From Saprospiraceae bacterium (lineage in GTDB: Bacteria > Bacteroidota > Bacteroidia > Chitinophagales > Saprospiraceae): a stretch of 62,597 nucleotides of DNA. The translations under genes were made by a program, and so were the position numbers. The notes under the pieces are model-generated. The model was given only the letters and a program-made list of their open reading frames with translations. It was not told where the DNA came from and ran no database searches. The DNA lies in NCBI GenBank assembly GCA_027488855.1, contig JAIYAV010000391.1, forward strand, positions 1-62,597. Direction: 5' to 3'. Below, in pieces: positions 1 through 62,597 of this stretch (positions are counted from its first letter, which is position 1; every line of letters starts with the position of its first letter).

Positions 1-139
1 ATGACGAATGACGAATTTGGGGCATTGCCCTCAAGATTTGTTGGTGAATTCATACAAATGGAATCCAAGTTCAGTACTACCAAAAAATCCCAGGCGCGAC
101 CACCCCATTCGTCATTCGTCATTCGAAAAATTCGTCATT
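1..139. repeat. Family B palindromic repeat, copy B1 (left end cut by window)
   Basis: The right arm at 107-139 is built of ATTCGTC words and pairs with the truncated left arm at 1-16. The loop at about 17-106 is clearly similar to the loop of copy B2 and to the reverse complement of the loop of B3. It lies just upstream of the Rpn-type nuclease gene, in the same orientation as B2 downstream of that gene. Confidence 0.85.
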
Positions 140-181
140 CCCCCCTCGCTTCCCTCACTTGCAAATCCAAAATAAAACCCT

Positions 182-189
182 TATTTTTG
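182..189 (+). promoter_or_regulatory. Candidate -7 box TATTTTTG
   Basis: This matches the Bacteroidota -7 consensus TAnnTTTG and lies 20 bases before the nuclease start codon at 209. No clear -33 TTG was checked in detail, so this is a motif match only. Confidence 0.4.
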
Positions 190-208
190 CCACAAATTGC
201 GTTAAAAA

Positions 209-1243
209 ATGCTCATCGCCAATCCAATTTATGATGTCGTTTTTAAATACCTGATGGAAGACTCCAAAGTAGCCAAGCTGCTCATTGGTTCCATCATTGG
301 CGTGGAGGTGTTGGAACTGGAGTTTCGGCCCAAGTCTTTTACTACTTCTGTACATTTGGATCCCCTGAGCATCAAGCCCACTTTTACCATTTACCACCTC
401 GATTTTTCGGCCAAAATCAAAACACCCAAGGAGGAAAAACTGGTCATCGTCGAAGTACAAAAAGCCAAACTGGCTACCGATATCCTGCGCTTTCGACAGT
501 ACCTGGGCAAGCAGTACAGCGACAAAAAAAATGTGTATACGGTAGCAACTCATGACGGGGGCAACAAAACCCTGGCTTTACCCATCATCAGTATTTATTT
601 TCTGGGGCACAGCCTGGAAAGCATCCACGACATTCCAGTCATCCACGTCAACCGCAAGTACATCGACGCTTACTCCAAAGCAGAAATCACCCAAAAAGAC
701 TATTTCATTGAATGTCTAAGCCACGATAGTTACGTTATTTCCATTCAAGACTTAAAAACCCGGCGGCGGAATGAACTTGAAATTCTACTGAGTGTGTTTG
801 ACCAAAGCAACCAAACTGAGGACCAGCACATCCTCAATGTACGCGAGGAGGATTTCCCGGAGGATTTCCGCTCCATTATTCGCCGCCTGCAAAAAGCGGT
901 AGAAGTGCCTGAAATACGCGACAATATGGAAGCGGAGGATACTTATTTGGAAGAGCTGGAAAATCAGGAGCGACGGGCGTTGGAGGCTGAGAAAATAGCC
1001 AAAGAAGCTTTTAAACAAATAGCGGAAGAGAAGCAAAAAACCGAGGAAGCCGAACGCAAAATTGAACAAGAAAAACAACGCGCCGAGCAAGAAAAACAAC
1101 GCGCAGAACAAGCAGAATACAAACTCCATGAAAGCTTCAAACGCATGCGGCAAGCTGGTCTGCCCGATGTGGACATTTGTGCTTTTTTGAACATGAACCC
1201 CGAGGAATTGGAACAAATGACGAATTTTTCGAATGACGAATGA
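209..1243 (+). CDS. PD-(D/E)XK nuclease family (Rpn/transposase-type) protein
   Basis: The 344-residue protein begins with NPIYDVVFKYLMED and carries a core in which LDFSAKIKT is followed by IVEVQKAK, the form of the PD-(D/E)XK motif seen in Rpn and PDDEXK-type transposase proteins. Residues from about 245 to 310 form a charged coiled coil with repeated EQEKQRA units, and the tail GLPDVDICAFLNMNPEELEQ is typical of these proteins in Bacteroidota. Family members are DNA nucleases linked to recombination; activity here is inferred. The last eight residues are encoded by the left arm of repeat B2, whose third TGA word is the stop codon. The same repeat family lies on both sides of the gene in direct orientation. 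Confidence 0.8.
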   Translation: MLIANPIYDVVFKYLMEDSKVAKLLIGSIIGVEVLELEFRPKSFTTSVHLDPLSIKPTFTIYHLDFSAKIKTPKEEKLVIVEVQKAKLATDILRFRQYLGKQYSDKKNVYTVATHDGGNKTLALPIISIYFLGHSLESIHDIPVIHVNRKYIDAYSKAEITQKDYFIECLSHDSYVISIQDLKTRRRNELEILLSVFDQSNQTEDQHILNVREEDFPEDFRSIIRRLQKAVEVPEIRDNMEAEDTYLEELENQERRALEAEKIAKEAFKQIAEEKQKTEEAERKIEQEKQRAEQEKQRAEQAEYKLHESFKRMRQAGLPDVDICAFLNMNPEELEQMTNFSNDE

Positions 1244-1371
1244 CGAATTTGGCACGCTGCCCTAAAAACTTGTTCGTCAACTCAAACAATGAAATCCAAA
1301 TCTAGCACTTCCCGAAAATCCCAGACGCAACCGCCCTATTCGTCACTCGTCATTCGAAAAATTCGTCATTT
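1215..1371. repeat. Family B palindromic repeat, copy B2
   Basis: The arms at 1215-1248 and 1338-1371 (34 nt each) are inverted repeats with one mismatch, made of the word TGACGAA. The 89-nt loop resembles that of B1, with shared blocks such as AAAATCCCAG. The left arm supplies the TGA stop of the nuclease gene (1241-1243) and the right arm supplies the TGA stop of the convergent LD-carboxypeptidase gene (1366-1368). Confidence 0.92.
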
Positions 1372-2406
1372 CACCCCGCTTTCCAACAATCTCAACGTCT
1401 TCGCCTCCGTATCCAATTCCGCCATCACCCCAAGCGGCAAAGTACATTGCTGCGAAATATGTCCAAACGAAAGGCCGTACGCTGAAGGAACCGGGATGTC
1501 CGCCAAACGATCAATCACGGTATCCTGCAAAGACAAAGAATTCTCCCCTTCTTCCGGCCCGCAACCATCAAAAATGCCCAGCGCAAGGCCCGCAGCCTGA
1601 TGCAGATTGGCCGATTGCCGCAGTTGGGTCAACATCCGGTCTATCCGGTAAGGGCGTTCCTCAATGTCTTCCATAAAGATGAGTTTATTGGTGGCATTCA
1701 GTCCAAACTCGGTGCCCGCCATAGCCGCCAGGAGTGAGAGGTTTCCCCCCTGCAACTCTCCCTGTACCCGCCCTTTGCGCAAGGTGAAATATTTGTACAA
1801 CTCATCCTTAGGTTCGAGGTAAGCCTCCGCCAGTGGAATCGTGTGGGGCGAGCGGCCTTCCATCACCACCGCCCTAAAGTGTTCCACCGTATAAGGATTA
1901 AAGGAGGAAGAGGCTACCGGGCCATGAAACCCGATCAAACCAGCCCGCTGCAAAAAAGCCAGGTGTAAGGCAGTGATGTCGCTGTAGCCGATAAAAACTT
2001 TCGGATTTTTTCGGATCAGTTGGTAATCGATATAAGGCAGTAGGCGAGTGCAACCATAACCGCCCCGCGCACACCATACCGCTTTGACTTCGGGGTTGGC
2101 GAATGCGGCGTGCAGGTCTTCCAAGCGCTGGGCGTCGGTTCCGGCCACAAAGCCGTATTTGGCCCGCATGTTTTTGCCAGGGGCAATGCGCAAGCCCAGT
2201 TCTTCCAGGTTTTTCACCGCTTTTTCTACACCCGAATCAGGAATGTAACTTCCCGGGGTGATCAAGGCCACCAAATCACCTTCTTTCAAGCGATGAGGCT
2301 TGAGCAAGGCTGGCCGTTCGGGCCGGCGATTGCTCTTTTGGCCGTTCATCACAAATGGTAAAAAAGAACCCAAAGCCAAATTGCGGGTAAAAAATCGGCG
2401 ATTCAT
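1366..2406 (-). CDS. LD-carboxypeptidase, peptidase S66 family
   Basis: The protein has 346 residues and the S66 (LdcA/MccF) layout: VALITPGSY near the N terminus, ARGGYGCTRLL, the nucleophile serine in GYSDITAL, GFHGP, a glutamate in MEDIEE and the C-terminal histidine in SFGHI. The family cleaves the L-D bond between diaminopimelate or lysine and D-Ala in muropeptides during cell-wall recycling. The N terminus MNRRFFTRNLALGSFLPF looks like a twin-arginine or Sec signal, which suggests export, unlike cytoplasmic LdcA. The stop codon lies inside repeat B2. It is divergent from the acyl-CoA ligase gene. Confidence 0.88.
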   Translation of the reverse strand: MNRRFFTRNLALGSFLPFVMNGQKSNRRPERPALLKPHRLKEGDLVALITPGSYIPDSGVEKAVKNLEELGLRIAPGKNMRAKYGFVAGTDAQRLEDLHAAFANPEVKAVWCARGGYGCTRLLPYIDYQLIRKNPKVFIGYSDITALHLAFLQRAGLIGFHGPVASSSFNPYTVEHFRAVVMEGRSPHTIPLAEAYLEPKDELYKYFTLRKGRVQGELQGGNLSLLAAMAGTEFGLNATNKLIFMEDIEERPYRIDRMLTQLRQSANLHQAAGLALGIFDGCGPEEGENSLSLQDTVIDRLADIPVPSAYGLSFGHISQQCTLPLGVMAELDTEAKTLRLLESGVK

Positions 2407-2442
2407 AGCTGGTATTTTTAAGTATTCCTATCGCAATATTGT

Positions 2443-2450
2443 TATTTTTG
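2443..2450 (+). promoter_or_regulatory. Candidate -7 box TATTTTTG
   Basis: This TAnnTTTG match sits 33 bases before the ATG of the acyl-CoA ligase at 2483, in the short gap between the two divergent genes. It argues that the ligase starts at 2483 and not at the longer in-frame start upstream. Confidence 0.45.
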
Positions 2451-2482
2451 CTCTGACTGTCAAATTAAAATTACACAGATCC

Positions 2483-4144
2483 ATGAGTGAATTTCGCCCT
2501 TGGCTAAAGAAATACCCACACGGGGTTGCGGCCAACATCAATACCGAAGAGTACGCTACGGTTGTAGACTTACTGGAAAAGGCCTTTGTAAAGTACGCCA
2601 AAAAAACTGCCTTCACCTGCATGGGTAAGTCGATGACCTATGAGCAAATCGACCGCTATTCCCGCGATTTTGGGGCTTATTTGTTGTCCAGAGGAGTAGA
2701 GCCTGGTGAAAAAGTAGCCATCATGATGCCCAATTTGTTGCAATACCCCATTGCTTTGTTTGGTGCCATGCGGGCAGGCTTGGTGGTCGTCAACACCAAT
2801 CCGCTGTATACGCCACGGGAGATGGAGCACCAGTTCAAAGACTCTGGAGCTACCGCCATCATCATCGCCGAAAACTTTGCAGCCAACCTGCAAAAAATTC
2901 TGCCCAATACCGCCATCAAAACGGTGATCACCACCAGCATCGGCGAACTCCTGGGTTTTCCCAAAAAAGTAGTTGTCAACTTTGTGGTGCGCAACCTCAA
3001 ACGGATGGTGCCCAAATACGAAATCCTCAATACTGTTTCGTTCACTGAAGCGCTGGCTCAGGGGAAAAAATTTCAAATTCCGCCTCACACCGGCAAACCC
3101 GACGATGTGGCGGTATTGCAATACACTGGCGGCACCACCGGGGTGTCCAAAGGCGCCATGTTGACCAATGGCAATCTGGTGGCCAACATGCTCCAGGTAG
3201 CCGCCTGGTGCAAACCTTTTTTTAAGGAAGGAGAAGAAGTAGCTCTTTGCCCCTTGCCCATGTACCACATCTTTGCTTTTACGGTCAATGTGCTCTCGGT
3301 CATGAGTATCGGCGGGCAAAACGTACTGGTGACCAATGCCCGGGACATTCCCTCGGTGGTCAAAACCCTGCAGTCGCATCCAATTACTTTGATTACGGGG
3401 GTCAATACGCTCTTTAATGCCTTGACCAACAACCCAGAGTTCCTTAAACTCGATTTTAGTAAACTCAAAATTAGTACTGGAGGGGGCATGGCGGTCCAAA
3501 AAGCCGTAGCCGAAAAATGGCAACAGATAACGGGGTGCTACCTCTCAGAGGGCTACGGCATGACCGAATCCTCACCCGTTGCGACGAGCAATCCTTACGA
3601 TGGTTCGGGCAAAATTGGTTCCATCGGCATTCCCCTCCCCTCTACCGACCTGCGCATCGTGGATGACCAGGGCAACGTGGTTGGGCCCAATCAAATTGGA
3701 GAAATCCAGATCAAAGGCCCTCAAGTCATGAAGGGCTACTACAACAACCCCGAAGAAACGGCCAAGACCATCGTCGATGGCTGGCTGATCACTGGCGATA
3801 TTGGCCTGATGCACGAAGATGGCTACTTCCAGATCGTCGATCGGAAGAAAGACATGATCCTCGTGTCGGGCTTCAATGTATACCCCAACGAAGTAGAGGA
3901 TGTCATTGCTACCCACCCTAAAGTATTGGAAGTAGCCGCAGTCGGTGTTGAGGATGCAAAATCAGGGGAAGCGGTGAAAGTATTCATTGTTAAAAGAGAC
4001 AAATCGCTCAGCAAAGAAGAGGTGATTGCGCATTGCAAAGAAAACCTCACTGCGTACAAAGTACCCCGTATAGTGGAATTTCGGGATGAGTTGCCCAAAA
4101 CAAATGTGGGAAAAATTTTGCGCCGGGTATTAAAAGAATCCTAG
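2483..4144 (+). CDS. fadD: Long-chain fatty acid-CoA ligase (AMP-binding)
   Basis: The 553-residue protein begins MSEFRPWLKKYPHG. It shows the adenylate-forming signature YTGGTTGVSKGAM near residue 214, GYGMTESSPV, the hinge region TGDIGLMHEDGYFQIVDRKKDMI, and the C-terminal catalytic lysine in PKTNVGKILRRVL. It activates fatty acids to acyl-CoA using ATP, for beta-oxidation or lipid synthesis. The length matches FadD-type ligases. The open frame extends upstream to 2300, but that part overlaps the divergent LD-carboxypeptidase gene and the likely promoter, so I chose 2483. Confidence 0.92.
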   Translation: MSEFRPWLKKYPHGVAANINTEEYATVVDLLEKAFVKYAKKTAFTCMGKSMTYEQIDRYSRDFGAYLLSRGVEPGEKVAIMMPNLLQYPIALFGAMRAGLVVVNTNPLYTPREMEHQFKDSGATAIIIAENFAANLQKILPNTAIKTVITTSIGELLGFPKKVVVNFVVRNLKRMVPKYEILNTVSFTEALAQGKKFQIPPHTGKPDDVAVLQYTGGTTGVSKGAMLTNGNLVANMLQVAAWCKPFFKEGEEVALCPLPMYHIFAFTVNVLSVMSIGGQNVLVTNARDIPSVVKTLQSHPITLITGVNTLFNALTNNPEFLKLDFSKLKISTGGGMAVQKAVAEKWQQITGCYLSEGYGMTESSPVATSNPYDGSGKIGSIGIPLPSTDLRIVDDQGNVVGPNQIGEIQIKGPQVMKGYYNNPEETAKTIVDGWLITGDIGLMHEDGYFQIVDRKKDMILVSGFNVYPNEVEDVIATHPKVLEVAAVGVEDAKSGEAVKVFIVKRDKSLSKEEVIAHCKENLTAYKVPRIVEFRDELPKTNVGKILRRVLKES

Positions 4145-4215
4145 GTTTTGCGTTAAATGAATAGACCTTGTATGTAAGGCCATTGGCCAATTAAGGCCCC
4201 CATAAACCAAAAGGT

Positions 4216-5442
4216 ATGAACCGATTTATCCTATTCCTCTGGGGCTGCGTTTGGCTTGCTCCAGCCACTCTTTTGTCCCAAATCACTGGGAGTGACGGAA
4301 AATTGTTGCGCATCGAAACGTATCGGAACTACACCGCGACTGATTCTGCCGCTTTTCAACGAGTGCTATACAACTACCCCATTCCAACCCAACGCATCGA
4401 AACAACTGATCAATTTAAGGAAGGTTTGTGGGTGCCACAAACCCGCGTTAATTACACTTTTGATGCTTTAGGCCGAACGATAGAGTCCATTTTTGAACGC
4501 TATGATCCTGGGGCAAAGGTTTTTTATCCTCAAGTTCGCACCCAAAGTTTTCCCAGAGGCAATTCGCTCACCCAAGTGGATTCGGTATTTGCTTACAATT
4601 GGTCTGAAGGCCAAAAGGCGTGGGAAGGGTACACGAGTCAAAGGAATCGTTTTAATGCCCAAAATCAATTGGTTGAAAGCGAAACGGCCATTGCATTTTC
4701 TGGCCAACGTTTTCGCAACCGCGACCTGAATTTTTATGATGCCAATAACAACATTACCAGGGTTGAAAATTATTCTTTCCTCAACGGACAGTTTACCCTC
4801 ACGGGATTTACGACTCGATTTTTTGAAAATAATTTGTTGCGCGAAGCAATCAGTTATAGCGCGGTTCCACCCAAGGACTCACTACCATTAAGCCGCACGG
4901 TAACTACCTATACGGCCAATAGACTCCCCAGCAGCGCCGAAGGTTTCAGTTGGGACCCCATCAGCAAAGGATGGAAACAAAGCAACAGCTCAGCCTATAC
5001 TTATGCCGCTGAACAGCAACTTCAATCTCTCCTAATCACGATAATCAGCAATGGTGAAGCGCAAAAAAGCCGGACTGACCTTTATTATACCGCCAACGGG
5101 AGCATTGCGCGACAGGAAACCCATCAAGGAAGCGGAACCCCTACTGAATGGGTATTAGATAGCAAGAATTTTTATTATTACGATCTGGCCTCTTCGTTGC
5201 GTGAACCTGCCATGAGCACGAAGTTGTTCAAAATCAGTCCCAATCCCAGTGCTGACGAAGTTCGTTTGGACTTGCCTTTGGGTGCCAGCTTCCAGGTCTT
5301 CAACGCCGGAGGGCAATTGCAGGCTTCGGGTGTGATGAATGGTCAAAATACGATGGATATTCGCAATTGGCCTAGTGGAATGTATTGGGTGGTGGCAAGG
5401 CAAAAAACCGAGATTTTGTTGGGGAAAATCATCAAACCCTAA
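4216..5442 (+). CDS. Secreted protein with T9SS C-terminal sorting domain
   Basis: The 408-residue protein has a signal peptide (MNRFILFLWGCVWLAP to about residue 22). The body is Asn- and Tyr-rich and contains loose repeats around YDAN and YTAN, reminiscent of YD-like beta-strand repeats. The C-terminal 75 residues follow the type IX secretion sorting pattern: FKISPNPSADEVRL, FQVFNAGGQL, then PSGMYWVV and a final strand ending in KP. It is predicted to be exported through the outer membrane by the type IX system; the specific function is unknown. Its TAA stop is directly followed by repeat C1. Confidence 0.8.
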   Translation: MNRFILFLWGCVWLAPATLLSQITGSDGKLLRIETYRNYTATDSAAFQRVLYNYPIPTQRIETTDQFKEGLWVPQTRVNYTFDALGRTIESIFERYDPGAKVFYPQVRTQSFPRGNSLTQVDSVFAYNWSEGQKAWEGYTSQRNRFNAQNQLVESETAIAFSGQRFRNRDLNFYDANNNITRVENYSFLNGQFTLTGFTTRFFENNLLREAISYSAVPPKDSLPLSRTVTTYTANRLPSSAEGFSWDPISKGWKQSNSSAYTYAAEQQLQSLLITIISNGEAQKSRTDLYYTANGSIARQETHQGSGTPTEWVLDSKNFYYYDLASSLREPAMSTKLFKISPNPSADEVRLDLPLGASFQVFNAGGQLQASGVMNGQNTMDIRNWPSGMYWVVARQKTEILLGKIIKP

Positions 5443-5563
5443 CTAAGGTGTAGCTTAGGTGCCTTAGGTTTCTTAGGTGGTGAAAAAGAAAAAAGCCCTG
5501 CGGAGCAGGGCAAAGTATTATTTCACCACCTAAGAAACCTGAGAAACCTTAGGGACACCTTAG
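5443..5563. repeat. Family C palindromic repeat, copy C1
   Basis: The 43-nt arms at 5443-5485 and 5521-5563 are imperfect inverted repeats made of CTTAGGT-type words; the inner 17 nt (TTTCTTAGGTGGTGAAA) are perfect and shared with copy C2. The loop holds a small hairpin, GCCCTGC-gga-GCAGGGC. It fills the gap between two convergent genes and may act as a two-way terminator. Confidence 0.9.
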
Positions 5564-5577
5564 AAATTACATTGAAT

Positions 5578-7146
5578 TTACTTCTTATCCACCTTGATCC
5601 GCTGCTCCCGATTCGCCAATTCCCAAGCGGTATGGAACACCAAATTTCCAATTTTAACCATTTTGTCAAAATTGATTTTATCCGGTGTGTCGCTGGTGCG
5701 GTGGTAATCGGCGTGTACCCCATTGAAGTAAAAAATAGCGGGAATGCCATTTTTGGCAAAATTGTAGTGATCCGAACGGTAGTAATAGCGGTTCGGGTCT
5801 TTTTCGTCGTTGTACTTGTAATCGAGAGTCAGTTTGGTATAAGTTGAATTGGCCGTTTCGTTGATTTGGTGCAGCTCCGAGCTCAGGCGGTCGGCACCAA
5901 TCACGTAGATGTAGTCAGGATTGTCCTTGTGCTCATCGTCTACCCGGCCTACCATGTCCACGTTCACGTTGGCGACCGTTTTGGCCAAGGGGTAAATCGG
6001 GAACTGTGCGTAATATTGCGAGCCCAACAAACCCTTCTCTTCGCCCGATACCAGCATACACAATACACTGCGCCGGGGCCCAACTCCTGCTTTTTTAGCC
6101 TCAGTCATCGCCTGACAAATTTCGAGTACGGTGGAAGTCCCGGAAGCGTTGTCGTCAGCACCTGGATACATGTCGTCGCCCCGTTTGCCCAGGTGGTCGT
6201 AGTGTGCGGTGACCACTACGTATTCGTCCTTGAGTTTGGGATCGGTACCCTCGATGAAGCCCAATACATTGGCCCCTTTGAGCTGGCTGTAATTTTTCTC
6301 TGCTATGATGTTCACCGCACATTTGAATTCCACATGGCGTGGTTTGCCTTTGCTTTCAATTTTGTCGCGGGCACTGGTGATTTTGCTCACCATGCTCCCA
6401 AACATACTTTTGGCCAAATCCGTGGTGATGAAATAATTGGGCGCAAAATTGTTTTCAGGGTCTTCGTCTTTGGCCATGTCCATGCGCGAGTTGAGGATGG
6501 CTTTGCGTGCTTCAGCTACGTTCTCCTTGAACTTGCGGTCGATGATGAACAGGGCCGCAGCGCCATTGGTCTTGGCGGCACGAACTTTTTTGCGCCATTC
6601 GCTGGCCCATTCAGATGGCGTACTGGTGCCCGTGATCTTGGACTTGCCAGCTTTCATGGGCTCGCCGTCGTACACTACCACCAGTTTACCCTTCACATTG
6701 ACCCCTTTGTAGTCGCTGTATTCAGGCGCATCGATGCCAAAGCCAAGGAAGATCGCATCCTCAAATTTGGCCTCGAATTGCTTGGGGTTGGTGGCAGGGT
6801 AAGCATAATAATCCCAGAGGTGACGCAGGTCTTTGTCAGCGTCTTTCATCTCGATTTTGCGCCAGCTTTGATTGGTAAAAGTGATGGATTGGAAATAGCC
6901 ACCATTCTCGCCTACGGTGGGCAAACCCCAGGATTTCATTTGTGCAGCGATGTAATCTGCGGCGCGGCGTTGGCCTTCGGTGCCAGTTTCCCGCCCTTCA
7001 AATTCAGCCGAGGTGAGTTTGAACAAATGTTGGCGCAGGTCGGTGGCGTTGATGGTGTTGGCAAAACGCTGGGCGTTCTGATCCGTTTGTGCCCGCAGGG
7101 CTATGCTCAAAAGCAAGAGCAAACTGAGAACAAGTGGTTTTTTCAT
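5578..7146 (-). CDS. Secreted M28-family aminopeptidase with PA domain
   Basis: The 522-residue protein starts MKKPLVLSLLLLLSIALRAQ, a clear signal peptide. A PA-type insertion covers roughly residues 115-270. The M28 zinc ligands are visible in order: VVTAHYDHLG, PGADDNASGTS, SGEEKGLLGS, NVDMVGR and the late histidine in HADYHRTSDT. The enzyme should remove N-terminal residues from peptides in the periplasm or outside the cell, using two zinc ions. An upstream in-frame start exists, but the signal peptide fixes the start at 7146. The gene stands alone on the minus strand, facing repeat C1. Confidence 0.9.
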   Translation of the reverse strand: MKKPLVLSLLLLLSIALRAQTDQNAQRFANTINATDLRQHLFKLTSAEFEGRETGTEGQRRAADYIAAQMKSWGLPTVGENGGYFQSITFTNQSWRKIEMKDADKDLRHLWDYYAYPATNPKQFEAKFEDAIFLGFGIDAPEYSDYKGVNVKGKLVVVYDGEPMKAGKSKITGTSTPSEWASEWRKKVRAAKTNGAAALFIIDRKFKENVAEARKAILNSRMDMAKDEDPENNFAPNYFITTDLAKSMFGSMVSKITSARDKIESKGKPRHVEFKCAVNIIAEKNYSQLKGANVLGFIEGTDPKLKDEYVVVTAHYDHLGKRGDDMYPGADDNASGTSTVLEICQAMTEAKKAGVGPRRSVLCMLVSGEEKGLLGSQYYAQFPIYPLAKTVANVNVDMVGRVDDEHKDNPDYIYVIGADRLSSELHQINETANSTYTKLTLDYKYNDEKDPNRYYYRSDHYNFAKNGIPAIFYFNGVHADYHRTSDTPDKINFDKMVKIGNLVFHTAWELANREQRIKVDKK

Positions 7147-7381
7147 ACTACGGTTGATTGACACAGTGTTAATTGACACGGTTTGATCGGCAGATGCCGT
7201 TGGTGGTGAACAATGGGTGATTGTTACAGCGAAGATAGGGATTTGTGGGAATTTTGGAGGGATGGCGCGCTAAAGTGGCGGCTTTGATACATTTAGTGAA
7301 TCACCCCTAGCTTTTATTGTTTAAGCTGTTTTAATACCGATACTCCAAAATTTTGTAAATTCCCAGCTGAATCAGTTCCTT

Positions 7382-8659
7382 ATGAAAACAGCACTCCTCC
7401 TCGTAAGTCTAACTTTTTGCGGCCTCCTCAGCATGGCTCAACAACCCTTCGTCGCCAATATGGACGAAAGTAAAGTCGGCAGTATTACCCTCCCCAATCC
7501 ACTTCAAAAACCGGATGGCACCATCGTCAAAAACAAAAAGGCCTGGGAAAAGCAGCGCCTGTACTGGCTGGACCAATTTCAGAAAGTGATGTATGGAAAA
7601 ATGCCGAGCAAAAAGCTCCCCCAAAGCAGTCAATTGGTTTCTCGAACCGAAATTATGGGTGGCAAAGCCATTCAGTACGTCTGGGCGCTTACGTTTACAG
7701 GAAAACATAGCGTCACTGTGTTAGGCGTTTTGCCAAATAAGCCCGGCAAAGTGCCCGTTTTTTTGGGCCTCAACTTTTGTGGCAATCAAACCACCAGCAC
7801 AGAACCCAGCATTCCCATCTTCGAGAAATATGTCATTTGCAACGAAGCTGGCCAATTCAAAAACAACCTCGGCCAAGCTGAATCACGGGGCGCCTGGGCA
7901 TCACGCTGGCAGTTTGAAAAAGTGATCGCTGCGGGATATGGAAGCATCACCGTCGCCTGTGGGGATTTTGAAGAAGACCTGCCCACAGGATACCGAAACG
8001 GCATCCGCAGCACTTTGGCGGATCAACTGGGCCTGAAGGCAGAAGAATGGTCCTGCATTGGCGCCTGGGCCTGGGGCCTCAGTCGTACCGCCGATTTTCT
8101 GGAAACAATCCCGCAGATAGATGCCAAAAAAATCATCGTACACGGCCACTCTCGCCTGGGCAAAGCGGCCTTGTGGGCTGGTGCCAATGATCAGCGCTTT
8201 GCGGCCATCATTTCCAATGAATCCGGCGAAGGCGGGGCAGCCCTAAGCCGAAGGAATTACGGAGAAAATTTGTGGCGCATCACCAATAGTTTTCCACACT
8301 GGTTTTTGAACAGCTATAAAGATTATGCCTACAAGGAAAATGACTTGCCTTTTGATCAACACATTTTAATGAGTTTGTTGGCGCCGCGCCCCTTGTATGT
8401 GGCTAGCGCGATGGGCGATCAGTGGTCGGACCCACGCGGGGAGTTCTTGGGGGCACAAAATACCGAAGCGGTGTATCAGTTGTATGGAAAAACGGGGCTA
8501 GGGACAGTTGCTTTTCCGGGGTTGAATACGCCAGTGGGGCAACAGGTGCGGTACCATATTCGCGAAGGGAAGCATGATATGACCGATTATGATTGGGGCG
8601 AGTATTTGAGGTTTGTGGGGGAAATCGTGAAGCCTGTCAAAAATCACCCCCAACATTGA
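7382..8659 (+). CDS. CE15-type (glucuronoyl esterase-like) alpha/beta hydrolase
   Basis: The 425-residue protein has a signal peptide (to about SMAQ, residue 20) and the layout of bacterial carbohydrate esterase family 15: NFCGNQTT near the oxyanion region, RGAWASRWQFEKVIAAGYG, the nucleophile elbow GHSRLGKAALWAGA near residue 254, SNESGEGGAALSRR, and a late histidine in EGKHDMTDYDW. CE15 enzymes cleave esters of 4-O-methyl-glucuronic acid linking lignin to xylan; other carbohydrate esters are possible here. No other plant-polysaccharide genes are nearby. The 200 bases before it hold no gene. Confidence 0.82.
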   Translation: MKTALLLVSLTFCGLLSMAQQPFVANMDESKVGSITLPNPLQKPDGTIVKNKKAWEKQRLYWLDQFQKVMYGKMPSKKLPQSSQLVSRTEIMGGKAIQYVWALTFTGKHSVTVLGVLPNKPGKVPVFLGLNFCGNQTTSTEPSIPIFEKYVICNEAGQFKNNLGQAESRGAWASRWQFEKVIAAGYGSITVACGDFEEDLPTGYRNGIRSTLADQLGLKAEEWSCIGAWAWGLSRTADFLETIPQIDAKKIIVHGHSRLGKAALWAGANDQRFAAIISNESGEGGAALSRRNYGENLWRITNSFPHWFLNSYKDYAYKENDLPFDQHILMSLLAPRPLYVASAMGDQWSDPRGEFLGAQNTEAVYQLYGKTGLGTVAFPGLNTPVGQQVRYHIREGKHDMTDYDWGEYLRFVGEIVKPVKNHPQH

Positions 8660-8683
8660 GCAATTTTTCTACTCATTTTTCGT

Positions 8684-8691
8684 TACCTTTG
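8684..8691 (+). promoter_or_regulatory. Candidate -7 box TACCTTTG
   Basis: A TAnnTTTG match 31 bases before the start at 8722. It is the likely promoter at the head of the polysaccharide cluster. Confidence 0.45.
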
Positions 8692-8721
8692 TGTATCCAA
8701 ACATGACAGAAGTCCACTTCC

Positions 8722-9258
8722 ATGATAGAAGCGCTCATTTCCTCCAAAACCAGAATCAAGCTGCTGTTGAAATTTTTCCTCAACAGCAACACCACATCCT
8801 ATTTGCGGGGTTTGGAAAGTGAGTTTGGCGAATCCACCAATGCCATTCGGCTGGAATTGAACAACCTGGAGCAAGCCGGTATGCTTGTATCCGAGCTCAG
8901 TGGCAACAAAAAAATCTTCCGCGCCAACACCCAGCATCCCCTTTTTCGGGAAGTCAATACCATTTTGATGAAGTACCTGGGGTTGGATCAAATCATCGAG
9001 AATGTGGTCAAACGCCTCGGCGAGGTGGAAAAAGTGTTCCTCACCGGCGATTTTGCCCGGGGCTTGGACTCTGCCATCATTGATTTGATTTTTGTGGGCA
9101 ATATCGATCAGCATTATTTGTTGCAGCTGATCGAAAAGGTGGAAACCTTGGTCAAACGTCGCATTCGTTACATCATTTATACCCCCAGCGAATACGCAGG
9201 GCTGGTCAAGAGTCTGCAAGAAGTAGAACCCCTGCTACTCTGGTCGGATCTGGATTAA
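8722..9258 (+). CDS. Winged-helix / degenerate nucleotidyltransferase regulator
   Basis: The 178-residue protein has an N-terminal ArsR-like winged helix (residues 1-75: TRIKLLLKFFLN, STNAIRLELNNLEQAGML, GNKKIFRANTQHPLF). A C-terminal part resembles a minimal nucleotidyltransferase fold with FLTGDFARGLDS in place of the usual GSxARG and with weakened catalytic acids. Such fusions often head capsule loci in Bacteroidota. It lies 12 bases before lhgO and is probably the first gene of the cluster, so it may control it; this is inference from position. Confidence 0.65.
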   Translation: MIEALISSKTRIKLLLKFFLNSNTTSYLRGLESEFGESTNAIRLELNNLEQAGMLVSELSGNKKIFRANTQHPLFREVNTILMKYLGLDQIIENVVKRLGEVEKVFLTGDFARGLDSAIIDLIFVGNIDQHYLLQLIEKVETLVKRRIRYIIYTPSEYAGLVKSLQEVEPLLLWSDLD

Positions 9259-9270
9259 AACAGTAGGCAC

Positions 9271-10470
9271 ATGAACAAAGATGTACTCATCATCGGAGGC
9301 GGAATTGTTGGCCTCGCCACTGCCTGGCGCCTGCTGGAGGCGCGACCAGACCTGAAAGTGACCGTGCTCGAAAAAGAGCAGGAGCTGGCCGCACACCAAA
9401 CCGGGCACAACAGCGGCGTTATCCATTCCGGCATTTATTACCGCCCCGGCACCTTACGTGCGCGCAACTGCATGGAAGGTTATGGTGAGTTGTTGCGCTT
9501 TGCGGACGAACACAACATTCCTTACAACATCTGCGGTAAAGTCATTGTCGCCACCCGCCGCGAAGAATTGCCCCAATTGGATCGGATTTTAGGACATGGT
9601 CTCCAAAATGGGTTAACCAAGGTCCGCCGCATCAGCGCTGAAGAAACCCGAGAGCACGAGCCGCACGTCAATGTGATCGAATCCCTCTGGGTGCCTCAGG
9701 CAGGCATCATCAACTACCGCAAGGTGGCCCACAAATACGCAGAATTGATCCAGGCCAAAGGGGCTACGATCAAAAAAGGGTTCAAAGTAGAATCGATCCA
9801 ACGCAGCGATAAAGAAATCATCGTGCGCAGCCAAAACGATGAAGTACGCGGCGAGCTACTGATCAGTTGTGCCGGACTGTACGCCGATAAAGTGGCCAAA
9901 ATGACTGGGCAACAAATCAAAGGTGTACAAATCATTCCCTTCCGTGGCGAATACTACGAGCTGAAACCTGAAAAGCAATATTTGGTCAATAACCTGATTT
10001 ATCCAGTGCCCAATCCCGAGTTCCCCTTCCTGGGTGTGCATTATACGCGCATGATCGAAGGGGGAATCGAAGCTGGGCCAAATGCCGTACTGGCCTTCCG
10101 CCGAGAAGGGTATAGCCGCTGGGACATCAATGTAGGCGAACTAGCTGAAACCCTAACTTACCCCGGTTTCCTGCGCCTCGCGGCCAAACATTGGCGTTAT
10201 GGCCTGGGCGAAATGCAGCGCTCCTACTCCAAAACCGCCTTTGTCAAAGCCTTGCAGCACCTGATCCCCGAAGTAGGTTTCGACGACCTGCAACGCGGCG
10301 GCTCCGGTGTACGCGCCATGGCCTGCGACCTCGAAGGCAAATTGATTGACGAATTCCTCATTTTTGAGGACCACAATATCATTAATGTATGCAGTGCTCC
10401 CTCTCCGGCTGCTACCGCCAGTTTGGCGATTGGTAAGACGATTGCGGAGAAAGCGCTGACAAAGGTTTAA
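9271..10470 (+). CDS. lhgO: L-2-hydroxyglutarate oxidase
   Basis: The 399-residue FAD-dependent oxidoreductase opens with the dinucleotide-binding motif VLIIGGGIVGLATAW and continues with HQTGHNSGVIHSGIYY, the signature of LhgO/L2HGDH proteins. The late block GGSGVRAMACD is also typical. The enzyme oxidises L-2-hydroxyglutarate to 2-oxoglutarate and passes electrons to quinones. It is placed 3 bases before a sugar aminotransferase, which suggests a role in recycling 2-hydroxyglutarate from nucleotide-sugar synthesis. Confidence 0.9.
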   Translation: MNKDVLIIGGGIVGLATAWRLLEARPDLKVTVLEKEQELAAHQTGHNSGVIHSGIYYRPGTLRARNCMEGYGELLRFADEHNIPYNICGKVIVATRREELPQLDRILGHGLQNGLTKVRRISAEETREHEPHVNVIESLWVPQAGIINYRKVAHKYAELIQAKGATIKKGFKVESIQRSDKEIIVRSQNDEVRGELLISCAGLYADKVAKMTGQQIKGVQIIPFRGEYYELKPEKQYLVNNLIYPVPNPEFPFLGVHYTRMIEGGIEAGPNAVLAFRREGYSRWDINVGELAETLTYPGFLRLAAKHWRYGLGEMQRSYSKTAFVKALQHLIPEVGFDDLQRGGSGVRAMACDLEGKLIDEFLIFEDHNIINVCSAPSPAATASLAIGKTIAEKALTKV

Positions 10471-10473
10471 ATT

Positions 10474-11598
10474 ATGCACGCCATCCAAATGGTTGACCTG
10501 AAGCGGCAGTACCTGAAGATCAAAGACGAAATTGACCAGGGTATTTTGGAAGTACTCGATACGACCGCTTACATCAATGGGCCCAAGGTGAAAGCTTTCC
10601 AAGAAGGATTGCAAGAATACCTGAGTGCCGCACACGTCATTCCCTGTGCCAACGGTACCGATGCCCTACAAATCGCCATGATGGCGCTTGACTTACAGCC
10701 CGGCGACGAGGTGATTGTTCCCGCTTTTACCTACGTGGCCACCGCAGAAGTCATTGCCCTGTTGCGTTTGAAACCCGTGATGGTGGATGTCGATTACGAC
10801 ACCTTCAACCTGACCGCGGAGCTCATCGCCAAAGCCATTACCCCCCGCACCAAGGCCATTGTACCAGTCAACCTCTTTGGCCAAAGTTGCGACCTGGAGC
10901 CAATCATGGCCCTGGCGCAGGAACACGGCCTCTGGGTCATCGAAGACAATGCCCAAGCCATTGGGGCCGACTATACTTTCAGTGATGGCCACACGGCCAA
11001 AACGGGTACCATTGGCCACATCGGCTGCACCTCGTTTTACCCATCCAAAAACCTGGGTGCCTACGGCGACGGTGGTGCCATCAGTACCAATCAAGCCGAT
11101 TTGGCGCAAAAGATGCAAATGGTGGCCAATCACGGGCAGGTGCGGCGCTATTACCACGATGTGGTGGGGGTCAATTCCCGTTTGGATGCCATTCAAGCCG
11201 TGGTACTCGGGGTTAAACTCAAACGTTTGGATGAGTACGCCGCCGCCCGCCGGGCCGCAGCGGATTTTTATGATCAGGCTTTGGCCGGATTGGACTGGAT
11301 TCAAACCCCAGTGCGCCACCCCAAGTCTACCCACGTTTTTCACCAATATACTTTGTTGGTCAAAAATGGGCAACGCGACGCCTTACAAATGCATCTTCAG
11401 CAAAAGGGGGTGCCCACGATGATTTATTATCCGGTGCCGCTTTACAGCCAGGATGCGTTCCGGCCTTTTACCGATCTGACACATTTACCCGTCACGGAGC
11501 AATTGTGCCAGGAAGTATTGTCCTTACCCATTCATACTGAATTGGATTCGGAACAGTTGAACTACATTGTTGAGTCAGTGAAGGGCTTTAGCCTGTAA
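10474..11598 (+). CDS. DegT/DnrJ/EryC1/StrS sugar aminotransferase
   Basis: The 374-residue PLP enzyme has MVDLKRQYLKIKDEI at the start, the cofactor-binding region ANGTDALQIAM, VIPAFTYVATAE, EDNAQAIGA, and the Schiff-base lysine in FYPSKNLGAYGDGGAI near residue 192. It transfers an amino group, usually from glutamate, to a keto nucleotide-sugar. The closest type by eye is WbpE/WlbC, which acts on UDP-3-keto sugars. It is flanked by lhgO and an NDP-sugar dehydrogenase, so it probably makes an amino sugar for the exopolysaccharide; the exact substrate is not visible. Confidence 0.88.
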   Translation: MHAIQMVDLKRQYLKIKDEIDQGILEVLDTTAYINGPKVKAFQEGLQEYLSAAHVIPCANGTDALQIAMMALDLQPGDEVIVPAFTYVATAEVIALLRLKPVMVDVDYDTFNLTAELIAKAITPRTKAIVPVNLFGQSCDLEPIMALAQEHGLWVIEDNAQAIGADYTFSDGHTAKTGTIGHIGCTSFYPSKNLGAYGDGGAISTNQADLAQKMQMVANHGQVRRYYHDVVGVNSRLDAIQAVVLGVKLKRLDEYAAARRAAADFYDQALAGLDWIQTPVRHPKSTHVFHQYTLLVKNGQRDALQMHLQQKGVPTMIYYPVPLYSQDAFRPFTDLTHLPVTEQLCQEVLSLPIHTELDSEQLNYIVESVKGFSL

Positions 11599-11614
11599 TT
11601 GGAAAGCACAGGAG

Positions 11615-12916
11615 ATGGGGATTGAAGATTTTGTACAAAAGAAGAAGTTGATTTCAGTCATAGGATTGGGGTACGTGGGTTTGCCATTGGCCCTGGTTTT
11701 GGCCAAAAAATTCCGGGTCATTGGTTTTGACATCAATGCCACTCGGGTGACTCAAATGCAAGCAGGGATCGATCCTTCGCAGGAACTTACTGCCGTTGCA
11801 TTTCAGGGAGCAGACATTCAGTTTACCCATCAGGTGGAAGATTTGCAACAGGCGCATTTTCACATTGTGGCTGTGCCAACCCCGATTGATGAGCACAATA
11901 ACCCCAATTTGACCCCTTTGCTCAAAGCCTCCCAAACCGTGGGCACGCAGTTGAAAAAGGGTGATTATGTGGTGTTTGAATCAACTGTTTACCCAGGATG
12001 TACTGAGGAAGACTGTGTACCTATTCTGGAACGGGAATCGGGTTTGAGTTTCGGACTGGACTTCAAAGTAGGTTATTCGCCAGAACGCATCAATCCTGGA
12101 GATAAGGAACATACCGTAGAGAAAATTCTCAAGGTAGTTTCCGGCAGTGATGATGAAGCGTGTGAGCTGATTGCTCAGGTGTATGGCAGCGTTATCGAAG
12201 CTGGAGTATACCGAGCCAGTTCCATCAAAGTGGCCGAAGCGGCCAAAGTGATCGAAAATACCCAGCGCGACCTCAACATCGCGTTTATGAATGAACTTTC
12301 GGTGATTTTTGACCGCATCGGCATCGATACCCGTGAGGTATTGGAAGCCGCCGGAACCAAGTGGAATTTTTTAAAATTCTACCCTGGTCTGGTGGGTGGG
12401 CATTGTATTGGCGTTGATCCTTATTACCTGTTGCACAAGTCGAAAGAATTGGGGTACAACCCACAGGTAATCACGAGTGGCCGCAAAATCAACGATGAGA
12501 TGCCGGCTTATGTGGCCAAGCGCCTCGTTCAAATGCTCATCCAAAAAGGCAAAAACCCCGGGCAATGCCGAGTATTGGTATTGGGGATTACCTTCAAGGA
12601 AAACGTGGCCGATATCCGCAACTCTAAAGTGGCCGATTTGGTCCGGGAGCTGCAACAGTTTTCGATCACCACCCATTTGGTAGACCCCTTCGCGTCTGCC
12701 GCTGAGGTGGCACATGAGTATAATTTGGTCCTGATGAGTGAACCCGAGGAAAATTACGACGCCGTCATCATTGCCGTAGCCCACCAGCAGTTTGTGGAGA
12801 TGAATCTGGAGGCCTTGCGCAAGTTGATGAATGGCAAACCATTGTTACTGGATCTCAAAGGGATTTATTCCCGTAAAACTGCAGATGAATTAAATATTGC
12901 CTATTGGCGGTTGTAA
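11615..12916 (+). CDS. Nucleotide-sugar 6-dehydrogenase (TviB/WbpA type)
   Basis: The 433-residue protein has the NAD motif VIGLGYVGLPLALVLA, VAVPTPIDEHNNPNL, ESTVYPGCTEE, YSPERINPGDKEHT and the catalytic cysteine in GGHCIGVDPYYL near residue 263. Proteins of this type oxidise C6 of UDP-N-acetylhexosamines to uronic acids in two NAD-dependent steps. Together with wecB and the aminotransferase it points to N-acetylated uronic acids in the product polymer. A GGAG motif lies a few bases before the ATG at 11615. Confidence 0.9.
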   Translation: MGIEDFVQKKKLISVIGLGYVGLPLALVLAKKFRVIGFDINATRVTQMQAGIDPSQELTAVAFQGADIQFTHQVEDLQQAHFHIVAVPTPIDEHNNPNLTPLLKASQTVGTQLKKGDYVVFESTVYPGCTEEDCVPILERESGLSFGLDFKVGYSPERINPGDKEHTVEKILKVVSGSDDEACELIAQVYGSVIEAGVYRASSIKVAEAAKVIENTQRDLNIAFMNELSVIFDRIGIDTREVLEAAGTKWNFLKFYPGLVGGHCIGVDPYYLLHKSKELGYNPQVITSGRKINDEMPAYVAKRLVQMLIQKGKNPGQCRVLVLGITFKENVADIRNSKVADLVRELQQFSITTHLVDPFASAAEVAHEYNLVLMSEPEENYDAVIIAVAHQQFVEMNLEALRKLMNGKPLLLDLKGIYSRKTADELNIAYWRL

Positions 12917-12966
12917 TAATATTCAATTCTCCCTCTAGGCTAAACACTCAGCTAAACAATGAACCC

Positions 12967-13494
12967 ATGCTTGACGCTTTAGAACCTCGCTGGTTTGCGG
13001 TATGCACCAGATACAAGCGAGAAAAATTGGTGAGCAAGTACTTGTGCGACAAGGGAATCAAGAGCTACTTGCCCTTGCAAAAGGTCACCCGTATGTATAC
13101 GCGCAAGATCAAAAAGGTTGAACTCCCACTAATCAACTGCTACATCTTTGTACAAATTGTCAAAGAGGAGTACGTACCCGTGCTCGAAATCCCCGATGTA
13201 ACGCATTTTGTCAAAATTGCCAAAGAGTTGATTGCAATTCCCGAAGTTGAAATTGACATCATGCGCCGCGTTACTGGCGAGATTGCCAATGTTGAGGTGG
13301 ATCAGGGGGTTTTTAAAATTGGCGAAGAGGTTGAGATCATCAGTGGCAGTTTGTTTGGCCTGCGGGGCAGGTTGTTGCAGGGTTTGGGCTCCAAAAACTT
13401 TGTGGTCGAGCTGGAAAACCTGGGCTATTCACTGCGCATGCAGATGGCTCCGGAAATTTTGCGGCCTTTGTCTACTAAGCGTGGAGCGGCTTAG
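12967..13494 (+). CDS. UpxY-family NusG-like antiterminator
   Basis: Starting at the ATG at 12967 the protein has 175 residues: RWFAVCTRYKREKLVSKYL (NGN domain), SYLPLQKVTRMYTRKIKKVELPLINCYIF, and a C-terminal KOW-like segment with GEEVEIISGSLFGLRGRLLQ. UpxY proteins bind RNA polymerase on one capsule operon and prevent early termination. A longer start at 12904 overlaps the upstream gene and adds unusual residues, so I prefer 12967. It is followed at once by hairpin A1, a plausible pause or termination point for it to act on. Confidence 0.85.
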   Translation: MLDALEPRWFAVCTRYKREKLVSKYLCDKGIKSYLPLQKVTRMYTRKIKKVELPLINCYIFVQIVKEEYVPVLEIPDVTHFVKIAKELIAIPEVEIDIMRRVTGEIANVEVDQGVFKIGEEVEIISGSLFGLRGRLLQGLGSKNFVVELENLGYSLRMQMAPEILRPLSTKRGAA

Positions 13495-13529
13495 GTTGGG
13501 TAATTTAAGTTTATACATCATTCATATGA

Positions 13530-13638
13530 GTTGAGAAGTTGAGAAGTTGAGAAGTTGAGGCTGCCGCAAGGACTTAGACATGGATATTGTCAAAATCGCT
13601 GCGGCAGCCTCAACTTCTCAACTTCTCAACTTCTCAAC
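13530..13638. repeat. Family A palindromic repeat, copy A1
   Basis: Arms at 13530-13568 and 13600-13638 are perfect 39-nt inverted repeats. The outer part is four copies of the word GTTGAGAA (the last shortened), the inner stem is GGCTGCCGCA, and the 31-nt loop at 13569-13599 contains GGACTTAGACA and GTCAAAATCGC. The outer words place TGA in all three frames on either strand reading inward. It lies between upxY and the epimerase gene. Confidence 0.95.
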
Positions 13639-13657
13639 CCCTTTATTTTCCAATGCA

Positions 13658-14710
13658 ATGAAACGTATCTTAGTGACCGGCGCAGCTGGTTTTATTGGTT
13701 TCCACTTATCCAAAAAACTGCTGGAACGCGGCGACGAAGTGGTAGGTCTGGACTGTCTGAACGACTATTACGATGTTGAGTTGAAATATGCCCGTTTGGC
13801 CCAATTGGGTATTGATCGTAGCCAAATTGAGGCGGGCGTTTTGTGTAAAAGCACCCAATTCCAATTTTCCTTGATTCAACTTCAATTGGAAGACCTGGCG
13901 GGCTTGGAAAAACTGTTTCAAACCAAAAAATTCGATGTAGTTGTCAATCTCGCCGCCCAGGCTGGAGTACGGTATAGTCTGATCAATCCACATGCCTACG
14001 TCAACAGCAACATTGTGGGTTTTGTCAACATCCTGGAATGTTGTCGGCACCAGCAAGTCCAGCACTTGGTGTACGCCAGCAGTTCCAGCGTGTATGGGCT
14101 GAATAGTGAGATGCCGTTTTCTACGGATCACAATGTGGATCACCCCGTTTCCTTGTACGCAGCCAGCAAAAAGAGCAACGAATTGATGGCCCATACTTAC
14201 AGCCATTTGTTTGGATTGCCCACTACGGGTTTGCGGTTTTTTACGGTATATGGCCCTTGGGGTAGGCCGGACATGGCGCTATTTTTGTTTACCAAAGCCA
14301 TTTTGGCCGGAGAACCCATCAAGGTGTTCAACCAGGGGCAAATGATTCGGGACTTCACGTACATCGATGATATTGTTGAAGGCGTCATCCGAGTGGCTGA
14401 CCGTCCTCCAGTGCCTAACCCTGACTGGAATCCGGCCATTGTAGATCCGGCCCATTCCAGCGCACCTTACCATTTGTACAACATTGGCAACAACCAGCCC
14501 GTTCAATTGGCGGAATTCATTGAAGCCATTGAAGAATCCCTGGGTAAAAAAGCCATTAAAGAACTTTTGCCCATGCAACCCGGTGATGTAGCAGCTACCT
14601 TTGCGGATGTGAGCAGCTTAGAAGCAGATACGGGTTACAAACCGGCCACCTCGGTGCAAACCGGGATTCAGCGTTTTATTGACTGGTACCGCTGGTATTA
14701 TCAAGCATAG
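13658..14710 (+). CDS. NAD-dependent UDP-glucuronate/UDP-sugar 4-epimerase
   Basis: From the ATG at 13658 the protein has 350 residues beginning [17 protein letters not shown]. It is an extended SDR with [15 protein letters not shown], the serine block ASSSSVYG, and the catalytic YAASK near residues 167-171; [17 protein letters not shown] is typical of UDP-glucuronate 4-epimerases (CapI/Gla type). It interconverts UDP-glucuronate and UDP-galacturonate or a related pair. The open frame extends upstream through repeat A1, but that part is repeat-derived and not likely coding. The stop codon overlaps the start of repeat D1 by one base. Confidence 0.87.
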
Positions 14711-14748
14711 GGCAATAAAAAATGAACAGTTATTTTTGCCCCACTACT
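14710..14748. repeat. Family D short palindromic repeat, copy D1
   Basis: The core GGGCAATAAAAAATGAAC followed by AGTTATTTTTGCCCC and ACTAC is a near-palindrome shared with D2, D3 and D4. It contains TATTTTTG at 14731-14738 in the direction of cpsB, whose start is at 14756, so this copy could carry a -7 box. Confidence 0.8.
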
Positions 14749-14755
14749 TAAGCGT

Positions 14756-15514
14756 ATGTTTGGAAAATTGTTCTCGCGCAGTTCAGCTAGCCATGCTACC
14801 CAGCCCAGCGACTTCTCGGTGCTGGGGATGGACATGCATTCACACCTCATCCCCGGGATTGACGATGGTGCCAAAACCATGGAAGAAAGTCTGGAACTGA
14901 TCCGAGGGCTCATCCAATTGGGTTATAGTGGTGCAATCACAACGCCCCACGTGATGGGCGATTATTATCCAAACACTGGGGTAATCATCCAAAACGGCTG
15001 GGAAGAACTGTGCCGATCCATCCGCCAGGCTGGTTTAAATTTTCGGCTGGAAGCCTCCGCTGAATACAACCTCGATAGCTATACTGCCGAATTGTTTGCA
15101 CAAGGGGACATTTTACCCATGCCCGGCAAACGGCTTTTGGTGGAATTGTCTTTTTTTGGGGCACCTCCCGATTTGGAAAACCGCATTTTCCAGTTGCGGC
15201 TTCAGGGGTATTTCCCCATTTTGGCCCACCCGGAACGTTACAGTTATTATCAGGGCAATCTCAGTGCACTGGAACGCATCCGCGATTTGGGCTGCGAGTT
15301 ACAGGTGAACATTCTCTCCCTTACCGGGCACTATGGCCCTCAAGTAGCCAAATGGGCCAAAACCCTGCTTGACAAAGACATGGTGAGCTACCTGGGGACG
15401 GATATGCACCATGCCGGACATCTGCAGGAATTGCAAGCCGCGCTCCGGCAAAGGGACATTTTGCGGATTTTGCAACGCCATACTTTTAAAAACCAAGACC
15501 TACTCAATTTATAA
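14756..15514 (+). CDS. CpsB/CapC-type tyrosine-protein phosphatase (PHP fold)
   Basis: The 252-residue protein has the PHP metal-binding start DMHSHLIPGIDDGAKTMEESL near residue 26, ITTPHVMGDYYPN, EASAEYNLD, ILAHPERYSYY and a late GTDMHHAGH. This is the pattern of manganese-dependent capsular phosphotyrosine phosphatases such as CpsB and YwqE. It should remove phosphate from the C-terminal tyrosine cluster of the Wzc kinase encoded downstream, resetting the export machinery. It ends 5 bases before wecB. Confidence 0.9.
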   Translation: MFGKLFSRSSASHATQPSDFSVLGMDMHSHLIPGIDDGAKTMEESLELIRGLIQLGYSGAITTPHVMGDYYPNTGVIIQNGWEELCRSIRQAGLNFRLEASAEYNLDSYTAELFAQGDILPMPGKRLLVELSFFGAPPDLENRIFQLRLQGYFPILAHPERYSYYQGNLSALERIRDLGCELQVNILSLTGHYGPQVAKWAKTLLDKDMVSYLGTDMHHAGHLQELQAALRQRDILRILQRHTFKNQDLLNL

Positions 15515-15519
15515 TCCAC

Positions 15520-16638
15520 ATGAAAATCCTCAACATCGTTGGCGCTAGGCCCAATTTTATGAAGGTTGCTCCCTTGCACCGCGCTTTTCAAGCCCGGCCA
15601 GAACTGGAGTCCAAAATTGTACACACTGGGCAACATTACGACGCCAAAATGAGCGACGTGTTTTTTACCCAGCTCGAATTGCCCACTCCCGATTATTTTT
15701 TGGGCGTAGGTGGGGGATCACATACCCAGCAAACCGCCAAAATCATGTTGGCCTTTGAAGAGGTTTTGCAAAAAGAACAACCCGACCTAGTTTTGGTGGT
15801 GGGCGATGTCAATTCTACCATTGCTTGTGCATTGGTGGCCGTAAAAATGAACATCCCGGTAGCCCACGTGGAAGCGGGATTGCGCAGCGGCGACCGGGGC
15901 ATGCCCGAAGAAATCAACCGGATTTTGACCGATAGCATTTCCGATTATTTGTTTGTTACAGAGATGAGCGGCATGATCAATCTGGCCAAAGAAAATGTGC
16001 CCGATGAGCGCATCTTTTTTGTTGGAAATTGTATGATTGATTCGCTGGTGCATTACCAGGCTCGGGCGCAGCAGTTGAGCTACAGCGATGTATTGCCCGA
16101 TAAACCTGCCATTCAGGATCAGAGTTATGTCCTGATGACCATGCACCGCCCTTCCAATGTTGACTTTGTGGAGGGCCTGACTTCTATACTCAGCATCATT
16201 GAGGATGCCGTACAATACCGCCAGGTGGTGTTCCCGGTGCATCCACGCACCCTCAAAAATTTAGAGAACTTTGGCTTACTGGAGCGTTTTGAGCGCATTC
16301 CGAATCTAATTACTACGGAGCCGTTGGGGTACCTGGAATTTTTGCGATTGATGGGAGGCGCGGCCCTGGTGATCACAGATTCGGGCGGTATTCAGGAGGA
16401 AACGACTTTTTTACAAACGCCCTGCCTGACTTTCCGCAGCAGCACCGAACGCCCCGTTACTGTAGACTTAGGCACCAACACCCTGCTAGCCGACCTCAAC
16501 CCCGAAACTGTCCATCAACACATGCTGGAAGTACTGGAAGGTCGTGGAAAAAAAGGCGGTATTCCCCCGCTTTGGGATGGTCGGGCAGCGGAGCGAATAG
16601 CAGATATTTTAATTGATATTTTTGAACATAAACGATAA
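15520..16638 (+). CDS. wecB: UDP-N-acetylglucosamine 2-epimerase (non-hydrolysing)
   Basis: The 372-residue protein starts MKILNIVGARPNFMKVAPL and has HTGQHYDAKMS, VVGDVNSTIACAL, HVEAGLRSGDRGMPEEINR, TMHRPSNVD and the UDP-binding TDSGGIQEETTFLQTPCLT. It interconverts UDP-GlcNAc and UDP-ManNAc. With the 6-dehydrogenase upstream it could supply UDP-ManNAcA for the polymer. Its TAA stop is 3 bases before repeat A2. Confidence 0.93.
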   Translation: MKILNIVGARPNFMKVAPLHRAFQARPELESKIVHTGQHYDAKMSDVFFTQLELPTPDYFLGVGGGSHTQQTAKIMLAFEEVLQKEQPDLVLVVGDVNSTIACALVAVKMNIPVAHVEAGLRSGDRGMPEEINRILTDSISDYLFVTEMSGMINLAKENVPDERIFFVGNCMIDSLVHYQARAQQLSYSDVLPDKPAIQDQSYVLMTMHRPSNVDFVEGLTSILSIIEDAVQYRQVVFPVHPRTLKNLENFGLLERFERIPNLITTEPLGYLEFLRLMGGAALVITDSGGIQEETTFLQTPCLTFRSSTERPVTVDLGTNTLLADLNPETVHQHMLEVLEGRGKKGGIPPLWDGRAAERIADILIDIFEHKR

Positions 16639-16641
16639 TTT

Positions 16642-16757
16642 GGTTGAGAAGAGTTGAGAAGTTGAGGAGTTGAGGCTACCGCGAGGGACTTAGACAAGGG
16701 CATTGTCAAAATCGCTCGCGGTAGCCTCAACTCCTCAACTCCTCAACCTTCTCAACC
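16642..16757. repeat. Family A palindromic repeat, copy A2
   Basis: Arms at 16642-16684 and 16716-16757 differ by one indel and one or two substitutions. The words are GTTGAGAA and GTTGAGGA; the inner stem is GGCTACCGCGA. The 31-nt loop at 16685-16715 matches the A1 loop at 27 of 31 positions. It separates wecB from wza. Confidence 0.95.
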
Positions 16758-16774
16758 CCTCAAAACATTCATCC

Positions 16775-17581
16775 ATGCGGATTCTGTACTTCTTTACCCT
16801 ACTACTCTTGACTTGCTCCTGTGTGCAACACAAGCAATTGGTCAATTTTAACCAAGGGCCGCTGCCCATAAATAAAGCCGAAGCCATCCTCAATTCCATA
16901 GACCTGAGTATTCAGCCCGAGGATTTGTTGCAAATCAATGTGAGTAGTTTTGAACCGGACGCGATTAGACCCTTCGTCCCTGAAGCGGGCGGAGCGGGGG
17001 GCCAGCAAAACAATGCCATGATGCAACAAAGTATGGGAGGAACTGGAGTCAATTCCTTGGAGCTGTTCACGGGCTATTTTGTAGATCGCGCTGGGTACAT
17101 CGACTTTCCGGTCATTGGCCGCGTAAAAGTAGGTGGTTTAACCCTGGGCGTGGCACACGATACCATTCTGAACCGCATTTTGCCCATCGTGTCCGATGCC
17201 GTGGTGAGTCTACGTTTTTTGAACCTCAAAATCACGATGTTGGGTGAGGTCGCTCAGCCTGGTTTGATCCGCATTTCGAATAAAAGAGTGACCTTGCTGG
17301 AAGCCATCGGGATGGCGGGCGATTTGACCCCCTATGCCGACCGCACCAACATCCTACTCGTACGAGAAAAAGACGGAGAACGCCAATACGTTTATATGAA
17401 TTTGCAGGATCCGGCCATCTTTGCTTCGAAGTTTTTTTACCTGGAACAAAATGACTTCATTTACATTCAGCCCACCAAAGCCAAGGTGGGGGGCATCACC
17501 GACCAAACCAGTCGTATTTTCACCTTTGGCTCTGCAGGCTTATCATTGATCACCTTGATCATTGCCATTTTTAGACGATGA
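16775..17581 (+). CDS. wza: Polysaccharide export outer-membrane lipoprotein
   Basis: From ATG 16775 the protein has 268 residues. The N terminus MRILYFFTLLLLTCSC is a lipoprotein signal with the lipidated cysteine at 14 or 16. A Poly_export domain (LSIQPEDLLQINVSS through GRVKVGGLTLG) is followed by an SLBB-type part (ITMLGEVAQPGLIRISNKRVTLLEAIGMAGDLTPYADRT, given in pieces) and a C-terminal hydrophobic helix (LSLITLIIAIFRR). It should form the outer-membrane export channel with Wzc. Its stop overlaps the next start as ATGA. An upstream start inside repeat A2 is rejected. Confidence 0.9.
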   Translation: MRILYFFTLLLLTCSCVQHKQLVNFNQGPLPINKAEAILNSIDLSIQPEDLLQINVSSFEPDAIRPFVPEAGGAGGQQNNAMMQQSMGGTGVNSLELFTGYFVDRAGYIDFPVIGRVKVGGLTLGVAHDTILNRILPIVSDAVVSLRFLNLKITMLGEVAQPGLIRISNKRVTLLEAIGMAGDLTPYADRTNILLVREKDGERQYVYMNLQDPAIFASKFFYLEQNDFIYIQPTKAKVGGITDQTSRIFTFGSAGLSLITLIIAIFRR

Positions 17582-18726
17582 GTTCCAAAATCCATATCGT
17601 TGGGTCCGGTTTGACGGGGGCTACCATTGCGCGTTTGTTGCACGATCAGGGGCATGACGTCAGCGTGTTTGAGCGCCGTGCCCAAGTGGGTGGGAACGTG
17701 CACGACTTTGTGCATCCTTCGGGCATTCGAGTGCACAGTTATGGGCCACACTATTTTCGGACCAATTCGGAGGCGATTTGGGCTTATGTGCAACGCTTTG
17801 GATCTTTTTTTCCTTATCGCGCCATAGTGAAATCCTTTGTTGACGGACAATACGAGAATTGGCCGATCTCCGCTGCTTATTTGCGGCGAATTGGTGCAGC
17901 GCAATACCTGAATACGCGCATATCTTCTCCGGCGGCACTTCCAGCCCGCAATTTTGAAGCAGCAGCCCTTCAGCTCATGCCCGTGGAAGTGTATGAAAAA
18001 TTTGTCAAAAATTATACGTCCAAACAATGGGGCATAGCCCCCCGGCAGCTCAGTGCTGATTTGGTCAAACGTTTTGAAGTGCATCACGACGACGATCCAC
18101 ACCTGACTCCTGGCTACCGATGGCAAGGCATCCCTGCGGATGGTTATGCTCAGTGGATGAGCAAAATGCTGGAGGGAATAAAAGTACACCTCGGAGTAGA
18201 TTATTTGCAGCAGCAGGCATTTGAGCCCGCTACCTATACCGTATTTACCGGGGCGATTGATGCTTTTTTTGGCTTTGATCTGGGGCGTTTGCACTATCGT
18301 GGGCAGCAGCGCGAACACGAGTACCTGTCCGCTACGGCCTGCTACCAGCCCTGTGCACAAGTCAACAACCCAGCGCTCGAAAACGGCGCACATATCCGCA
18401 CTTTGGAGTGGAAACACCTGATGCCAACTGCGCAACAAGCCGAGATTCATGGCACCGTCATTACCCGCGAAACCCCCTTTAGTCCCCAAGACATTGATCA
18501 ATATGAATACCCCTTTCCGGATAGAATCAACCAGCAACTTTACCAACAATACCGCCAACGCGCCCAGAGAATCCCCAATTTACTCATCTGTGGCCGCTTG
18601 GGTGAATACCGTTATTATGACATGGATCAGGCCATTGGCCGGGCAATGATGTTGGTACAGAAGCAAATACTCCCAAGCTTATCCGCAAATAACAGCCGAA
18701 TATTTTCAAACCTTTCGTACTTTTGA
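17578..18726 (+). CDS. glf: UDP-galactopyranose mutase
   Basis: The 382-residue flavoprotein begins SKIHIVGSGLTGATIARLL and has FERRAQVGGNVHDF, HSYGPHYFRT, FVKNYTSKQWG, PADGYAQWM and the late LLICGRLGEYRYYDMDQAIGRAM (given as the FAD-binding C-terminal block). It converts UDP-galactopyranose to UDP-galactofuranose. The presence of this gene suggests galactofuranose, or a related furanose, in the exopolysaccharide. It overlaps wza by 4 bases and is 3 bases from wzc, so the three are translationally close. Confidence 0.88.
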   Translation: MSSKIHIVGSGLTGATIARLLHDQGHDVSVFERRAQVGGNVHDFVHPSGIRVHSYGPHYFRTNSEAIWAYVQRFGSFFPYRAIVKSFVDGQYENWPISAAYLRRIGAAQYLNTRISSPAALPARNFEAAALQLMPVEVYEKFVKNYTSKQWGIAPRQLSADLVKRFEVHHDDDPHLTPGYRWQGIPADGYAQWMSKMLEGIKVHLGVDYLQQQAFEPATYTVFTGAIDAFFGFDLGRLHYRGQQREHEYLSATACYQPCAQVNNPALENGAHIRTLEWKHLMPTAQQAEIHGTVITRETPFSPQDIDQYEYPFPDRINQQLYQQYRQRAQRIPNLLICGRLGEYRYYDMDQAIGRAMMLVQKQILPSLSANNSRIFSNLSYF

Positions 18727-18729
18727 ACA

Positions 18730-21150
18730 ATGGATACTGCACAATCTACACCCTACAACCATTCAGGCGGAACACCTACTCCCAGTGGAAACAAGGAGTT
18801 GGACATCAAATACTTCTTTTTCCTCTTCTTGCGCAATTGGTACTGGTTGTTACTGGGCCTCATGATCGGGTACAGCATTGCCTGGGTCAAGTTGCGGTAT
18901 GCAACCAATATCTACCAGGTAGGGGGCAGTATTTTGTTGGAAGACAACGCCAAAAGTAACATCTCCGAAGAAATCATCACCGAAAAACTGGGACTTGAGC
19001 AGGAGTCCAATGTGGATGACCAAATTCAGGTGCTCAAGTCAACGACCATGATGCGGCGGGTGGTGGATTCACTCAATCTCAATGTGACCTATTATACGGT
19101 GGGACGGGTCAAAACCAGTGAGATGTACGGCCCCAACTGCCCGGTGATGCTCACTGGCGCTTTGCCAAAAGTATTGGCCTATGGCACTTCGCTGCGAGTT
19201 CGCACGCTGAACAATTACGATTTTACGCTGGTAAAAGGGGAAAACGATACCCTGACCTGCCATTACGATACTCCATTTGTCCTCAATCAAATCAAATATA
19301 CGGTAAGCCGACAAGCTAGCGCGGTGCCTGGAACAGAGTTTTTGATCCGCGTCAATTACCCTGAAGGTACTGCCGCAGAATACGCAGAAAAACTGGTGAT
19401 TCAGCCTGTGCCCGGCTCCAACGTGCTCAATCTCAGCATGCGTGACCCCGTGGCTGAAAAATGCATTGACATCTTCAAAACCCTTGTCAATGAATTTGAC
19501 CGGAGCCAGGTAGAAATCAAAAATGAGTCTGGTCGCAAAACCCTTGAATTTATTGATGAGCGCTTAGTCTTCATCACCGACGAGCTCTACAACGTTGAAA
19601 AAGACGTAGAAGGATACAAACGCAGCCGAGACCTGCCCGTGGCCATCGAAAGTAAAGCCAGCGAATACCTTAGCAAAGTATCTACTGCCGATGAACAATT
19701 GATGGAGCTTGATCTGCGCCTAACGATGTTGGATGCTATCGAAAAAAAGCTCAATGACCCCGCTGCCCAAAACGAATCCCTGCCACTAAGTTCGGAGATA
19801 TTGGCCAGCAGTGCTGCGGCCGAGCTCATTAAGGCCTATAATGAGATTGTTCAGGAGCGCAAAAAACTGTCGGCCACCGCAGGCCCTACCAATCCAGCCT
19901 TAAAATCATTGGATAAAAAGGTGGAGGAGTTGCGTAAACCTTTGTTCGACAATTTTATTGTCATTCGCCGCGAGCTCAACGACCGGCGTGCCCAGGTCAG
20001 CAAACGTTTAAGACCGATTGAAAATAAAATTGATGCCATTCCCACTTACGAGCGGGAGCTGCTGCAGATTTTGCGCCAGCAGCAAATCAAGGAGCAACTT
20101 TTTTTGTTTTTGTTGCAAAAACGGGAAGAAACGGCCTTGAGTGTTGCTGCCCAGGTGTCCAATACCCGCATCCTCAACCCGCCAGTTGGGCAGGGATTGG
20201 TGGCTCCAGACCGCCGCCGAACCTTCACCTTATATTTGTTCATGGGCTTTTTGCTGCCGGGGCTTGTGGCCTTTTTATTTGATTATTTCAACAATCGGAT
20301 TTACGACGAAAACGATATTCGCCGCCATACCAATGCGCCATTTTTGGGGGGAATCATGCAATCTAGTGCGGGGAAATCCATTGTAGTCAATCGCAGTAGT
20401 CGCTCGGCCATTGCAGAGATGTTCCGGATGTTGCGCACCAATTTGCATTATCTATCCAAGGGCGAAAAGAAGCAGGTCGTCCTTGTCAGCTCCAGTGTGA
20501 GTGGTGAGGGCAAAAGTTTCATCACCATCAACATGGGCATCAGCATTTCACTTTCCGGCCAAAAAACCCTCTTGTTGGGATTGGATATCCGCAGACCGAA
20601 ATTGAGCCGCTATTTGACCGGGCATCAGGCTGAGCGAGGAGTAACCAACTACTTGGTAGGACAAGCTTCTTTGGACGACCTCATCAAACCTTTGCCGGAT
20701 CATCCTCTGGTAGATTACCTGGATTGTGGCCCCATTCCGCCCAACCCCGCCGAATTGTTGATGAGTGATGCTACCCGTGATTTGTTTATAGAGTTGCGCA
20801 AGCGTTACCAATACATCATCGTAGATACTGCTCCTGTCGGGCTGGTCACCGATGCCCTTTTGCTCAGCCAACACATTGACCAAACCGTCATTGTCACCCG
20901 TTTTGGGATGAGCCGCACTCCGTTTTTGCGTATGGTGCAGGACATTTACAGCAACAACAAATTGCCTCAGGTGGGGATCGTCCTCAACGGGCTCAAGGCC
21001 CGGGCAGGGTACGGCTACGGCTACGGTTATGGCTACAGTTCTTCTTATGGCTACAGCTATGGCCAGGGGTATGGTAGCGAATACTTTGACAAGGAGCCAC
21101 GCCGCCGCTGGTCTTGGCGCCGTATTCTTAAACGTATCCGCTCAAAATAA
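18730..21150 (+). CDS. wzc: Wzc-type polysaccharide co-polymerase / tyrosine autokinase
   Basis: The 806-residue protein has an N-terminal Wzz domain with a membrane helix (FFFLFLRNWYWLLLGLMIG), a long periplasmic coiled-coil region (about residues 250-480), a second helix (FTLYLFMGFLLPGLVAFLF) and a cytoplasmic BY-kinase domain with Walker A SSSVSGEGKSF near residue 588, Walker A' LLLGLDIRRP and Walker B YIIVDTAPVG. The C terminus (about residues 760-785) is a tyrosine cluster of GYGY repeats, the autophosphorylation tail. It controls polymer length and export with Wza; CpsB should dephosphorylate it. Confidence 0.93.
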   Translation: MDTAQSTPYNHSGGTPTPSGNKELDIKYFFFLFLRNWYWLLLGLMIGYSIAWVKLRYATNIYQVGGSILLEDNAKSNISEEIITEKLGLEQESNVDDQIQVLKSTTMMRRVVDSLNLNVTYYTVGRVKTSEMYGPNCPVMLTGALPKVLAYGTSLRVRTLNNYDFTLVKGENDTLTCHYDTPFVLNQIKYTVSRQASAVPGTEFLIRVNYPEGTAAEYAEKLVIQPVPGSNVLNLSMRDPVAEKCIDIFKTLVNEFDRSQVEIKNESGRKTLEFIDERLVFITDELYNVEKDVEGYKRSRDLPVAIESKASEYLSKVSTADEQLMELDLRLTMLDAIEKKLNDPAAQNESLPLSSEILASSAAAELIKAYNEIVQERKKLSATAGPTNPALKSLDKKVEELRKPLFDNFIVIRRELNDRRAQVSKRLRPIENKIDAIPTYERELLQILRQQQIKEQLFLFLLQKREETALSVAAQVSNTRILNPPVGQGLVAPDRRRTFTLYLFMGFLLPGLVAFLFDYFNNRIYDENDIRRHTNAPFLGGIMQSSAGKSIVVNRSSRSAIAEMFRMLRTNLHYLSKGEKKQVVLVSSSVSGEGKSFITINMGISISLSGQKTLLLGLDIRRPKLSRYLTGHQAERGVTNYLVGQASLDDLIKPLPDHPLVDYLDCGPIPPNPAELLMSDATRDLFIELRKRYQYIIVDTAPVGLVTDALLLSQHIDQTVIVTRFGMSRTPFLRMVQDIYSNNKLPQVGIVLNGLKARAGYGYGYGYGYSSSYGYSYGQGYGSEYFDKEPRRRWSWRRILKRIRSK

Positions 21151-21155
21151 TTTTA

Positions 21156-21163
21156 TAGTTTTG
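21156..21163 (+). promoter_or_regulatory. Candidate -7 box TAGTTTTG
   Basis: A TAnnTTTG match just after the wzc stop and before repeat D2. It could start a transcript covering the kinase-RapZ fusion and wzx, but the following palindrome would lie in its leader. Confidence 0.3.
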
Positions 21164-21170
21164 CGACTGA

Positions 21171-21290
21171 GTAGTGGGGCAAAAATAAGTGTTCATTTTT
21201 TTTGAGCCAAAGGATTAGAGAAGACACTTGAAATGAACCGTTTACTTATCTAATCCTTTGGCAAAATGAACACTTATTTTTTTATCGCCC
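21171..21290. repeat. Family D repeat, copy D2, split by a nested palindrome
   Basis: The left part (21171-21200) reads GTAGTGGGGCAAAAATAAGT and on to GTTCATTTTT; the right part ends TTTTATCGCCC at 21290. These are the two ends of one D element. Between them sits another inverted repeat (GCCAAAGGATTAGA near 21215 and its complement near 21250) plus a second GAACACTTATTTTT block. It looks like a D element opened by an insertion or duplication. Confidence 0.85.
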
Positions 21291-21315
21291 TTAAGTTAAG
21301 AAACAACGTACTGGA

Positions 21316-22767
21316 ATGAGTCCACAAAAAATTGAAGCAGCGCTAGCCGATTTATTTGAGCAGTGGGCGGGTGAAAGCCCCAAATTGATTTTGCCTTTGG
21401 CCCCATCAGGTTCCGAGCGGATTTATTACCGCTTACAGGGCTCCGAACGGGCCGCCATCGGCACCTATAGCCCCAATGATCGGGAGAGCAGGGCTTTTTT
21501 GGAATACAGCCGCCATTTTCACGGCAAATCCTTACCTGTGCCCGAAATCTATGCCGAAGATTTGAACACCAAGGTCTATTTGCAAGAAGATCTGGGCTCA
21601 ACGACTTTATATAGTTTTTTGATCCAAAACGACGATTATTTTCCCGATTACCTCGCCCAAATCTACAAGCGGGTGGTGGAACAATTGGCCCGCTTACAAA
21701 TCATTGGCGGGAAAGATTTGAGCTACGAGCACAGTTATCCCAAATCCGCCTTCGACAAGGAGGCCATGTTTTGGGATTTGAACTATTTCAAATACCATTT
21801 CCTGATGCTCACCAAGGTGCGTTTTGATGAGCAAGCCCTGGAAAAAGATTTTCACGCGCTGGCTGATTATTTGCTTACTGCCGATAACCAATACTTCCTG
21901 TTTCGCGATTTTCAGTCGCGCAACATCATGATCAAAAGTGGTGAGCCGTACTTTATTGACTACCAGGGTGGACGCCGCGGTGCCCTTCAATACGATTTGG
22001 CCTCTTTGTTGTTCCAGGCCAAAGCCAACATACCAGCAGACATTCGTCAGGAAATTTTACAGCATTACATCAAAGTGGCTGGTGAATTGACGCCCATTGA
22101 TCCGGACAGGTTCATTGAGCATTACAATGGCTACGTGTTGATCCGCAACATTCAGGTCTTGGGGGCCTATGGTTTCCGGGGACTGTTTGAGCGCAAAGAG
22201 CATTTTCTCAAAAGTATCCCGCATGCCTTGCGCAACATCAAGGGACTTTTGGAAAACTGGCAGTTGCCCATCGAACTTCCCCATCTGCGGGAGGCGATGC
22301 AGCGCATTTTGGATTCCAAAAAATTCGAACCTTTCAATAAAATTAAAAGCAGTACCAGTCTACTTACGGTAGTGGTCAACAGCTTTTCGTACCATGCTGG
22401 CGGTGTTCCAGAAGATACCAGTGGCAACGGCGGTGGTTTTGTATTTGATTGTCGCTTCGTGCACAACCCAGGGCGCTATGAACCGTACAAAAAATTGACT
22501 GGCCGCGATGAATCGGTCATCAATTTCCTCAAGCAGCACAGCACCATGGACGAATACCTGCACAACGTATTCCGCATTGTGGATACCGCGGTGGAAGACT
22601 ACATCGAGCGCAGCTTCATGAACCTCAGCGTCAACTTTGGTTGCACCGGAGGCCAGCACCGCTCCGTATACGCCGCCGACGCCCTTGCCAAGCACCTGAA
22701 GGAGAAGTACGGCATTAAGGTGGTCTTGCACCATGTGGAGCAGGAGAAGAAGAATTGGGAAAACTAA
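21316..22767 (+). CDS. Phosphotransferase (AmgK/APH-like) fused to a RapZ C-terminal domain
   Basis: The 483-residue protein has two parts. Residues 1-335 are an aminoglycoside/choline-kinase fold with LYLQEDLGSTTLYSFL-like hinge, the catalytic block LFRDFQSRNIMIK and metal-binding FIDYQGGRRGALQYDLASLL, close to AmgK sugar kinases. Residues 350-483 match the C-terminal domain of the RNase adaptor RapZ: VNSFSYHAGGVP, FDCRFVHNPGRY, GRDESVINFL, VNFGCTGGQHRSVYAADAL. The RapZ N-terminal P-loop domain is absent. RapZ C domains bind glucosamine-6-phosphate, so the fusion may tie amino-sugar phosphorylation to sensing; this is inference. Confidence 0.82.
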   Translation: MSPQKIEAALADLFEQWAGESPKLILPLAPSGSERIYYRLQGSERAAIGTYSPNDRESRAFLEYSRHFHGKSLPVPEIYAEDLNTKVYLQEDLGSTTLYSFLIQNDDYFPDYLAQIYKRVVEQLARLQIIGGKDLSYEHSYPKSAFDKEAMFWDLNYFKYHFLMLTKVRFDEQALEKDFHALADYLLTADNQYFLFRDFQSRNIMIKSGEPYFIDYQGGRRGALQYDLASLLFQAKANIPADIRQEILQHYIKVAGELTPIDPDRFIEHYNGYVLIRNIQVLGAYGFRGLFERKEHFLKSIPHALRNIKGLLENWQLPIELPHLREAMQRILDSKKFEPFNKIKSSTSLLTVVVNSFSYHAGGVPEDTSGNGGGFVFDCRFVHNPGRYEPYKKLTGRDESVINFLKQHSTMDEYLHNVFRIVDTAVEDYIERSFMNLSVNFGCTGGQHRSVYAADALAKHLKEKYGIKVVLHHVEQEKKNWEN

Positions 22768-22775
22768 TTTATTAG

Positions 22776-22874
22776 AGATGAAAGATGAGAGATGAAAGAG
22801 GCTACCGCAGGGACTTAGACAAGGTTATCGTCAAAAACGCTGCGGTAGCCTCTTTCATCTCTCATCTTTCATCT
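22776..22874. repeat. Family A palindromic repeat, copy A3
   Basis: Arms at 22776-22809 and 22841-22874 are perfect 34-nt inverted repeats. The outer words are GATGAAA/GATGAGA, unlike A1 and A2, but the inner stem GGCTACCGCA and the 31-nt loop at 22810-22840 (with GGGACTTAGACAAGG and GTCAAAAACGC) are the same family. It lies between the kinase-RapZ gene and wzx. Confidence 0.95.
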
Positions 22875-22889
22875 TTCATCTTTCTATAA

Positions 22890-24392
22890 ATGTCTCTACT
22901 CAAAAAACTCGCCGGAGAAACCGCCATTTACGGCATGAGCAGCATTTTGCCGCGCTTGCTCAATTTTGTTTTGTTGACTCCTTTTTTGACCCGGGTGTTG
23001 AGTAAGGCGGACTATGGCATTTTTAATGACCTGTATTCTTACGTAGCACTATTCAATATCCTGCTGACTTTTCGTTTGGAGACGGCTTATTTCCGCTATG
23101 CTCAAAAAAAGGAAGATGTAGAGCGGGCTTTTTCTACATCGGCTCTGTTTCTATTGTTGTCTACGCTGGTTTTTACCGGAATTGCGCTCTTTTTGGCGCA
23201 GCCCATTGCCGATCTTCAGCAGTATCCCCAGCATCCAGAGTTTATCGTGGCACTCATTTTGATTTTGGGATTAGATACCCTGACTTCCATTCCTTTTGCA
23301 CGCCTGCGTTTCGACAATCGCCCCTTGCGCTTTATGGGGATCAAGTTGACCAACGTCGTTGTCAATATTCTGCTGGTATTTTTTTACCTGTATTTTTGTC
23401 CAAAATTGGAGCAAAAAGCCGCCTGGCAGTGGCTGCAATACCTGCATTTCAAGGACAATATGGTCGGGGATGTCTTTCTGGCCAATGCGGTGGGCAGTGC
23501 AGTGAATATGCTGCAAGTGTTGCCCACTTATCTGCGCATGAAATTGGGGATCGATTGGGTGTTGCTGCGCCAAATGTTACGTTATTCCTTCCCGCTGATC
23601 ATTGCCGGGGTTGCGGGGGTAATCAATCAGTTGATCGGTACACCTTTGTTGAAATTTTTAGGTGTAGGGGATTTGAATAATAACCTGGAAGAAGTGGGAG
23701 TTTATTCCGCAGCAGTGAAAATCCCCGTAATGATGAACCTTTTTACGCAGGCTTTCAACTACGCTGCCGAACCTTTCTTTTTCCGCAATGCCAATGAAAA
23801 GGGTTCGGAAAAGGTATATGGGCAGGTTGCTCAGGCCTTCACTTTGGTGAGTTGTGTCGCCTTTTTGGGCATCATGTTGAATATCGATTGGGTGGGTTTG
23901 TTTTTGGGGAAAGATTTCCGGGAAGGTTTGGATACGGTGCCGGTGCTATTGCTGGCCAATCTGTTTTTGGGCTTGTACACCACCTTTTCCATTTGGTATA
24001 AATTGATAGATCGCACGGCGGTTGGTGGTTGGATTGCGCTGGGGGGCTCCCTCATTACCATTGTGCTCAACGTGGTGTTGATCAAACAAGGATACAGTTA
24101 CTACGCGCCAGCCTGGACTGCGCTGGTTTGTTATGTATTTATGACCATCACGAGTTATTGGGCGGGTCAAAAATACCATCCCATCCAGTACCCCTTGGGG
24201 CGGATGGCCCTGTACCTGGTACTGGCCTTACTGGCTTATGGCTTGAGCGAAGGGGTGCGTTATTGGGCAAAAGATGCATTTTGGGTGATTTTGAGCATCA
24301 ACTTTTTGATTCTTTTGGCTTACTTTGCCGCCATTGCCTGGATCGAAAAGCCACTGATCAAACGTTTGTTGGCGCGTAAGGGAAGGGAATAA
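22890..24392 (+). CDS. Wzx-type oligosaccharide flippase
   Basis: The 500-residue protein is almost entirely hydrophobic helices (about 12-14), starting MSLLKKLAGETAIYGMSSILPRLLNFVLLTPF with the polysaccharide-synthesis (MATE-related) N-terminal pattern and YGIFNDLYSY. It should flip lipid-linked repeat units across the inner membrane for assembly outside. It follows hairpin A3 by 15 bases. No Wzy polymerase is seen beside it. Confidence 0.88.
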   Translation: MSLLKKLAGETAIYGMSSILPRLLNFVLLTPFLTRVLSKADYGIFNDLYSYVALFNILLTFRLETAYFRYAQKKEDVERAFSTSALFLLLSTLVFTGIALFLAQPIADLQQYPQHPEFIVALILILGLDTLTSIPFARLRFDNRPLRFMGIKLTNVVVNILLVFFYLYFCPKLEQKAAWQWLQYLHFKDNMVGDVFLANAVGSAVNMLQVLPTYLRMKLGIDWVLLRQMLRYSFPLIIAGVAGVINQLIGTPLLKFLGVGDLNNNLEEVGVYSAAVKIPVMMNLFTQAFNYAAEPFFFRNANEKGSEKVYGQVAQAFTLVSCVAFLGIMLNIDWVGLFLGKDFREGLDTVPVLLLANLFLGLYTTFSIWYKLIDRTAVGGWIALGGSLITIVLNVVLIKQGYSYYAPAWTALVCYVFMTITSYWAGQKYHPIQYPLGRMALYLVLALLAYGLSEGVRYWAKDAFWVILSINFLILLAYFAAIAWIEKPLIKRLLARKGRE

Positions 24393-24410
24393 AACGCTAA
24401 GTTGTTTTTT

Positions 24411-25211
24411 ATGGAAAAGCATTACACTCTCATTACCGGCGCTAGCATGGGCATTGGTCGTGCGTTGGCGGAGGAATGCGCCCAAAGGGGCAGAAATATA
24501 TTGCTGGTAGCATTGGATGGCCCGGAATTGCATGCGGCGGCCAAGGAAATTGTGCAAAAACACGGGGTAGAAGCCCACCCATTTGGCATCGACCTCACTG
24601 CAACCGATGCACCGCTGAAAGTGTACACCTGGTGCCAGGAAAATGGCTACAGCGTGGACATGCTGATCAACAATGCCGGATTTGGACTTGGCGACATCTT
24701 AGATAAAGTGCCGATTGGGGTGTACCAAAAGATGCTGCGGCTCAACAACCAAGTGATGTTTGAGTTGACCTACTATTTTTTGCCGCAGTTGAAACAATTA
24801 GACAAGGCTTATATTCTCAATTCCAGCAGCATGGAAGGGCTGATGCCAATGCCTTTCAAAGCGGCGTATACGGCAACCAAACACTTTGTGACGGCTTTTT
24901 CCCTTTCGCTGCGCGAAGAATTGGCCGAAACGGGAGTGAGCGTAAGTGCCTTGTGCCCCGGCCCGGTGGTGACCAACGAGGATGGCCTCAAGCGCATTCA
25001 ACGCAGCGGACGCAAGGCCAAATTGGTCGTGATGTACCCGCATCAAGTAGCCCCTATTGCAATCAATGGCCTGTTCAGCGGCAAACGCATCATCATTCCG
25101 GGGGTGATGAACCAGATTATGATCCTGTTGAACAACGCGCTGCCACTGGCTTTGCGGATGAAGTTGTTGCGGAAAATTGGGGCGGCGGTTATTCCGAAGG
25201 AGGAGGGTTGA
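24411..25211 (+). CDS. Short-chain dehydrogenase/reductase
   Basis: From ATG 24411 the protein has 266 residues: YTLITGASMGIGRALAEECA (NAD(P) motif), LINNAGFGLGDI, the catalytic serine in NSSSMEGL, YTATK with the active-site Tyr and Lys, and SALCPGPVVTNEDG. It is a classical SDR of the DltE/YqjQ-like type. The substrate cannot be read from sequence. It is the last plus-strand gene of the polysaccharide cluster and may not belong to it functionally. Confidence 0.85.
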   Translation: MEKHYTLITGASMGIGRALAEECAQRGRNILLVALDGPELHAAAKEIVQKHGVEAHPFGIDLTATDAPLKVYTWCQENGYSVDMLINNAGFGLGDILDKVPIGVYQKMLRLNNQVMFELTYYFLPQLKQLDKAYILNSSSMEGLMPMPFKAAYTATKHFVTAFSLSLREELAETGVSVSALCPGPVVTNEDGLKRIQRSGRKAKLVVMYPHQVAPIAINGLFSGKRIIIPGVMNQIMILLNNALPLALRMKLLRKIGAAVIPKEEG

Positions 25212-25268
25212 GGTGTACCGGATGTTAATTGCTTTTTGCGAAAGACTAATCGCGGAGCGATTGAATTC

Positions 25269-25441
25269 AGAATAGCCCCGGTCGTCCAGGGAAAAATGCG
25301 AGGGAGATGGTCACAACCGCGGTAGCGGTTGAATTACATAGCGAATTGTTCAACCGCTGCCGCGGTTGTGGAACCTGCCTGAATCTTCCAAATCCCCGGA
25401 CGACCGGGGCTATTCTAAATTTAACCGCTGCCGCGGTTGTG
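25269..25441. repeat. Nested palindromic repeat (family G)
   Basis: Outer arms at 25269-25292 and 25393-25416 (AGAATAGCCCCGGTCGTCC and complement, one mismatch) enclose inner arms at 25312-25333 and 25349-25370 (CACAACCGCGGYAGCGGTTG and complement, one mismatch). A third copy of the inner arm follows at 25421-25441. It occupies most of the 255-base gap between convergent genes. Confidence 0.9.
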
Positions 25442-25466
25442 TTTTATCATTCGGTATGATTAATGG

Positions 25467-27326
25467 TCATTCCGTAAAAATTTCCACCCGTAGGCCAAGC
25501 CAATCAGTGCGGTAAATACTGGTTGTGCCGGTTACATAAAAGTTTCTGCTTTTCATATGGACATTCAGGCGTTTTATTTTGAGACTCGCAAGGTCAGGCA
25601 TTGCCGATTGCACAGGGCCATCGTTGATGCTTACCATCAGCTCTTTTTCCGCTTTGATGCAGCGCTCTACTCGTTTGCTAATGTTTTCAATTCCTTCGTC
25701 TGAAATAGGTCCTTCAAATGAGGAATGGCCATCTTCTACTACTTCGCGCCATTTTTTAGATTCCAGAGTCAATAATCTCCGGAGGTAAGTATTGTTCTGG
25801 TTACTCAGGATTTTGGCCTTGTATGCTTCGAACTCCTGGGGGGCTGAGGGTATGCCTCCCATGAGAACTTGCATGTTTTTGTTCCAATTTCCGGTTTGCA
25901 TTTTCTTCAAAATATTGAAGTCAAACGCTTCGGTGCCACAGCCACTTTCATGTCCCTGAATCACTAAGGGGAATTCGCTGTTTTCACCAGCGTAAATTCT
26001 GCAAAGACCACCATTGTTGTCTTCCAGTGCTATCGAGCTCAATCGGCCATTTTCATTCAAGGTATAAGAGATTCGTTTATTGATCTTTAAGGGGATTTTG
26101 GTCAAGCGTTCTAGTTCAGCCTGGTCAATGTCCAGATCGACGATGATGAGAACAGTGTTGATTTCTGATGGAGGTATAATGGTATCGGGGCTTGGTTTGT
26201 GATTGAGTGTAGGGTTGGTGGGCTCGACTTGTGGTAACTTATTGGTAAGCAGTTCTTTTTTTTCTTGCTGAGAAAAGGCTTTTTGATCAAAAGAAAGTGG
26301 TACGGTTTCATACTTTACCTGTGCGTCTAATGCAGCAGGCTTTGTGGTATTTTTGACCGTAGTGTTTGTTACCGCTAAGGGGCGGTTAAATACGGGCAAT
26401 AACGGTAGCAATAAAAATACTAAAGCATAACGCAGGCTGTGTCGTTTTGGAGAGGGTTTACTGTTCATCATCACAATCCGTTCTTTGAGTAGGGAAAAAC
26501 TATAAGCAGTTGATAGGCTGTTGTTGAAAGCAGGATTGGCCCAGCTCAGCAAACTGAGTTGATAGGCTTTTTTGTCCCATTGTTGTTGCAATACAGCCTG
26601 ATCCGCCAGGTACTCCAGGTTGTTTTCTACCAGTCGGCGATAGTACCAGGCTGCTGGGTTAAACCATTGCCAGATCAAGGTAAGTTCGGCCAGCAGAATA
26701 TCCCAGGTATGCCCCTGATTGACATGGGCCAATTCATGAGTGAGGACCAGCTCCAACTCTGCACTATGGTACAATTGATCCGAAATAAAAACGGTCCGGC
26801 CAAAGGCGAAAGGAGACAAAGCGCCGGGGCAGACCGCCAAGCGGTAACTACCCCTTTGCTCAATGCGTGCTTTACGATACAATTTCCACAACGATAAGAT
26901 TTGGAGGATGAACCGAATGCTCAAAGCCAGGCAGCCAAGACCGTAGAGCCAGGTAACGATCTCCATAAAACGAATGGGGTGAGTTGGCTTGGGCTGAGTT
27001 TTAATTGGATCTGGTTTGGATTGATTTTTCTGCTCCATTGGTGTCACTTCCAAGGAAGGGCTAACATCAATCATGGTCTCCTCAACAGGCTGACTGGGGG
27101 TGACCAATTTAATGTGTTCAGATGGAACATTGATTTTGCGCCAAATCGTCCAGGACTCTGGCAGATGGATATGGGGAATAATCAGGCTTGCCAGCAATAA
27201 ACCCAATAAGAAACTACGGTTCCATTTCAGGTAAGTGCTCTTCAGAAAGAGGACACGAAACAGCACTACCCCAATCAAAAGAATGAGTGCAGATGCCAGG
27301 TTGTATTTCAGGCTTGGGTCGAACAT
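25467..27326 (-). CDS. M56-family (BlaR1/MecR1-like) membrane metallopeptidase, copy 1
   Basis: The 619-residue protein has four N-terminal membrane helices and a cytoplasmic zinc-protease loop with HELAHVNQGHTWDILLAEL near residue 197, followed by NPAAWYYRRLVENNLEYLADQAVL, the M56 pattern. The C-terminal half (after about residue 310) is periplasmic and shows no penicillin-binding motifs; it contains VDLDIDQAELERLTKIPL, also seen in the neighbouring copy. M56 sensors cut a BlaI-type repressor in response to a signal. It is downstream of a second M56 gene and a blaI gene. Confidence 0.87.
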   Translation of the reverse strand: MFDPSLKYNLASALILLIGVVLFRVLFLKSTYLKWNRSFLLGLLLASLIIPHIHLPESWTIWRKINVPSEHIKLVTPSQPVEETMIDVSPSLEVTPMEQKNQSKPDPIKTQPKPTHPIRFMEIVTWLYGLGCLALSIRFILQILSLWKLYRKARIEQRGSYRLAVCPGALSPFAFGRTVFISDQLYHSAELELVLTHELAHVNQGHTWDILLAELTLIWQWFNPAAWYYRRLVENNLEYLADQAVLQQQWDKKAYQLSLLSWANPAFNNSLSTAYSFSLLKERIVMMNSKPSPKRHSLRYALVFLLLPLLPVFNRPLAVTNTTVKNTTKPAALDAQVKYETVPLSFDQKAFSQQEKKELLTNKLPQVEPTNPTLNHKPSPDTIIPPSEINTVLIIVDLDIDQAELERLTKIPLKINKRISYTLNENGRLSSIALEDNNGGLCRIYAGENSEFPLVIQGHESGCGTEAFDFNILKKMQTGNWNKNMQVLMGGIPSAPQEFEAYKAKILSNQNNTYLRRLLTLESKKWREVVEDGHSSFEGPISDEGIENISKRVERCIKAEKELMVSINDGPVQSAMPDLASLKIKRLNVHMKSRNFYVTGTTSIYRTDWLGLRVEIFTE

Positions 27327-27351
27327 GGCCTATGGGTGTTTGCAGGGTCAA

Positions 27352-29169
27352 TTATTCCTCGGTGAAAATTTCTAATCTCAATCCAACAAGTTCCTCCTTG
27401 ATCAACTTTGTGGTATTCTCTTTGTAGTAATGGGCTATTTTGTCATGAACTTCGATTCGGCTCAATTTTAAATTTTCCAAAACGGGCAAGGTGTTTTGAG
27501 GTGCACCACCATTGATGCTTACAATCAATTCCAGGTTTCCTTCTTTACATTTTTGCGCACTGTATTTAAGGTGATTTAGGGCTTCTTCAGTAAAGGTAGT
27601 ATAAGTTGTGTGGTCCCTTTCGTAGGTATGTACCCAGTTTAAAGCTTTTAACTGAATAAGCCATCGCATTTGATTCGCCTCATAGATTGCCAGTGCTTTG
27701 GGGCGAAGTGCCGCAATTGCTTGTTTGGTTGCTGGCAGGCCGACGCAGTAAATTTTGGTTTTAGCCCAGTCTGCGGCCAGAATTTCGTCAATTGTTTCTA
27801 AGGACAGTTGATCTTCCGCACCACCGTAACCTTTTTTGGCATACACAACTCCTGGTAAGCGATCTTTTTCTGAGGGCATCGAATTGCCTGATGAGCTCCC
27901 TTTCCCCTTTAAGGTATATCCGATTAGTTTGTTGTCTGCATTCCTGTCCAGAATGAGCTTTCTGTCAAATGAAAAACTCATCCTGCTCAATTTTTCTAAT
28001 TCACTTTCAGTGGCGTTTGGCCCAACCACGATGAAAAATTCTGATGAGTCCGTTTTCGGTTCAGTTGGTATTATAGTAAAGCTTAGTATAGATGGCTTGG
28101 AAAGTGTTGTTATTTGACGAGCTTCAATGGAGGGGTCTTGAACTGATTCGTCCGCTTCCAAATTCAATCCGGGACTTACTTTTTTCTGATCCAAAGAAAG
28201 TTTTGGGCCTTGATCTGAGCTAATTTCTGGTGTATCAAGTACTGGCTGGTTAAAAATCGACAAGATTGGCAATATAGATAAAACCACTGCATAACCGAGG
28301 AAATACAGATTTGACGAAGGTTTCCGATTCATCATCATAATTCTTTCTTTGAGGAGTGAAAAATTATAGGAAGTAGAAAGGCGGTTGCTGACATTGACAT
28401 TCGACCAATTCAGCAAACTCAGCTGGTATTGTTTTTTATTCCATTGCTGTTGCAACACACTGCGATCGGCCAAGTATTCCAGATTGGTTTCTACCAGTCG
28501 GCGGTACAGCCAGGCCCCGGGGTTGAACCATTGCCAGACGAGCAGCAGCTCTGCCGCAAGAATATCCAAGGTATGCCGCTGTCGAACATGCGCCAGTTCA
28601 TGGGTTAGGATCAACTCCAAGTCTTCACTTTGCAGCAAGGCTTTGGATAAAAAAATAGTACGCCCAAAAGCAAAAGGAGACAATTCCCCATGGCAAAAGG
28701 CAAGGCAGTAGCCATCCCTTTGCTCAAGGTGGGCTTTTCGGAATAGTTTAAACAAGGAAAACAAGTGTATCAAAAAGCGTATGCCAAAAACAAAACAACC
28801 CATACCATAGAGAAAAAACAACAGTCGGGTGATGGGCACAATGGGGTGCTGGGTGGAAATCATTTCACTCGTTTCGGAGGGCATTTCTTGCTCGCTCAGG
28901 TTTATCTTCGAGAAAAACTGGGGTTCGGGCAGTTTTTCGTCTGCATTTAAACTTGGTGTAAGGGGTGAAGTAATTACCTTGTTTTGCCAGCCTTGTAAAG
29001 TCCAGGATTCGGGCAAATGCACGAATGGCAGAATCAGCGAAGCGAGCAAAATGCTCAACAACAACACCCGATTCCAGCGCAAGAAGGTACTGCGCCAAAA
29101 CAATAAACAGTACAACAGCGTACCACCAAGCAGCAATACAGCTGCCTGTAGCAAATGGGAAAAGACCAT
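27352..29169 (-). CDS. M56-family (BlaR1/MecR1-like) membrane metallopeptidase, copy 2
   Basis: The 605-residue protein is a paralogue of the downstream gene with the same helix plan, HELAHVRQRHTLDILAAELL, NPGAWLYRRLVETNLEYLADRSVL and KERIMMMNRKPSSN. The periplasmic tails of the two copies have diverged more than the membrane parts, so they may sense different signals or contact different partners. It lies 25 bases before copy 1 and 43 bases after blaI on the minus strand, which fits one operon. Confidence 0.87.
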   Translation of the reverse strand: MVFSHLLQAAVLLLGGTLLYCLLFWRSTFLRWNRVLLLSILLASLILPFVHLPESWTLQGWQNKVITSPLTPSLNADEKLPEPQFFSKINLSEQEMPSETSEMISTQHPIVPITRLLFFLYGMGCFVFGIRFLIHLFSLFKLFRKAHLEQRDGYCLAFCHGELSPFAFGRTIFLSKALLQSEDLELILTHELAHVRQRHTLDILAAELLLVWQWFNPGAWLYRRLVETNLEYLADRSVLQQQWNKKQYQLSLLNWSNVNVSNRLSTSYNFSLLKERIMMMNRKPSSNLYFLGYAVVLSILPILSIFNQPVLDTPEISSDQGPKLSLDQKKVSPGLNLEADESVQDPSIEARQITTLSKPSILSFTIIPTEPKTDSSEFFIVVGPNATESELEKLSRMSFSFDRKLILDRNADNKLIGYTLKGKGSSSGNSMPSEKDRLPGVVYAKKGYGGAEDQLSLETIDEILAADWAKTKIYCVGLPATKQAIAALRPKALAIYEANQMRWLIQLKALNWVHTYERDHTTYTTFTEEALNHLKYSAQKCKEGNLELIVSINGGAPQNTLPVLENLKLSRIEVHDKIAHYYKENTTKLIKEELVGLRLEIFTEE

Positions 29170-29212
29170 ACCTGTTACAGTATTACGAGAGGCATCCGAC
29201 GGGCGAGGTCAC

Positions 29213-29572
29213 TTACTCTCCTTTTTCAATGGCTTTTAAGATGTCTTTCAGTTCTTCAGGCGTAATTTTTAAAAAAAAAAAAAAAAATGCCACCATGTTC
29301 TTGTAGGAGTTGTCGAAATACGCAGCCATGGAATCCCCCAGGAACTGACGTTGATAGGCTTCCTTGCTGATCTTTGGTAAGTAGCGGTGCGTTCCCCCAA
29401 AGTCTTCATGTGTCACGAAGCCCTGGTTTTCCAGCTTGCGAATCACCGTTGATACCGTGTTGTAGTGCGGCTTTGGCTCGGGCAGTAGCTCGATGAGGTC
29501 CTTGACGAAGGCTCGTTCCAGTTTCCACAAGGCTTGCATCAGCTCTTCTTCTTTGCGCGTAAGTCGCTTCAT
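29213..29572 (-). CDS. BlaI/MecI-type transcriptional repressor with homopolymer tract
   Basis: From the ATG at 29572 the protein has 119 residues. The winged helix is clear: TRKEEELMQALWKLERAFVKDLIELLP, PHYNTVSTVIRKLENQGFV, RYLPKISKEAYQRQF. The C-terminal part, used for dimerisation and cut by M56 proteases in homologues, contains FFFFFLKITPEELKD, where five Phe codons come from a run of 17 T on the coding strand (29271-29287). A one-base slip would change the last 20 or so residues. It heads the M56 operon and should repress it. Confidence 0.85.
   Translation of the reverse strand: MKRLTRKEEELMQALWKLERAFVKDLIELLPEPKPHYNTVSTVIRKLENQGFVTHEDFGGTHRYLPKISKEAYQRQFLGDSMAAYFDNSYKNMVAFFFFFLKITPEELKDILKAIEKGE
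29271..29287 (-). repeat. 17-nt homopolymer (T17 on the coding strand) inside blaI
   Basis: The plus strand has an uninterrupted run of 17 A inside the repressor gene. Runs of this length are prone to slippage in replication and to sequencing error. It sits at the start of the C-terminal dimerisation segment. Confidence 0.9.
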
Positions 29573-29591
29573 TGTATTGCATATTGTGTTT

Positions 29592-29640
29592 GACAAACTT
29601 ACAACTATTTTTATAGTTTGTCAACTATTTTTCTAGTTAT
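29592..29640 (-). promoter_or_regulatory. blaI promoter with overlapping operator dyads
   Basis: On the minus strand a TTG (29622-29624) and the -7 box TAAGTTTG (29594-29601) are spaced as in Bacteroidota promoters. The same stretch holds the dyad GACAAACT/AGTTTGTC (29592-29599 and 29615-29622) and two direct copies of AACTATTTTTNTAGTT (29603-29618, 29623-29638). BlaI repressors bind such dyads, so autoregulation is likely. Confidence 0.65.
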
Positions 29641-29646
29641 TTTTAA

Positions 29647-29681
29647 TAAAAAAAACCAGCAGTATCTTTTGATGCTGCTGG
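29647..29681 (-). terminator. Intrinsic terminator of the phosphatase gene
   Basis: On the minus strand CCAGCAGCATC pairs with GATACTGCTGG (one bulge or mismatch), followed by a run of eight T. It lies 20 bases after the stop of the phosphatase gene. Confidence 0.75.
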
Positions 29682-29700
29682 CCTTGATTCTTTTCCTTGC

Positions 29701-30849
29701 CTAGAGTTTGAGTTCAGCCCGTTTTCCCTTTTGATCGATGCGGAACAATTTCCCATCTTCGTACAACAAGGCTGTTGAATTGGGATCCACATGGCGGGTA
29801 TCGATGGCGATGACTTTACCGCCGTAAAAAGATTTGACCGCGTTGACCAGGGTATGTCCGACAACGATGTGTTTTCCCCCAAATTTCCGCAAAGACTCTT
29901 CAACCTCTGCATCCTTGGCTTGGCCCATCACATAATCGCGGTACCAGATCGGGCCATTGTCATCAAATAAAAACCTCAATATTTCATCGTCAATCCGCGA
30001 CACATCCTCCTGTATGAAATAAAAAGGCCGCATGGTATTGTTGATTTCCGACAAGGTTTTGTCCAAGTAATTCAGATCAGGTGCCAGGCCACCGTGCACA
30101 AAGATGAAGTCACCAATCCTTTCCACCACGTTTTTGGTCGCCAGCCAACGTCCCAATTCGGTGGAACCTTTAAACCAGTTGGCGTAAGGTTCTTGATACA
30201 AGTCGGCATTGCGCATGTATTTGGGATGCACGTAGCGGTGGTCGTTGGACATGTTCATGATCTCGTGATTGCCCAAGATGTAATGCACATAACCGCCAGC
30301 GGCTTTGGCCTTATCCTCTAAATCGTAAATCAGCCAGAGTGTTTCGGTGACATTGGTGCCTCGGTCAAAAAAATCGCCCACACAAACGAGGTGGCCTTTG
30401 CCAAAAGTCCAATTGTATTGTTCGTCAATTACTTTATGGTTGATCAAAAAGTTGCGGAAAGATCCAAAGGTACCCTCTATGTCAGATACTGCCAGGATTT
30501 TTTCAACTTTGGGATACTCGGTATTTTCAATTTTCAGTTTGGCCTTGAGCTTGGTCTTAAAGTTCCATTCTGGATTTTTGGTGAAGCGACACTCAATGGT
30601 CAAATTGTTTTTTTGTTTGGCCTCAATGGAGTCAAGGGTGGCCACTCCTGTGGTGTCCTTCATCTGGATTTGCCGGATGTAAACCTTGTTTTTGCGGTAA
30701 AAAAGGTGTGGCCCATCGGTATCTACCTTACCCAATTCTGGAGGCAGGGGAGTGGCGTGGTCTTCCTGTGCCATCAATACATTACTGAGTAAAGCAAGGC
30801 AAAACGCCAGAAATATAGAGTTGAAAAACGCTGATTTGTTCGTGTTCAT
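29701..30849 (-). CDS. Secreted calcineurin-like metallophosphatase
   Basis: The 382-residue protein has an N-terminal signal peptide (to about VLMAQ). The metallophosphatase motifs are in order: ILAVSDIEGTFGSF, VCVGDFFDRGTN, ILGNHEIMNM, FIFVHGGLAPD and HIVVGHTLV. This matches Shewanella-type PPP-like protein phosphatases. It should act in the periplasm on phosphoprotein or small phosphoesters; the substrate is unknown. It is transcribed alone, with a terminator at its end. Confidence 0.82.
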   Translation of the reverse strand: MNTNKSAFFNSIFLAFCLALLSNVLMAQEDHATPLPPELGKVDTDGPHLFYRKNKVYIRQIQMKDTTGVATLDSIEAKQKNNLTIECRFTKNPEWNFKTKLKAKLKIENTEYPKVEKILAVSDIEGTFGSFRNFLINHKVIDEQYNWTFGKGHLVCVGDFFDRGTNVTETLWLIYDLEDKAKAAGGYVHYILGNHEIMNMSNDHRYVHPKYMRNADLYQEPYANWFKGSTELGRWLATKNVVERIGDFIFVHGGLAPDLNYLDKTLSEINNTMRPFYFIQEDVSRIDDEILRFLFDDNGPIWYRDYVMGQAKDAEVEESLRKFGGKHIVVGHTLVNAVKSFYGGKVIAIDTRHVDPNSTALLYEDGKLFRIDQKGKRAELKL

Positions 30850-31041
30850 AATCTGTCGCTTGTGATCGATAGAAATAGGGTTAAGTAATTGTTTCTTGAT
30901 TTGCCATCAAAATAAAAAACTTGTGCAGCCTTTTACATGAAATTTACCCTAAGCTATCTCCTTTATGACGAAATAAAAGCAAATAGCCACAGTTTAAACG
31001 CAAGTATTGCAATAATTAGTCAGCCATCGCGGCTTTAGTAA

Positions 31042-31848
31042 CTACTTTCTTTGCCGCAAAGCCTCGAAAAGTAAAATGGCCGTTGAAACGGAAACATTCA
31101 TCGAATCAACCAACCCATGCATCGGAATGATCACCCGCTGAGAGGCGTTTTGCACCCAAAAGGAGGAAATCCCATCCGCCTCGGTTCCCATCACCAACGC
31201 AGTAGGGCCGCGCAAATCACAATCATAATAAGGGTAGCTGGCTTCCAGATGGGTAGCAAAAATCCGAACTTGGTGCTGTTGTAACCATTCCAGCGCTTCC
31301 GCAGCAGCTACGCTAAAAATGGGCACGGTGAATACTGCACCCAAACTAGCCCTGATCACATTGGGGTTGTACCAATCCGTTTGGGGGTCGCACAACAATA
31401 CGGCATCCACCCCAGCAGCATCAGCAGTGCGCAAGATGGCGCCCAGGTTACCGGGTTTTTCTACCGTTTCGAGCAGCAAGATCAAGGGATTCTCTTTAAC
31501 CTTAAACTCGCTTAAAGCTGGGGATTTGCTCCGCAATACCGCGACAATATTAGGCACGTTCGCCCGATAAGCGACCTTTTCCATCACTGGCCCATTGACT
31601 TGAATCAATTGTTGGGCAGCGGCGGGCTGGTGCTTCAAAACTTGTTGAATATTTTCTTCAGTTGTGATATCAGGGTTGTACAAAAGCTGCTCCACGACAT
31701 AACCTGCGCGCAAGGCCATCCCCACTTCAATCAGCCCCTCAGCCACCAGCAAACCCTGTTTGCGCCGCTCCCTGGCTTTTTCCAGTAAGTTGCCGATGTT
31801 TTTAATCAATGGATTTTGCAGACTGCTGATTATCTTTGCGCTTGACAT
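31042..31848 (-). CDS. TrmH/SpoU-family RNA 2'-O-methyltransferase
   Basis: The 268-residue protein begins SSAKIISSLQNPLIKNIGNLLEKARERR with an RNA-binding N domain. The SpoU motifs follow: KPGNLGAILRTADAAGVDAVLL, NPNVIRASLGAVFTVPIF, LVMGTEADGISSFW and IPMHGLVDSMNVSVSTAILLFE, forming the trefoil-knot SAM site. It methylates ribose in rRNA or tRNA; the target is unknown. It is divergent from the methyltransferase at 31947. Confidence 0.88.
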   Translation of the reverse strand: MSSAKIISSLQNPLIKNIGNLLEKARERRKQGLLVAEGLIEVGMALRAGYVVEQLLYNPDITTEENIQQVLKHQPAAAQQLIQVNGPVMEKVAYRANVPNIVAVLRSKSPALSEFKVKENPLILLLETVEKPGNLGAILRTADAAGVDAVLLCDPQTDWYNPNVIRASLGAVFTVPIFSVAAAEALEWLQQHQVRIFATHLEASYPYYDCDLRGPTALVMGTEADGISSFWVQNASQRVIIPMHGLVDSMNVSVSTAILLFEALRQRK

Positions 31849-31946
31849 ATCTTTACTACTTCACCTTGATAAAATGGAGTGCTAAAACTGCACAAATTCG
31901 TGCACTTTACCTACTCTGAAGGTTTTATTTTGGTGTATTCGCAACT

Positions 31947-32837
31947 ATGCAGGCATTACCCTTACCTCCTTTTGAAGATTACGAGCTCATCGATAGCGGC
32001 AATTTTAAAAAATTGGAACGCTTTGGGCCATACGTCCTTTCGCGCCCGGAGCCGCAAGCCATTTGGTCGCCAGCCCTAAGCGAAGCAGAGTGGAACAAAA
32101 AAGCCCAGGCTACCTTCAACCGCAAATCAGGCGCAGCCGCCACTGCCGAAGATGGCAACTGGGAACTCAAACCCGGCATGCCCGAACAATGGCATATCCG
32201 CTATCACCATGAGGGCATGAACCTGACTTTCAGGCTAGGTCTTACTTCGTTCAAACACGTTGGTATTTTCCCGGAACAGGCCGAAAACTGGAACTATATT
32301 TATCAGGGTCTGCGCGAAATGGAAGTTGATCAACCCACAGTCCTCAACCTTTTTGCCTACACGGGCGGCGCTTCACTGGCCGCCAAAGCTGCTGGTGCCG
32401 ATGTGGTACACGTGGATTCAGTCAAACCCGTAGTGAGTTGGGCCCGCCAAAACATGGAAGCCAGTCAACTGAGCAATATTCGTTGGACGGTGGAGGATGC
32501 GCTGAAGTTTGTGCGCAAGGAAGCCAAAAGAGGCCGCAAGTACCAGTCGATCATCCTCGATCCACCTGCATATGGCCGTGGGCCGGAGGGGGAAAAATGG
32601 TTATTGGAAAAACACTTGCCGGAACTGCTGGAGCATTGTGGGCAAATCCTCGATCCTGAGCATCATTTGTTGATCCTCAATTTGTACTCGATGGGCTTTT
32701 CGGCCCTGATTGCAGAAAATTTGGTGAAGCAGTATTTCCCTTTTGCACAAGATGTGGAAAATGGGGAGTTGTACATTCCCGATCAGGGGGGGCGGAATTT
32801 GCCGTTGGGGGTTTTTGCGAGGTTTTGTAAAAAATAA
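31947..32837 (+). CDS. Class I SAM-dependent methyltransferase (RlmI-like)
   Basis: The 296-residue protein has the SAM motif VLNLFAYTGGASLAAKAAGA, an acidic residue in VHVDSVKPVVSWARQN, VEDALKFVRKE and the catalytic-type IILDPPAYGRGPEGEKW. These are features of RlmI/RlmK 23S rRNA cytosine-5 methyltransferases, but the protein lacks the N-terminal PUA domain of RlmI, so the substrate is uncertain. The next gene starts 14 bases later. Confidence 0.82.
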   Translation: MQALPLPPFEDYELIDSGNFKKLERFGPYVLSRPEPQAIWSPALSEAEWNKKAQATFNRKSGAAATAEDGNWELKPGMPEQWHIRYHHEGMNLTFRLGLTSFKHVGIFPEQAENWNYIYQGLREMEVDQPTVLNLFAYTGGASLAAKAAGADVVHVDSVKPVVSWARQNMEASQLSNIRWTVEDALKFVRKEAKRGRKYQSIILDPPAYGRGPEGEKWLLEKHLPELLEHCGQILDPEHHLLILNLYSMGFSALIAENLVKQYFPFAQDVENGELYIPDQGGRNLPLGVFARFCKK

Positions 32838-32851
32838 ACATTGGGTAATAC

Positions 32852-33310
32852 ATGGAACAGCTCCTCAAAAAACTCAACTACAAAGATCAATCTCCCGTGC
32901 TATTGCTCAATCTTCCCGCCGAATTAAGCGACTTCGCCCGTTACGTACAAAGTGTGAGCGAAGTGGTCGATAGCCTGGACAAAGTGGAAAAGCCTCAATT
33001 TGCCCTCTTTTTCGTGACCCAATTGTCCGAAATTGAGGCCATTGCCAACACCCTCGAAGGCCGACTGGAAGGCGACACCATCCTCTGGTTTGTGTATCCA
33101 AAAGGCACTTCCAAACGCTACAAGTGCAACTTCAATCGGGATACTGGTTGGGCAGCCTTAGGTAAACTCAACCTGGAACCGGTAAGAATGGTGGCCGTCA
33201 ATGAAGATTGGAGCGCACTGCGCTTCAGAAGAGTGGAATACATCAAAACTTTGTCGCGGAAATTCGGGGCCTTGTCGGAAGAAGGGGGTAAAAAAGCGAA
33301 AAGCGAATAG
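32852..33310 (+). CDS. DUF3052-like small protein
   Basis: The 152-residue protein has no membrane segment. The centre LEGDTILWFVYPKGTSKRYKCNFNRDTGW and the block VRMVAVNEDWSALRFRRVEYIK (read in pieces) resemble DUF3052 proteins, whose function is unknown. The C terminus KKAKSE and the TAG stop are encoded by the left arm of repeat E1. It is probably co-transcribed with the methyltransferase upstream. Confidence 0.6.
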   Translation: MEQLLKKLNYKDQSPVLLLNLPAELSDFARYVQSVSEVVDSLDKVEKPQFALFFVTQLSEIEAIANTLEGRLEGDTILWFVYPKGTSKRYKCNFNRDTGWAALGKLNLEPVRMVAVNEDWSALRFRRVEYIKTLSRKFGALSEEGGKKAKSE

Positions 33311-33432
33311 CGAATAGCGAAATTTAGAGGGATATTGCTACCCCTCCAAATTTATAAGCAGCAAAAAATTGGAAACAGTTGAAAATCCAATGGTGTAGCT
33401 GCTTTTCGCTTTTCACTTTTCACTTTTCACTT
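33294..33432. repeat. Family E palindromic repeat, copy E1
   Basis: The left arm has GCGAAAAGCGAATAGCGAAT words and the right arm, from 33400, has CTTTTCACTTTTCAC words; the pairing is imperfect. A small hairpin GAGGG/CCCTC is inside. The left arm supplies the TAG stop of the DUF3052-like gene and the right arm supplies the TGA stop of the convergent amidohydrolase at 33427. Confidence 0.75.
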
Positions 33433-34731
33433 ATCAAGTCCCGGTGAGCGCTTCAAAAACTCATGGTACAACTGAATATGTCTGCTATCCAGCGGCACCT
33501 GCCAGCCGTCGATGAACAAGTATTTGATTTGTGACTTGGTTTCCAGCGCATCGCCAGTGGTGGCAAACAAAGTAGCGCTTTTGCCCACTTCCAGAGAACC
33601 AAGGTTTTTATCCACGCCAAAAATCTCAGCAGGAATAATCGTGATGGCTTTCAGTGCCTGCTCTTTGCCCAGCCCGTAAGCAGCTGCAAAGCCTGCATTG
33701 AAGGGAAGATTCCGTACGTTTTCCACTTCAAAAGTACGCAAGGCTACTTTCACACCAGCCTTGTGCATCAAACCCGCATTGGCGTATGGTTTATCGTAAC
33801 GATCAGAAGAACGAGTAGGCAAGGTAATCACCGGGCCAGTGATGACCGGAATTTTTGCCTTAGCCAGTTTATCAGCCACCCGCCAGCCTTCGGCTACACC
33901 AGTAAAAACTACCTTCGTAATCTTTTTGCTTTCCACCCATCTGATGGCACCTTCAATGTCTTCCGCACGATTCACCTCGATCATCAGCAACATTTGACCA
34001 CGTACTACGGGTGCCAAAGCCGCCATTTCTGGGTTATAAGGCACTTTTATGGTCGCATCCTTTTGCGCGGCGGAATCTATTTTGGCATAAAACTTCGCAC
34101 CGTCCCAAATTTCATTCAGTTTGGACAGGGCTTTTTCCTGCTCTTTTTTCAATTCTTCCTCGGTACGTTGTGGGCCAAAGAAGCCGCCACTTCTTCCCAA
34201 ACTTGGAAAATTCATGATCATCCCTTTGAACCCCGCAAACATCTGATCGGGGGTATAACCTACCAGATTGATCAGCGATGCAGTGCCAGGAAAACGACCA
34301 CCCGTAGGCCCAACCAAGGCGGTAGTCACCCCATTTACGCGGGTAACCGGAATGGCAGTTGCGTTGGGGTTTACCGCAGTTAGGGCCTCTACCTGTGGAG
34401 TGAGGTCGCCTATTTCATCGTCGTCGTTGGTCACGTCGACCGATTCTACTTCCACCAAGCCCAATTGGGTGCCCCCGTCAATCAAGCCAGGATACAGGGT
34501 CAAACCTTTGCAGTCGATGACCTGGGCACCGCTGGGAACAGCCGCATTGGCACCCAGGGCTGTGATTTTCCCATCCTGGATCACCAGAGTGCCTTGCACC
34601 AGCCCTTTGGTTACGGTTTGAATGCTGGCATTGGTCAAGGCATAAGTGCCCTTGCTGGGTTTGGCCACTTGACCAAACAGGGTAACGCCTCCCAAAACCA
34701 GAAAAAATATGCTTAGAAATCTCATTTTCAT
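33427..34731 (-). CDS. Amidohydrolase-fold protein, third of operon, HxH missing
   Basis: The 434-residue protein has a signal peptide (MRFLSIFFLVLGGVTLFG) and an amidohydrolase layout: GTLVIQDGKITALGANAAVP, LYPGLIDGGTQLGL, and the closing GSLEVGKSATLFATTGDAL. The usual HxH metal pair after PGLID is replaced by GGT, so the metal centre is probably lost or altered. The stop codon lies in repeat E1. It is 4 bases after the second amidohydrolase of the operon. Confidence 0.78.
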   Translation of the reverse strand: MKMRFLSIFFLVLGGVTLFGQVAKPSKGTYALTNASIQTVTKGLVQGTLVIQDGKITALGANAAVPSGAQVIDCKGLTLYPGLIDGGTQLGLVEVESVDVTNDDDEIGDLTPQVEALTAVNPNATAIPVTRVNGVTTALVGPTGGRFPGTASLINLVGYTPDQMFAGFKGMIMNFPSLGRSGGFFGPQRTEEELKKEQEKALSKLNEIWDGAKFYAKIDSAAQKDATIKVPYNPEMAALAPVVRGQMLLMIEVNRAEDIEGAIRWVESKKITKVVFTGVAEGWRVADKLAKAKIPVITGPVITLPTRSSDRYDKPYANAGLMHKAGVKVALRTFEVENVRNLPFNAGFAAAYGLGKEQALKAITIIPAEIFGVDKNLGSLEVGKSATLFATTGDALETKSQIKYLFIDGWQVPLDSRHIQLYHEFLKRSPGLDK

Positions 34732-34735
34732 CTGA

Positions 34736-36106
34736 TTAATTTTTCAATTGAAACAATTGCTCCATTGCCTCGGCTACGCCATGCATGCAACGGTCGTGAC
34801 TATGGTCAGAGCCCATTTGGAAAGTAGTGGTAGCCCGAAGCGGGTCAATGTCCAAACGCATGTCGTCAGGATCATTGGCGCGGTCAAAACGCACAACTCC
34901 ATCAACGATGGTGATGACCGGCACTGCATATACTGACAAAGGATGTCCATCAAAAATGGCCACATCCGCATCCTTACCTACTTCCAGTGAACCAATCCGA
35001 TTTTCCACACCCAACTGTTTGGCCGGATTGATGGTGATCAAAGCCAAGGCTTCTTCGTCGGTCAAGCCGCCATAATACTGAGTCTTAGCTGCTTCGTGGT
35101 AGAGGTGACGGATGTAGTCGCCAGAGTCGGAGTTGATGGAAGTGACGACGCCGTTTTTGGTCAAAATGCTGGCGTTGTAAGCGGTAGAGTAGTATACTTC
35201 AAACTTGTAAGCCCACCAATCGGCAAACACCGAAGCCGAAGCACCAAAAGCAGCCAATTCGGGGGCTACTTTGAAACCTTCGTTCACGTGTTGGAAAGTG
35301 ATTTTTTTGATGCCAAAATCCTTACATACGTTCATCAGCATCAGGATTTCATCGGCGCGGTAGGAGTGGCAGTGGATCAAGATCTCGCCACTAAGCACGG
35401 CGGCCAAAGTTTCCAGTCGACGATCGTACTTGGGAGGCAAGGCCGTTGGTTTGCTTGCTTTTTCAGTGTTGTATTTTTTCCAGGCCTCGCTGTAAGCTTT
35501 GGCTTCGGAGAAAGACTTGCGGATCACAAATTCTACCCCCATGCGCGTGCGTGGTACGATCCCCCGGCCAATCCCGTGTACGCGGGTTGGGTTTTCGCCC
35601 AAGGCAAATTTGATGGTGCGAGGAGCGCCTTCCATCGGGTACTCATTGGGATTGAGGGTACCATAGCGGTGCTTGATGGTCTGGCACTGGCCACCAATGG
35701 CGTTGGCCGAGCCGTGCATGGCATGGGAGGAGGTACAGCCGCCCGCCAAAGCCCGATAAACGGAAATGTCCATCGGGTCAATTGCATCGCCTACTGCAAC
35801 TTCAGCGGTAACCGGGTTGGTCGCTTCGTTTACCGCATCGATGGCAATGTGGGAGTGGGCGTCAATGATGCCAGGCATCACGTATTTACCCGTGGCATCT
35901 ACTGTTTTGACCCCGGCTGGAGCCGTCAAGCCCTTGCCAATTTTGGTGATCTTGCCATTCTCGATCAGTACGTCGGAGCCTTCCAGCGTACCTTTGGTCA
36001 CGGTCAATACCGTGCCGTTTTTGATGAGCATGCTGCCTTTGCTGGCTTGGGCATGGAGTCCCAGGGCAATCAGCAGGCAGCAACTTATGATGGTGAATTG
36101 CTTCAT
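34736..36106 (-). CDS. Secreted imidazolonepropionase-like amidohydrolase
   Basis: From the ATG at 36106 the protein has 456 residues with a signal peptide (FTIISCCLLIALGLHAQ). The metal motif is intact: MPGIIDAHSHIAID, then a histidine in EILIHCHSYRADEIL, TFQHVNEGF, and SINSDSGDYIRH. GSLEVGKDADVAIFDGHPLS closes the composite beta domain. This is the only one of the three with a full metal site, so it is probably the active hydrolase of the set. The substrate is unknown; cyclic amides or dipeptides are typical. Confidence 0.85.
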   Translation of the reverse strand: MKQFTIISCCLLIALGLHAQASKGSMLIKNGTVLTVTKGTLEGSDVLIENGKITKIGKGLTAPAGVKTVDATGKYVMPGIIDAHSHIAIDAVNEATNPVTAEVAVGDAIDPMDISVYRALAGGCTSSHAMHGSANAIGGQCQTIKHRYGTLNPNEYPMEGAPRTIKFALGENPTRVHGIGRGIVPRTRMGVEFVIRKSFSEAKAYSEAWKKYNTEKASKPTALPPKYDRRLETLAAVLSGEILIHCHSYRADEILMLMNVCKDFGIKKITFQHVNEGFKVAPELAAFGASASVFADWWAYKFEVYYSTAYNASILTKNGVVTSINSDSGDYIRHLYHEAAKTQYYGGLTDEEALALITINPAKQLGVENRIGSLEVGKDADVAIFDGHPLSVYAVPVITIVDGVVRFDRANDPDDMRLDIDPLRATTTFQMGSDHSHDRCMHGVAEAMEQLFQLKN

Positions 36107-36128
36107 TGTTTTGTTTTTTACCGTTTCA

Positions 36129-37874
36129 TTAATCGCGTGGCTCTTTGGAACCTTCGATGGGGAATGCACCGAAATCGCCTACTTTTACCTTGCCGGAAAA
36201 CTTGGTACCGTCGAAGGTGATCGCAAAGTCGAGGGGCAATTCCTGACCCATATTGACCGTAGAGCTAAAGGTCATATCGTTGCCTTTTAGGGCTGGGTTA
36301 GTCAAAGACTTGCTTTGGCCGTCCGCACCCGTCCAGCTACCGCCAATTTTACCACCTTCGTCGATCAGGCTGATTGTACCTTTGTAGACCGTTCCCTGAG
36401 CGTCAATTTCGTAGTTCCATTTGCCAAGGAATTTGCCCAGATCGCTTGGCGCCGCAGCCGCGCCACCACGTGCACCCGCAGGGCCACCTGCACCAGGACG
36501 AGCAGGAGCTTCTGCCTCAAACTCGTAAATGGTACCATCCACAAATACGTAACGCACCTGTGACTTTTCATCGAAGTAAGGCTTCTTGGAGACCACCAGG
36601 TTGGCAATCTTGCCTTTTTCCACCGTGCCCAAACTTTGCGCTACGCCAAACATGGCTGCGGGAGTAGTAGTCAAGGCCGCCAGGGCCTGGTCTTCTTTCA
36701 AACCGGCTTTAACCATCCGGCGCAGGGTCTCCCGAATGTCGGTAGTTTTGGCATTCATGGTAGAAAAACCAAAATTGATGCTTTTGCCTGCGAAGGTAGC
36801 TGCCTGGGTTTCGTAAAGTTTCATCTCGTCGGCGCGGCGTTTTTCAAGGCGCTCCAATTCTGGATCTTTTGCAGTAGAGTCCTTTTTTGCAGGTTCCTTT
36901 TTATCCATCTTGGGCAAATCCAAAGAAAGGATCAGGGGAATGTTCTGCGCTTTGAGTTGGTCGGCCAATGGCCAAGCCTGACGCAAACCGCCCAGGATGA
37001 GTGGGAATTTTAGCTCTTGTTGCAGCGCCAAAACCCGGTAAACCGACTTGAGGTCAGGTGCCACAAAACAAATTGGGCGTTGTTTGTCGATGACCGGATA
37101 AAAGGCCTGCAAAGAACGGTCCACTTCAGGGCGAGACATACCCGCTGGATTGGCCGCGTACATTTTTTCGTGTGCTTTGGCTTGTTCCGCTTGTTTGTAC
37201 AGTTCCCGGAATTTGGACATTACGGCAATCACGGTGTTAGGGTACAGCCCTTGGGCACCAACCAACTGGCTGATCATGGCGAAATTGTCTTTCAATACCA
37301 TGTTGTCGGCAGCAGTGCCGCCCAGCGAAATCAGGGCGCTACTGCCCGGCAACATCCGACCCATCGGAGCAACGTGGGCATTGGTAAAGCCCAGTTTGCG
37401 CAAATCTTCGATGGATTTTTCGGTCGCTTTAATGAGGTTGCGCGCCTGCAATTCAGGTTGAATACCCGCCAGGTCGTTGGGAGGGCTACCCGGGTTAATC
37501 CCTTGTGGGCGTTGACCTTGGCCACCGCCTCCACCTCCAGGCCCGCCGCCAGCAGTGGGGCGTACTTCTGGACGGGGAATACCCGCGTTGGAGAGGGCAT
37601 CGATGAAGCCAGCGTAGACGAACAGGGAATCCGCAGGAATAATTTTAGCGTCGGCAGGAATGCTCACATTTTGACCCGCACTGATGATGAGTCCATCTTT
37701 AATCACAACCGTACCATTGGTGATGGTTTGGCCAGGTTTGACAACGATGGTGGCATTTTTGAGTGCATAGGTTCGGGTGATCGGCTTGAGAGCCTCTTCG
37801 CTGCTCTGAGCTAAGCCCGTACTCAAACACCATACGCTTAGTAGGGTGGTAAGGGTTAGCGATAGTCCTTTCAT
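36129..37874 (-). CDS. Amidohydrolase-fold protein, first of operon, HxH missing, with C-terminal extra domain
   Basis: The 581-residue protein has a signal peptide (LSLTLTTLLSVWCLSTGLAQ), an amidohydrolase composite domain (NGTVVIKDGLIISAGQNV), and SLFVYAGFIDALSNAGIPRP where DALS replaces the HxH pair. A Gly/Pro-rich low-complexity stretch (PTAGGGPGGGGGGQGQRP) is inserted near residue 115. GTVEKGKIANLVV ends the amidohydrolase part, followed by an Ala/Gly linker and a C-terminal lipocalin-like beta domain (LGKWNYEIDAQGTVYKG onward). It lies 22 bases before the second gene of the operon. Confidence 0.78.
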   Translation of the reverse strand: MKGLSLTLTTLLSVWCLSTGLAQSSEEALKPITRTYALKNATIVVKPGQTITNGTVVIKDGLIISAGQNVSIPADAKIIPADSLFVYAGFIDALSNAGIPRPEVRPTAGGGPGGGGGGQGQRPQGINPGSPPNDLAGIQPELQARNLIKATEKSIEDLRKLGFTNAHVAPMGRMLPGSSALISLGGTAADNMVLKDNFAMISQLVGAQGLYPNTVIAVMSKFRELYKQAEQAKAHEKMYAANPAGMSRPEVDRSLQAFYPVIDKQRPICFVAPDLKSVYRVLALQQELKFPLILGGLRQAWPLADQLKAQNIPLILSLDLPKMDKKEPAKKDSTAKDPELERLEKRRADEMKLYETQAATFAGKSINFGFSTMNAKTTDIRETLRRMVKAGLKEDQALAALTTTPAAMFGVAQSLGTVEKGKIANLVVSKKPYFDEKSQVRYVFVDGTIYEFEAEAPARPGAGGPAGARGGAAAAPSDLGKFLGKWNYEIDAQGTVYKGTISLIDEGGKIGGSWTGADGQSKSLTNPALKGNDMTFSSTVNMGQELPLDFAITFDGTKFSGKVKVGDFGAFPIEGSKEPRD

Positions 37875-38247
37875 ACTCAGGTTTTACAAGGTTGAGAATA
37901 AATAATGTCGTTATTTTAGGTAGAAAAAAAATCCCATTTTTGCATAAGCGACCAATGACGCTAAAAATACCGCAAAAGGCATAAAATAGTAGCAGGAAAG
38001 TTTACTTTTTAAAAAATTGTAAAATGTTAAATTTTCACAAAATCGGGGAAAGAGGGTTGCAAATCCGCAGGAAGCCTTATATTTAAGCCATTGAGGTTAT
38101 CAAAAAGTAAAAAATCACTGGCCCTAGCACCTGAAATAGAGCTTTTTACACCGGAAAAACTACTTGTTACTGATCAGCTCATCCCATCGACGTATCAGCA
38201 CTTGCTCTAATTGATTACAGCGTTATTCGCCAAACACGTACTTAGCC
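37875..38247. other. Intergenic region between divergent genes, no gene seen
   Basis: This 373-base gap separates the amidohydrolase operon (minus) from the GH3 gene (plus). It is AT-rich in its first half and must hold both promoters, but I do not see a clear TAnnTTTG box, a long palindrome or a coding frame in it. Confidence 0.5.
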
Positions 38248-41223
38248 ATGAAACCAGTAGCAGCCATTCTACTCACGCTAATCCTTTGTGTCCTGTTTTT
38301 TGCTCGGACTGCGGCTCAAAAAGTATACAGCATAAATCCCGCTACACCTGCTGAAAAACATTGGGTCGATTCGGTATTCAACTCCATGAGTGGGGACGAA
38401 CGGATCGGACAATTGATCATGATTCGGGCGCATTCCGACAAAGGAGATGCCTATGCTGAATCCGTGGCAGAGATTGTTAAAAAATACAAGGTAGGCGCCC
38501 TTTGCTTTTTTCAGGGCACTCCCGAAAAACAATTGGAATACACCAATAAATACCAGACTCTTTCCCGTATTCCCCTCATGGTAGCCATCGATGGCGAATG
38601 GGGCTTGGGCATGCGCATGAAAGAAAGTGCCATCAGTTTTCCCAAACAATTGACCCTAGGTGCCATTCAAAACAATGATCTCCTCTACAAGATGGGCCAG
38701 GAAATTGCCCGCCAAAGCAAACGGATTGGCCTCAATGTCAATTTTGCACCCGTTGCCGACATCAACAGCAATGCCCGCAATCCGGTGATTGGTTACCGAT
38801 CCTTTGGTGAAGACCGCTACAATGTGACCGTCAAATCCTACCATTATATGAAAGGCATGCAGGACAATGGCATCATGGCCTGCGCCAAACACTTCCCTGG
38901 CCATGGCGATACCGATGCCGATTCGCACTACGACCTCCCGGTGGTCAACCACGAAATGAGTCGTTTGGACAGCGTAGAGTTTTACCCTTTTCGTTCTTTG
39001 GTCAATTATGGCATTGGCGGGGTGATGGTGGCCCATTTACAAGTGCCTGCGCTGGATGATCGGGATGATCGTCCTACTTCCTTGTCGCGCAATACGATTA
39101 CCCACGTTTTGCGTCGGGCCATGGGTTTTGAAGGTTTGATTTTCACAGATGGTATGGAAATGCAGGGCATTACTGAGCATTTTTCGGATGGCATTGCCGA
39201 AGCCGAAGCGATTTTGGCGGGCAACGACATGATTTGTGTGCCGCCCAGTACCGCCAAGGCCATCGAAGCACTCCAGCGCTATGTTCGGGATGGCAAAATC
39301 ACTCAGGAGCAAATTGATGCCAGTGTAAAGCGGATTTTGACTTACAAGTTCCGCTTGGGGTTGAGCAAATACCAACCCAAGGACGTGCTTACGGCCCGCA
39401 AAGACGTCAACAGTGCACAAGCTGAAGCACTCAAACGTGAGTTGATCAAAAATGCACTGACCATGGTGCGCAATACCCAACATCTGGTGCCCTTTGGACG
39501 GGTAGACACCCTGAGTTTTGCGTCTTTGAGCATCGGTGCTGATGGGATGACAGCGTTCCAAAAACGTCTGGCTTCCTACGCCAAGATGACCCATTTATAC
39601 AGTGGAAAGGAACTCAACGACGATCGCCAGGCCGCACTGCTGGCTCAACTGAGCAAATACAAGGTGGTTTTTGTCAGTTTACATGACATGGCTTCGGCGG
39701 CTTCCAAAAACTACGGCATTTCCTACAGCAGCATTCAATTTTTGAAAAAACTCAATGCCAAAACCAGGGTGGTGCTTAGCATTTTTGGCTCGCCTTATAG
39801 CTTAAAGTTTTTCGATGAATTTGAATCGGTGCAAATGGCTTACGAGAGTGAGGCCCTGGTACAAGATTTGAGTGCTCAAGCGCTGTTTGGTGCCTTTGGC
39901 ATGACCGGTCGTTTGCCCATCACTGCCTCGGAACGCAGCCGCTTCAACGCTGGTGAAGAAACCCAGGCCAATGGTCGGATGGGTTACAGCATCCCAGAAG
40001 CGGTAGGAATGTCTTCGGATACACTCAACCGCATCGAGCTCATCGCCAACGAAGCGATCAATGTGGCAGCCACCCCAGGTTGTGTGGTGCTGGTGGCCAA
40101 AGATGGGCAAATCATTTATGAAAAAGCATTCGGGCACCATACCTATCTCAAGGATCATCCAACTCAAACCTCGGATGTGTTTGACCTGGCTTCAGTGACC
40201 AAAATTGCCGCTACCACCATTTCCATGATGCGTTTTATGGACGATGGTCGCATCGATTTGCGCAAACCTTTGAGCAATTACCTGCCCAATCTCAATGGTA
40301 CCAACAAAGCCGCTATGGTTGTTCAGGACATCATGGCGCACAATGCGGGTTTGGTCGGTTGGCTGCCTTTTTACAAACGGACTTTGTCACACACCCCGGA
40401 TAGTTTGAACAAACCCTCTTTAAAATATTATCGCAGCGCACCCGAAGGAGAGTTTGTGGTACCCGTGGCCAGCAATTTGTACCTGAATAAAAATTTCATG
40501 GATAGTATTTTTATGCAAATCCGCCAATCGGAATTGCGGCCCAACATCAACTATCGTTACAGTGACCTTGGTTTTTACTTATTGGCACAAATGGTAGAAT
40601 ACCAAAGCGGGATGGGTTTTGACAAATTTGTGGATTCAACCTTCTATGCCCCACTCGGGCTACAATCTGCCACCTTTAACCCCTGGAAAAAATTCCCGAT
40701 CGAACAAATGCCGCCCACAGAAGAGGATCATTACTACCGCCAACAGCGGGTGCAAGGTTATGTACACGATATGGGCTCAGCTATGCTGGGCGGAGTAAGT
40801 GGCCACGCCGGCCTCTTTTCCAACGCCAACGACCTGGCGGTGATCATGCAAATGCTGCTGCAACAAGGTTATTATGGTGGAAATCGTTACTTGGAACCCC
40901 AAACGGTGCAAAATTTCATTACCCGCCATCCGCGCAGCATTCGGCGGGGGGTAGGTTTTGACATGTACCCGATGGGAGCAAGTTACCCCACCAATATGTC
41001 GGCCCAGGCTTCGGAGAGCACTTTTGGGCATACGGGTTTTACGGGGACTTGTACCTGGGTGGATCCTGAGCACAATCTGGTATATGTGTTCCTATCCAAT
41101 CGTACTTTCCCTTCTCAACACAACAATCGTTTGGAGAAATTTGATACGCGACAGCGGATTCAAGGGGTGGTGTACAAGTCGATTCGGCCGAAGGGGGCTG
41201 GGGGAGCGAGTTCGGCGCAGTAG
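38248..41223 (+). CDS. GH3 beta-N-acetylglucosaminidase fused to a beta-lactamase-like serine hydrolase
   Basis: The 991-residue protein has a signal peptide (to about TAAQK). Residues about 30-370 form a GH3 domain with the NagZ-type signature KHFPGHGDTDADSHYDLP near residue 214 and FTDGMEMQGI with the nucleophile Asp. A GH3 C-terminal-like domain follows. Residues about 600-985 are a class C beta-lactamase/DD-peptidase fold with the SxxK serine in DLASVTKIAATT near residue 650, YSDLGFYLL near 771 and HTGFTGTCTWVDP. It likely cuts GlcNAc from muropeptides and acts on peptide or ester bonds, in the periplasm. Confidence 0.9.
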   Translation: MKPVAAILLTLILCVLFFARTAAQKVYSINPATPAEKHWVDSVFNSMSGDERIGQLIMIRAHSDKGDAYAESVAEIVKKYKVGALCFFQGTPEKQLEYTNKYQTLSRIPLMVAIDGEWGLGMRMKESAISFPKQLTLGAIQNNDLLYKMGQEIARQSKRIGLNVNFAPVADINSNARNPVIGYRSFGEDRYNVTVKSYHYMKGMQDNGIMACAKHFPGHGDTDADSHYDLPVVNHEMSRLDSVEFYPFRSLVNYGIGGVMVAHLQVPALDDRDDRPTSLSRNTITHVLRRAMGFEGLIFTDGMEMQGITEHFSDGIAEAEAILAGNDMICVPPSTAKAIEALQRYVRDGKITQEQIDASVKRILTYKFRLGLSKYQPKDVLTARKDVNSAQAEALKRELIKNALTMVRNTQHLVPFGRVDTLSFASLSIGADGMTAFQKRLASYAKMTHLYSGKELNDDRQAALLAQLSKYKVVFVSLHDMASAASKNYGISYSSIQFLKKLNAKTRVVLSIFGSPYSLKFFDEFESVQMAYESEALVQDLSAQALFGAFGMTGRLPITASERSRFNAGEETQANGRMGYSIPEAVGMSSDTLNRIELIANEAINVAATPGCVVLVAKDGQIIYEKAFGHHTYLKDHPTQTSDVFDLASVTKIAATTISMMRFMDDGRIDLRKPLSNYLPNLNGTNKAAMVVQDIMAHNAGLVGWLPFYKRTLSHTPDSLNKPSLKYYRSAPEGEFVVPVASNLYLNKNFMDSIFMQIRQSELRPNINYRYSDLGFYLLAQMVEYQSGMGFDKFVDSTFYAPLGLQSATFNPWKKFPIEQMPPTEEDHYYRQQRVQGYVHDMGSAMLGGVSGHAGLFSNANDLAVIMQMLLQQGYYGGNRYLEPQTVQNFITRHPRSIRRGVGFDMYPMGASYPTNMSAQASESTFGHTGFTGTCTWVDPEHNLVYVFLSNRTFPSQHNNRLEKFDTRQRIQGVVYKSIRPKGAGGASSAQ

Positions 41224-41271
41224 AAGCGCTAGCTTGTAGTAATTCCAAAGCAACATAGTTTCACAAAGAAA

Positions 41272-41363
41272 TCACAAAGAAACCACAAAGGGGCACAGAG
41301 GACACAAAGCGACGTCAACGTTTAGCTTTGTGTCCTCTGTGCCCCTTTGTGGTTTCTTTGTGA
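41272..41363. repeat. Perfect palindromic repeat (family F)
   Basis: Arms at 41272-41310 and 41325-41363 are perfect 39-nt inverted repeats made of TCACAAAGAAA/CCACAAAGG-type words; an extra word TCACAAAGAAA precedes the left arm. The loop is only 14 nt. It lies between the convergent GH3 and crp genes and could terminate transcription from both sides. Confidence 0.92.
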
Positions 41364-41399
41364 AAAAAATAGTGTCAATAAAGTATTGTGACACAAACC

Positions 41400-41978
41400 T
41401 TAGCGCGCCAACTGCCGCTTCCGAATCCGACTAAAAGTCTCCGGCGTCATGCCCAACATGGACGCCAAATATTGCAGTGGTACCTGATTGAACAATTCCG
41501 GATTTTGGCTAAAAAACAAGTGATAACGCTCCTCGCTGGACAGCGATAGGTGGGTAACGATTCTTTCCTCCATTATGGTAAAACAACGGGCCATAAAGCC
41601 TTTTTCCAGGGTAGACCAACGGGGAACCACCTGATCAATTTTGGCGTAATCCGTTTTCGAAATTACCAACATGTCTACTTCACTCAGCGTATGCAAATTC
41701 CAACGGGCGGGTTGGTTGAATAAAAAACTGGCCAAATCAACCGAAAAATAGCCGGGCGAAGAAATCCACTTGGTGACTTCCCGGCCTTTATCGTCGATCA
41801 AGTACTCCCGAATGATGCCACTTTGTACAAAGCCGAAAGAGTCGGCGTACTGCCCTTCTTTCAGCAAATAAGTTCCTTTGGGGTAGGTTTTGGGTTTAAA
41901 AAATTGCAGGACTTGTTGGAGGCTTTCAGGGGGGAAGCCGAAGTAGGATTGGATGTATTTTTCGAGCTCGTTGGGCAT
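41400..41978 (-). CDS. Crp/Fnr-family transcriptional regulator
   Basis: From the ATG at 41978 the protein has 192 residues; a GTG three codons upstream is possible. The N-terminal cyclic-nucleotide-binding domain is seen as YPKGTYLLKEGQYADSFGFVQSG and the C-terminal helix-turn-helix as VPLQYLASMLGMTPETFSRIRK. It has a single cysteine, so it is not an iron-sulfur FNR. It is downstream of two sulfur-transporter genes in the same direction, and Crp-like palindromes occur in front of those genes, so it may regulate them. Confidence 0.85.
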   Translation of the reverse strand: MPNELEKYIQSYFGFPPESLQQVLQFFKPKTYPKGTYLLKEGQYADSFGFVQSGIIREYLIDDKGREVTKWISSPGYFSVDLASFLFNQPARWNLHTLSEVDMLVISKTDYAKIDQVVPRWSTLEKGFMARCFTIMEERIVTHLSLSSEERYHLFFSQNPELFNQVPLQYLASMLGMTPETFSRIRKRQLAR

Positions 41979-42033
41979 AGGGAACACGATTCTTTTCTAA
42001 GAACTAAACGAATTTTAGCGTTTTTTGTCACTA

Positions 42034-42148
42034 CTTAGGTGATTCCTTGAGTGCCTTCGGTTTCTTAGGTGGTGAAAGAGTACCCTGCTACGCAGGTTTT
42101 TTATTTTCACCACCTAAGAAACTTAAGGCACTTAAGGAATCACCTAAG
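42034..42148. repeat. Family C palindromic repeat, copy C2
   Basis: The 44-nt arms at 42034-42077 and 42105-42148 match with three mismatches and share TTTCTTAGGTGGTGAAA with C1. The loop has CCTGC-tac-GCAGG followed by a T-run on the plus strand. It lies between yeeE (42169) and crp, which run in the same direction. Confidence 0.92.
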
Positions 42149-42168
42149 CTGAATAACTCCCTTCAGGG

Positions 42169-42687
42169 TCAATGCGGCAATCGATCCCTCATGTATCCAT
42201 ACACCCAAGTACCCGCCACTGCGCTAATGATGGTCGCAATGATCGCCAAGGCACCCGTTCCTACTTGTGCAAACAATGGCCCTGGGCAAGCACCCGTTAT
42301 CGCCCAGCCTATCCCAAAGAGCAAACCACCAATGATCTGGCCTTTGTTGAAGGTCTTGTCCTGGAATTCGATGGACTCACCTTTGATGGTTTTGATTTTG
42401 AACCTTTTGATCAAAAAAACCGAAATCGCCCCAACGACTACAGCCGTACCGATCACCCCGTACATGTGAAACGATTGAAGGCGAAACATTTCCTGAATGC
42501 GAAACCAGGAAACTACTTCCGATTTTACAAAAACGATTCCGAATAGCAACCCAATTGCTGCGTATTTGAGGTTGCCCACAAAACCTTCGGGGTGTTCACT
42601 TTCGTTGACACACATGGTGTGCAGGGAACGCACCTCGTAGTCGGTGTCCTGCAGTGGTTCCTTGGATTTATTTGGATCTTTTACCAT
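42169..42687 (-). CDS. YeeE/YedE (TsuA-type) sulfur-compound transporter subunit
   Basis: The 172-residue membrane protein has four helices, with LKYAAIGLLFGIVFVKSEVVSWF and the conserved GQIIGGLLFGIGWAITGACPGPLFAQ, the cysteine-bearing motif of YeeE/YedE proteins. These move thiosulfate or similar sulfur compounds through the inner membrane. It is 12 bases after a second YeeE/YedE gene; the two small proteins together equal one full-length TsuA-type transporter. Confidence 0.87.
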   Translation of the reverse strand: MVKDPNKSKEPLQDTDYEVRSLHTMCVNESEHPEGFVGNLKYAAIGLLFGIVFVKSEVVSWFRIQEMFRLQSFHMYGVIGTAVVVGAISVFLIKRFKIKTIKGESIEFQDKTFNKGQIIGGLLFGIGWAITGACPGPLFAQVGTGALAIIATIISAVAGTWVYGYMRDRLPH

Positions 42688-42699
42688 GACTCGTGTTTT

Positions 42700-43272
42700 T
42701 TAGAGGCCCAACAAAAAGGGTACAATGAAATTGGCAGAGATAAAACCTCCAACCATGAAGCAGATGGTGGCGACCAAGGATGGCCATTGCAGATTGCTCA
42801 ACCCACTGATGGCGTGACCACTGGTGCAGCCTCCCGCGTAACGGGTACCAAAGCCTACCAAAAAGCCACCAACCACGAAGAAAAACAGCCCTTTGAGCGA
42901 GAACAGGGTGCTCCAGTTGAACAACTGACTAGGCACCATATTGCTCAAATCAGTAATCCCGTACTGCGACAAGGATGCCGCCAAACTTGGGCTGATTTGT
43001 ACATCGTTGGGATCACTCAGGAATTTGGCAGCAATGAACCCACCAATGACTACCCCGCCGATGAAAAAGAGATTCCAGGCTTCCTTTTTCCAGTCGTACT
43101 TAAAAAAAGGAATGTTGGCGGGAAGGCAAGCTGCGCAGATGTGGCGCAGGTTGGCAGAGATTCCAAAATTTTTGTTGCCCAAAATGAGCAGGGCTGGTAC
43201 CGTAAGGCCGATCAGCACGCCGGCGACTGACCAATGCCAGGGTTGCCGGATGAATTCGATTAGGTTGGACAT
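42700..43272 (-). CDS. YeeE/YedE (TsuA-type) sulfur-compound transporter subunit
   Basis: The 190-residue membrane protein has five helices with a shared motif GFLVGFGTRYAGGCTSGHAISGLSNL, where the cysteine is in GGCTSGH, as in the N-terminal half of TsuA. A second cysteine pair, ICAACLP, lies in the loop near residue 47. It is the promoter-proximal gene of the pair, with a Crp-like palindrome about 120 bases upstream. Confidence 0.88.
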   Translation of the reverse strand: MSNLIEFIRQPWHWSVAGVLIGLTVPALLILGNKNFGISANLRHICAACLPANIPFFKYDWKKEAWNLFFIGGVVIGGFIAAKFLSDPNDVQISPSLAASLSQYGITDLSNMVPSQLFNWSTLFSLKGLFFFVVGGFLVGFGTRYAGGCTSGHAISGLSNLQWPSLVATICFMVGGFISANFIVPFLLGL

Positions 43273-43390
43273 ATCCAGTCTGTTTTGAAAAAATCTTAGT
43301 GTTTGCTATCGCTCAGGACAATAAAAGTACAATTTATTGCACAATGAGGTTGAAAAACAAAGCAAAAATCGACTAATCAAGTAGAGGTTT

Positions 43391-43408
43391 ATGTGATCTA
43401 AATCACAT
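43391..43408. promoter_or_regulatory. Crp/Fnr-like binding palindrome
   Basis: ATGTGATCTAAATCACAT is a perfect dyad that fits TGTGA-N6-TCACA. It is 119 bases before the yeeE start on the minus strand. A close match lies upstream of the rhodanese gene at 45041-45056. Confidence 0.6.
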
Positions 43409-43430
43409 GCGTCCAGATTTTTTTTAGCAA

Positions 43431-43467
43431 AAACAAAAAAGGGGAGGCGACCTTCAGCCACCTCCCC
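43431..43467 (-). terminator. Intrinsic terminator of the MBL-rhodanese gene
   Basis: On the minus strand GGGGAGG pairs with CCTCCCC around a 13-base middle and is followed by TTTTTTGTTTTT. It starts 36 bases after the stop of the MBL-rhodanese gene. Confidence 0.8.
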
Positions 43468-43503
43468 ACAAATCAACAAGATTCTTCAAAAGACATCGAC
43501 TAG

Positions 43504-44910
43504 TTACAATTCTGTAGCTTGTTCCACCAATTCGCTCAGGTGCAAATGGGTCGTTTGTAATGCTTTGAAGCCTCCTTGGATGTTGATGATATTGGAAAAT
43601 CCACGCGACTTTAAAATCGAAACGGTGATCATGGAGCGATAGCCGCCAGCACAATGTATGTAGTATGGCTGCTCACGATCGAGGTTAGACATGTTGCGGC
43701 TGATGAAATCCAGTGGGAAATTGGTAGCCCCGTCCACGTGTTGGGTTTCGTACTCACTGACTCTGCGGGCATCCAGTAAGTTGATGCTGGAGTTGTAGAT
43801 TTTGGCAAAATCCTCCGCAGCAATTTCTTTGATCTGATCCTGCTCTTCGCCAGCTTCCTGCCAAACTTTAAAACCACCTTCGAGGTAACCGATGGCATTG
43901 TCGTACCCTACGCGGGCCAAACGGGTTACAATTTCGTCTTCACGGCCTGCATCGGCGATGAACAGGATGGGTTGTTTCAGGTCGGGCACCAGTGCGCCTA
44001 CCCAAGGTGCAAAAGTGTCATCAATCCCAATGAAAATGGAGCCGGGAATAAATCCTTTGACAAATTCATCATGAGGACGGGTATCAATCACCAAGGCATC
44101 CTCTTCAGCCCAGGCGGCTTTGAATGCCCGTACACTCAGGGCCTGCATGGCGCGATCGTGTACTTCTTCGAAGCTTTCGTAACCCATTTTGTTCATCACC
44201 GCGTTTTTGGGGAAGTATTGGGGTGGATCAACCAAACCCGTGGTGACTTCTTTGACAAATTCGGCGCGGGACATATCTGCACGCAAGGCGTAGTTGACTT
44301 GCTTTTGAGCACCCAGGGTACCCCAAGTTTCTTTGCTCATTTTTTTGCCACAAGCCGAACCAGCGCCATGGCCGGGATATACGATGACCTCATCGGCCAG
44401 GGGCATAATTTTGTTGCGCAAACTGTCAAAGAGGTGTCCGGCCAGGTCTTCGCGGCTGAGGTCGGTTTTTACGGCCAGGTCGGGACGGCCAACGTCGCCG
44501 AGGAATAAGGTATCCCCAGTGAAAAGGGCATAATCCACACCGTTTTCATCGCGCAGCAAGAAGGTGCTCGATTCCATGGTATGGCCTGGGGTGTGCAGCA
44601 CCACGATGCTCACTTTGCCCAGTTTGAGTACTTCGCCGTCTTTGGCTACGTGTGCCTCAAAATTGGGCTGGGCAGTTGGCCCAAAAACGATGGTAGCATT
44701 GGTTTTTTTGGCTAGGTCGAGGTGGCCAGATACGAAGTCGGCGTGGAAGTGGGTTTCCAGCACGTATTGGATGGTAGCGCCATCGGCTTCGGCGCGTTCG
44801 ATGTAGGGTTGGGTTTCGCGCAAAGGGTCAATGATGGCGGCTTCCCCTTCGCTTTCAATGTAGTAGGCAGCTTCTGCCAAACAACCTGTATAAATTTGTT
44901 CTACCTTCAT
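43504..44910 (-). CDS. MBL-fold / double rhodanese protein (persulfide dioxygenase-like)
   Basis: From ATG 44910 the protein has 468 residues. The N-terminal metallo-beta-lactamase domain has ETHFHADFVSGHLDL, HTPGHTMESS, FTGDTLFLGDVGRPD and YPGHGAGSACG, the ETHE1/persulfide-dioxygenase pattern. Two rhodanese domains follow; the first has FIADAGRED where the active cysteine should be, so it is inactive, and the second has YIHCAGGYRS with the cysteine. It probably oxidises or transfers persulfide sulfur together with the YeeE/YedE transporter. A longer frame upstream is rejected because homologues start at MKVEQIYTGCLAE. Confidence 0.9.
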   Translation of the reverse strand: MKVEQIYTGCLAEAAYYIESEGEAAIIDPLRETQPYIERAEADGATIQYVLETHFHADFVSGHLDLAKKTNATIVFGPTAQPNFEAHVAKDGEVLKLGKVSIVVLHTPGHTMESSTFLLRDENGVDYALFTGDTLFLGDVGRPDLAVKTDLSREDLAGHLFDSLRNKIMPLADEVIVYPGHGAGSACGKKMSKETWGTLGAQKQVNYALRADMSRAEFVKEVTTGLVDPPQYFPKNAVMNKMGYESFEEVHDRAMQALSVRAFKAAWAEEDALVIDTRPHDEFVKGFIPGSIFIGIDDTFAPWVGALVPDLKQPILFIADAGREDEIVTRLARVGYDNAIGYLEGGFKVWQEAGEEQDQIKEIAAEDFAKIYNSSINLLDARRVSEYETQHVDGATNFPLDFISRNMSNLDREQPYYIHCAGGYRSMITVSILKSRGFSNIINIQGGFKALQTTHLHLSELVEQATEL

Positions 44911-45040
44911 ACCGCGTAGATTTTGGTTATGCGATGAATAAATGTGATGCTTTGCATTTATTCGGGTAGTAGACTTTAGGGAAGGATACAGCTGTTTTGC
45001 TGATGATAGCACAAAACTACAGGAGTATTTGATGGGATGA

Positions 45041-45056
45041 AGTGACAAGGATCACA
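45041..45056. promoter_or_regulatory. Crp/Fnr-like binding palindrome
   Basis: AGTGACAAGGATCACA fits GTGA-N6-TCAC and is about 130 bases before the MBL-rhodanese start on the minus strand. It mirrors the site at 43391 in spacing and half-site sequence. Confidence 0.5.
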
Positions 45057-45243
45057 TTGGAAATGTCAATTGGCAGTATAATGTACATTGAGGAACGGAA
45101 ATAAAATGATGAAAAGAATCATTGATGACTCCAGTCCAGGGCAAATTTTTTGATTTAATTGGCGTTCAAGTAAAAAAAATCGGTGTCAAATCGCGAAATT
45201 TGCCCATAATTTGAATTTTTGTGCCTAATTTCGTCCAATTGTA

Positions 45244-45259
45244 TTTGCAACATTGCAAA
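45244..45259. promoter_or_regulatory. Perfect dyad upstream of parA
   Basis: TTTGCAACATTGCAAA is a perfect 7-2-7 palindrome 35 bases before the ParA start. It could be an operator for autoregulation. The gap 44911-45293 also holds an inverted pair GGGCAAATTT/AAATTTGCCC and no gene. Confidence 0.4.
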
Positions 45260-45293
45260 CACAAAAGCAGGCACAGGGCTATAAGTGATCAAT

Positions 45294-46058
45294 ATGGGTA
45301 TCGTTATTTCGTTGCTGAATCATAAAGGTGGTGTAGGCAAAACAACCAGTTCAATTAACATTGCAGCGGGGTTGGTCGAATTGGGCAAAAAAGTACTGCT
45401 GATTGACCTCGACCCGCAGGCCAATCTCACCTTGTCCTTAGGCATTCCAAGGCATCCACACTCCATTTACGAATCGATTCGGGGTGAGGCTCCATTGGTT
45501 CCCTATCCTGCCAAAGAGAACCTGGACATCGTCATTTCCACTCTTGACCTTTCAGGCGCTGAAATGGAATTGATCAACGAAGCTGGGCGCGAATATTTGC
45601 TCAGGGAACTTATTGAGCCCATTCGTGGTGTTTATGATTTCATCATCATCGATTGTCCTCCCTCACTGGCACTGCTGACCTTAAACGCGCTGGCTGCCAG
45701 CGACACCGTATACATTCCGCTACAAACGGAGTTTTTGGCGATGCAAGGTTTGGCCAAAATCAAGCAGGTGATTGATAAGGTAAAACTACGCCTCAATAAG
45801 GGCCTCTACATCGGTGGTGTGATTGCTACTATGTACGATGCCCGCAAGGTCTTGAACCGCGATGTGGTGGAAACCATCAAAAAATACTTCGGAGAAATTG
45901 TGTTCAACACGATGATTCGCGACAACGTAGCCCTAGCCGAGGCACCCTCTCAACGCAAGGACATCTTCGCCTACAGCCCCAATAGCCCCGGTGCAGAGGA
46001 CTACCTTAACCTGAGCCGAGAAATCATCGAAAGAACCAGTGCAAAGCATAAAGGCTAG
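45294..46058 (+). CDS. ParA/Soj-type partition ATPase
   Basis: From ATG 45294 the protein has 254 residues. It has the deviant Walker A LNHKGGVGKTTSSINIAAGL, VLLIDLDPQANLTLSLG, Walker B DFIIIDCPPSLALLTLNAL and YIPLQTEFLAMQGLAKI. There is no N-terminal HTH, so it is a Soj/MinD-like short ParA. A GTG three codons upstream is possible. No parB follows; instead there is a 221-base repeat region and an RHH-like protein gene. Confidence 0.92.
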   Translation: MGIVISLLNHKGGVGKTTSSINIAAGLVELGKKVLLIDLDPQANLTLSLGIPRHPHSIYESIRGEAPLVPYPAKENLDIVISTLDLSGAEMELINEAGREYLLRELIEPIRGVYDFIIIDCPPSLALLTLNALAASDTVYIPLQTEFLAMQGLAKIKQVIDKVKLRLNKGLYIGGVIATMYDARKVLNRDVVETIKKYFGEIVFNTMIRDNVALAEAPSQRKDIFAYSPNSPGAEDYLNLSREIIERTSAKHKG

Positions 46059-46063
46059 GCCAA

Positions 46064-46176
46064 CCCACAAGAAAGGGTGTGAGTGTGATGTGTGATAGTG
46101 TGGGTGTGTTGGCCCACAAGAAAGGGTGTGAGTGTGATGTGTGGGTGTGTGAAGTGTGACAGTGTGGGTGTGTTGG
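46064..46176. repeat. Direct repeats between parA and the RHH-like gene
   Basis: The 31-nt unit CCCACAAGAAAGGGTGTGAG plus TGTGATGTGTG occurs twice, at 46064-46094 and 46113-46143. Each copy is followed by AGTGTGGGTGTGTTGG, with 15 extra bases in the second copy. The stretch is strongly G/T-biased on the plus strand and is a plausible centromere-like site. Confidence 0.85.
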
Positions 46177-46205
46177 CCTTCCATTCCCCCAAGAACCTAC
46201 GCCAA

Positions 46206-46225
46206 CCCACGGATTTATCCGTGGG
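46206..46225. repeat. Short perfect hairpin (family L), copy L1
   Basis: CCCACGGATTTATCCGTGGG is a 9-2-9 hairpin preceded by CAA and followed by AG, in front of the RHH-like gene. Confidence 0.85.
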
Positions 46226-46245
46226 AGGCAACCATAAAAACTCAA

Positions 46246-46265
46246 CCCACGAATTTATTCGTGGG
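46246..46265. repeat. Short perfect hairpin (family L), copy L2
   Basis: CCCACGAATTTATTCGTGGG is a 9-2-9 hairpin of the same family with two compensated base changes, ending 14 bases before the start codon at 46280. Compensated changes suggest the fold is kept. Confidence 0.85.
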
Positions 46266-46279
46266 AGAAAAAGGAAACA

Positions 46280-46762
46280 ATGAGTAAAAAACGATTCACC
46301 GCCGGTCTTGAAAGCCTGCTCAGCAGCCCCGAGGAGGATGCTCTGCAAGGCAACGCCCTGCTCTCGGCTGAATCGACCACTGCCAAAAGCAGCAATACCC
46401 CCAAGCCTGAACCCAATAAAAAAGCCCAAGGCAAACGATTTACCGACGATCTGCAAGCCTTCCTCATGGAGGCCTTTGAAGAATCCTTCGAGCGGCAAAT
46501 GCAGCAAGCGCCAGCTGAAGCAGAAATCAAAAAGCGCAGTGCCAAACCCATGGAGGGCCTGGACGCACTGATCCGCTCAACGATCGAGCCGAAGGTACAA
46601 TTTGACCAACACGCTACTCGCCGCCTGACCTTACAATTTGACGAGCGCAAACTGGAAAAACTCAAAACCATCGCCAAGATGGAAAAAACCCTTCTACGTG
46701 ACATCATCGATAGCATTGTAGAGGAGTACATTGCGCGTTGGGAAAAACAAAAAAATTCGTAG
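46280..46762 (+). CDS. Small protein with RHH-like C-terminal domain, possible ParA partner
   Basis: The 160-residue protein has a basic N terminus (MSKKRFTAGLESLLSS) and a second similar block (QGKRFTDDLQAFLMEAFEESF). The middle is rich in charged residues. The last 50 residues, TRRLTLQFDERKLEKLKTIA and KTLLRDIIDSIVEEYIARW, fit a ribbon-helix-helix DNA-binding domain. A ParA gene upstream and repeats in between suggest it replaces ParB as the DNA-binding partner. The repeated RFT-L-FL motif could be the ParA contact; both points are inference. Confidence 0.6.
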   Translation: MSKKRFTAGLESLLSSPEEDALQGNALLSAESTTAKSSNTPKPEPNKKAQGKRFTDDLQAFLMEAFEESFERQMQQAPAEAEIKKRSAKPMEGLDALIRSTIEPKVQFDQHATRRLTLQFDERKLEKLKTIAKMEKTLLRDIIDSIVEEYIARWEKQKNS

Positions 46763-46838
46763 GGTCGATCCTATGTGATCGACCTCGGATGGTGGCGACC
46801 AGGATTGCCCATACACGGCTACCACATAGGGTCGCCCA
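46763..46838. repeat. Inverted repeats after the RHH-like gene
   Basis: GGTCGATCCTATGTGATCGACC (two arms of seven or more bases, 46764-46785) and the longer pair GGCGACC/GGTCGCC (46794-46800 and 46830-46836) lie between the stop codon and the next promoter. They may act as a terminator, but no T-run follows. Confidence 0.6.
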
Positions 46839-46886
46839 TACGGTGGATACACACATCATTTCGCGCAATATTTCCCAACTTTTCTC

Positions 46887-46894
46887 TACCTTTG
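46887..46894 (+). promoter_or_regulatory. Candidate -7 box TACCTTTG
   Basis: A TAnnTTTG match 29 bases before the lipoprotein start at 46923. It likely drives the lipoprotein-SCO1 pair and supports the start at 46923. Confidence 0.5.
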
Positions 46895-46922
46895 CCCCTC
46901 TGATTACCAAAATTTGTACACC

Positions 46923-47357
46923 ATGAAAATACGTTTGATGATTGCGTCAATGCTGTTGATGGCCTTGGCATTTGCTTGTGGCGGTACTGGTGCCGCAGGA
47001 GCTGGAGAAAAAATCGAAAAGGAAATGATGGCGGAGCACGACCGCATCATGCCCAAAATGGGGGAATTGAATGAACTATCCAAGGAAATGAGTCAGTACC
47101 TGTTTCTGGACACTACCATGACCATGGAAACCAGAGAAGACCTGAGCATGGTTACGGTAAACCTCAAAGAAGCTGAAGAAGCCATGATGAACTGGATGAA
47201 CGGCATCAGTGATTTGGAGTTGAAAAAGGTTTCGATGAAACCAGAGGAGTTGGAAAAATACCTGACCACGCAAAAGGATGAAATCCTTCGGATTGGCCAG
47301 TTTACTGATGAGAGCATCGATAAGGCCAAAAAAGCATTGGCAAACCGTAAAAAATAA
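46923..47357 (+). CDS. Small helical lipoprotein upstream of SCO1
   Basis: From ATG 46923 the protein has 144 residues with a lipoprotein signal (MKIRLMIASMLLMALAFAC). The mature part is Met-rich and helical (EKEMMAEHDRIMPKMGEL, EEAMMNWMNGISDLEL). I do not recognise a named family. It is 8 bases from the SCO1 gene, and the methionines could bind copper, so a role in copper delivery is possible but unproven. Confidence 0.75.
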   Translation: MKIRLMIASMLLMALAFACGGTGAAGAGEKIEKEMMAEHDRIMPKMGELNELSKEMSQYLFLDTTMTMETREDLSMVTVNLKEAEEAMMNWMNGISDLELKKVSMKPEELEKYLTTQKDEILRIGQFTDESIDKAKKALANRKK

Positions 47358-47365
47358 ACTGATTT

Positions 47366-47983
47366 ATGCGCAAATACTTGTTTTGGCTGCTGCTGCCCTT
47401 GGTAGTTGGCTGCCAATTGGGTGCGCCAGATCAAAACGCTCCGCTGCCCATTTTAGGAGAGTTTGATGTGGTCAATGGAGACACCGTTTATCATACCATT
47501 CGCAACTTTTCCTTTGTGAATCAGGATAGTCAGGAGGTCAATAATGAAACTTTTGCTGGAAAAGCTTACGTGGTAGACTTTTTCTTCATCTCCTGTCCTA
47601 CCATTTGTCCCAAAGTAAAAAAACAAATGCTCCGCTTGTCCGAGCGGTTCAAGGATGAAGGCCGGCTGGTACTGTTGTCTCATACAATTGATACCAAGCA
47701 CGACACGATTCCTCGTTTGAAAAAATTTGCGACAGATCTAGGCGTGGGATTGCCTCAATGGCACTTTGTGACTGGAGAAAAAGATTCTATTTACAGCATT
47801 GCCAATGATTATTTCAGCATTGCGCAGGAAGATCCCAATGCGCCGGGTGGTTTTGACCACAGTGGCCGTTTGATTCTAGTGGATACCCAGCGCCGGGTAC
47901 GCGCCTTCTGTGATGGAACCGATCCTAAGTCGGTGGATCAGTTCATGGTGGATGTTGCCCGTTTACTGAAGGAAATGAAATAA
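47366..47983 (+). CDS. SCO1/SenC-family copper chaperone lipoprotein
   Basis: The 205-residue protein has a lipobox (LLPLVVGC) and a thioredoxin-like SCO domain with the copper motif FFISCPTICPKVKKQM (CxxxC) and the distal histidine in GGFDHSGRLILVD. SCO proteins deliver copper to the Cu-A site of cytochrome oxidase. It is membrane anchored and periplasmic. The TAA stop is within the left arm of the terminator hairpin at 47979. Confidence 0.9.
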   Translation: MRKYLFWLLLPLVVGCQLGAPDQNAPLPILGEFDVVNGDTVYHTIRNFSFVNQDSQEVNNETFAGKAYVVDFFFISCPTICPKVKKQMLRLSERFKDEGRLVLLSHTIDTKHDTIPRLKKFATDLGVGLPQWHFVTGEKDSIYSIANDYFSIAQEDPNAPGGFDHSGRLILVDTQRRVRAFCDGTDPKSVDQFMVDVARLLKEMK

Positions 47984-48080
47984 AAAAGGGTTTCAGGTTC
48001 CAACCCCGTCCGGTCACTGAGCGAAGTCGAAGTGAAGCCGAAGTGCCGGACGGAGTTGGAACCTGAAACCCTTTTTTATT
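47979..48080. terminator. Large bidirectional terminator palindrome (family H)
   Basis: Arms at 47979-48013 and 48046-48080 are 35-nt inverted repeats with one mismatch, starting with AATAAAAAAGGG and its complement, so each strand ends in a T-run. The 32-nt loop contains GAGCGAAGTCGAAGTGAAG. It separates convergent SCO1 and the barrel gene. Confidence 0.88.
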
Positions 48081-48081
48081 G

Positions 48082-48774
48082 CTAGTTTAGCGGAAGCGCA
48101 AACCCAGCCTGTACCGCAAATCCTCTGCTGCGGAAAGTTTCTTGCACCACTGGAATATCTGCATTCGCGGTGAAGCCATGTTGGTAACGACCATCCAGGA
48201 AGAAGCGGCCAATGCCCGTGTTGACTTCCATCCCCGCGCCAGCTATACCGCCTACTTCCAGGCGATTGTAATTGACCGCATCCAGGTCGATGTCCATTTC
48301 AAAAAGTTTGATTTCGATGATTCCAGAGGTTCTGGCGATCAGTTTGCTGTTGAGGTTGTAACCAAGATATGGACCTACCTGAGCATAAAAGCGCACCGCA
48401 TCCAAGCCTGATTTTGCCTTGAATAAAACGGGCAACTCCAGGGTGTTGAAGCGAAAATCGGCGCGGGCACCCAGTGGAATTTCAAAATTACCAATCTTTA
48501 CGTCTTCTTTCAGGTCATAACGGAAACCGCGCCCTGCGTAACCCAATTCAGCTTGTACAGAAAAGTTGCCGCCAAAATCCAGTTCAGCAAAAGCGCCAGT
48601 CGTATTTCCGTAGATGTATTCTGCTTTAGGCGTTAGTTCGCTCAACAGTTCGGATTGTTTGATGGTGCTCATCTGTAGACCGGAGCGAACCCCAACGTGC
48701 AGAGTGCTTTGAGCATGGGTACCAGAGATAAAAGCCAGGAACAAAGCTACTGCCAGGAAGAACGTATTTTTCAT
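48082..48774 (-). CDS. Outer-membrane beta-barrel (porin-type) protein
   Basis: From ATG 48774 the protein has 230 residues with a signal peptide (KNTFFLAVALFLAFISGTHAQ). Alternating strands are seen in TLHVGVRSGLQMSTI, NFSVQAELGYAGRGF and the closing GFAVQAGFALPLN, the pattern of the OMP_b-brl_2 (PorT-like) family. The function is unknown. A longer frame upstream runs into repeat D3 and is rejected. Confidence 0.8.
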   Translation of the reverse strand: MKNTFFLAVALFLAFISGTHAQSTLHVGVRSGLQMSTIKQSELLSELTPKAEYIYGNTTGAFAELDFGGNFSVQAELGYAGRGFRYDLKEDVKIGNFEIPLGARADFRFNTLELPVLFKAKSGLDAVRFYAQVGPYLGYNLNSKLIARTSGIIEIKLFEMDIDLDAVNYNRLEVGGIAGAGMEVNTGIGRFFLDGRYQHGFTANADIPVVQETFRSRGFAVQAGFALPLN

Positions 48775-48797
48775 CTTTCGTTTGGTTTTTTCGCAAT

Positions 48798-48834
48798 GGG
48801 CGATAAAAAATGAACACTTATTTTTGCCCACTAC
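48798..48834. repeat. Family D short palindromic repeat, copy D3
   Basis: GGGCGATAAAAAATGAACAC followed by TTATTTTTGCCC and ACTAC, nearly identical to D1. It is 24 bases upstream of the barrel gene start, so it probably lies in the promoter or leader of that gene. Confidence 0.85.
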
Positions 48835-48950
48835 GTCGTGATGTTTGATGAAGCAAAGATGCAGGCAGAATTTGTTAAATGGCGTTAAGCGCTAGTTAGG
48901 ATAGATTTAAAATTGGTAGGCGTTCCTAAATATTTAGTTAAAACGAAACG

Positions 48951-49104
48951 AATGACGAATTTTTCGAATGACGAATGACGAATATACCGGAAGCGTCAAA
49001 GATTAAGGGTAAGTTCCAGATTGGAGTTCTATTTATTCGAATTCATATGCAAATCTTGAGGGCAACGCTCCAAATTCGTCATTCGTCATTCGAAAAATTC
49101 GTCA
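48951..49104. repeat. Family B palindromic repeat, copy B3 (inverted relative to B1/B2)
   Basis: The arms 48953-48983 and 49074-49104 are perfect 31-nt inverted repeats of the TGACGAA word. The 90-nt loop matches the reverse complement of the B1 loop, for example in CAAATCTTGAGGGCAA. The right arm supplies the TGA stop of the exonuclease gene (49102-49104). The rest of the 327-base gap holds D3 and no gene. Confidence 0.93.
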
Positions 49105-50109
49105 CTTGTTATCGTTCTCCTCTTCAAAAATTTCCCCGTCAAACTCCGTCTTCTCCGCACTGGCATCATAACCTTGCTCCCGTAGCCACTGGCTAAACTG
49201 CTCAGTATACCCATGCGTAGCAACAATGCGCTCAGCCCCCGTAGCAGCCACAGCGCGGTTGAGCTCATCCCAATCTCCATGGTCACTCAGAATGAAGCCC
49301 CGATCGGCATTGCGCCTACGCCGGGCACTACGCAGCGCCATCCAGCCCGAAGCCAAACCCAATGAAATAGGCGAAAAGCGCCGCACCATTGGCGAATCTG
49401 CGGCAGACGGTGGTACAATGATGATGGCCCCTTCCAGCTGACCTTTTTTAGTATCCTGAGCCAGTCGAATGGAAGGTGGAAGGATGACTCCTTGTGCGCG
49501 CAGGATTTCGTTGACATTTTCCACCGCACCGTGGGTAAAAATGGGGCCGATGCTGGTATCGAGGCCATGCATTAGGCGTTGGGCCTTACCTAAGGCATAA
49601 CCTGTGAGTACAGTCACTTTGCCCTCCGCTTTATTTTGTGCCCACCAGGCATTGATGTCGGCAAAGACTTCTTCTTGCTTTGGCCATTTGTAGATCGGCA
49701 GCCCAAAAGTGCATTCGGTGATGAAAGCATGGCAGCTTATGGGGTCAAAAGCCTCTGCTAAACCATCGTCTTCCAGTTTGTAATCGCCCGAAGCGACCCA
49801 GATTTCGCCCTGGTATTCCACCCGAATTTGGGCAGAACCTACAATATGGCCAGCGGGATGAAAGGAAAAACGTACGCCATTGATCACGCGGCTTTCACCG
49901 TAGTCTACTGTTTCGATGTTGATGGGCCCGAGGCGGTAGCGGATGACGGGCTTGGCACTGCGCGTGCAGAGGTAATAATCCGAACCCCAGCGGGCATGGT
50001 CGGAGTGGCCGTGGGTGATGAGGGCACGTTTGACGGGTTTCCAGGGGTCGATGTAGACATCGGCCTGGGCGCAATAGATGCCATTTTTGTTGAATTCCAG
50101 CAGCGCCAT
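49102..50109 (-). CDS. Ligase-associated-type MBL DNA exonuclease
   Basis: The 335-residue protein has the metallo-beta-lactamase/beta-CASP nuclease motif ITHGHSDHARWGS, FHPAGHIVGSAQI, ASGDYKLEDDGLAEAF, TECTFGLPIY and ILSDHGDWDEL. This matches the ligase-associated DNA exonuclease family, normally found with an ATP-dependent DNA ligase and a Lhr-like helicase; neither is in this window. The start overlaps the porD stop as TAATG, which suggests translational coupling. The stop is supplied by repeat B3. Confidence 0.85.
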   Translation of the reverse strand: MALLEFNKNGIYCAQADVYIDPWKPVKRALITHGHSDHARWGSDYYLCTRSAKPVIRYRLGPINIETVDYGESRVINGVRFSFHPAGHIVGSAQIRVEYQGEIWVASGDYKLEDDGLAEAFDPISCHAFITECTFGLPIYKWPKQEEVFADINAWWAQNKAEGKVTVLTGYALGKAQRLMHGLDTSIGPIFTHGAVENVNEILRAQGVILPPSIRLAQDTKKGQLEGAIIIVPPSAADSPMVRRFSPISLGLASGWMALRSARRRRNADRGFILSDHGDWDELNRAVAATGAERIVATHGYTEQFSQWLREQGYDASAEKTEFDGEIFEEENDNK

Positions 50110-51038
50110 TACTGCCGCAATTGCCGGTAATTGTTGGCATTGGTTGGATCGATCCGCGACATGATGTCTGCCACGCGGTCTTTTTCATCCGGCGTACCCA
50201 CCCTGAAAATCTCAGTAATTTCTTTGGATTTCGAAGTCAGGAACAATTGCATCAGGATGGTATTCGGGTAGGTATCAAAAGATTTACGCGCATTTTCCAG
50301 AGTTTTGGCAATAATCGAACGGCCCTTGGCGGGGTCTTGCGACATTTGATCCAAACCCAAACGGTGGTACACATATTGCAACTCACGCATGGGTTTCATC
50401 CGGGGAGCAGACCAGTTTTCGCTGATCCAAAATCGGTTGCGGTTGTTGCCTTCGATGGAGTTCCAGCCCTTACCTTTTACCGCCGAAGCGCTCTGCGCTA
50501 CATTCACAATTTGTTGAGCTGCCTGAAAATAATCCGAGCCGCCGTTCAGCGAAAAGGAATCATAATCCATGCCCAGGATGATGTGGATGTAAAAAGCCAC
50601 CACCTGTGAAAGGTTGTCGTTGAACACCGATTTGCTGAACTGCAGCGGTTGAAACTGCTCATATTTGAAGGTCACCTCGCGGTCGATGTAATTAAAGAGA
50701 GTGGTTTCATTGCTGCTGCCGTAAATTGGGCGAGAAGCCTGAATGGCCAGTTCAGCAGTATATACGTTGGGGATGGGTCTTTGGCTATCGTCGGTTGCTT
50801 CGCCAGTGATGGTCAGCAGAATGTTTCCTTTGATGCGTTCTTCTTGCCGAAAATCGTCTTCGGTCCATTTGCCGCTGTTGACAAATTCTCTCAGCGCCTG
50901 TTCCAAACCACTGAATACCGCCGGATCAGCCGCCAGCAAACGTTGGATGTTTACTTTGGTGGTAAAATTCAATTCCTGGGCTTGAACTGTGCTCAAACCA
51001 ATAAAAAACAAGACAAAGACTGTGAAAAAATTCCTCAT
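50109..51038 (-). CDS. porD: PorD-family (DUF4835) type IX secretion-linked protein
   Basis: The 309-residue protein has a signal peptide (FFTVFVLFFIGLSTVQAQ) and the DUF4835 pattern: VNIQRLLAADPAVFSGLEQALREF, QEERIKGNILLTITGE, PIYGSSNETTLFNY, and IILGMDYDSFSLNGGSDYF. PorD proteins are linked to the type IX secretion system, which fits the T9SS cargo protein near the left end. It lies 11 bases after coaBC on the minus strand. Confidence 0.85.
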   Translation of the reverse strand: MRNFFTVFVLFFIGLSTVQAQELNFTTKVNIQRLLAADPAVFSGLEQALREFVNSGKWTEDDFRQEERIKGNILLTITGEATDDSQRPIPNVYTAELAIQASRPIYGSSNETTLFNYIDREVTFKYEQFQPLQFSKSVFNDNLSQVVAFYIHIILGMDYDSFSLNGGSDYFQAAQQIVNVAQSASAVKGKGWNSIEGNNRNRFWISENWSAPRMKPMRELQYVYHRLGLDQMSQDPAKGRSIIAKTLENARKSFDTYPNTILMQLFLTSKSKEITEIFRVGTPDEKDRVADIMSRIDPTNANNYRQLRQ

Positions 51039-51049
51039 AGCAGCAGCTA

Positions 51050-52243
51050 TTAAACCTTGAATAAATCGATCATTGCTTGCAGAATATCCTCCGCAACTGC
51101 ATTCTTTGACTTTAACTCAAAATCGCGTTTCTTATTGTTTCTGAACAGGATGCTGATCTTGTTGGTGTCGTGGTTGAACCCAGCCCCGGCATCGCGTAGG
51201 GAATTCAGGACAATACAATCAAAATTCTTTTTTTCCAGTTTAACCTGGGCATTGTTCTCTTCGTCATTGGTTTCCAACGCAAATCCAATCAACAACTGAC
51301 CCGCTTGTTTCATTTTTCCCAAATCGGCAGCGATATCGGGGTTTTTGATCAGGTCCAATTGTAGTTCTTCCCCTTTTTTCTTGATTTTTTCGGTAGCCAC
51401 CGTTTTGGGGCGGTAATCGGCTACGGCAGCGGCCAGAATAGCTGCGTCCATTTGTGGAAACAATTGCAGGGCCGCTTCGTGCATTTCCCGAGCGGTTTCC
51501 ACTTTGATCAGTTTTACCGCTTTTTCCTGTGGTGTCAATTTAGATGGCCCCAAGACCAGCGTAACTTCTGCACCACGGCGAGCTGCCGCATCGGCCAGGG
51601 CAATGCCCATTTTGCCGGATGAACGATTGCCAATGAAGCGCACCGGGTCGATGGGTTCATAAGTGGGCCCGGCGGTCAACAGGATTTTTTTACCCGCCAA
51701 ATCCTGTTTTTTGGCAAAAAAATGCTCCAGAAACGCTACAATCTCCTCAGGTTCGGCCATGCGCCCTTCACCAGAAAGGCCACTTGCCAACTCGCCAACA
51801 CCTACCGGAATGAGTTGATTGCCATAACTGATCAAACGTTCCACGTTGTGCCGGGTAGCAGGATGATGCCACATATCCAGGTCCATGGCCGGTGCAAAAA
51901 ATACCGGGCATCGCGCCGACAAGTAAGCAGCTACCACTATATTGTCACAAAGCCCATTTGCCAATTTGGCTAAGGTAGTGGCAGTTGCCGGCGCAATCAG
52001 CATGGCATCGGCCCATAAGCCTAGCTCTACGTGGTTGTTCCAACCCGTTTCAGAACTGACTTCGCTGTATACCGGACGTTTGGAAAGTGTGGAAAGGGTA
52101 AGTGGAGTGATAAAATCGCAGGCAGATGGTGTCATCAGCACCTGTACCTCGGCTCCAGCTTTGATGAGTAAGCGCGTGAGAAAGGCAGTTTTGTAGGCAG
52201 CAATACTGCCGGAGATACCGAGTATGATTTTTTTGCCTTGCAT
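51050..52243 (-). CDS. coaBC: Bifunctional phosphopantothenoylcysteine decarboxylase / synthase
   Basis: The 397-residue protein has the CoaC half (ILGISGSIAAYKTAFL, VELGLWADAMLIAPATATTLAKLANGLCDNI read in pieces, PAMDLDMWHHP) and the CoaB half (ILLTAGPTYEPIDPVRFIGNRSSGKMG in pieces, AAVADYRP, DCIVLNSL). It makes 4'-phosphopantetheine for coenzyme A by adding cysteine and then decarboxylating. It follows rpoZ, as is usual in Bacteroidota, but repeat E2 separates the two. Confidence 0.94.
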   Translation of the reverse strand: MQGKKIILGISGSIAAYKTAFLTRLLIKAGAEVQVLMTPSACDFITPLTLSTLSKRPVYSEVSSETGWNNHVELGLWADAMLIAPATATTLAKLANGLCDNIVVAAYLSARCPVFFAPAMDLDMWHHPATRHNVERLISYGNQLIPVGVGELASGLSGEGRMAEPEEIVAFLEHFFAKKQDLAGKKILLTAGPTYEPIDPVRFIGNRSSGKMGIALADAAARRGAEVTLVLGPSKLTPQEKAVKLIKVETAREMHEAALQLFPQMDAAILAAAVADYRPKTVATEKIKKKGEELQLDLIKNPDIAADLGKMKQAGQLLIGFALETNDEENNAQVKLEKKNFDCIVLNSLRDAGAGFNHDTNKISILFRNNKKRDFELKSKNAVAEDILQAMIDLFKV

Positions 52244-52246
52244 TTA

Positions 52247-52384
52247 AATGAAAAGTGAAAAGTGAAAAATGAAAAGTGAAAAATGAAGAATAGCACACTG
52301 TCTGTTCGCAAAGCGCGTGATCAGCATTTTAAGCCAATTCGACAGGGTGTATTATTTTTCATTTTTCACTTTTCATTTTTCACT
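52247..52384. repeat. Family E palindromic repeat, copy E2
   Basis: The left arm ending near 52292 and the right arm at 52351-52384 pair over 32 or more bases with one mismatch; the words are AGTGAAAA and AATGAAA. An inner stem CACACTGTC/GACAGGGTG continues the fold. The right arm supplies the TGA stop of rpoZ (52380-52382). It lies between rpoZ and coaBC, which are co-directional. Confidence 0.9.
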
Positions 52385-52724
52385 CTTGTGGTCGCTTCTT
52401 CCGCTCTACATAACGGAAAGCGATTTCGTTGTTGAGGAATTCCTCAGTAGCGATGATGGCCGGATTGGGCAAACGCTCGTAAAACTTGGAGATTTCGATT
52501 TGCTCCTTGTTTTCGCTGATTTCCTCGATGGTATCCGAATTCACTGCAAACTCCTCCAGCTTGTTGTGCAACTCATGCTTGAGGTCTACGCTCAGTTGGC
52601 GGGCACGCTTGGTGATGATGGCCAGTGATTCGTATACATTAGCCGTTTTGCGGGCCATTGCGTCCATGTTGCGGGCACGAACATTAGGATCCAGACCCTG
52701 CACTTTGGTTTTGATATCCGACAT
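52380..52724 (-). CDS. rpoZ: RNA polymerase omega subunit, Bacteroidota type
   Basis: The 114-residue protein begins MSDIKTKVQGLDPNVRARNMDAMARKTANVYESL (key block RKTANVYESLAIITKRARQL) and matches the Bacteroidota omega/RpoZ family. It helps RNA polymerase assembly. Its start overlaps the end of bamD by 41 bases, the normal arrangement in this phylum. The stop is inside repeat E2. Confidence 0.88.
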   Translation of the reverse strand: MSDIKTKVQGLDPNVRARNMDAMARKTANVYESLAIITKRARQLSVDLKHELHNKLEEFAVNSDTIEEISENKEQIEISKFYERLPNPAIIATEEFLNNEIAFRYVERKKRPQE

Positions 52725-53538
52725 TGGTCAATAATTTTAACTGTTTATTGGAATTATCCTGAATGCTCTGTACTTCTTTCAGGCTTTCTGACTTGGGGTA
52801 ACGCTCCAGGAATTCAGCCGACAAACGACGGGCTGTCTTGAAACGTTCTTCCCTTTTGTCCAGAATACTGTTGAGCGCCAGATCGTAGTACGAACGCAGG
52901 ATCATTAAACGCACTTCTTGGGCATTTTTGGTTTCCGGAAAATCTTTCAGCAGGTTTTCAAAAGCACTTACTGCCGATTGGTAGTAACGCAAATTGAAAT
53001 ACAATTTTCCTTCATCAAATGCTTTGGTCTCCAGTTTCAAGCGCAAGCGGTCGATGAGTGTGTTGCACTCGGCTACCCGTTTGCTGTCTGGATAGGTATT
53101 GACAAAAAATTCAAACTCTTCGATGGCCTGAAGAGTGTTGCCCTGATCCAAACGGAAAGTAGGGGACTCTTGGTATTGAGCGTAGGCAGACATAAATTCT
53201 GCTTCTTCGCGCAATGGGCTGGCACCATAAGTGTTGGAAAAGGTTTTGAAGTGGTACGAAGCCGATGTATAGCTCCGCAGATTGTAAAAGGTATAGGCGT
53301 ATTTGTAGAACACGTCCTCAGCCTCCTTTGTTCCGCGCACGTTGGGGATGATCATCTCCAACAGCGTTTGGGACTTTTGCCACTCTTCCGCCTGGTAATA
53401 TTCCAAAGCTTTGGCGTAAATCTTTTTCACATCGCCGCCGGTGCGAATTTGTTCAAACTCACTTTTGCAGCCATTCAGCCACAAAATGCTCATCAACAAC
53501 AAAGCCAAAACTGGTAAAATGGTGGTTTTCTTCTCCAT
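52684..53538 (-). CDS. bamD: Outer-membrane assembly lipoprotein BamD
   Basis: The 284-residue protein has a lipoprotein signal (LALLLMSILWLNGC) and TPR-like repeats: KIYAKALEYYQAEEWQKSQTLL, FYKYAYTFYNLRSYTSASYHFKTF, and GKLYFNLRYYQSAVSAFENLLKDFP, each seen in pieces. BamD is the essential lipoprotein of the BAM complex that inserts outer-membrane barrels. It heads the bamD-rpoZ-coaBC-porD gene string. Confidence 0.9.
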   Translation of the reverse strand: MEKKTTILPVLALLLMSILWLNGCKSEFEQIRTGGDVKKIYAKALEYYQAEEWQKSQTLLEMIIPNVRGTKEAEDVFYKYAYTFYNLRSYTSASYHFKTFSNTYGASPLREEAEFMSAYAQYQESPTFRLDQGNTLQAIEEFEFFVNTYPDSKRVAECNTLIDRLRLKLETKAFDEGKLYFNLRYYQSAVSAFENLLKDFPETKNAQEVRLMILRSYYDLALNSILDKREERFKTARRLSAEFLERYPKSESLKEVQSIQDNSNKQLKLLTNVGYQNQSAGSGS

Positions 53539-53704
53539 AGGGCTGCAAAATTACTCTATTCTTGTGAATTGCGCAATTCAATTGGATAAAGAATCAAATG
53601 CAGCCCCGAGGGTTGGTTGGGGGTAAATAAAAATGTTGTTCAAAATTTTTACTGTTTTTCAGGCATTTATGATTTTATTCTTGGAATTTTTTTTTGAAAA
53701 AAGC

Positions 53705-53735
53705 TTGCAAGAAGAAAAAAAGCACTTTACATTTG
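53705..53735 (+). promoter_or_regulatory. Promoter of the ribosomal protein operon
   Basis: A TTG at 53705-53707 and TACATTTG at 53728-53735 fit the Bacteroidota TTG / TAnnTTTG promoter with about 20 bases between. The start codon of rplM is 86 bases downstream of the -7 box, which leaves room for a leader that could bind a ribosomal protein. Confidence 0.65.
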
Positions 53736-53821
53736 CACCGCTTTAGGGGGAGGCGTGATGCCAGCTGAGCTAGAAAGCACGAAGAATTGAATTTTAATTG
53801 ACTTTACAAAAACATCGTCAA

Positions 53822-54271
53822 GTGGATACGTTAAGTTATAGAACGGCCCATGCGAATAAAGCAACTGTAGAGCGCAAGTGGTATGTGATCGACGCGGAAG
53901 GCGAGATTGCTGGACGTTTGTTCTCCCAGGTGGCGCACATTTTGCGTGGCAAGAATAAACCTTCTTACACCCCTCACTTTGATGCGGGTGACTATGTGAT
54001 CATCGTTAATGCAGGCAAAGTACGCTTTACAGGCAATAAGTTGAATCAGAAAGAATACCAGACTTACTCCGGTTTCCAGGGTGGTCAGAAGCGCATTGTA
54101 GCGAAAGACCTGTTGGCGCGCAAACCCATTTATTTGGTAGAGCGTGGCATCAAAGGTATGCTGCCGAAGAACCGCTTGGGTCGTGCAATGGTGAAAAAGT
54201 TGTTCGTGTACGAAAGTGCCAATCACCCACACGAAGCACAACAGCCGATTGAATTGAATTTTAAGAAGTAA
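53822..54271 (+). CDS. rplM: 50S ribosomal protein L13
   Basis: With the GTG at 53822 the protein has 149 residues and starts MDTLSYRTAHANKATVERKW, as other Bacteroidota L13 proteins do. It continues with VIDAEGEIAGRLFSQVAHIL, HFDAGDYVIIVNAGKV and GMLPKNRLGRAMVKKL. A TTG eight codons upstream is open, but the family alignment favours GTG. It heads the operon with rpsI 39 bases later. Confidence 0.93.
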   Translation: MDTLSYRTAHANKATVERKWYVIDAEGEIAGRLFSQVAHILRGKNKPSYTPHFDAGDYVIIVNAGKVRFTGNKLNQKEYQTYSGFQGGQKRIVAKDLLARKPIYLVERGIKGMLPKNRLGRAMVKKLFVYESANHPHEAQQPIELNFKK

Positions 54272-54277
54272 ACACAA

Positions 54278-54296
54278 CCCATGGCTTAGCCGTGGG
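54278..54296. repeat. Short hairpin (family L), copy L3
   Basis: CCCATGGCTTAGCCGTGGG, with one G-T wobble, matches L1 and L2 in the outer bases and flanks (CAA before, GA after). It ends 14 bases before the rpsI start codon, the same spacing as L2 to its gene. Confidence 0.75.
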
Positions 54297-54310
54297 AACA
54301 TCAAGTCAAC

Positions 54311-54703
54311 ATGACGACTGAACAAATTAATGCCACCGGGAGGAGAAAGTCATCTGTAGCTCGTGTTTACCTGAAAAAAGGTGAAGGCAAGATCGAGATA
54401 AATGGTCGTGACTATAAAGAGTACTTCCCACAAACTCACGTACAAATTGCCGTTGTGGCACCACTGCAAGAAGTTGCAGTAGTCAACCTGTACGATATCA
54501 AAGTAAACGTTTCTGGCGGCGGCTTTAAAGGCCAAGCTGAAGCAGTGCGGATGGGTATTTCCCGCGCCCTGATTCAATTGAACGAAGACTTCCGCAAGCC
54601 ATTGAAAGACCGTAAGTTCCTTACCCGTGACGCCCGCGAGGTTGAACGTAAGAAATACGGTAAGCCAAAGGCGCGCAAGAGCTTCCAGTTCTCCAAGCGT
54701 TAA
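54311..54703 (+). CDS. rpsI: 30S ribosomal protein S9
   Basis: The 130-residue protein begins INATGRRKSSVARVYLKKGEG and ends with LTRDAREVERKKYGKPKARKSFQFSKR (final SKR typical of S9). GGGFKGQAEAVRMGISRAL is the conserved core. It is co-transcribed with rplM and rpsB. Confidence 0.96.
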   Translation: MTTEQINATGRRKSSVARVYLKKGEGKIEINGRDYKEYFPQTHVQIAVVAPLQEVAVVNLYDIKVNVSGGGFKGQAEAVRMGISRALIQLNEDFRKPLKDRKFLTRDAREVERKKYGKPKARKSFQFSKR

Positions 54704-54755
54704 TGGAACGCGTATTTGTGGAAAAGTTTTCTTTCTAATTTTTCAATCCGGAATA

Positions 54756-55475
54756 ATGGACAAGCCTACTTATAAAGAACTTTTGGATGCTGGCGTTCAC
54801 TTCGGTCACTTAAAAAAGAAGTGGAACCCTAAAATGTCTCCATACATCTTCATGGAGCGTAAGGGCATTCACATCATTGACCTGAATCGCACCCTCGATT
54901 CCCTGGATCGTGCAGCCAACGCCATGCGCCAAATGGCCAAAAGTGGTAAAAAAATCATGTTTGTTGCGACCAAAAAACAGGCTCGCGACATCGTTTCTGA
55001 AGCAGCAAAGACCGTAGGGATGCCCTTCATCGCCGACCGTTGGTTGGGTGGTATGATGACCAACTTTGCAACCATTCGCCGTTCGGTGAAGAAGATGCAA
55101 ACCATCGACCGCATGCTTGCTGATGGTACGCTCACCAGCGTAACCAAAAAAGAACGCCTGACTTTGACGCGTGAACGCGACAAACTGGACAAAGTACTGG
55201 GTGGTATCGCCAACCTGAACCGCCTGCCTGCTGCCATCTTCGTAGTAGATATCTCTCACGAGCACATCGCAATTGCTGAAGCCCACAAACTGGGTATCCG
55301 CACTTTCGGTATCGTAGACACCAACTCTGACCCAAATCAGGTTGACTACGCTATCCCTGGCAACGACGACGCTTCTAAATCCGTAAAAATCATCACTGAT
55401 TATATGGTAGAAGCCATCCGCCAAGGTTTGGAAGAGCGCAAAGCTGTGAAAGCAGAGAAGGAAGCAGTACGGTAA
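54756..55475 (+). CDS. rpsB: 30S ribosomal protein S2
   Basis: From ATG 54756 the protein has 239 residues starting MDKPTYKELLDAGVHFGHLK, then GIHIIDLNRTLDSLDRA, FVATKKQARDIV, RWLGGMMTNFATI, and GIVDTNSDPNQVDYAIPGNDDA. An upstream in-frame extension overlaps rpsI and is rejected. It is followed by repeat J and tsf. Confidence 0.96.
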   Translation: MDKPTYKELLDAGVHFGHLKKKWNPKMSPYIFMERKGIHIIDLNRTLDSLDRAANAMRQMAKSGKKIMFVATKKQARDIVSEAAKTVGMPFIADRWLGGMMTNFATIRRSVKKMQTIDRMLADGTLTSVTKKERLTLTRERDKLDKVLGGIANLNRLPAAIFVVDISHEHIAIAEAHKLGIRTFGIVDTNSDPNQVDYAIPGNDDASKSVKIITDYMVEAIRQGLEERKAVKAEKEAVR

Positions 55476-55476
55476 T

Positions 55477-55590
55477 GAGCTGTCAGCCATCAGCAGTCAG
55501 CTATCAGCCAAATCGTGCGTTGAAACCTGATTGTTGATGGCTGCCCTGATTGCTGATAGCTGACGGCTCATCGCTGATAGCCAACAGCTC
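55477..55590. repeat. Imperfect palindromic repeat (family J)
   Basis: The left arm (55477-55510, GAGCTGTCAGCCATCAGCAG and on) and the right arm (55548-55590) are imperfect inverted repeats made of AGCTATCAGCC-type words. It fills the gap between rpsB and tsf, inside an essential operon, 40 bases before the tsf start. Confidence 0.8.
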
Positions 55591-55630
55591 CCATTCCAAC
55601 CATTCATCAACATATAAATCAACACTTACC

Positions 55631-56461
55631 ATGAGCGTTACCATCTCTGCCGCTGATGTAAAGAAATTGCGTGACATGACCGGTGCCGGTATGTCTGATT
55701 GCAAAAATGCATTGACCGAGGCTGAAGGGAATTTCGATACAGCGATCGATTTGCTGCGCAAAAAAGGACAAAAATTGTCCCTGAAGCGTGCAGATCGTGA
55801 AACTACTGAAGGTTGTGTATTGGCACTTGTGTCACCCGACAAAACACGTGGTGTAATCGTTAAATTGGGTTGCGAAACCGACTTCGTTGCCAAAAACGAA
55901 GATTTCATCGCCCTGACTCGCGGTTTTGCGGAACTCGCGCTGGCAGAGTTTCCAGAAAGCCTGGAAGCGCTCTTGGCCTTGCCATACGAAGACATCACCA
56001 TCGGGGAAAAAGCTACCGAACAAGTAGGTGTTATTGGCGAGAAAATTGATGTCTCCTACGAACGCCTTGAAGCAGCCATGGTTTGTCCTTACATCCACAT
56101 GGGCAACAAAGCTGGTGTTCTAGTAGGTTTGAGCAAATCTGCGGACAACTTCTACGATGCTGGCCGCGATGTAGCCATGCAAGTAGCTGCGATGCACCCC
56201 GTTGCCTTGGACAAGGACGATGTTGATGCAAGTGTAGTAGAAAAAGAAATTGAAATTGGTAAGGAACAAGCGCGCAACGAAGGCAAAGCTGAAGAAATGC
56301 TTGACAAAATCGCCTTGGGCCGTTTGAACAAGTTCTACAAGGAGAACACCCTGGTCAACCAGGACTTCGTGAAGGACAACAAACTGACCATCGGTGCTTA
56401 CCTCAAGACCATCGATAAAGACTTGGTCGCCACGGGCTTCAAACACGTGAAACTGGGTTAA
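55631..56461 (+). CDS. tsf: Translation elongation factor Ts
   Basis: From ATG 55631 the protein has 276 residues: ISAADVKKLRDMTGAGMSDCKNAL, AIDLLRKKG, KLGCETDFVAKNEDF, and VAMQVAAMHP. EF-Ts recycles EF-Tu by nucleotide exchange. The frame extends upstream into repeat J, which is not coding. A strong terminator follows. Confidence 0.96.
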   Translation: MSVTISAADVKKLRDMTGAGMSDCKNALTEAEGNFDTAIDLLRKKGQKLSLKRADRETTEGCVLALVSPDKTRGVIVKLGCETDFVAKNEDFIALTRGFAELALAEFPESLEALLALPYEDITIGEKATEQVGVIGEKIDVSYERLEAAMVCPYIHMGNKAGVLVGLSKSADNFYDAGRDVAMQVAAMHPVALDKDDVDASVVEKEIEIGKEQARNEGKAEEMLDKIALGRLNKFYKENTLVNQDFVKDNKLTIGAYLKTIDKDLVATGFKHVKLG

Positions 56462-56466
56462 TCCAG

Positions 56467-56503
56467 AAAGGCGAATCGGAAAACTTTCCGGTTCGCCTTT
56501 TTC
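56467..56503 (+). terminator. Intrinsic terminator after tsf
   Basis: GGCGAATCGGAAAA pairs with TTTCCGGTTCGCC (one mismatch) and is followed by five T. It ends the rplM-rpsI-rpsB-tsf operon, so pyrH has its own promoter. Confidence 0.85.
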
Positions 56504-56509
56504 ATTTGT

Positions 56510-56537
56510 GGGCGATAAAAAAATAAGTTTTCATTTT
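56510..56537. repeat. Family D repeat, copy D4 (partial)
   Basis: GGGCGATAAAAAAATAAGTT followed by TTCATTTT matches one side of the D element. It lies 75 bases before pyrH and just after the tsf terminator. Confidence 0.65.
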
Positions 56538-56611
56538 AGTGAAGGAACGCCATTTGGCGTTTTTCATTAAAATTGTTATCTTCGATTTTGAATTAAAATC
56601 AGCTTTGGCGC

Positions 56612-57325
56612 ATGCAGCTCAAGTACAAACGTATCCTGCTCAAACTCAGTGGAGAATCCTTAATGGGTGATCAACAATTCGGCATCGACGCCAAAATGTT
56701 GTTTCACTACGCCAATCAAATTAAGGGCCTCATCGACATTGGTGTCCAGATCGCCGTCGTGATCGGTGGCGGGAATATTTTCCGGGGTTTATCCGCCAGC
56801 AAATCAGGAATTGAGCGCGTTCAAGGTGATTACATGGGCATGATGGCCACCGTCATCAACGGCATGGCCCTCCAGAGCGCCCTCGAAGGTTCGGGCATTT
56901 ATACCCGCCTGATCTCGGCGATCGAGATGAAACAAATCGCAGAACCCTACATCCGCCGCCGCGCCACTCGCCACCTTGAAAAAGGCCGCGTGGTCATCTT
57001 CTCTGCGGGCACCGGCAGCCCCTACTTCACCACCGACTCGGCAGCCGCCCTCCGCGCCAACGAAATCAACGCCGACGTCATCCTCAAAGGCACCCGGGTA
57101 GACGGCATCTACAGCGCTGACCCCGAAAAAGACCCCACCGCCACCAAATTTGATACCCTCACTTACGCCAAAGTCATCAGCCTCGGCCTCGGAGTTATGG
57201 ACATGACCGCTTTTACGCTGTGTCAGGAAAACAACCTGCCGATTATTGTTTTTGATATTGGGGATCATGAGAATTTGATGCGGATCGTGAAAGGGGAGAA
57301 TATTGGGACGCTGGTGGAGGGGTGA
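56612..57325 (+). CDS. pyrH: UMP kinase
   Basis: The 237-residue protein has [61 protein letters not shown] and the late [16 protein letters not shown]. It phosphorylates UMP to UDP and forms a hexamer. It follows the tsf terminator and has its own leader with partial repeat D4. Confidence 0.96.
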
Positions 57326-57531
57326 TGGCCAATGTGATAAACTTAAGGAAAAAGGTGCATTCAGCGCAGTATTATACTGAGGTCTACCAACCCCCGATCC
57401 CTAAAGGGGAGTATATTTTCGAATGTTTAAAGTTCTGATATTCAGCTCGGAAGTCAAAAAATATCAATTTTACGTAGACTGGTTTCCACTTTAGGACAGG
57501 GCTGTTAAGTTCTGTTTTGAACATTGCGATA

Positions 57532-57707
57532 AGCCCCGCTAGGGGCGAAATATGGGTAGTATATCGCGATATCCAGGATTTTCAGAGTCCCGTAGGGACG
57601 AAATGGGGGTATTTTGTCTCGAAGGATATACCCACATCGCGTCCCTACGGGACTCTGAGAAACATCGGGCCGTTATTAACTACCCATGTCACGCCCCTAG
57701 CGGGGCT
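57532..57707. repeat. Nested palindromic repeat region (family K)
   Basis: Outer arms AGCCCCGCTAGGGGCG (57532-57547) and its complement (57692-57707) enclose ATGGGTAGT/ACTACCCAT and the perfect 19-nt pair at 57582-57600 and 57640-57658 (TCAGAGTCCCGTAGGGACG and complement). Together they could fold into one long stem of about 175 nt. The rest of the 613-base gap (57326-57938) holds no gene that I can support. Confidence 0.88.
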
Positions 57708-57938
57708 CCCGTTTTCCAGCAAAGTAGTTCTTAATTGCAGTTTGTCTTTGGGTAAATGCCAAATATAGGTGGCCTCTTCGGTATCCAACGTTTCTAAAAT
57801 TATGCGGAGCTTTCGCATAAATTGAGTTGGTCTCACTGGGTTGAGGTTTTAAAAATCGATGACTCGATTGAGCGCTCATTCTACATTCAGCAAACAATAC
57901 TCTCGAATTGGAGCATAACTGAGCTAAAATGCCAAAAA

Positions 57939-58280
57939 TCAACTTATTTTCAACACTTTACTGAGCGCAATTTCTATAGCGGCCATTTGAGTAGCTGGTA
58001 TTTCCCCAATTTTTCGGATCATTCTGGTTTCAGATAGTGAACGAACTTGAAAACAGTCCGCTGCAGAAGTTTTGGAGAGCTTGTTCGTTGAATCTGGTAT
58101 CAATTGTACCATCCAATCAGCCGCAGAATAGTGGCTTTTCCAGTCCGTAATGGGTACAATAACTTTTAATGGCAAAATGCCCAATGCGTCATCACTGACA
58201 ATAATTGCTGGTCTAATCTTTTTAATCTCTGCACCAACAGTAGGATCCAAGTTAATCAGCCAAATTTCAGTTCTTTTCAT
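57939..58280 (-). CDS. PemK/MazF-type mRNA interferase toxin
   Basis: The 113-residue protein begins MKRTEIWLINLDPTVGAEIKKIRPAIIVS, the standard MazF/PemK start (EIWL, the GxEI and RPAIIVS blocks), with VIVPITDWK and QVRSLSETRMIRKIG following. MazF toxins cut mRNA at short sequences and block translation. It overlaps the upstream antitoxin gene by 14 bases on the same strand, the usual coupling for such pairs. Confidence 0.9.
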   Translation of the reverse strand: MKRTEIWLINLDPTVGAEIKKIRPAIIVSDDALGILPLKVIVPITDWKSHYSAADWMVQLIPDSTNKLSKTSAADCFQVRSLSETRMIRKIGEIPATQMAAIEIALSKVLKIS

Positions 58281-58500
58281 AAAAAGCCTCGTGATCTATA
58301 GCCGTAAAAGCAATCAATTCTTCGTCTTGCTGATAATCCTTTAATAGAAGTTCAGCCGCAGCTTCTCTCTGCGCAGTCTCATCTTCCGCAGGGATGTTTT
58401 CTTCCTTGATGTTTTTAGAAATCAGCTCCATTATCTCCAGTTTTTCACTGAGCGATAAGCGTTTGATGACAGCTAATAATTGCAATGCTTCAGCACTCAT
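58267..58500 (-). CDS. Antitoxin partner of MazF-type toxin
   Basis: The 77-residue acidic protein begins MSAEALQLLAVIKRLSLSEKLEIMELI and has many Glu and Asp residues in the second half. It resembles the small antitoxins found before PemK/MazF genes in Bacteroidota, but no classical AbrB or RHH motif is clear. The assignment rests on size, position and overlap with the toxin gene. Confidence 0.75.
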   Translation of the reverse strand: MSAEALQLLAVIKRLSLSEKLEIMELISKNIKEENIPAEDETAQREAAAELLLKDYQQDEELIAFTAIDHEAFYEKN

Positions 58501-58606
58501 AGGCTAATTTTTACAGCAAATTGGTATTGTTCCGAAAGATAAGAACAAAATGTTTTGTAGTCAAGTTTTGGAGGGATTCTTTTGAGTGGAATGCTGAGCC
58601 GGTTTT

Positions 58607-60757
58607 TCAGTTCTGCCGCTCCCGCTCCATCCGCTCATATTCCTGAGTGAAATAGTCCTGGAGGATTTTGTGACGGAATCGCCAACTGCCGCCAGGGGAT
58701 TCGAAAAAGTGGCGGGCGTCCATTTCTTTCATGAATTTTGCAAGTCTGATTGTTAACTTTTTTTCAATTAGTAGAATTAATCTAACAATGAAATGTCTTG
58801 CAATTAGTAAAAATGGTATAACACCTAATAGCACAGAAATAATTAGGATTGGAATACCGCTAACACTTTGTGACTTTTGGAAAAAACCTATTTGCAATCC
58901 TAGGGTGAACAACGCAAACACATAAATAGATTCGTTCAAAAAAGCAGAATAAAACGGAGAATACACAGTAGTTCTCCTGTAAAGTTCTTTTTTTTCTAAG
59001 CCATATGTAAATAAAAATGCAATCAAAAGCCCTATGATTTTATACTGGGTGGAAATATCAATATTTAAAAAAATGATAACTAAAGAGATGTAAATAAGGA
59101 AATGCTCTTTTAAAAGAGGAATTAATTTTGGCAAATAAGCAATAATCATCATTGTAGTCCCAATAGTTAGAAGAATATCGGAGAAGCTTAGTTTATGACC
59201 GGATATTGAACCAATCTCTTCAAGCGTTAAAAAAAGCAATCCAAATATTGGAATAAACCATAGGGCTTTTTTAATCCTTGAGAAACGCCATAGGATTTTT
59301 TTGTGCGAATCAAATTTATTTGAGATAAAGAATAGCCAAACGAGTGAGAAACTCAAATAAAGTAAACATTTTAAAGGAAAATTAGCAATTGCACCAGCAA
59401 GGATATAGATACAAAATACTATAAAATAATAAGGCCACTTCCTCTCCAACCACCCCAAATTCAAATCCACCAACTCAAACACCACCACCCCATTTTCCTC
59501 CATCTTCTTCGCCATAAACCCCAGCCACTTCCGACTTTTCTCCGCCGAAAATGCCGTTTTCACCGTGGTATTCAACTGTTGCGCCACAAATTTTTCCACC
59601 AGTGCCACCTGTAATTCCGCCACCGTACGCGCCTGAATGCCCAGGCTGGCGTACGACTTCATCGAAGCCAACAACAGTTGGGTGGTATTGAAATAAAAAG
59701 GATTGCGCACCACTTCCGCCAACAGGGGATCTTGCTCAATGGCATGCAACAGAAACTTGGCCTCCGGCTGGGTGCTATTTTCCAGTTCGGAGCGGATTTG
59801 TTCCGCTTTGAGTGGCTGTAGTTCGATTTGGGCATACACCGGGGCCTCGCCGATCTCCGCGTACTCCCGTGTACGCGAGCAAATCACGTACTGGTGCTCG
59901 GCCACCTGGCCGTACTGCGCAATGGCATCCAGACAAGCCTGGCGGTGTTCGGCTTTTACTTCATCCAGGCCATCGAAAAGGGGGAGGAGTCGGTCTTCCA
60001 GCACCAAGGTTTTGGCATATGCTTTGGATACTGAGCCAGCGCGGGGCAGGGTTTCCAGCAGCCAGTGCTCGAAGTTTTTGTAGGTTTCGCTCCAGGTCGC
60101 CAGATTGAGGATGACGGGTATCCGGTTTTCGCGGCGTTGCAGCAGGGCATCGGCCAGTTGGAGTAGCAGCGAGGTTTTGCCCGCCCCTGGCTCCCCGATG
60201 ACCAACAATCGCCCCCGGTGTTCATCAAAAATGCGCTCCAGGCTGGCGCTGACTTCCTTTTGTTCCAATACAATGTCGTCGTAGGCAATTTGGGCACGAT
60301 CCCAGTCGGTGCCCGTCAGGCTGTAGGCGCATTGGATGTTGATGGGGTGCCGATCGGCCAGTTTGTCTTGCAGGCGTTGCAAATAGAGCTGGCGGAGGTT
60401 GGCTTTGACCTCCTGGATGGTGCTCTCGGGTTGAAAGGTTTTTTCCAGCAGTTGCAGCAGTTTGAGGATGTCGCTGCTGAGGCGGTTGAGGCCGATTTGG
60501 TAGTCTTGGTAATTGAGGATTCCCCGAAGTTGCTCTTCCTCCAAGCGGTGGTAACGGGCAGAAAGGGCAATCACGTGGGGTTCAATGGCCGCTGAAGGTA
60601 AGGTGCTCAAGAGGTGCAGGGCCTCGGGCAGTTCCGCTTTCGCCAGTGCTTCCTTGACCTCCACTAGTTTGTATTCCTCGGTACGTTCGAGGTGGAAATA
60701 GGGATCCAGTTTTTCATCCGAAATGCCGAAGAGGATTTTTTTCCAGTTGATGGTCAT
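58607..60757 (-). CDS. NACHT NTPase with N-terminal effector-associated domain and membrane segment
   Basis: The 716-residue protein has three parts. Residues about 27-103 (EVKEALAKAELPEALHLL, LSARYHRLEEEQLRGILNYQDYQIGLNRL in pieces) fit effector-associated domain 11. Residues about 165-440 are a NACHT module with Walker A GEPGAGKTSLLL at 188-196 and Walker B LLPLFDGLDEV near 260, then SRTREYAEI. Residues about 445-665 are eight or so membrane helices. The end RFRHKILQDYFTQEYERM is a NACHT-type tail motif. Such proteins are studied as phage-defence or conflict sensors. The membrane part is visibly AT-rich against the rest of the gene. Confidence 0.82.
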   Translation of the reverse strand: MTINWKKILFGISDEKLDPYFHLERTEEYKLVEVKEALAKAELPEALHLLSTLPSAAIEPHVIALSARYHRLEEEQLRGILNYQDYQIGLNRLSSDILKLLQLLEKTFQPESTIQEVKANLRQLYLQRLQDKLADRHPINIQCAYSLTGTDWDRAQIAYDDIVLEQKEVSASLERIFDEHRGRLLVIGEPGAGKTSLLLQLADALLQRRENRIPVILNLATWSETYKNFEHWLLETLPRAGSVSKAYAKTLVLEDRLLPLFDGLDEVKAEHRQACLDAIAQYGQVAEHQYVICSRTREYAEIGEAPVYAQIELQPLKAEQIRSELENSTQPEAKFLLHAIEQDPLLAEVVRNPFYFNTTQLLLASMKSYASLGIQARTVAELQVALVEKFVAQQLNTTVKTAFSAEKSRKWLGFMAKKMEENGVVVFELVDLNLGWLERKWPYYFIVFCIYILAGAIANFPLKCLLYLSFSLVWLFFISNKFDSHKKILWRFSRIKKALWFIPIFGLLFLTLEEIGSISGHKLSFSDILLTIGTTMMIIAYLPKLIPLLKEHFLIYISLVIIFLNIDISTQYKIIGLLIAFLFTYGLEKKELYRRTTVYSPFYSAFLNESIYVFALFTLGLQIGFFQKSQSVSGIPILIISVLLGVIPFLLIARHFIVRLILLIEKKLTIRLAKFMKEMDARHFFESPGGSWRFRHKILQDYFTQEYERMERERQN

Positions 60758-60852
60758 GCAGGGCCAAGGGTTAAGTGGTGCAGGGTTGGCGAATATAGAA
60801 AAAATTAAAATTCATAGCGCGATTATTTTGGTATGGCAGGCTAATGGTCTTC

Positions 60853-61173
60853 TCACTTCTCCAACCGCCCAATAATCTTTCTCAACTCCTTCAATTCCTC
60901 TTTAATCTCCTGCAAATCACTTTTGATGGCTGCGATATCGTTGCCTACCGCTGATTCCAGGTGTTGATTCAAGGAGGTGATGCCGTATTCCGTTCCTAGC
61001 AATTCCACAATACGCTTGAAGGTTTTTTCATTGCCGCCATTCAAGGCTTTGCTGACGGAGGCCTGGGTTAAATCCAGTTTTTCGCCCAATTGTGCCTGGT
61101 CGATGTTGAGCGACTTCATCACCGCTTTCACCTGATGATAGATAGATGGATCGGTCGGTTTTTCTATCGACAT
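60853..61173 (-). CDS. XRE-like helix-turn-helix regulator with coiled-coil tail
   Basis: The 106-residue protein has an HTH in residues about 12-60 (VMKSLNIDQAQLGEKLDLTQASVSKALNGG in pieces) and a C-terminal coiled coil (AIKSDLQEIKEELKELRKIIGRLEK in pieces). It lies 95 bases before the NACHT gene on the same strand, so it may control it, as small XRE proteins often do for defence genes. Confidence 0.75.
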   Translation of the reverse strand: MSIEKPTDPSIYHQVKAVMKSLNIDQAQLGEKLDLTQASVSKALNGGNEKTFKRIVELLGTEYGITSLNQHLESAVGNDIAAIKSDLQEIKEELKELRKIIGRLEK

Positions 61174-61217
61174 TGGAATTTTTTACAATAAAAAGGAATG
61201 TTGCAATATTTATTTTT

Positions 61218-61225
61218 TATCTTTG
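61218..61225 (+). promoter_or_regulatory. Candidate -7 box TATCTTTG
   Basis: A TAnnTTTG match in the divergent gap between the HTH gene and the gene at 61306, pointing to the latter. Confidence 0.4.
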
Positions 61226-61305
61226 GTCTTGCTAGGAACCAATTTCCAAAGTAATCCATTTATTACCGGATTCCCAACCCTATAAACAACTAAATTCCAC
61301 GCTTT

Positions 61306-61833
61306 ATGAATGTGGTCTCCAAAAAATACCAGCCGAAGGGAGCCCCTTCCGAGCCTACGCGAAAAGGTGGCAAGGCAATCTTGCTTTTTTTCCTGATGCT
61401 GACTATATTGGGCTTTTATGCGCATTGGGAGGGGGCAGACTTTATCGTTGTTGATGCAGATGGAAATGCCCAACTCTCCCCACAGCGACAGAAGGAGTTG
61501 AATGAACGCGTAAAAAGAGTAAAAAAAGCCAGTCAGTACGTTTTGCGTGCCGCCAATGATGGCTATTTTCCCTGTTACAATTGTGGGCAGGATTCACTCA
61601 TTTTTTTGCGCAAAGGTGAAGTTTGGAAGTACGGCGTGACCTTTACGGACCGTCGATACAGAAACGCCTGGCTCGATCGAATGAATTTGTTGTACCAGGT
61701 TGAATACAGAGGAACAGTTGAAGATTGCCTCATACAGGAGGCACACAAAATATACAATTACGCTACCCTCCCGGAGAACTTAAAGCGCGCTAAGCCTTTG
61801 ATTCGCCCTCCTGGTAACAAGGTAGACCGATAA
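61306..61833 (+). CDS. Membrane-anchored protein with possible polymorphic-toxin nuclease domain
   Basis: The 175-residue protein has one membrane helix (residues about 24-41, AILLFFLMLTILGFYAHW) and a short linker. The C-terminal 95 residues show FPCYNCGQDSLIFLRKGEVW, KYGVTFTDRRYRN, a conserved glutamate in IQEAHKIYNYATLPENL and the end RPPGNKVDR. I recall this pattern from C-terminal tips of RHS/polymorphic toxins, with KYGVT perhaps a GIY-YIG-like strand. No toxin delivery domain is present. The assignment is from memory of the family and needs a profile search. Confidence 0.45.
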   Translation: MNVVSKKYQPKGAPSEPTRKGGKAILLFFLMLTILGFYAHWEGADFIVVDADGNAQLSPQRQKELNERVKRVKKASQYVLRAANDGYFPCYNCGQDSLIFLRKGEVWKYGVTFTDRRYRNAWLDRMNLLYQVEYRGTVEDCLIQEAHKIYNYATLPENLKRAKPLIRPPGNKVDR

Positions 61834-61844
61834 AAACAAAAACC

Positions 61845-62267
61845 ATGCGTGATCCATTTGTAGTATCCAGTGTCACCTGGCACGAAGTACCTGATGAAGT
61901 GGCCATCGACAACATCAATCTGATTGAAGCCGCCTTGAAAGACCACTTAAAGCTCAGCGATTACGGGGAAATTGTGGGCATTGCCTTCATTTACATCATC
62001 GAACAAGATGACGAACATACCCATGTAGACAGCTTCAGTTACCGGCCTAAACGCAAGGAAATTTACACCCAAATGAGCCTGCCTTATGCTGTAGTTCAAC
62101 AATCCAGCCCAGAAGAAGTATTGCACATGATGGCTGCCAAATATGTGGACACCATGCAGGAGTATTTGAGCAAGAAAAAAATCCGCAATTTTGATGCCCA
62201 ACGCTTTGTCAAGGATGTACAGGAACTGTTTGAACGGCAAGACTGGTTGCACGCTATAGCTGCTTAA
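61845..62267 (+). CDS. Hypothetical protein, possible immunity partner
   Basis: The 140-residue protein is soluble and acidic, with a late helix-rich region (EEVLHMMAAKYVDTMQEYL, FDAQRFVKDVQELFERQDWL). It starts 11 bases after the toxin-like gene. Size, charge and position fit an immunity protein, but I recognise no named family. Confidence 0.5.
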   Translation: MRDPFVVSSVTWHEVPDEVAIDNINLIEAALKDHLKLSDYGEIVGIAFIYIIEQDDEHTHVDSFSYRPKRKEIYTQMSLPYAVVQQSSPEEVLHMMAAKYVDTMQEYLSKKKIRNFDAQRFVKDVQELFERQDWLHAIAA

Positions 62268-62303
62268 TTGAGTCTAATTGGCTGCGAAAGTGGGCAATAG
62301 AGA

Positions 62304-62320
62304 CCCGCACCTGTGGCGGG
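62304..62320. repeat. Small hairpin in the 62268-62467 gap
   Basis: CCCGC-acctgtg-GCGGG could be part of a terminator between two convergent genes. No T-run follows directly. The rest of the 200-base gap holds nothing else that I can support. Confidence 0.35.
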
Positions 62321-62467
62321 CGTGCATTTCGCGAAGGAAGGACAATAAGTTTGGCGGGATCTTCTTTTTGTAGCCTCCCAAAAACAACAATGCCCAACCA
62401 AACGCATCCGCGTCTAATTGGACATTGTCTGGCCACCTGTGCCGTATTCACCTAAGCCGAGCCAATT

Positions 62468-62597
62468 CTAGCTCAACTTTTGCTTGATCTCAACAATTTC
62501 GTACGCTTCAATCACGTCACCCTCCTTAATGTCGTTGAAGTTTTTGATCGACATACCGCATTCCAAACCGGACTTCACTTCACGCTGGTCTTCTTTG
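62468..62597 (-). CDS. infB: Translation initiation factor IF-2, C-terminal end (partial)
   Basis: The last 42 codons on the minus strand read [40 protein letters not shown] and LS before a [12 protein letters not shown] and the DVIEAYE ending are the conserved C-terminal block of IF-2. The 5' part lies beyond the window edge. Confidence 0.93.

Follow-up and report, generated by a model that had tools for sequence, protein, structure and literature searches.

Long matched stems are usually taken as a sign of RNA function, because both of their arms change together. Template switching has been reported to homogenise the arms of inverted repeats and to invert their spacers (PMC8604942), as well as to create and maintain hairpins (PMC8794818). 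The hairpins described here are like those quasipalindromes in their homogenised arms and perfect stems without stepwise compensation, and possibly in inverted spacers; the parts of these two studies considered here report individual loci, whereas we deal with about 100 dispersed copies that share one core, carry arms of tandem words and follow species dialects.

Several other systems offer partial parallels. The P6b stem-loop of the Nostoc tRNA-Leu(UAA) intron (PMC4476775) has arms of complementary 7-nt repeat motifs, and the whole stem-loop has repeatedly been swapped for one of the other repeat class at the same place while the secondary structure stays similar; it is, however, a single site in a group I intron with two classes, and the portions of that account used here describe no shared tip scattered over the genome. 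REP/BIME elements and their RAYT partners (PMC3733652, PMC6006769) are likewise high-copy extragenic palindromes of co-directional and convergent gaps with imperfect stems, and subclass 2.6 genes, which are mostly from Bacteroidetes, have atypical structures next to them (PMC6006769, in the sections considered). Unlike what is described there, our hairpins lack a GT[AG]G foot, Y1 genes had no core next to them in the sequence available, and the tandem-word arms are long and vary from copy to copy. The stem-loop repeat families of 40 bacterial genomes (PMC2267715) are also intergenic and share a common stem-loop; compared by description, they are defined by sequence models and not by recombining layers. 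Finally, the heptanucleotide repeats of Geobacter and Beggiatoaceae (PMC2700814, PMC4679880) consist of short words in tandem, often 7 nt long and scattered between genes, and a figure legend on the Geobacter repeats mentions sites drawn folded back on themselves, but the TAACTGA sets are nearly all direct repeats and the text considered here describes no matching arms around a shared core.

Architecture of the hairpins

The window, that is, the whole stretch of DNA analysed here, comprises 62,597 nucleotides of a Saprospiraceae bacterium (contig JAIYAV010000391.1). Three hairpins, A1 (13530-13638), A2 (16642-16757) and A3 (22776-22874), lie exactly where the original prediction had placed them (Table 1). 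Each has a nested structure of three layers, with outer arms built from short tandem words, then an inner stem GCTRCCGC/GCGGYAGC (earlier given as GGCTRCCGC) and, innermost, an imperfectly palindromic tip. The outer-arm words are those that had been named, GTTGAGAA in A1 and A2 and GATGAAA in A3, and the loop motifs GGACTTAGACA and GTCAAAAWCGC are indeed present in all three copies.

Table 1. Positions of the layers of hairpins A1-A3 in the window
Feature	Position	Strand	Description
A1 5' outer arm	13530..13559	+	GTTGAGAA words
A1 core	13560..13608	+	inner stem GCTGCCGC/GCGGCAGC and imperfectly palindromic tip
A1 3' outer arm	13609..13638	+	reverse complement of A1 5' arm
A2 5' outer arm	16642..16674	+	GTTGAGAA/GTTGAGGA words
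A2 core	16675..16725	+	inner stem GCTACCGC/GCGGTAGC with GA/TC extension, and tip
A2 3' outer arm	16726..16757	+	outermost words with the same 9-nt spacing as G004
A3 5' outer arm	22776..22800	+	GATGAAA/GATGAGA words
A3 core	22801..22849	+	
A3 3' outer arm	22850..22874	+	more words continue to about 22883

Strictly perfect pairing extends over 39 bp in A1 (loop 31 nt), 26 bp in A2 (loop 29 nt, the arms continuing by eye past a mismatch and an indel) and 35 bp in A3 (loop 29 nt). The loop of "exactly 31 nt" that had been proposed is therefore true of A1 and of the aligned core when taken in register, and gives way to 29 nt in A2 and A3 under strict pairing. The loop is in any case not simply single-stranded: one half of it pairs with the other, at 12/15 positions in A2, 9/14 in A3 and 9/14 in A1 (the last counted by eye). 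What had been read as a conserved loop is instead an imperfect palindrome, itself apparently able to be inverted or replaced, and tips of other families are also found inside the same inner stem. Most of 26 aligned cores (29 less three identical to another) have the same two mismatch positions, and covariation in this alignment is below that of shuffles.

The window holds 15 such hairpins, against 0 in each of five block-shuffled windows, which is above chance. Pfam assigns the six genes adjoining A1-A3 to NusG-like, Epimerase, UDP-GlcNAc 2-epimerase, Poly_export, APH/RapZ-C and Polysacc_synt, and on these names the surroundings can fairly be read as a polysaccharide cluster; the link to the hairpins is nonetheless incidental, and the family is genome-wide.

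Copy number and taxonomic range

A1-A3 had been presented as a family of three, whereas this draft genome (G000, 8.4 Mb) has the inner stem at loop spacing at about 115 loci, compared with 1 when the pattern is reversed; the 115 include some loci with other tips and a few chance matches. The other genus members have 164 (G001), 70 (G002), 1 (G003) and 180 (G004) such loci, with 1 for the reversed control in each, so that three of the four carry the inner stem above control (70-180 loci) and G003 does not. With stricter filters, core model R1 at E 1e-4 was run on 60 genomes and matched four, each of them one of the five from the genus, and none of the 55 outside it. Among these 60 genomes the core was seen in one genus only, and the outer words differ between relatives. 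The core-bearing clade may be Haliscomenobacter. An exact core pattern matched two MAGs only in genome_contigs, which possibly does not cover the own genome or near ones, and an exact GTGAAAA-word hairpin pattern matched 1 of 395 phylum genomes, the own genome, in a draw without G001-G004. The density of long hairpins per 10 kb, in stretches not selected for cores, is 1.39 in G000 (122.7 kb) and 1.84 in G002 (59.7 kb); it is 0.20 in G003 (98.6 kb) and 0.22 in ten other-genus stretches (180 kb). On balance, we regard the family as high-copy, modular DNA palindromes that are probably limited to one genus and are found chiefly at gene 3' ends.

Of the 88 genuine cores in the G000 stretches analysed, 85 sit at the tip of matching outer arms and three do not (our own reading, made without a purine filter and with the 22 lowest-scoring rows viewed), so that the expectation that no core occurs without a stem very nearly held.

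Outer arms

One core type sits within four arm families in G000 (GTTGAG, GTTGAA, GATGA and GTGAAA), and AATGACG arms surround the same core type in G001. Among elements filtered for purine-rich arms and 60-nt flanks, a filter that leaves out cores without arms and applies to the identity and spacing comparisons as well, both arms belong to the same word family in 84/92 cases in G000 (permutation mean 28.8, maximum 44) and 39/40 in G004 (mean 31.8, maximum 37). The joint change of the two arms at a locus around a constant core is thus borne out.

Arms of one locus are also more alike than arms of different loci, with an identity that declines away from the core: for GTTGAG in G004, own-locus/other-locus values in successive 8-nt bins are 0.94/0.82, 0.75/0.54, 0.63/0.47, 0.53/0.45 and 0.39/0.37. 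The excess is found for GTTGAG and GTTGAA, and for GATGA clearly only in the innermost 8 nt. G000 and G004 each have their own word-spacing dialect, 8-nt in 179/212 cases in G000 and 9-10-nt in 173/208 in G004; past the innermost words, the spacing of one arm matches that of the other no better than this dialect predicts in either genome. At one shared locus, G004 (L130) carries the word GAGATGG in both arms and G001 (L082) in one arm, no more than 32 nt from the core.

Orthologous sites

At orthologous gaps of G000 and G004, hairpins tend to be present or absent together: 17 gaps have one in both, 6 in G000 only, 12 in G004 only and 47 in neither (odds ratio 11, Fisher p 1.4e-5). Without divergent gaps the counts, in the same order, are 16/6/10/40, and without core-bearing gaps the association is weaker (6/5/8/47, p 0.008). 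It is not significant for G000/G002 (2/4/1/15, p 0.17), G000/G001 (4/3/2/12, p 0.12), G004/G002 (2/2/0/7, p 0.11) or G004/G001 (4/4/2/10, p 0.16). The flanks at G000/G004 gaps are about 93% identical, yet the hairpins have a median identity of 64%, computed on ungapped hairpins of which some are cut short, which lowers the value; unrelated pairs were handled alike.

Outer words differ at many shared sites and are not the same at all core copies in the relatives, as the original prediction had anticipated; these comparisons cover four species and few three-way sites. A2 has identical outer junctions in G000, G004 and G001, with the words between them changed, and at the A3 site the hairpins of G004, G001 and G002 are spelled otherwise. 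Different word families occupy one site in G000 and G004 between flanks of 94-99% identity at A3, L173:6050 (vs L124, flanks 99/98%) and L173:8295, and in G000 and G002 at L109:7283 (flanks 80%). The GATGAGT words of A3 in G001 and of L166:13252 in G004 were not counted as another family, because they are a close variant of GATGAGA. Elsewhere the words have changed around a like tip (L101:7272 vs G004 L143, 0.91, with a shared oddity) or an identical one (G004 L125 vs G001 L094, words 9/10-nt vs 8-nt). Most of the sequence is retained in some hairpins (L131 vs L103; the terminator-like L173:7358), and one contains a 125-nt repeat within its loop (L107:13246 vs L066).

The gap orthologous to A1 has no such hairpin in G004 (46 nt left) or G001 (22 nt left). 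Although these gaps look empty, we rejected a fixed insertion with target duplication at A1, the one candidate site examined closely: no target-site duplication could be defined, nor any junction, because the whole short gap differs.

Tips were compared at 15 orthologous core-core pairs, with the flanks fixed. Ten have a best tip identity of at least 0.82, four in the same orientation, five opposite and one ambiguous; at 0.88 or above, there are four of each orientation. Between L107:9752 and L066, 33 nt are exactly inverted; the pair at 0.82, L172 vs L092, is weak. All five opposite pairs come from draft assemblies. Several of the opposite tips (L107, L152, L168) are near the family consensus, so that they may be fresh copies that arrived the other way round and not in-place inversions.

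Proposed mechanism

The family combines high copy number, layering, arm concordance, opposite orthologous tips, sequence turnover at fixed sites and no G-U excess over A-C. We infer that replication template switching between the arms, together with exchange or replacement between copies, probably shaped it. The hairpin would extrude during replication, and DNA polymerase would switch template and synthesise one arm on the other, starting at the tip and moving outward. Such arm-to-arm copying would keep the arms matched, carry word changes to both sides and sometimes flip the tip, while slippage would alter the number of words. Copying of one arm into the other, for example by template switching, had already been proposed, and the homogenised arms and opposite tips fit it; the dialect and the family swaps at one site are left unexplained. 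As switching within a locus cannot produce these, exchange or replacement between copies is needed: among some 100 dispersed copies, it would spread the word dialect of the species and occasionally replace an entire hairpin by one from a different word family. It could account for opposite tips too.

More tentatively, these may be palindromes that propagate themselves in one clade and have no transposase of their own. Layered hairpins at gene 3' ends would be written, symmetrised, flipped, nested and swapped as replication switches template, both inside a copy and from one copy to another, which would give each species its own stem-word vocabulary while hairpin positions are kept.

Alternative explanations

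Replacement of hairpin by hairpin might itself dominate, with whole or nested inner elements inserted, recombined and displaced and arm-to-arm copying a minor process. We consider this a possible, if rather doubtful, account. The one-site word-family differences (A3, L173:6050, L173:8295, L109:7283) speak for it, as do other-family tips within the same inner stem, the 125-nt repeat in L107:13246, the position of the core almost always at the tip of matching arms, and opposite tips close enough to consensus to be new copies. On the other hand, A2, with its shared junctions, and L101 vs L143, with its odd tip in common, look like internal rewriting; A1, the candidate empty site, has no definable target-site duplication, and the search for an integrase covered Y1_Tnp. 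Mobilisation by a RAYT/TnpA-REP (HuH tyrosine) transposase would suit elements that are dispersed, intergenic, mostly 3' of genes, at high copy (115 loci) and with recurring hairpin mismatches, and G000 has 13 Y1_Tnp genes, 6 of them with other hairpins (arm score at least 13) within 1.5 kb. However, no core lies within 1.5 kb of any of the 13 in the sequence available, the nearest being 3.4 kb off, although for five the neighbourhood is only partly seen because a contig ends less than 1.5 kb away. In the copies listed, moreover, an unpaired GT[AG]G (or CGTC) foot is absent: GTAG lies inside the paired inner stem GCGGTAGC and the foot is a word arm. G003 has nine Y1 genes, yet no core above control, and since Y1 counts (G000 13, G001 3, G002 7, G003 9, G004 6) do not track core presence and no core adjoins a Y1 gene in the sequence available, we rejected RAYT as the cause and hold this origin to be very improbable. 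Mis-solved palindromes in short-read assemblies could also yield matched arms and flipped tips; three of the assemblies (G000, G001 and G004) are drafts, contigs end at several of the copies and all opposite tips are draft vs draft. We give this hardly any credence, as the architecture is the same in G002 (4 contigs), which also differs at A2 and A3, and ordinary reads are longer than a hairpin of 100-115 nt.

A role as a functional RNA element (a terminator or an mRNA 3'-end stabiliser), with compensatory selection making the arms co-vary, also seems unlikely to us. Gene 3' ends are favoured: long hairpins per gaps of at least 60 bp number 69/130 convergent, 133/365 co-directional and 12/123 divergent in G000, and 26/44, 47/111 and 10/36 in G004, densities that are biased because most of these stretches were picked for holding cores, that rest on gene orientation from our own ORF caller and that pool the core family with all long hairpins. 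The conserved presence of hairpins at G000/G004 gaps was also counted for this reading. Promoter avoidance alone would, however, yield the same 3' bias. On the transcribed strand of 180 co-directional hairpins, G-U pairs number 109 against 120 A-C (binomial p 0.51 against 1:1), and 55 against 51 in the core family by itself (76 elements). A T-run of 4 within 15 nt is found in 28/180 after and 28/180 before co-directional long hairpins, and in 18/95 after and 15/95 before convergent ones. We found no support for an intrinsic terminator, as no T-tract is enriched directly after the hairpin, or for a structured RNA family, as there is no G-U excess, core covariation is lower than in shuffles, against RNA selection, and Rfam has no match in the window.

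Three further candidates were set aside. Loss of the palindrome nuclease SbcCD was rejected as the cause, given that SbcD (the subunit searched for) scores above the family cut-off in G000, G002, G003 and G004; G001 (86% complete) has a weak match only. As for vehicles, one exact pattern had 0 matches in viral_contigs, and the A1 region had none in plasmids.

Significance

With about 100 copies of one core, the family provides an internal control for reading stem co-change. Arms co-change here but show no G-U signature of RNA selection, tips are opposite at roughly half of the orthologous sites that can be compared, and different hairpins lie between flanks more than 90% identical. Under the template-switching and exchange reading, and judging from sequence, arm pairing can quite plausibly persist without any RNA function. 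The clade could be a caution for covariation-based RNA discovery and a natural system in which to study how inverted repeats are built and homogenised by template switching.

Copies and anatomy of the core

The three hairpins of the original prediction (A1, A2 and A3; see the table) are present as described, and a polysaccharide setting is a fair reading, as Pfam names are polysaccharide-related for most of the six genes that adjoin them. The window is one contig of an 8.37 Mb draft assembly of 422 contigs (G000). In this genome the core (the inner stem GCTRCCGC/GCGGYAGC and its tip) gave at least 79 BLAST matches over the two strands (40 scored of 183 candidates). A 49-nt covariance model gave at least 150 matches (the best 150 of 8037 candidates); both strands enter this count, as the core is close to a palindrome. 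The inner-stem pattern occurred at 115 loci against one for a reversed control, and some of the loci listed have other tips or are chance-like. Among four further genomes of the genus, G001 has 164 such loci, G002 has 70, G004 has 180 and G003 has one, the same as the control. Identical sequence stretches suggest that G004 and G001 are the MAGs JAIXOO (Saprospiraceae) and JAAFHQ (Chitinophagales), respectively. The core model found no match among 55 genomes outside the genus.

Positions of hairpins, repeat and neighbouring gene in the window
Feature	Positions	Remark
A1	13530-13638	core hairpin
A2	16642-16757	core hairpin
A3	22776-22874	core hairpin
Gene directly upstream of A1	12904-13494	NusG-like (Pfam)
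Other long hairpin	1-122
Other long hairpin	1215-1371
Other long hairpin	5443-5563	TTAGGTG words; also in G004, details different
Other long hairpin	41272-41363
Other long hairpin	42034-42148
Other long hairpin	48953-49104
Other long hairpin	52261-52384
Dispersed repeat	21167-21294	~125 nt
Piece related to the repeat	near 14705-14772
Piece related to the repeat	near 48793-48829
Piece related to the repeat	near 56498-56546

What had been called a 31-nt loop stands as the tip of the core; it is not a plain loop, being an imperfect palindrome, roughly GCGAcTTaGACAA-n5-TTGTCaAAaTCGC. Two tip positions are unpaired in most of 26 aligned copies, and no covariation was found among these (84.9% of cells paired vs 87.9% in shuffles; 3 cells altered on both sides vs 13.1). 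At some loci the core is reversed, so that GATTTTGAC lies 5' and CTAAGTC 3', and the same inner stem can hold alternative tips, among them one containing GGTCACTGAGCGTAGCCGAAGTGC and another containing CACACTTTCACACGCACAC. The arm words outside it are GTTGAG, GTTGAA, GATGA or GTGAAA in G000 and AATGACG in G001; some G002 loci have longer, non-tandem arms. Tip alignment scores (normalised means) were 0.67 both between GTTGAA and GTTGAG arms and within GTTGAG, 0.83 within GATGA, and lower (0.54-0.60) for GTGAAA. Of 99 core-pattern matches in G000 stretches, 11 were judged chance and 88 genuine, on a manual reading in which the 22 lowest-scoring rows were inspected and the remainder accepted on score. 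By the same reading the core nearly always comes with a stem, close to the prediction: 85 of the 88 have matching outer arms (three of the 85 offset by about one base).

The other long hairpins of the window have AATGACG, TTAGGTG, CACAAAG and GTGAAAA words. Across 357 hairpins from G000 and G004 stretches, the 5' arm is purine-rich (>0.6) in 198 and pyrimidine-rich (<0.4) in one, equally on both strands. By eye, many arm words of several families seem to contain TGA on the 5' arm and to repeat with a period indivisible by three, by which stops would occur in every frame.

Turnover at orthologous sites

Synteny with G004, G001 and G002 extends over the window region, and flank identity at A1 is 91/91%, 88/86% and 78/74%, respectively. 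The A1 site lacks such a hairpin in G004 (46 nt kept) and G001 (22 nt kept). At A2, the outer junctions are nearly identical in G000, G004 and G001 while words and tip differ, and G002 has GTTGAAAA words with a different loop. At A3, the G000 hairpin combines GATGAAA words with the core and the G004 hairpin GTGAAAA words with a different loop. G001 lacks the core there and has a tiny loop between arms of GATGAGT, a closely related word, and the words of G002 resemble AGCTGATC. The captured-arm model had been said to fail if relatives carried the same outer words at all core copies; at A2 and A3 the words differ between genomes, and turnover is similar at further sites (35 comparisons, plus those listed of 107 directed ones).

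Hairpins occupy both members of 17 G000/G004 orthologous gaps, G000 only in 6, G004 only in 12 and neither in 47 (odds ratio 11.1, p 1.4e-5). These counts become 16/6/10/40 minus divergent gaps and 6/5/8/47 (p 0.008) minus core-bearing gaps. The 17 shared-gap hairpins have a median identity of 0.64 between flanks of 92.7%, against 0.54 for unrelated hairpin pairs. The remaining species pairs point in the same direction, not significantly, their samples being too small.

The ~125-nt dispersed repeat is a separate element. Among the matches listed it has many copies (81-98% identity) in G001, G002 and G004 and a few in G003; it is missing or reduced in the orthologous gap of G004, G001 and G002. 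Its sequence is well kept, unlike that of the rewritten hairpins.

Symmetry within a locus and its origin

The two arms of a locus had been thought to change together, and they do: the word families of the two arms agree in 84 of 92 G000 elements (28.8 on average under permutation, maximum 44) and in 39 of 40 G004 elements (mean 31.8, maximum 37). Within a word family, own-locus arms are more similar than other-locus arms. For GTTGAG and GTTGAA arms this excess declines outward from the core, and in the 33-40-nt bin it is left in GTTGAA only (p 0.02); GATGA arms show it clearly in the innermost 8 nt alone. Each species has its own dialect of word spacing: 179 of 212 spacings are 8 nt in G000, and 173 of 208 are 9-10 nt in G004. 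Past the innermost rank, arm-to-arm spacing in both genomes matches no better than expected from the dialect. The G001 set is small (11 elements) and exceeds that expectation at ranks 0 and 2.

Among 15 orthologous core-core pairs, the best tip identity reaches 0.82 or more in 10, with orientation the same in 4, opposite in 5 and ambiguous in 1 (4 and 4 at 0.88 or more). One of these opposite pairs, L107:9752 and L066, is an exact 33-nt inversion. Several opposite tips may equally reflect inversion in place or replacement by a consensus tip lying the other way round. In another orthologous pair, the word GAGATGG is on both arms in G004 (L130) and on one in G001 (L082).

Polymerase template switching between the arms is the favoured explanation of the within-locus symmetry. 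Arm homogenisation and spacer inversion are reported as its two footprints at inverted repeats (PMC8604942), and it is reported to create and keep perfect stems too (PMC8794818). Switching within one hairpin would homogenise the arms and sometimes invert the tip, its spacer. The dialect and whole-family swaps additionally call for one copy to exchange with, or be replaced by, another; nested and mosaic elements argue for this. We propose both processes and give neither the larger share. Of the natural parallels found, the P6b stem-loop of Nostoc is the nearest: its arms of 7-nt repeats are replaced whole at one site (PMC4476775).

Gene context and candidate causes

In the 180 co-directional hairpins among the 357, the transcribed strand has 109 G-U and 120 A-C mismatches, thus no G-U excess (p 0.51 against 1:1; p 3.7e-9 against 2:1); the core family alone has 55 and 51 (76 elements). 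No T-run enrichment was found 3' of the hairpins, which leaves a terminator function without support. This mismatch and T-run pattern is no RNA signature. Divergent gaps are hairpin-poor, strongly in G000 (12 hairpins to 123 gaps) and more mildly in G004 (10 to 36), a scarcity that tolerance alone would also produce. NusG-like dedicated antiterminators occur in capsule operons, a parallel to the gene upstream of A1.

RAYT association is without support as the cause of the core hairpins, as is loss of SbcD, which is present even in hairpin-poor G003 (2 in 98.6 kb, despite nine genes of the HuH/RAYT-type Y1_Tnp family). No support was found for phage or plasmid carriage of the core family, with one exact pattern run against viral contigs and the A1 region against plasmids. 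Some hairpin lies within 1.5 kb of 6 of the 13 G000 Y1_Tnp genes (L216, L217, L218, L220, L221, L188; examples GCCTCCAGCTTTAGCTGGTGG and GGCTGCCCGGCGGGCAGCTATCT), and therefore ordinary REP/RAYT systems may coexist there with word-arm hairpins.

Among open papers, the listed titles and abstract openings on Haliscomenobacter palindromic repeats, on nested or template-switched bacterial repeats, and on REP/RAYT or long inverted repeats of Bacteroidetes gave no description of this palindrome family.

Long hairpins number 1.39 per 10 kb in G000, 1.84 in G002 and 2.15 in G004 (on the contig orthologous to the window), against 0.20 in G003 and 0.22 in ten other-genus stretches. By this split, the factor that builds the hairpins would be specific to a clade, or lost in G003.
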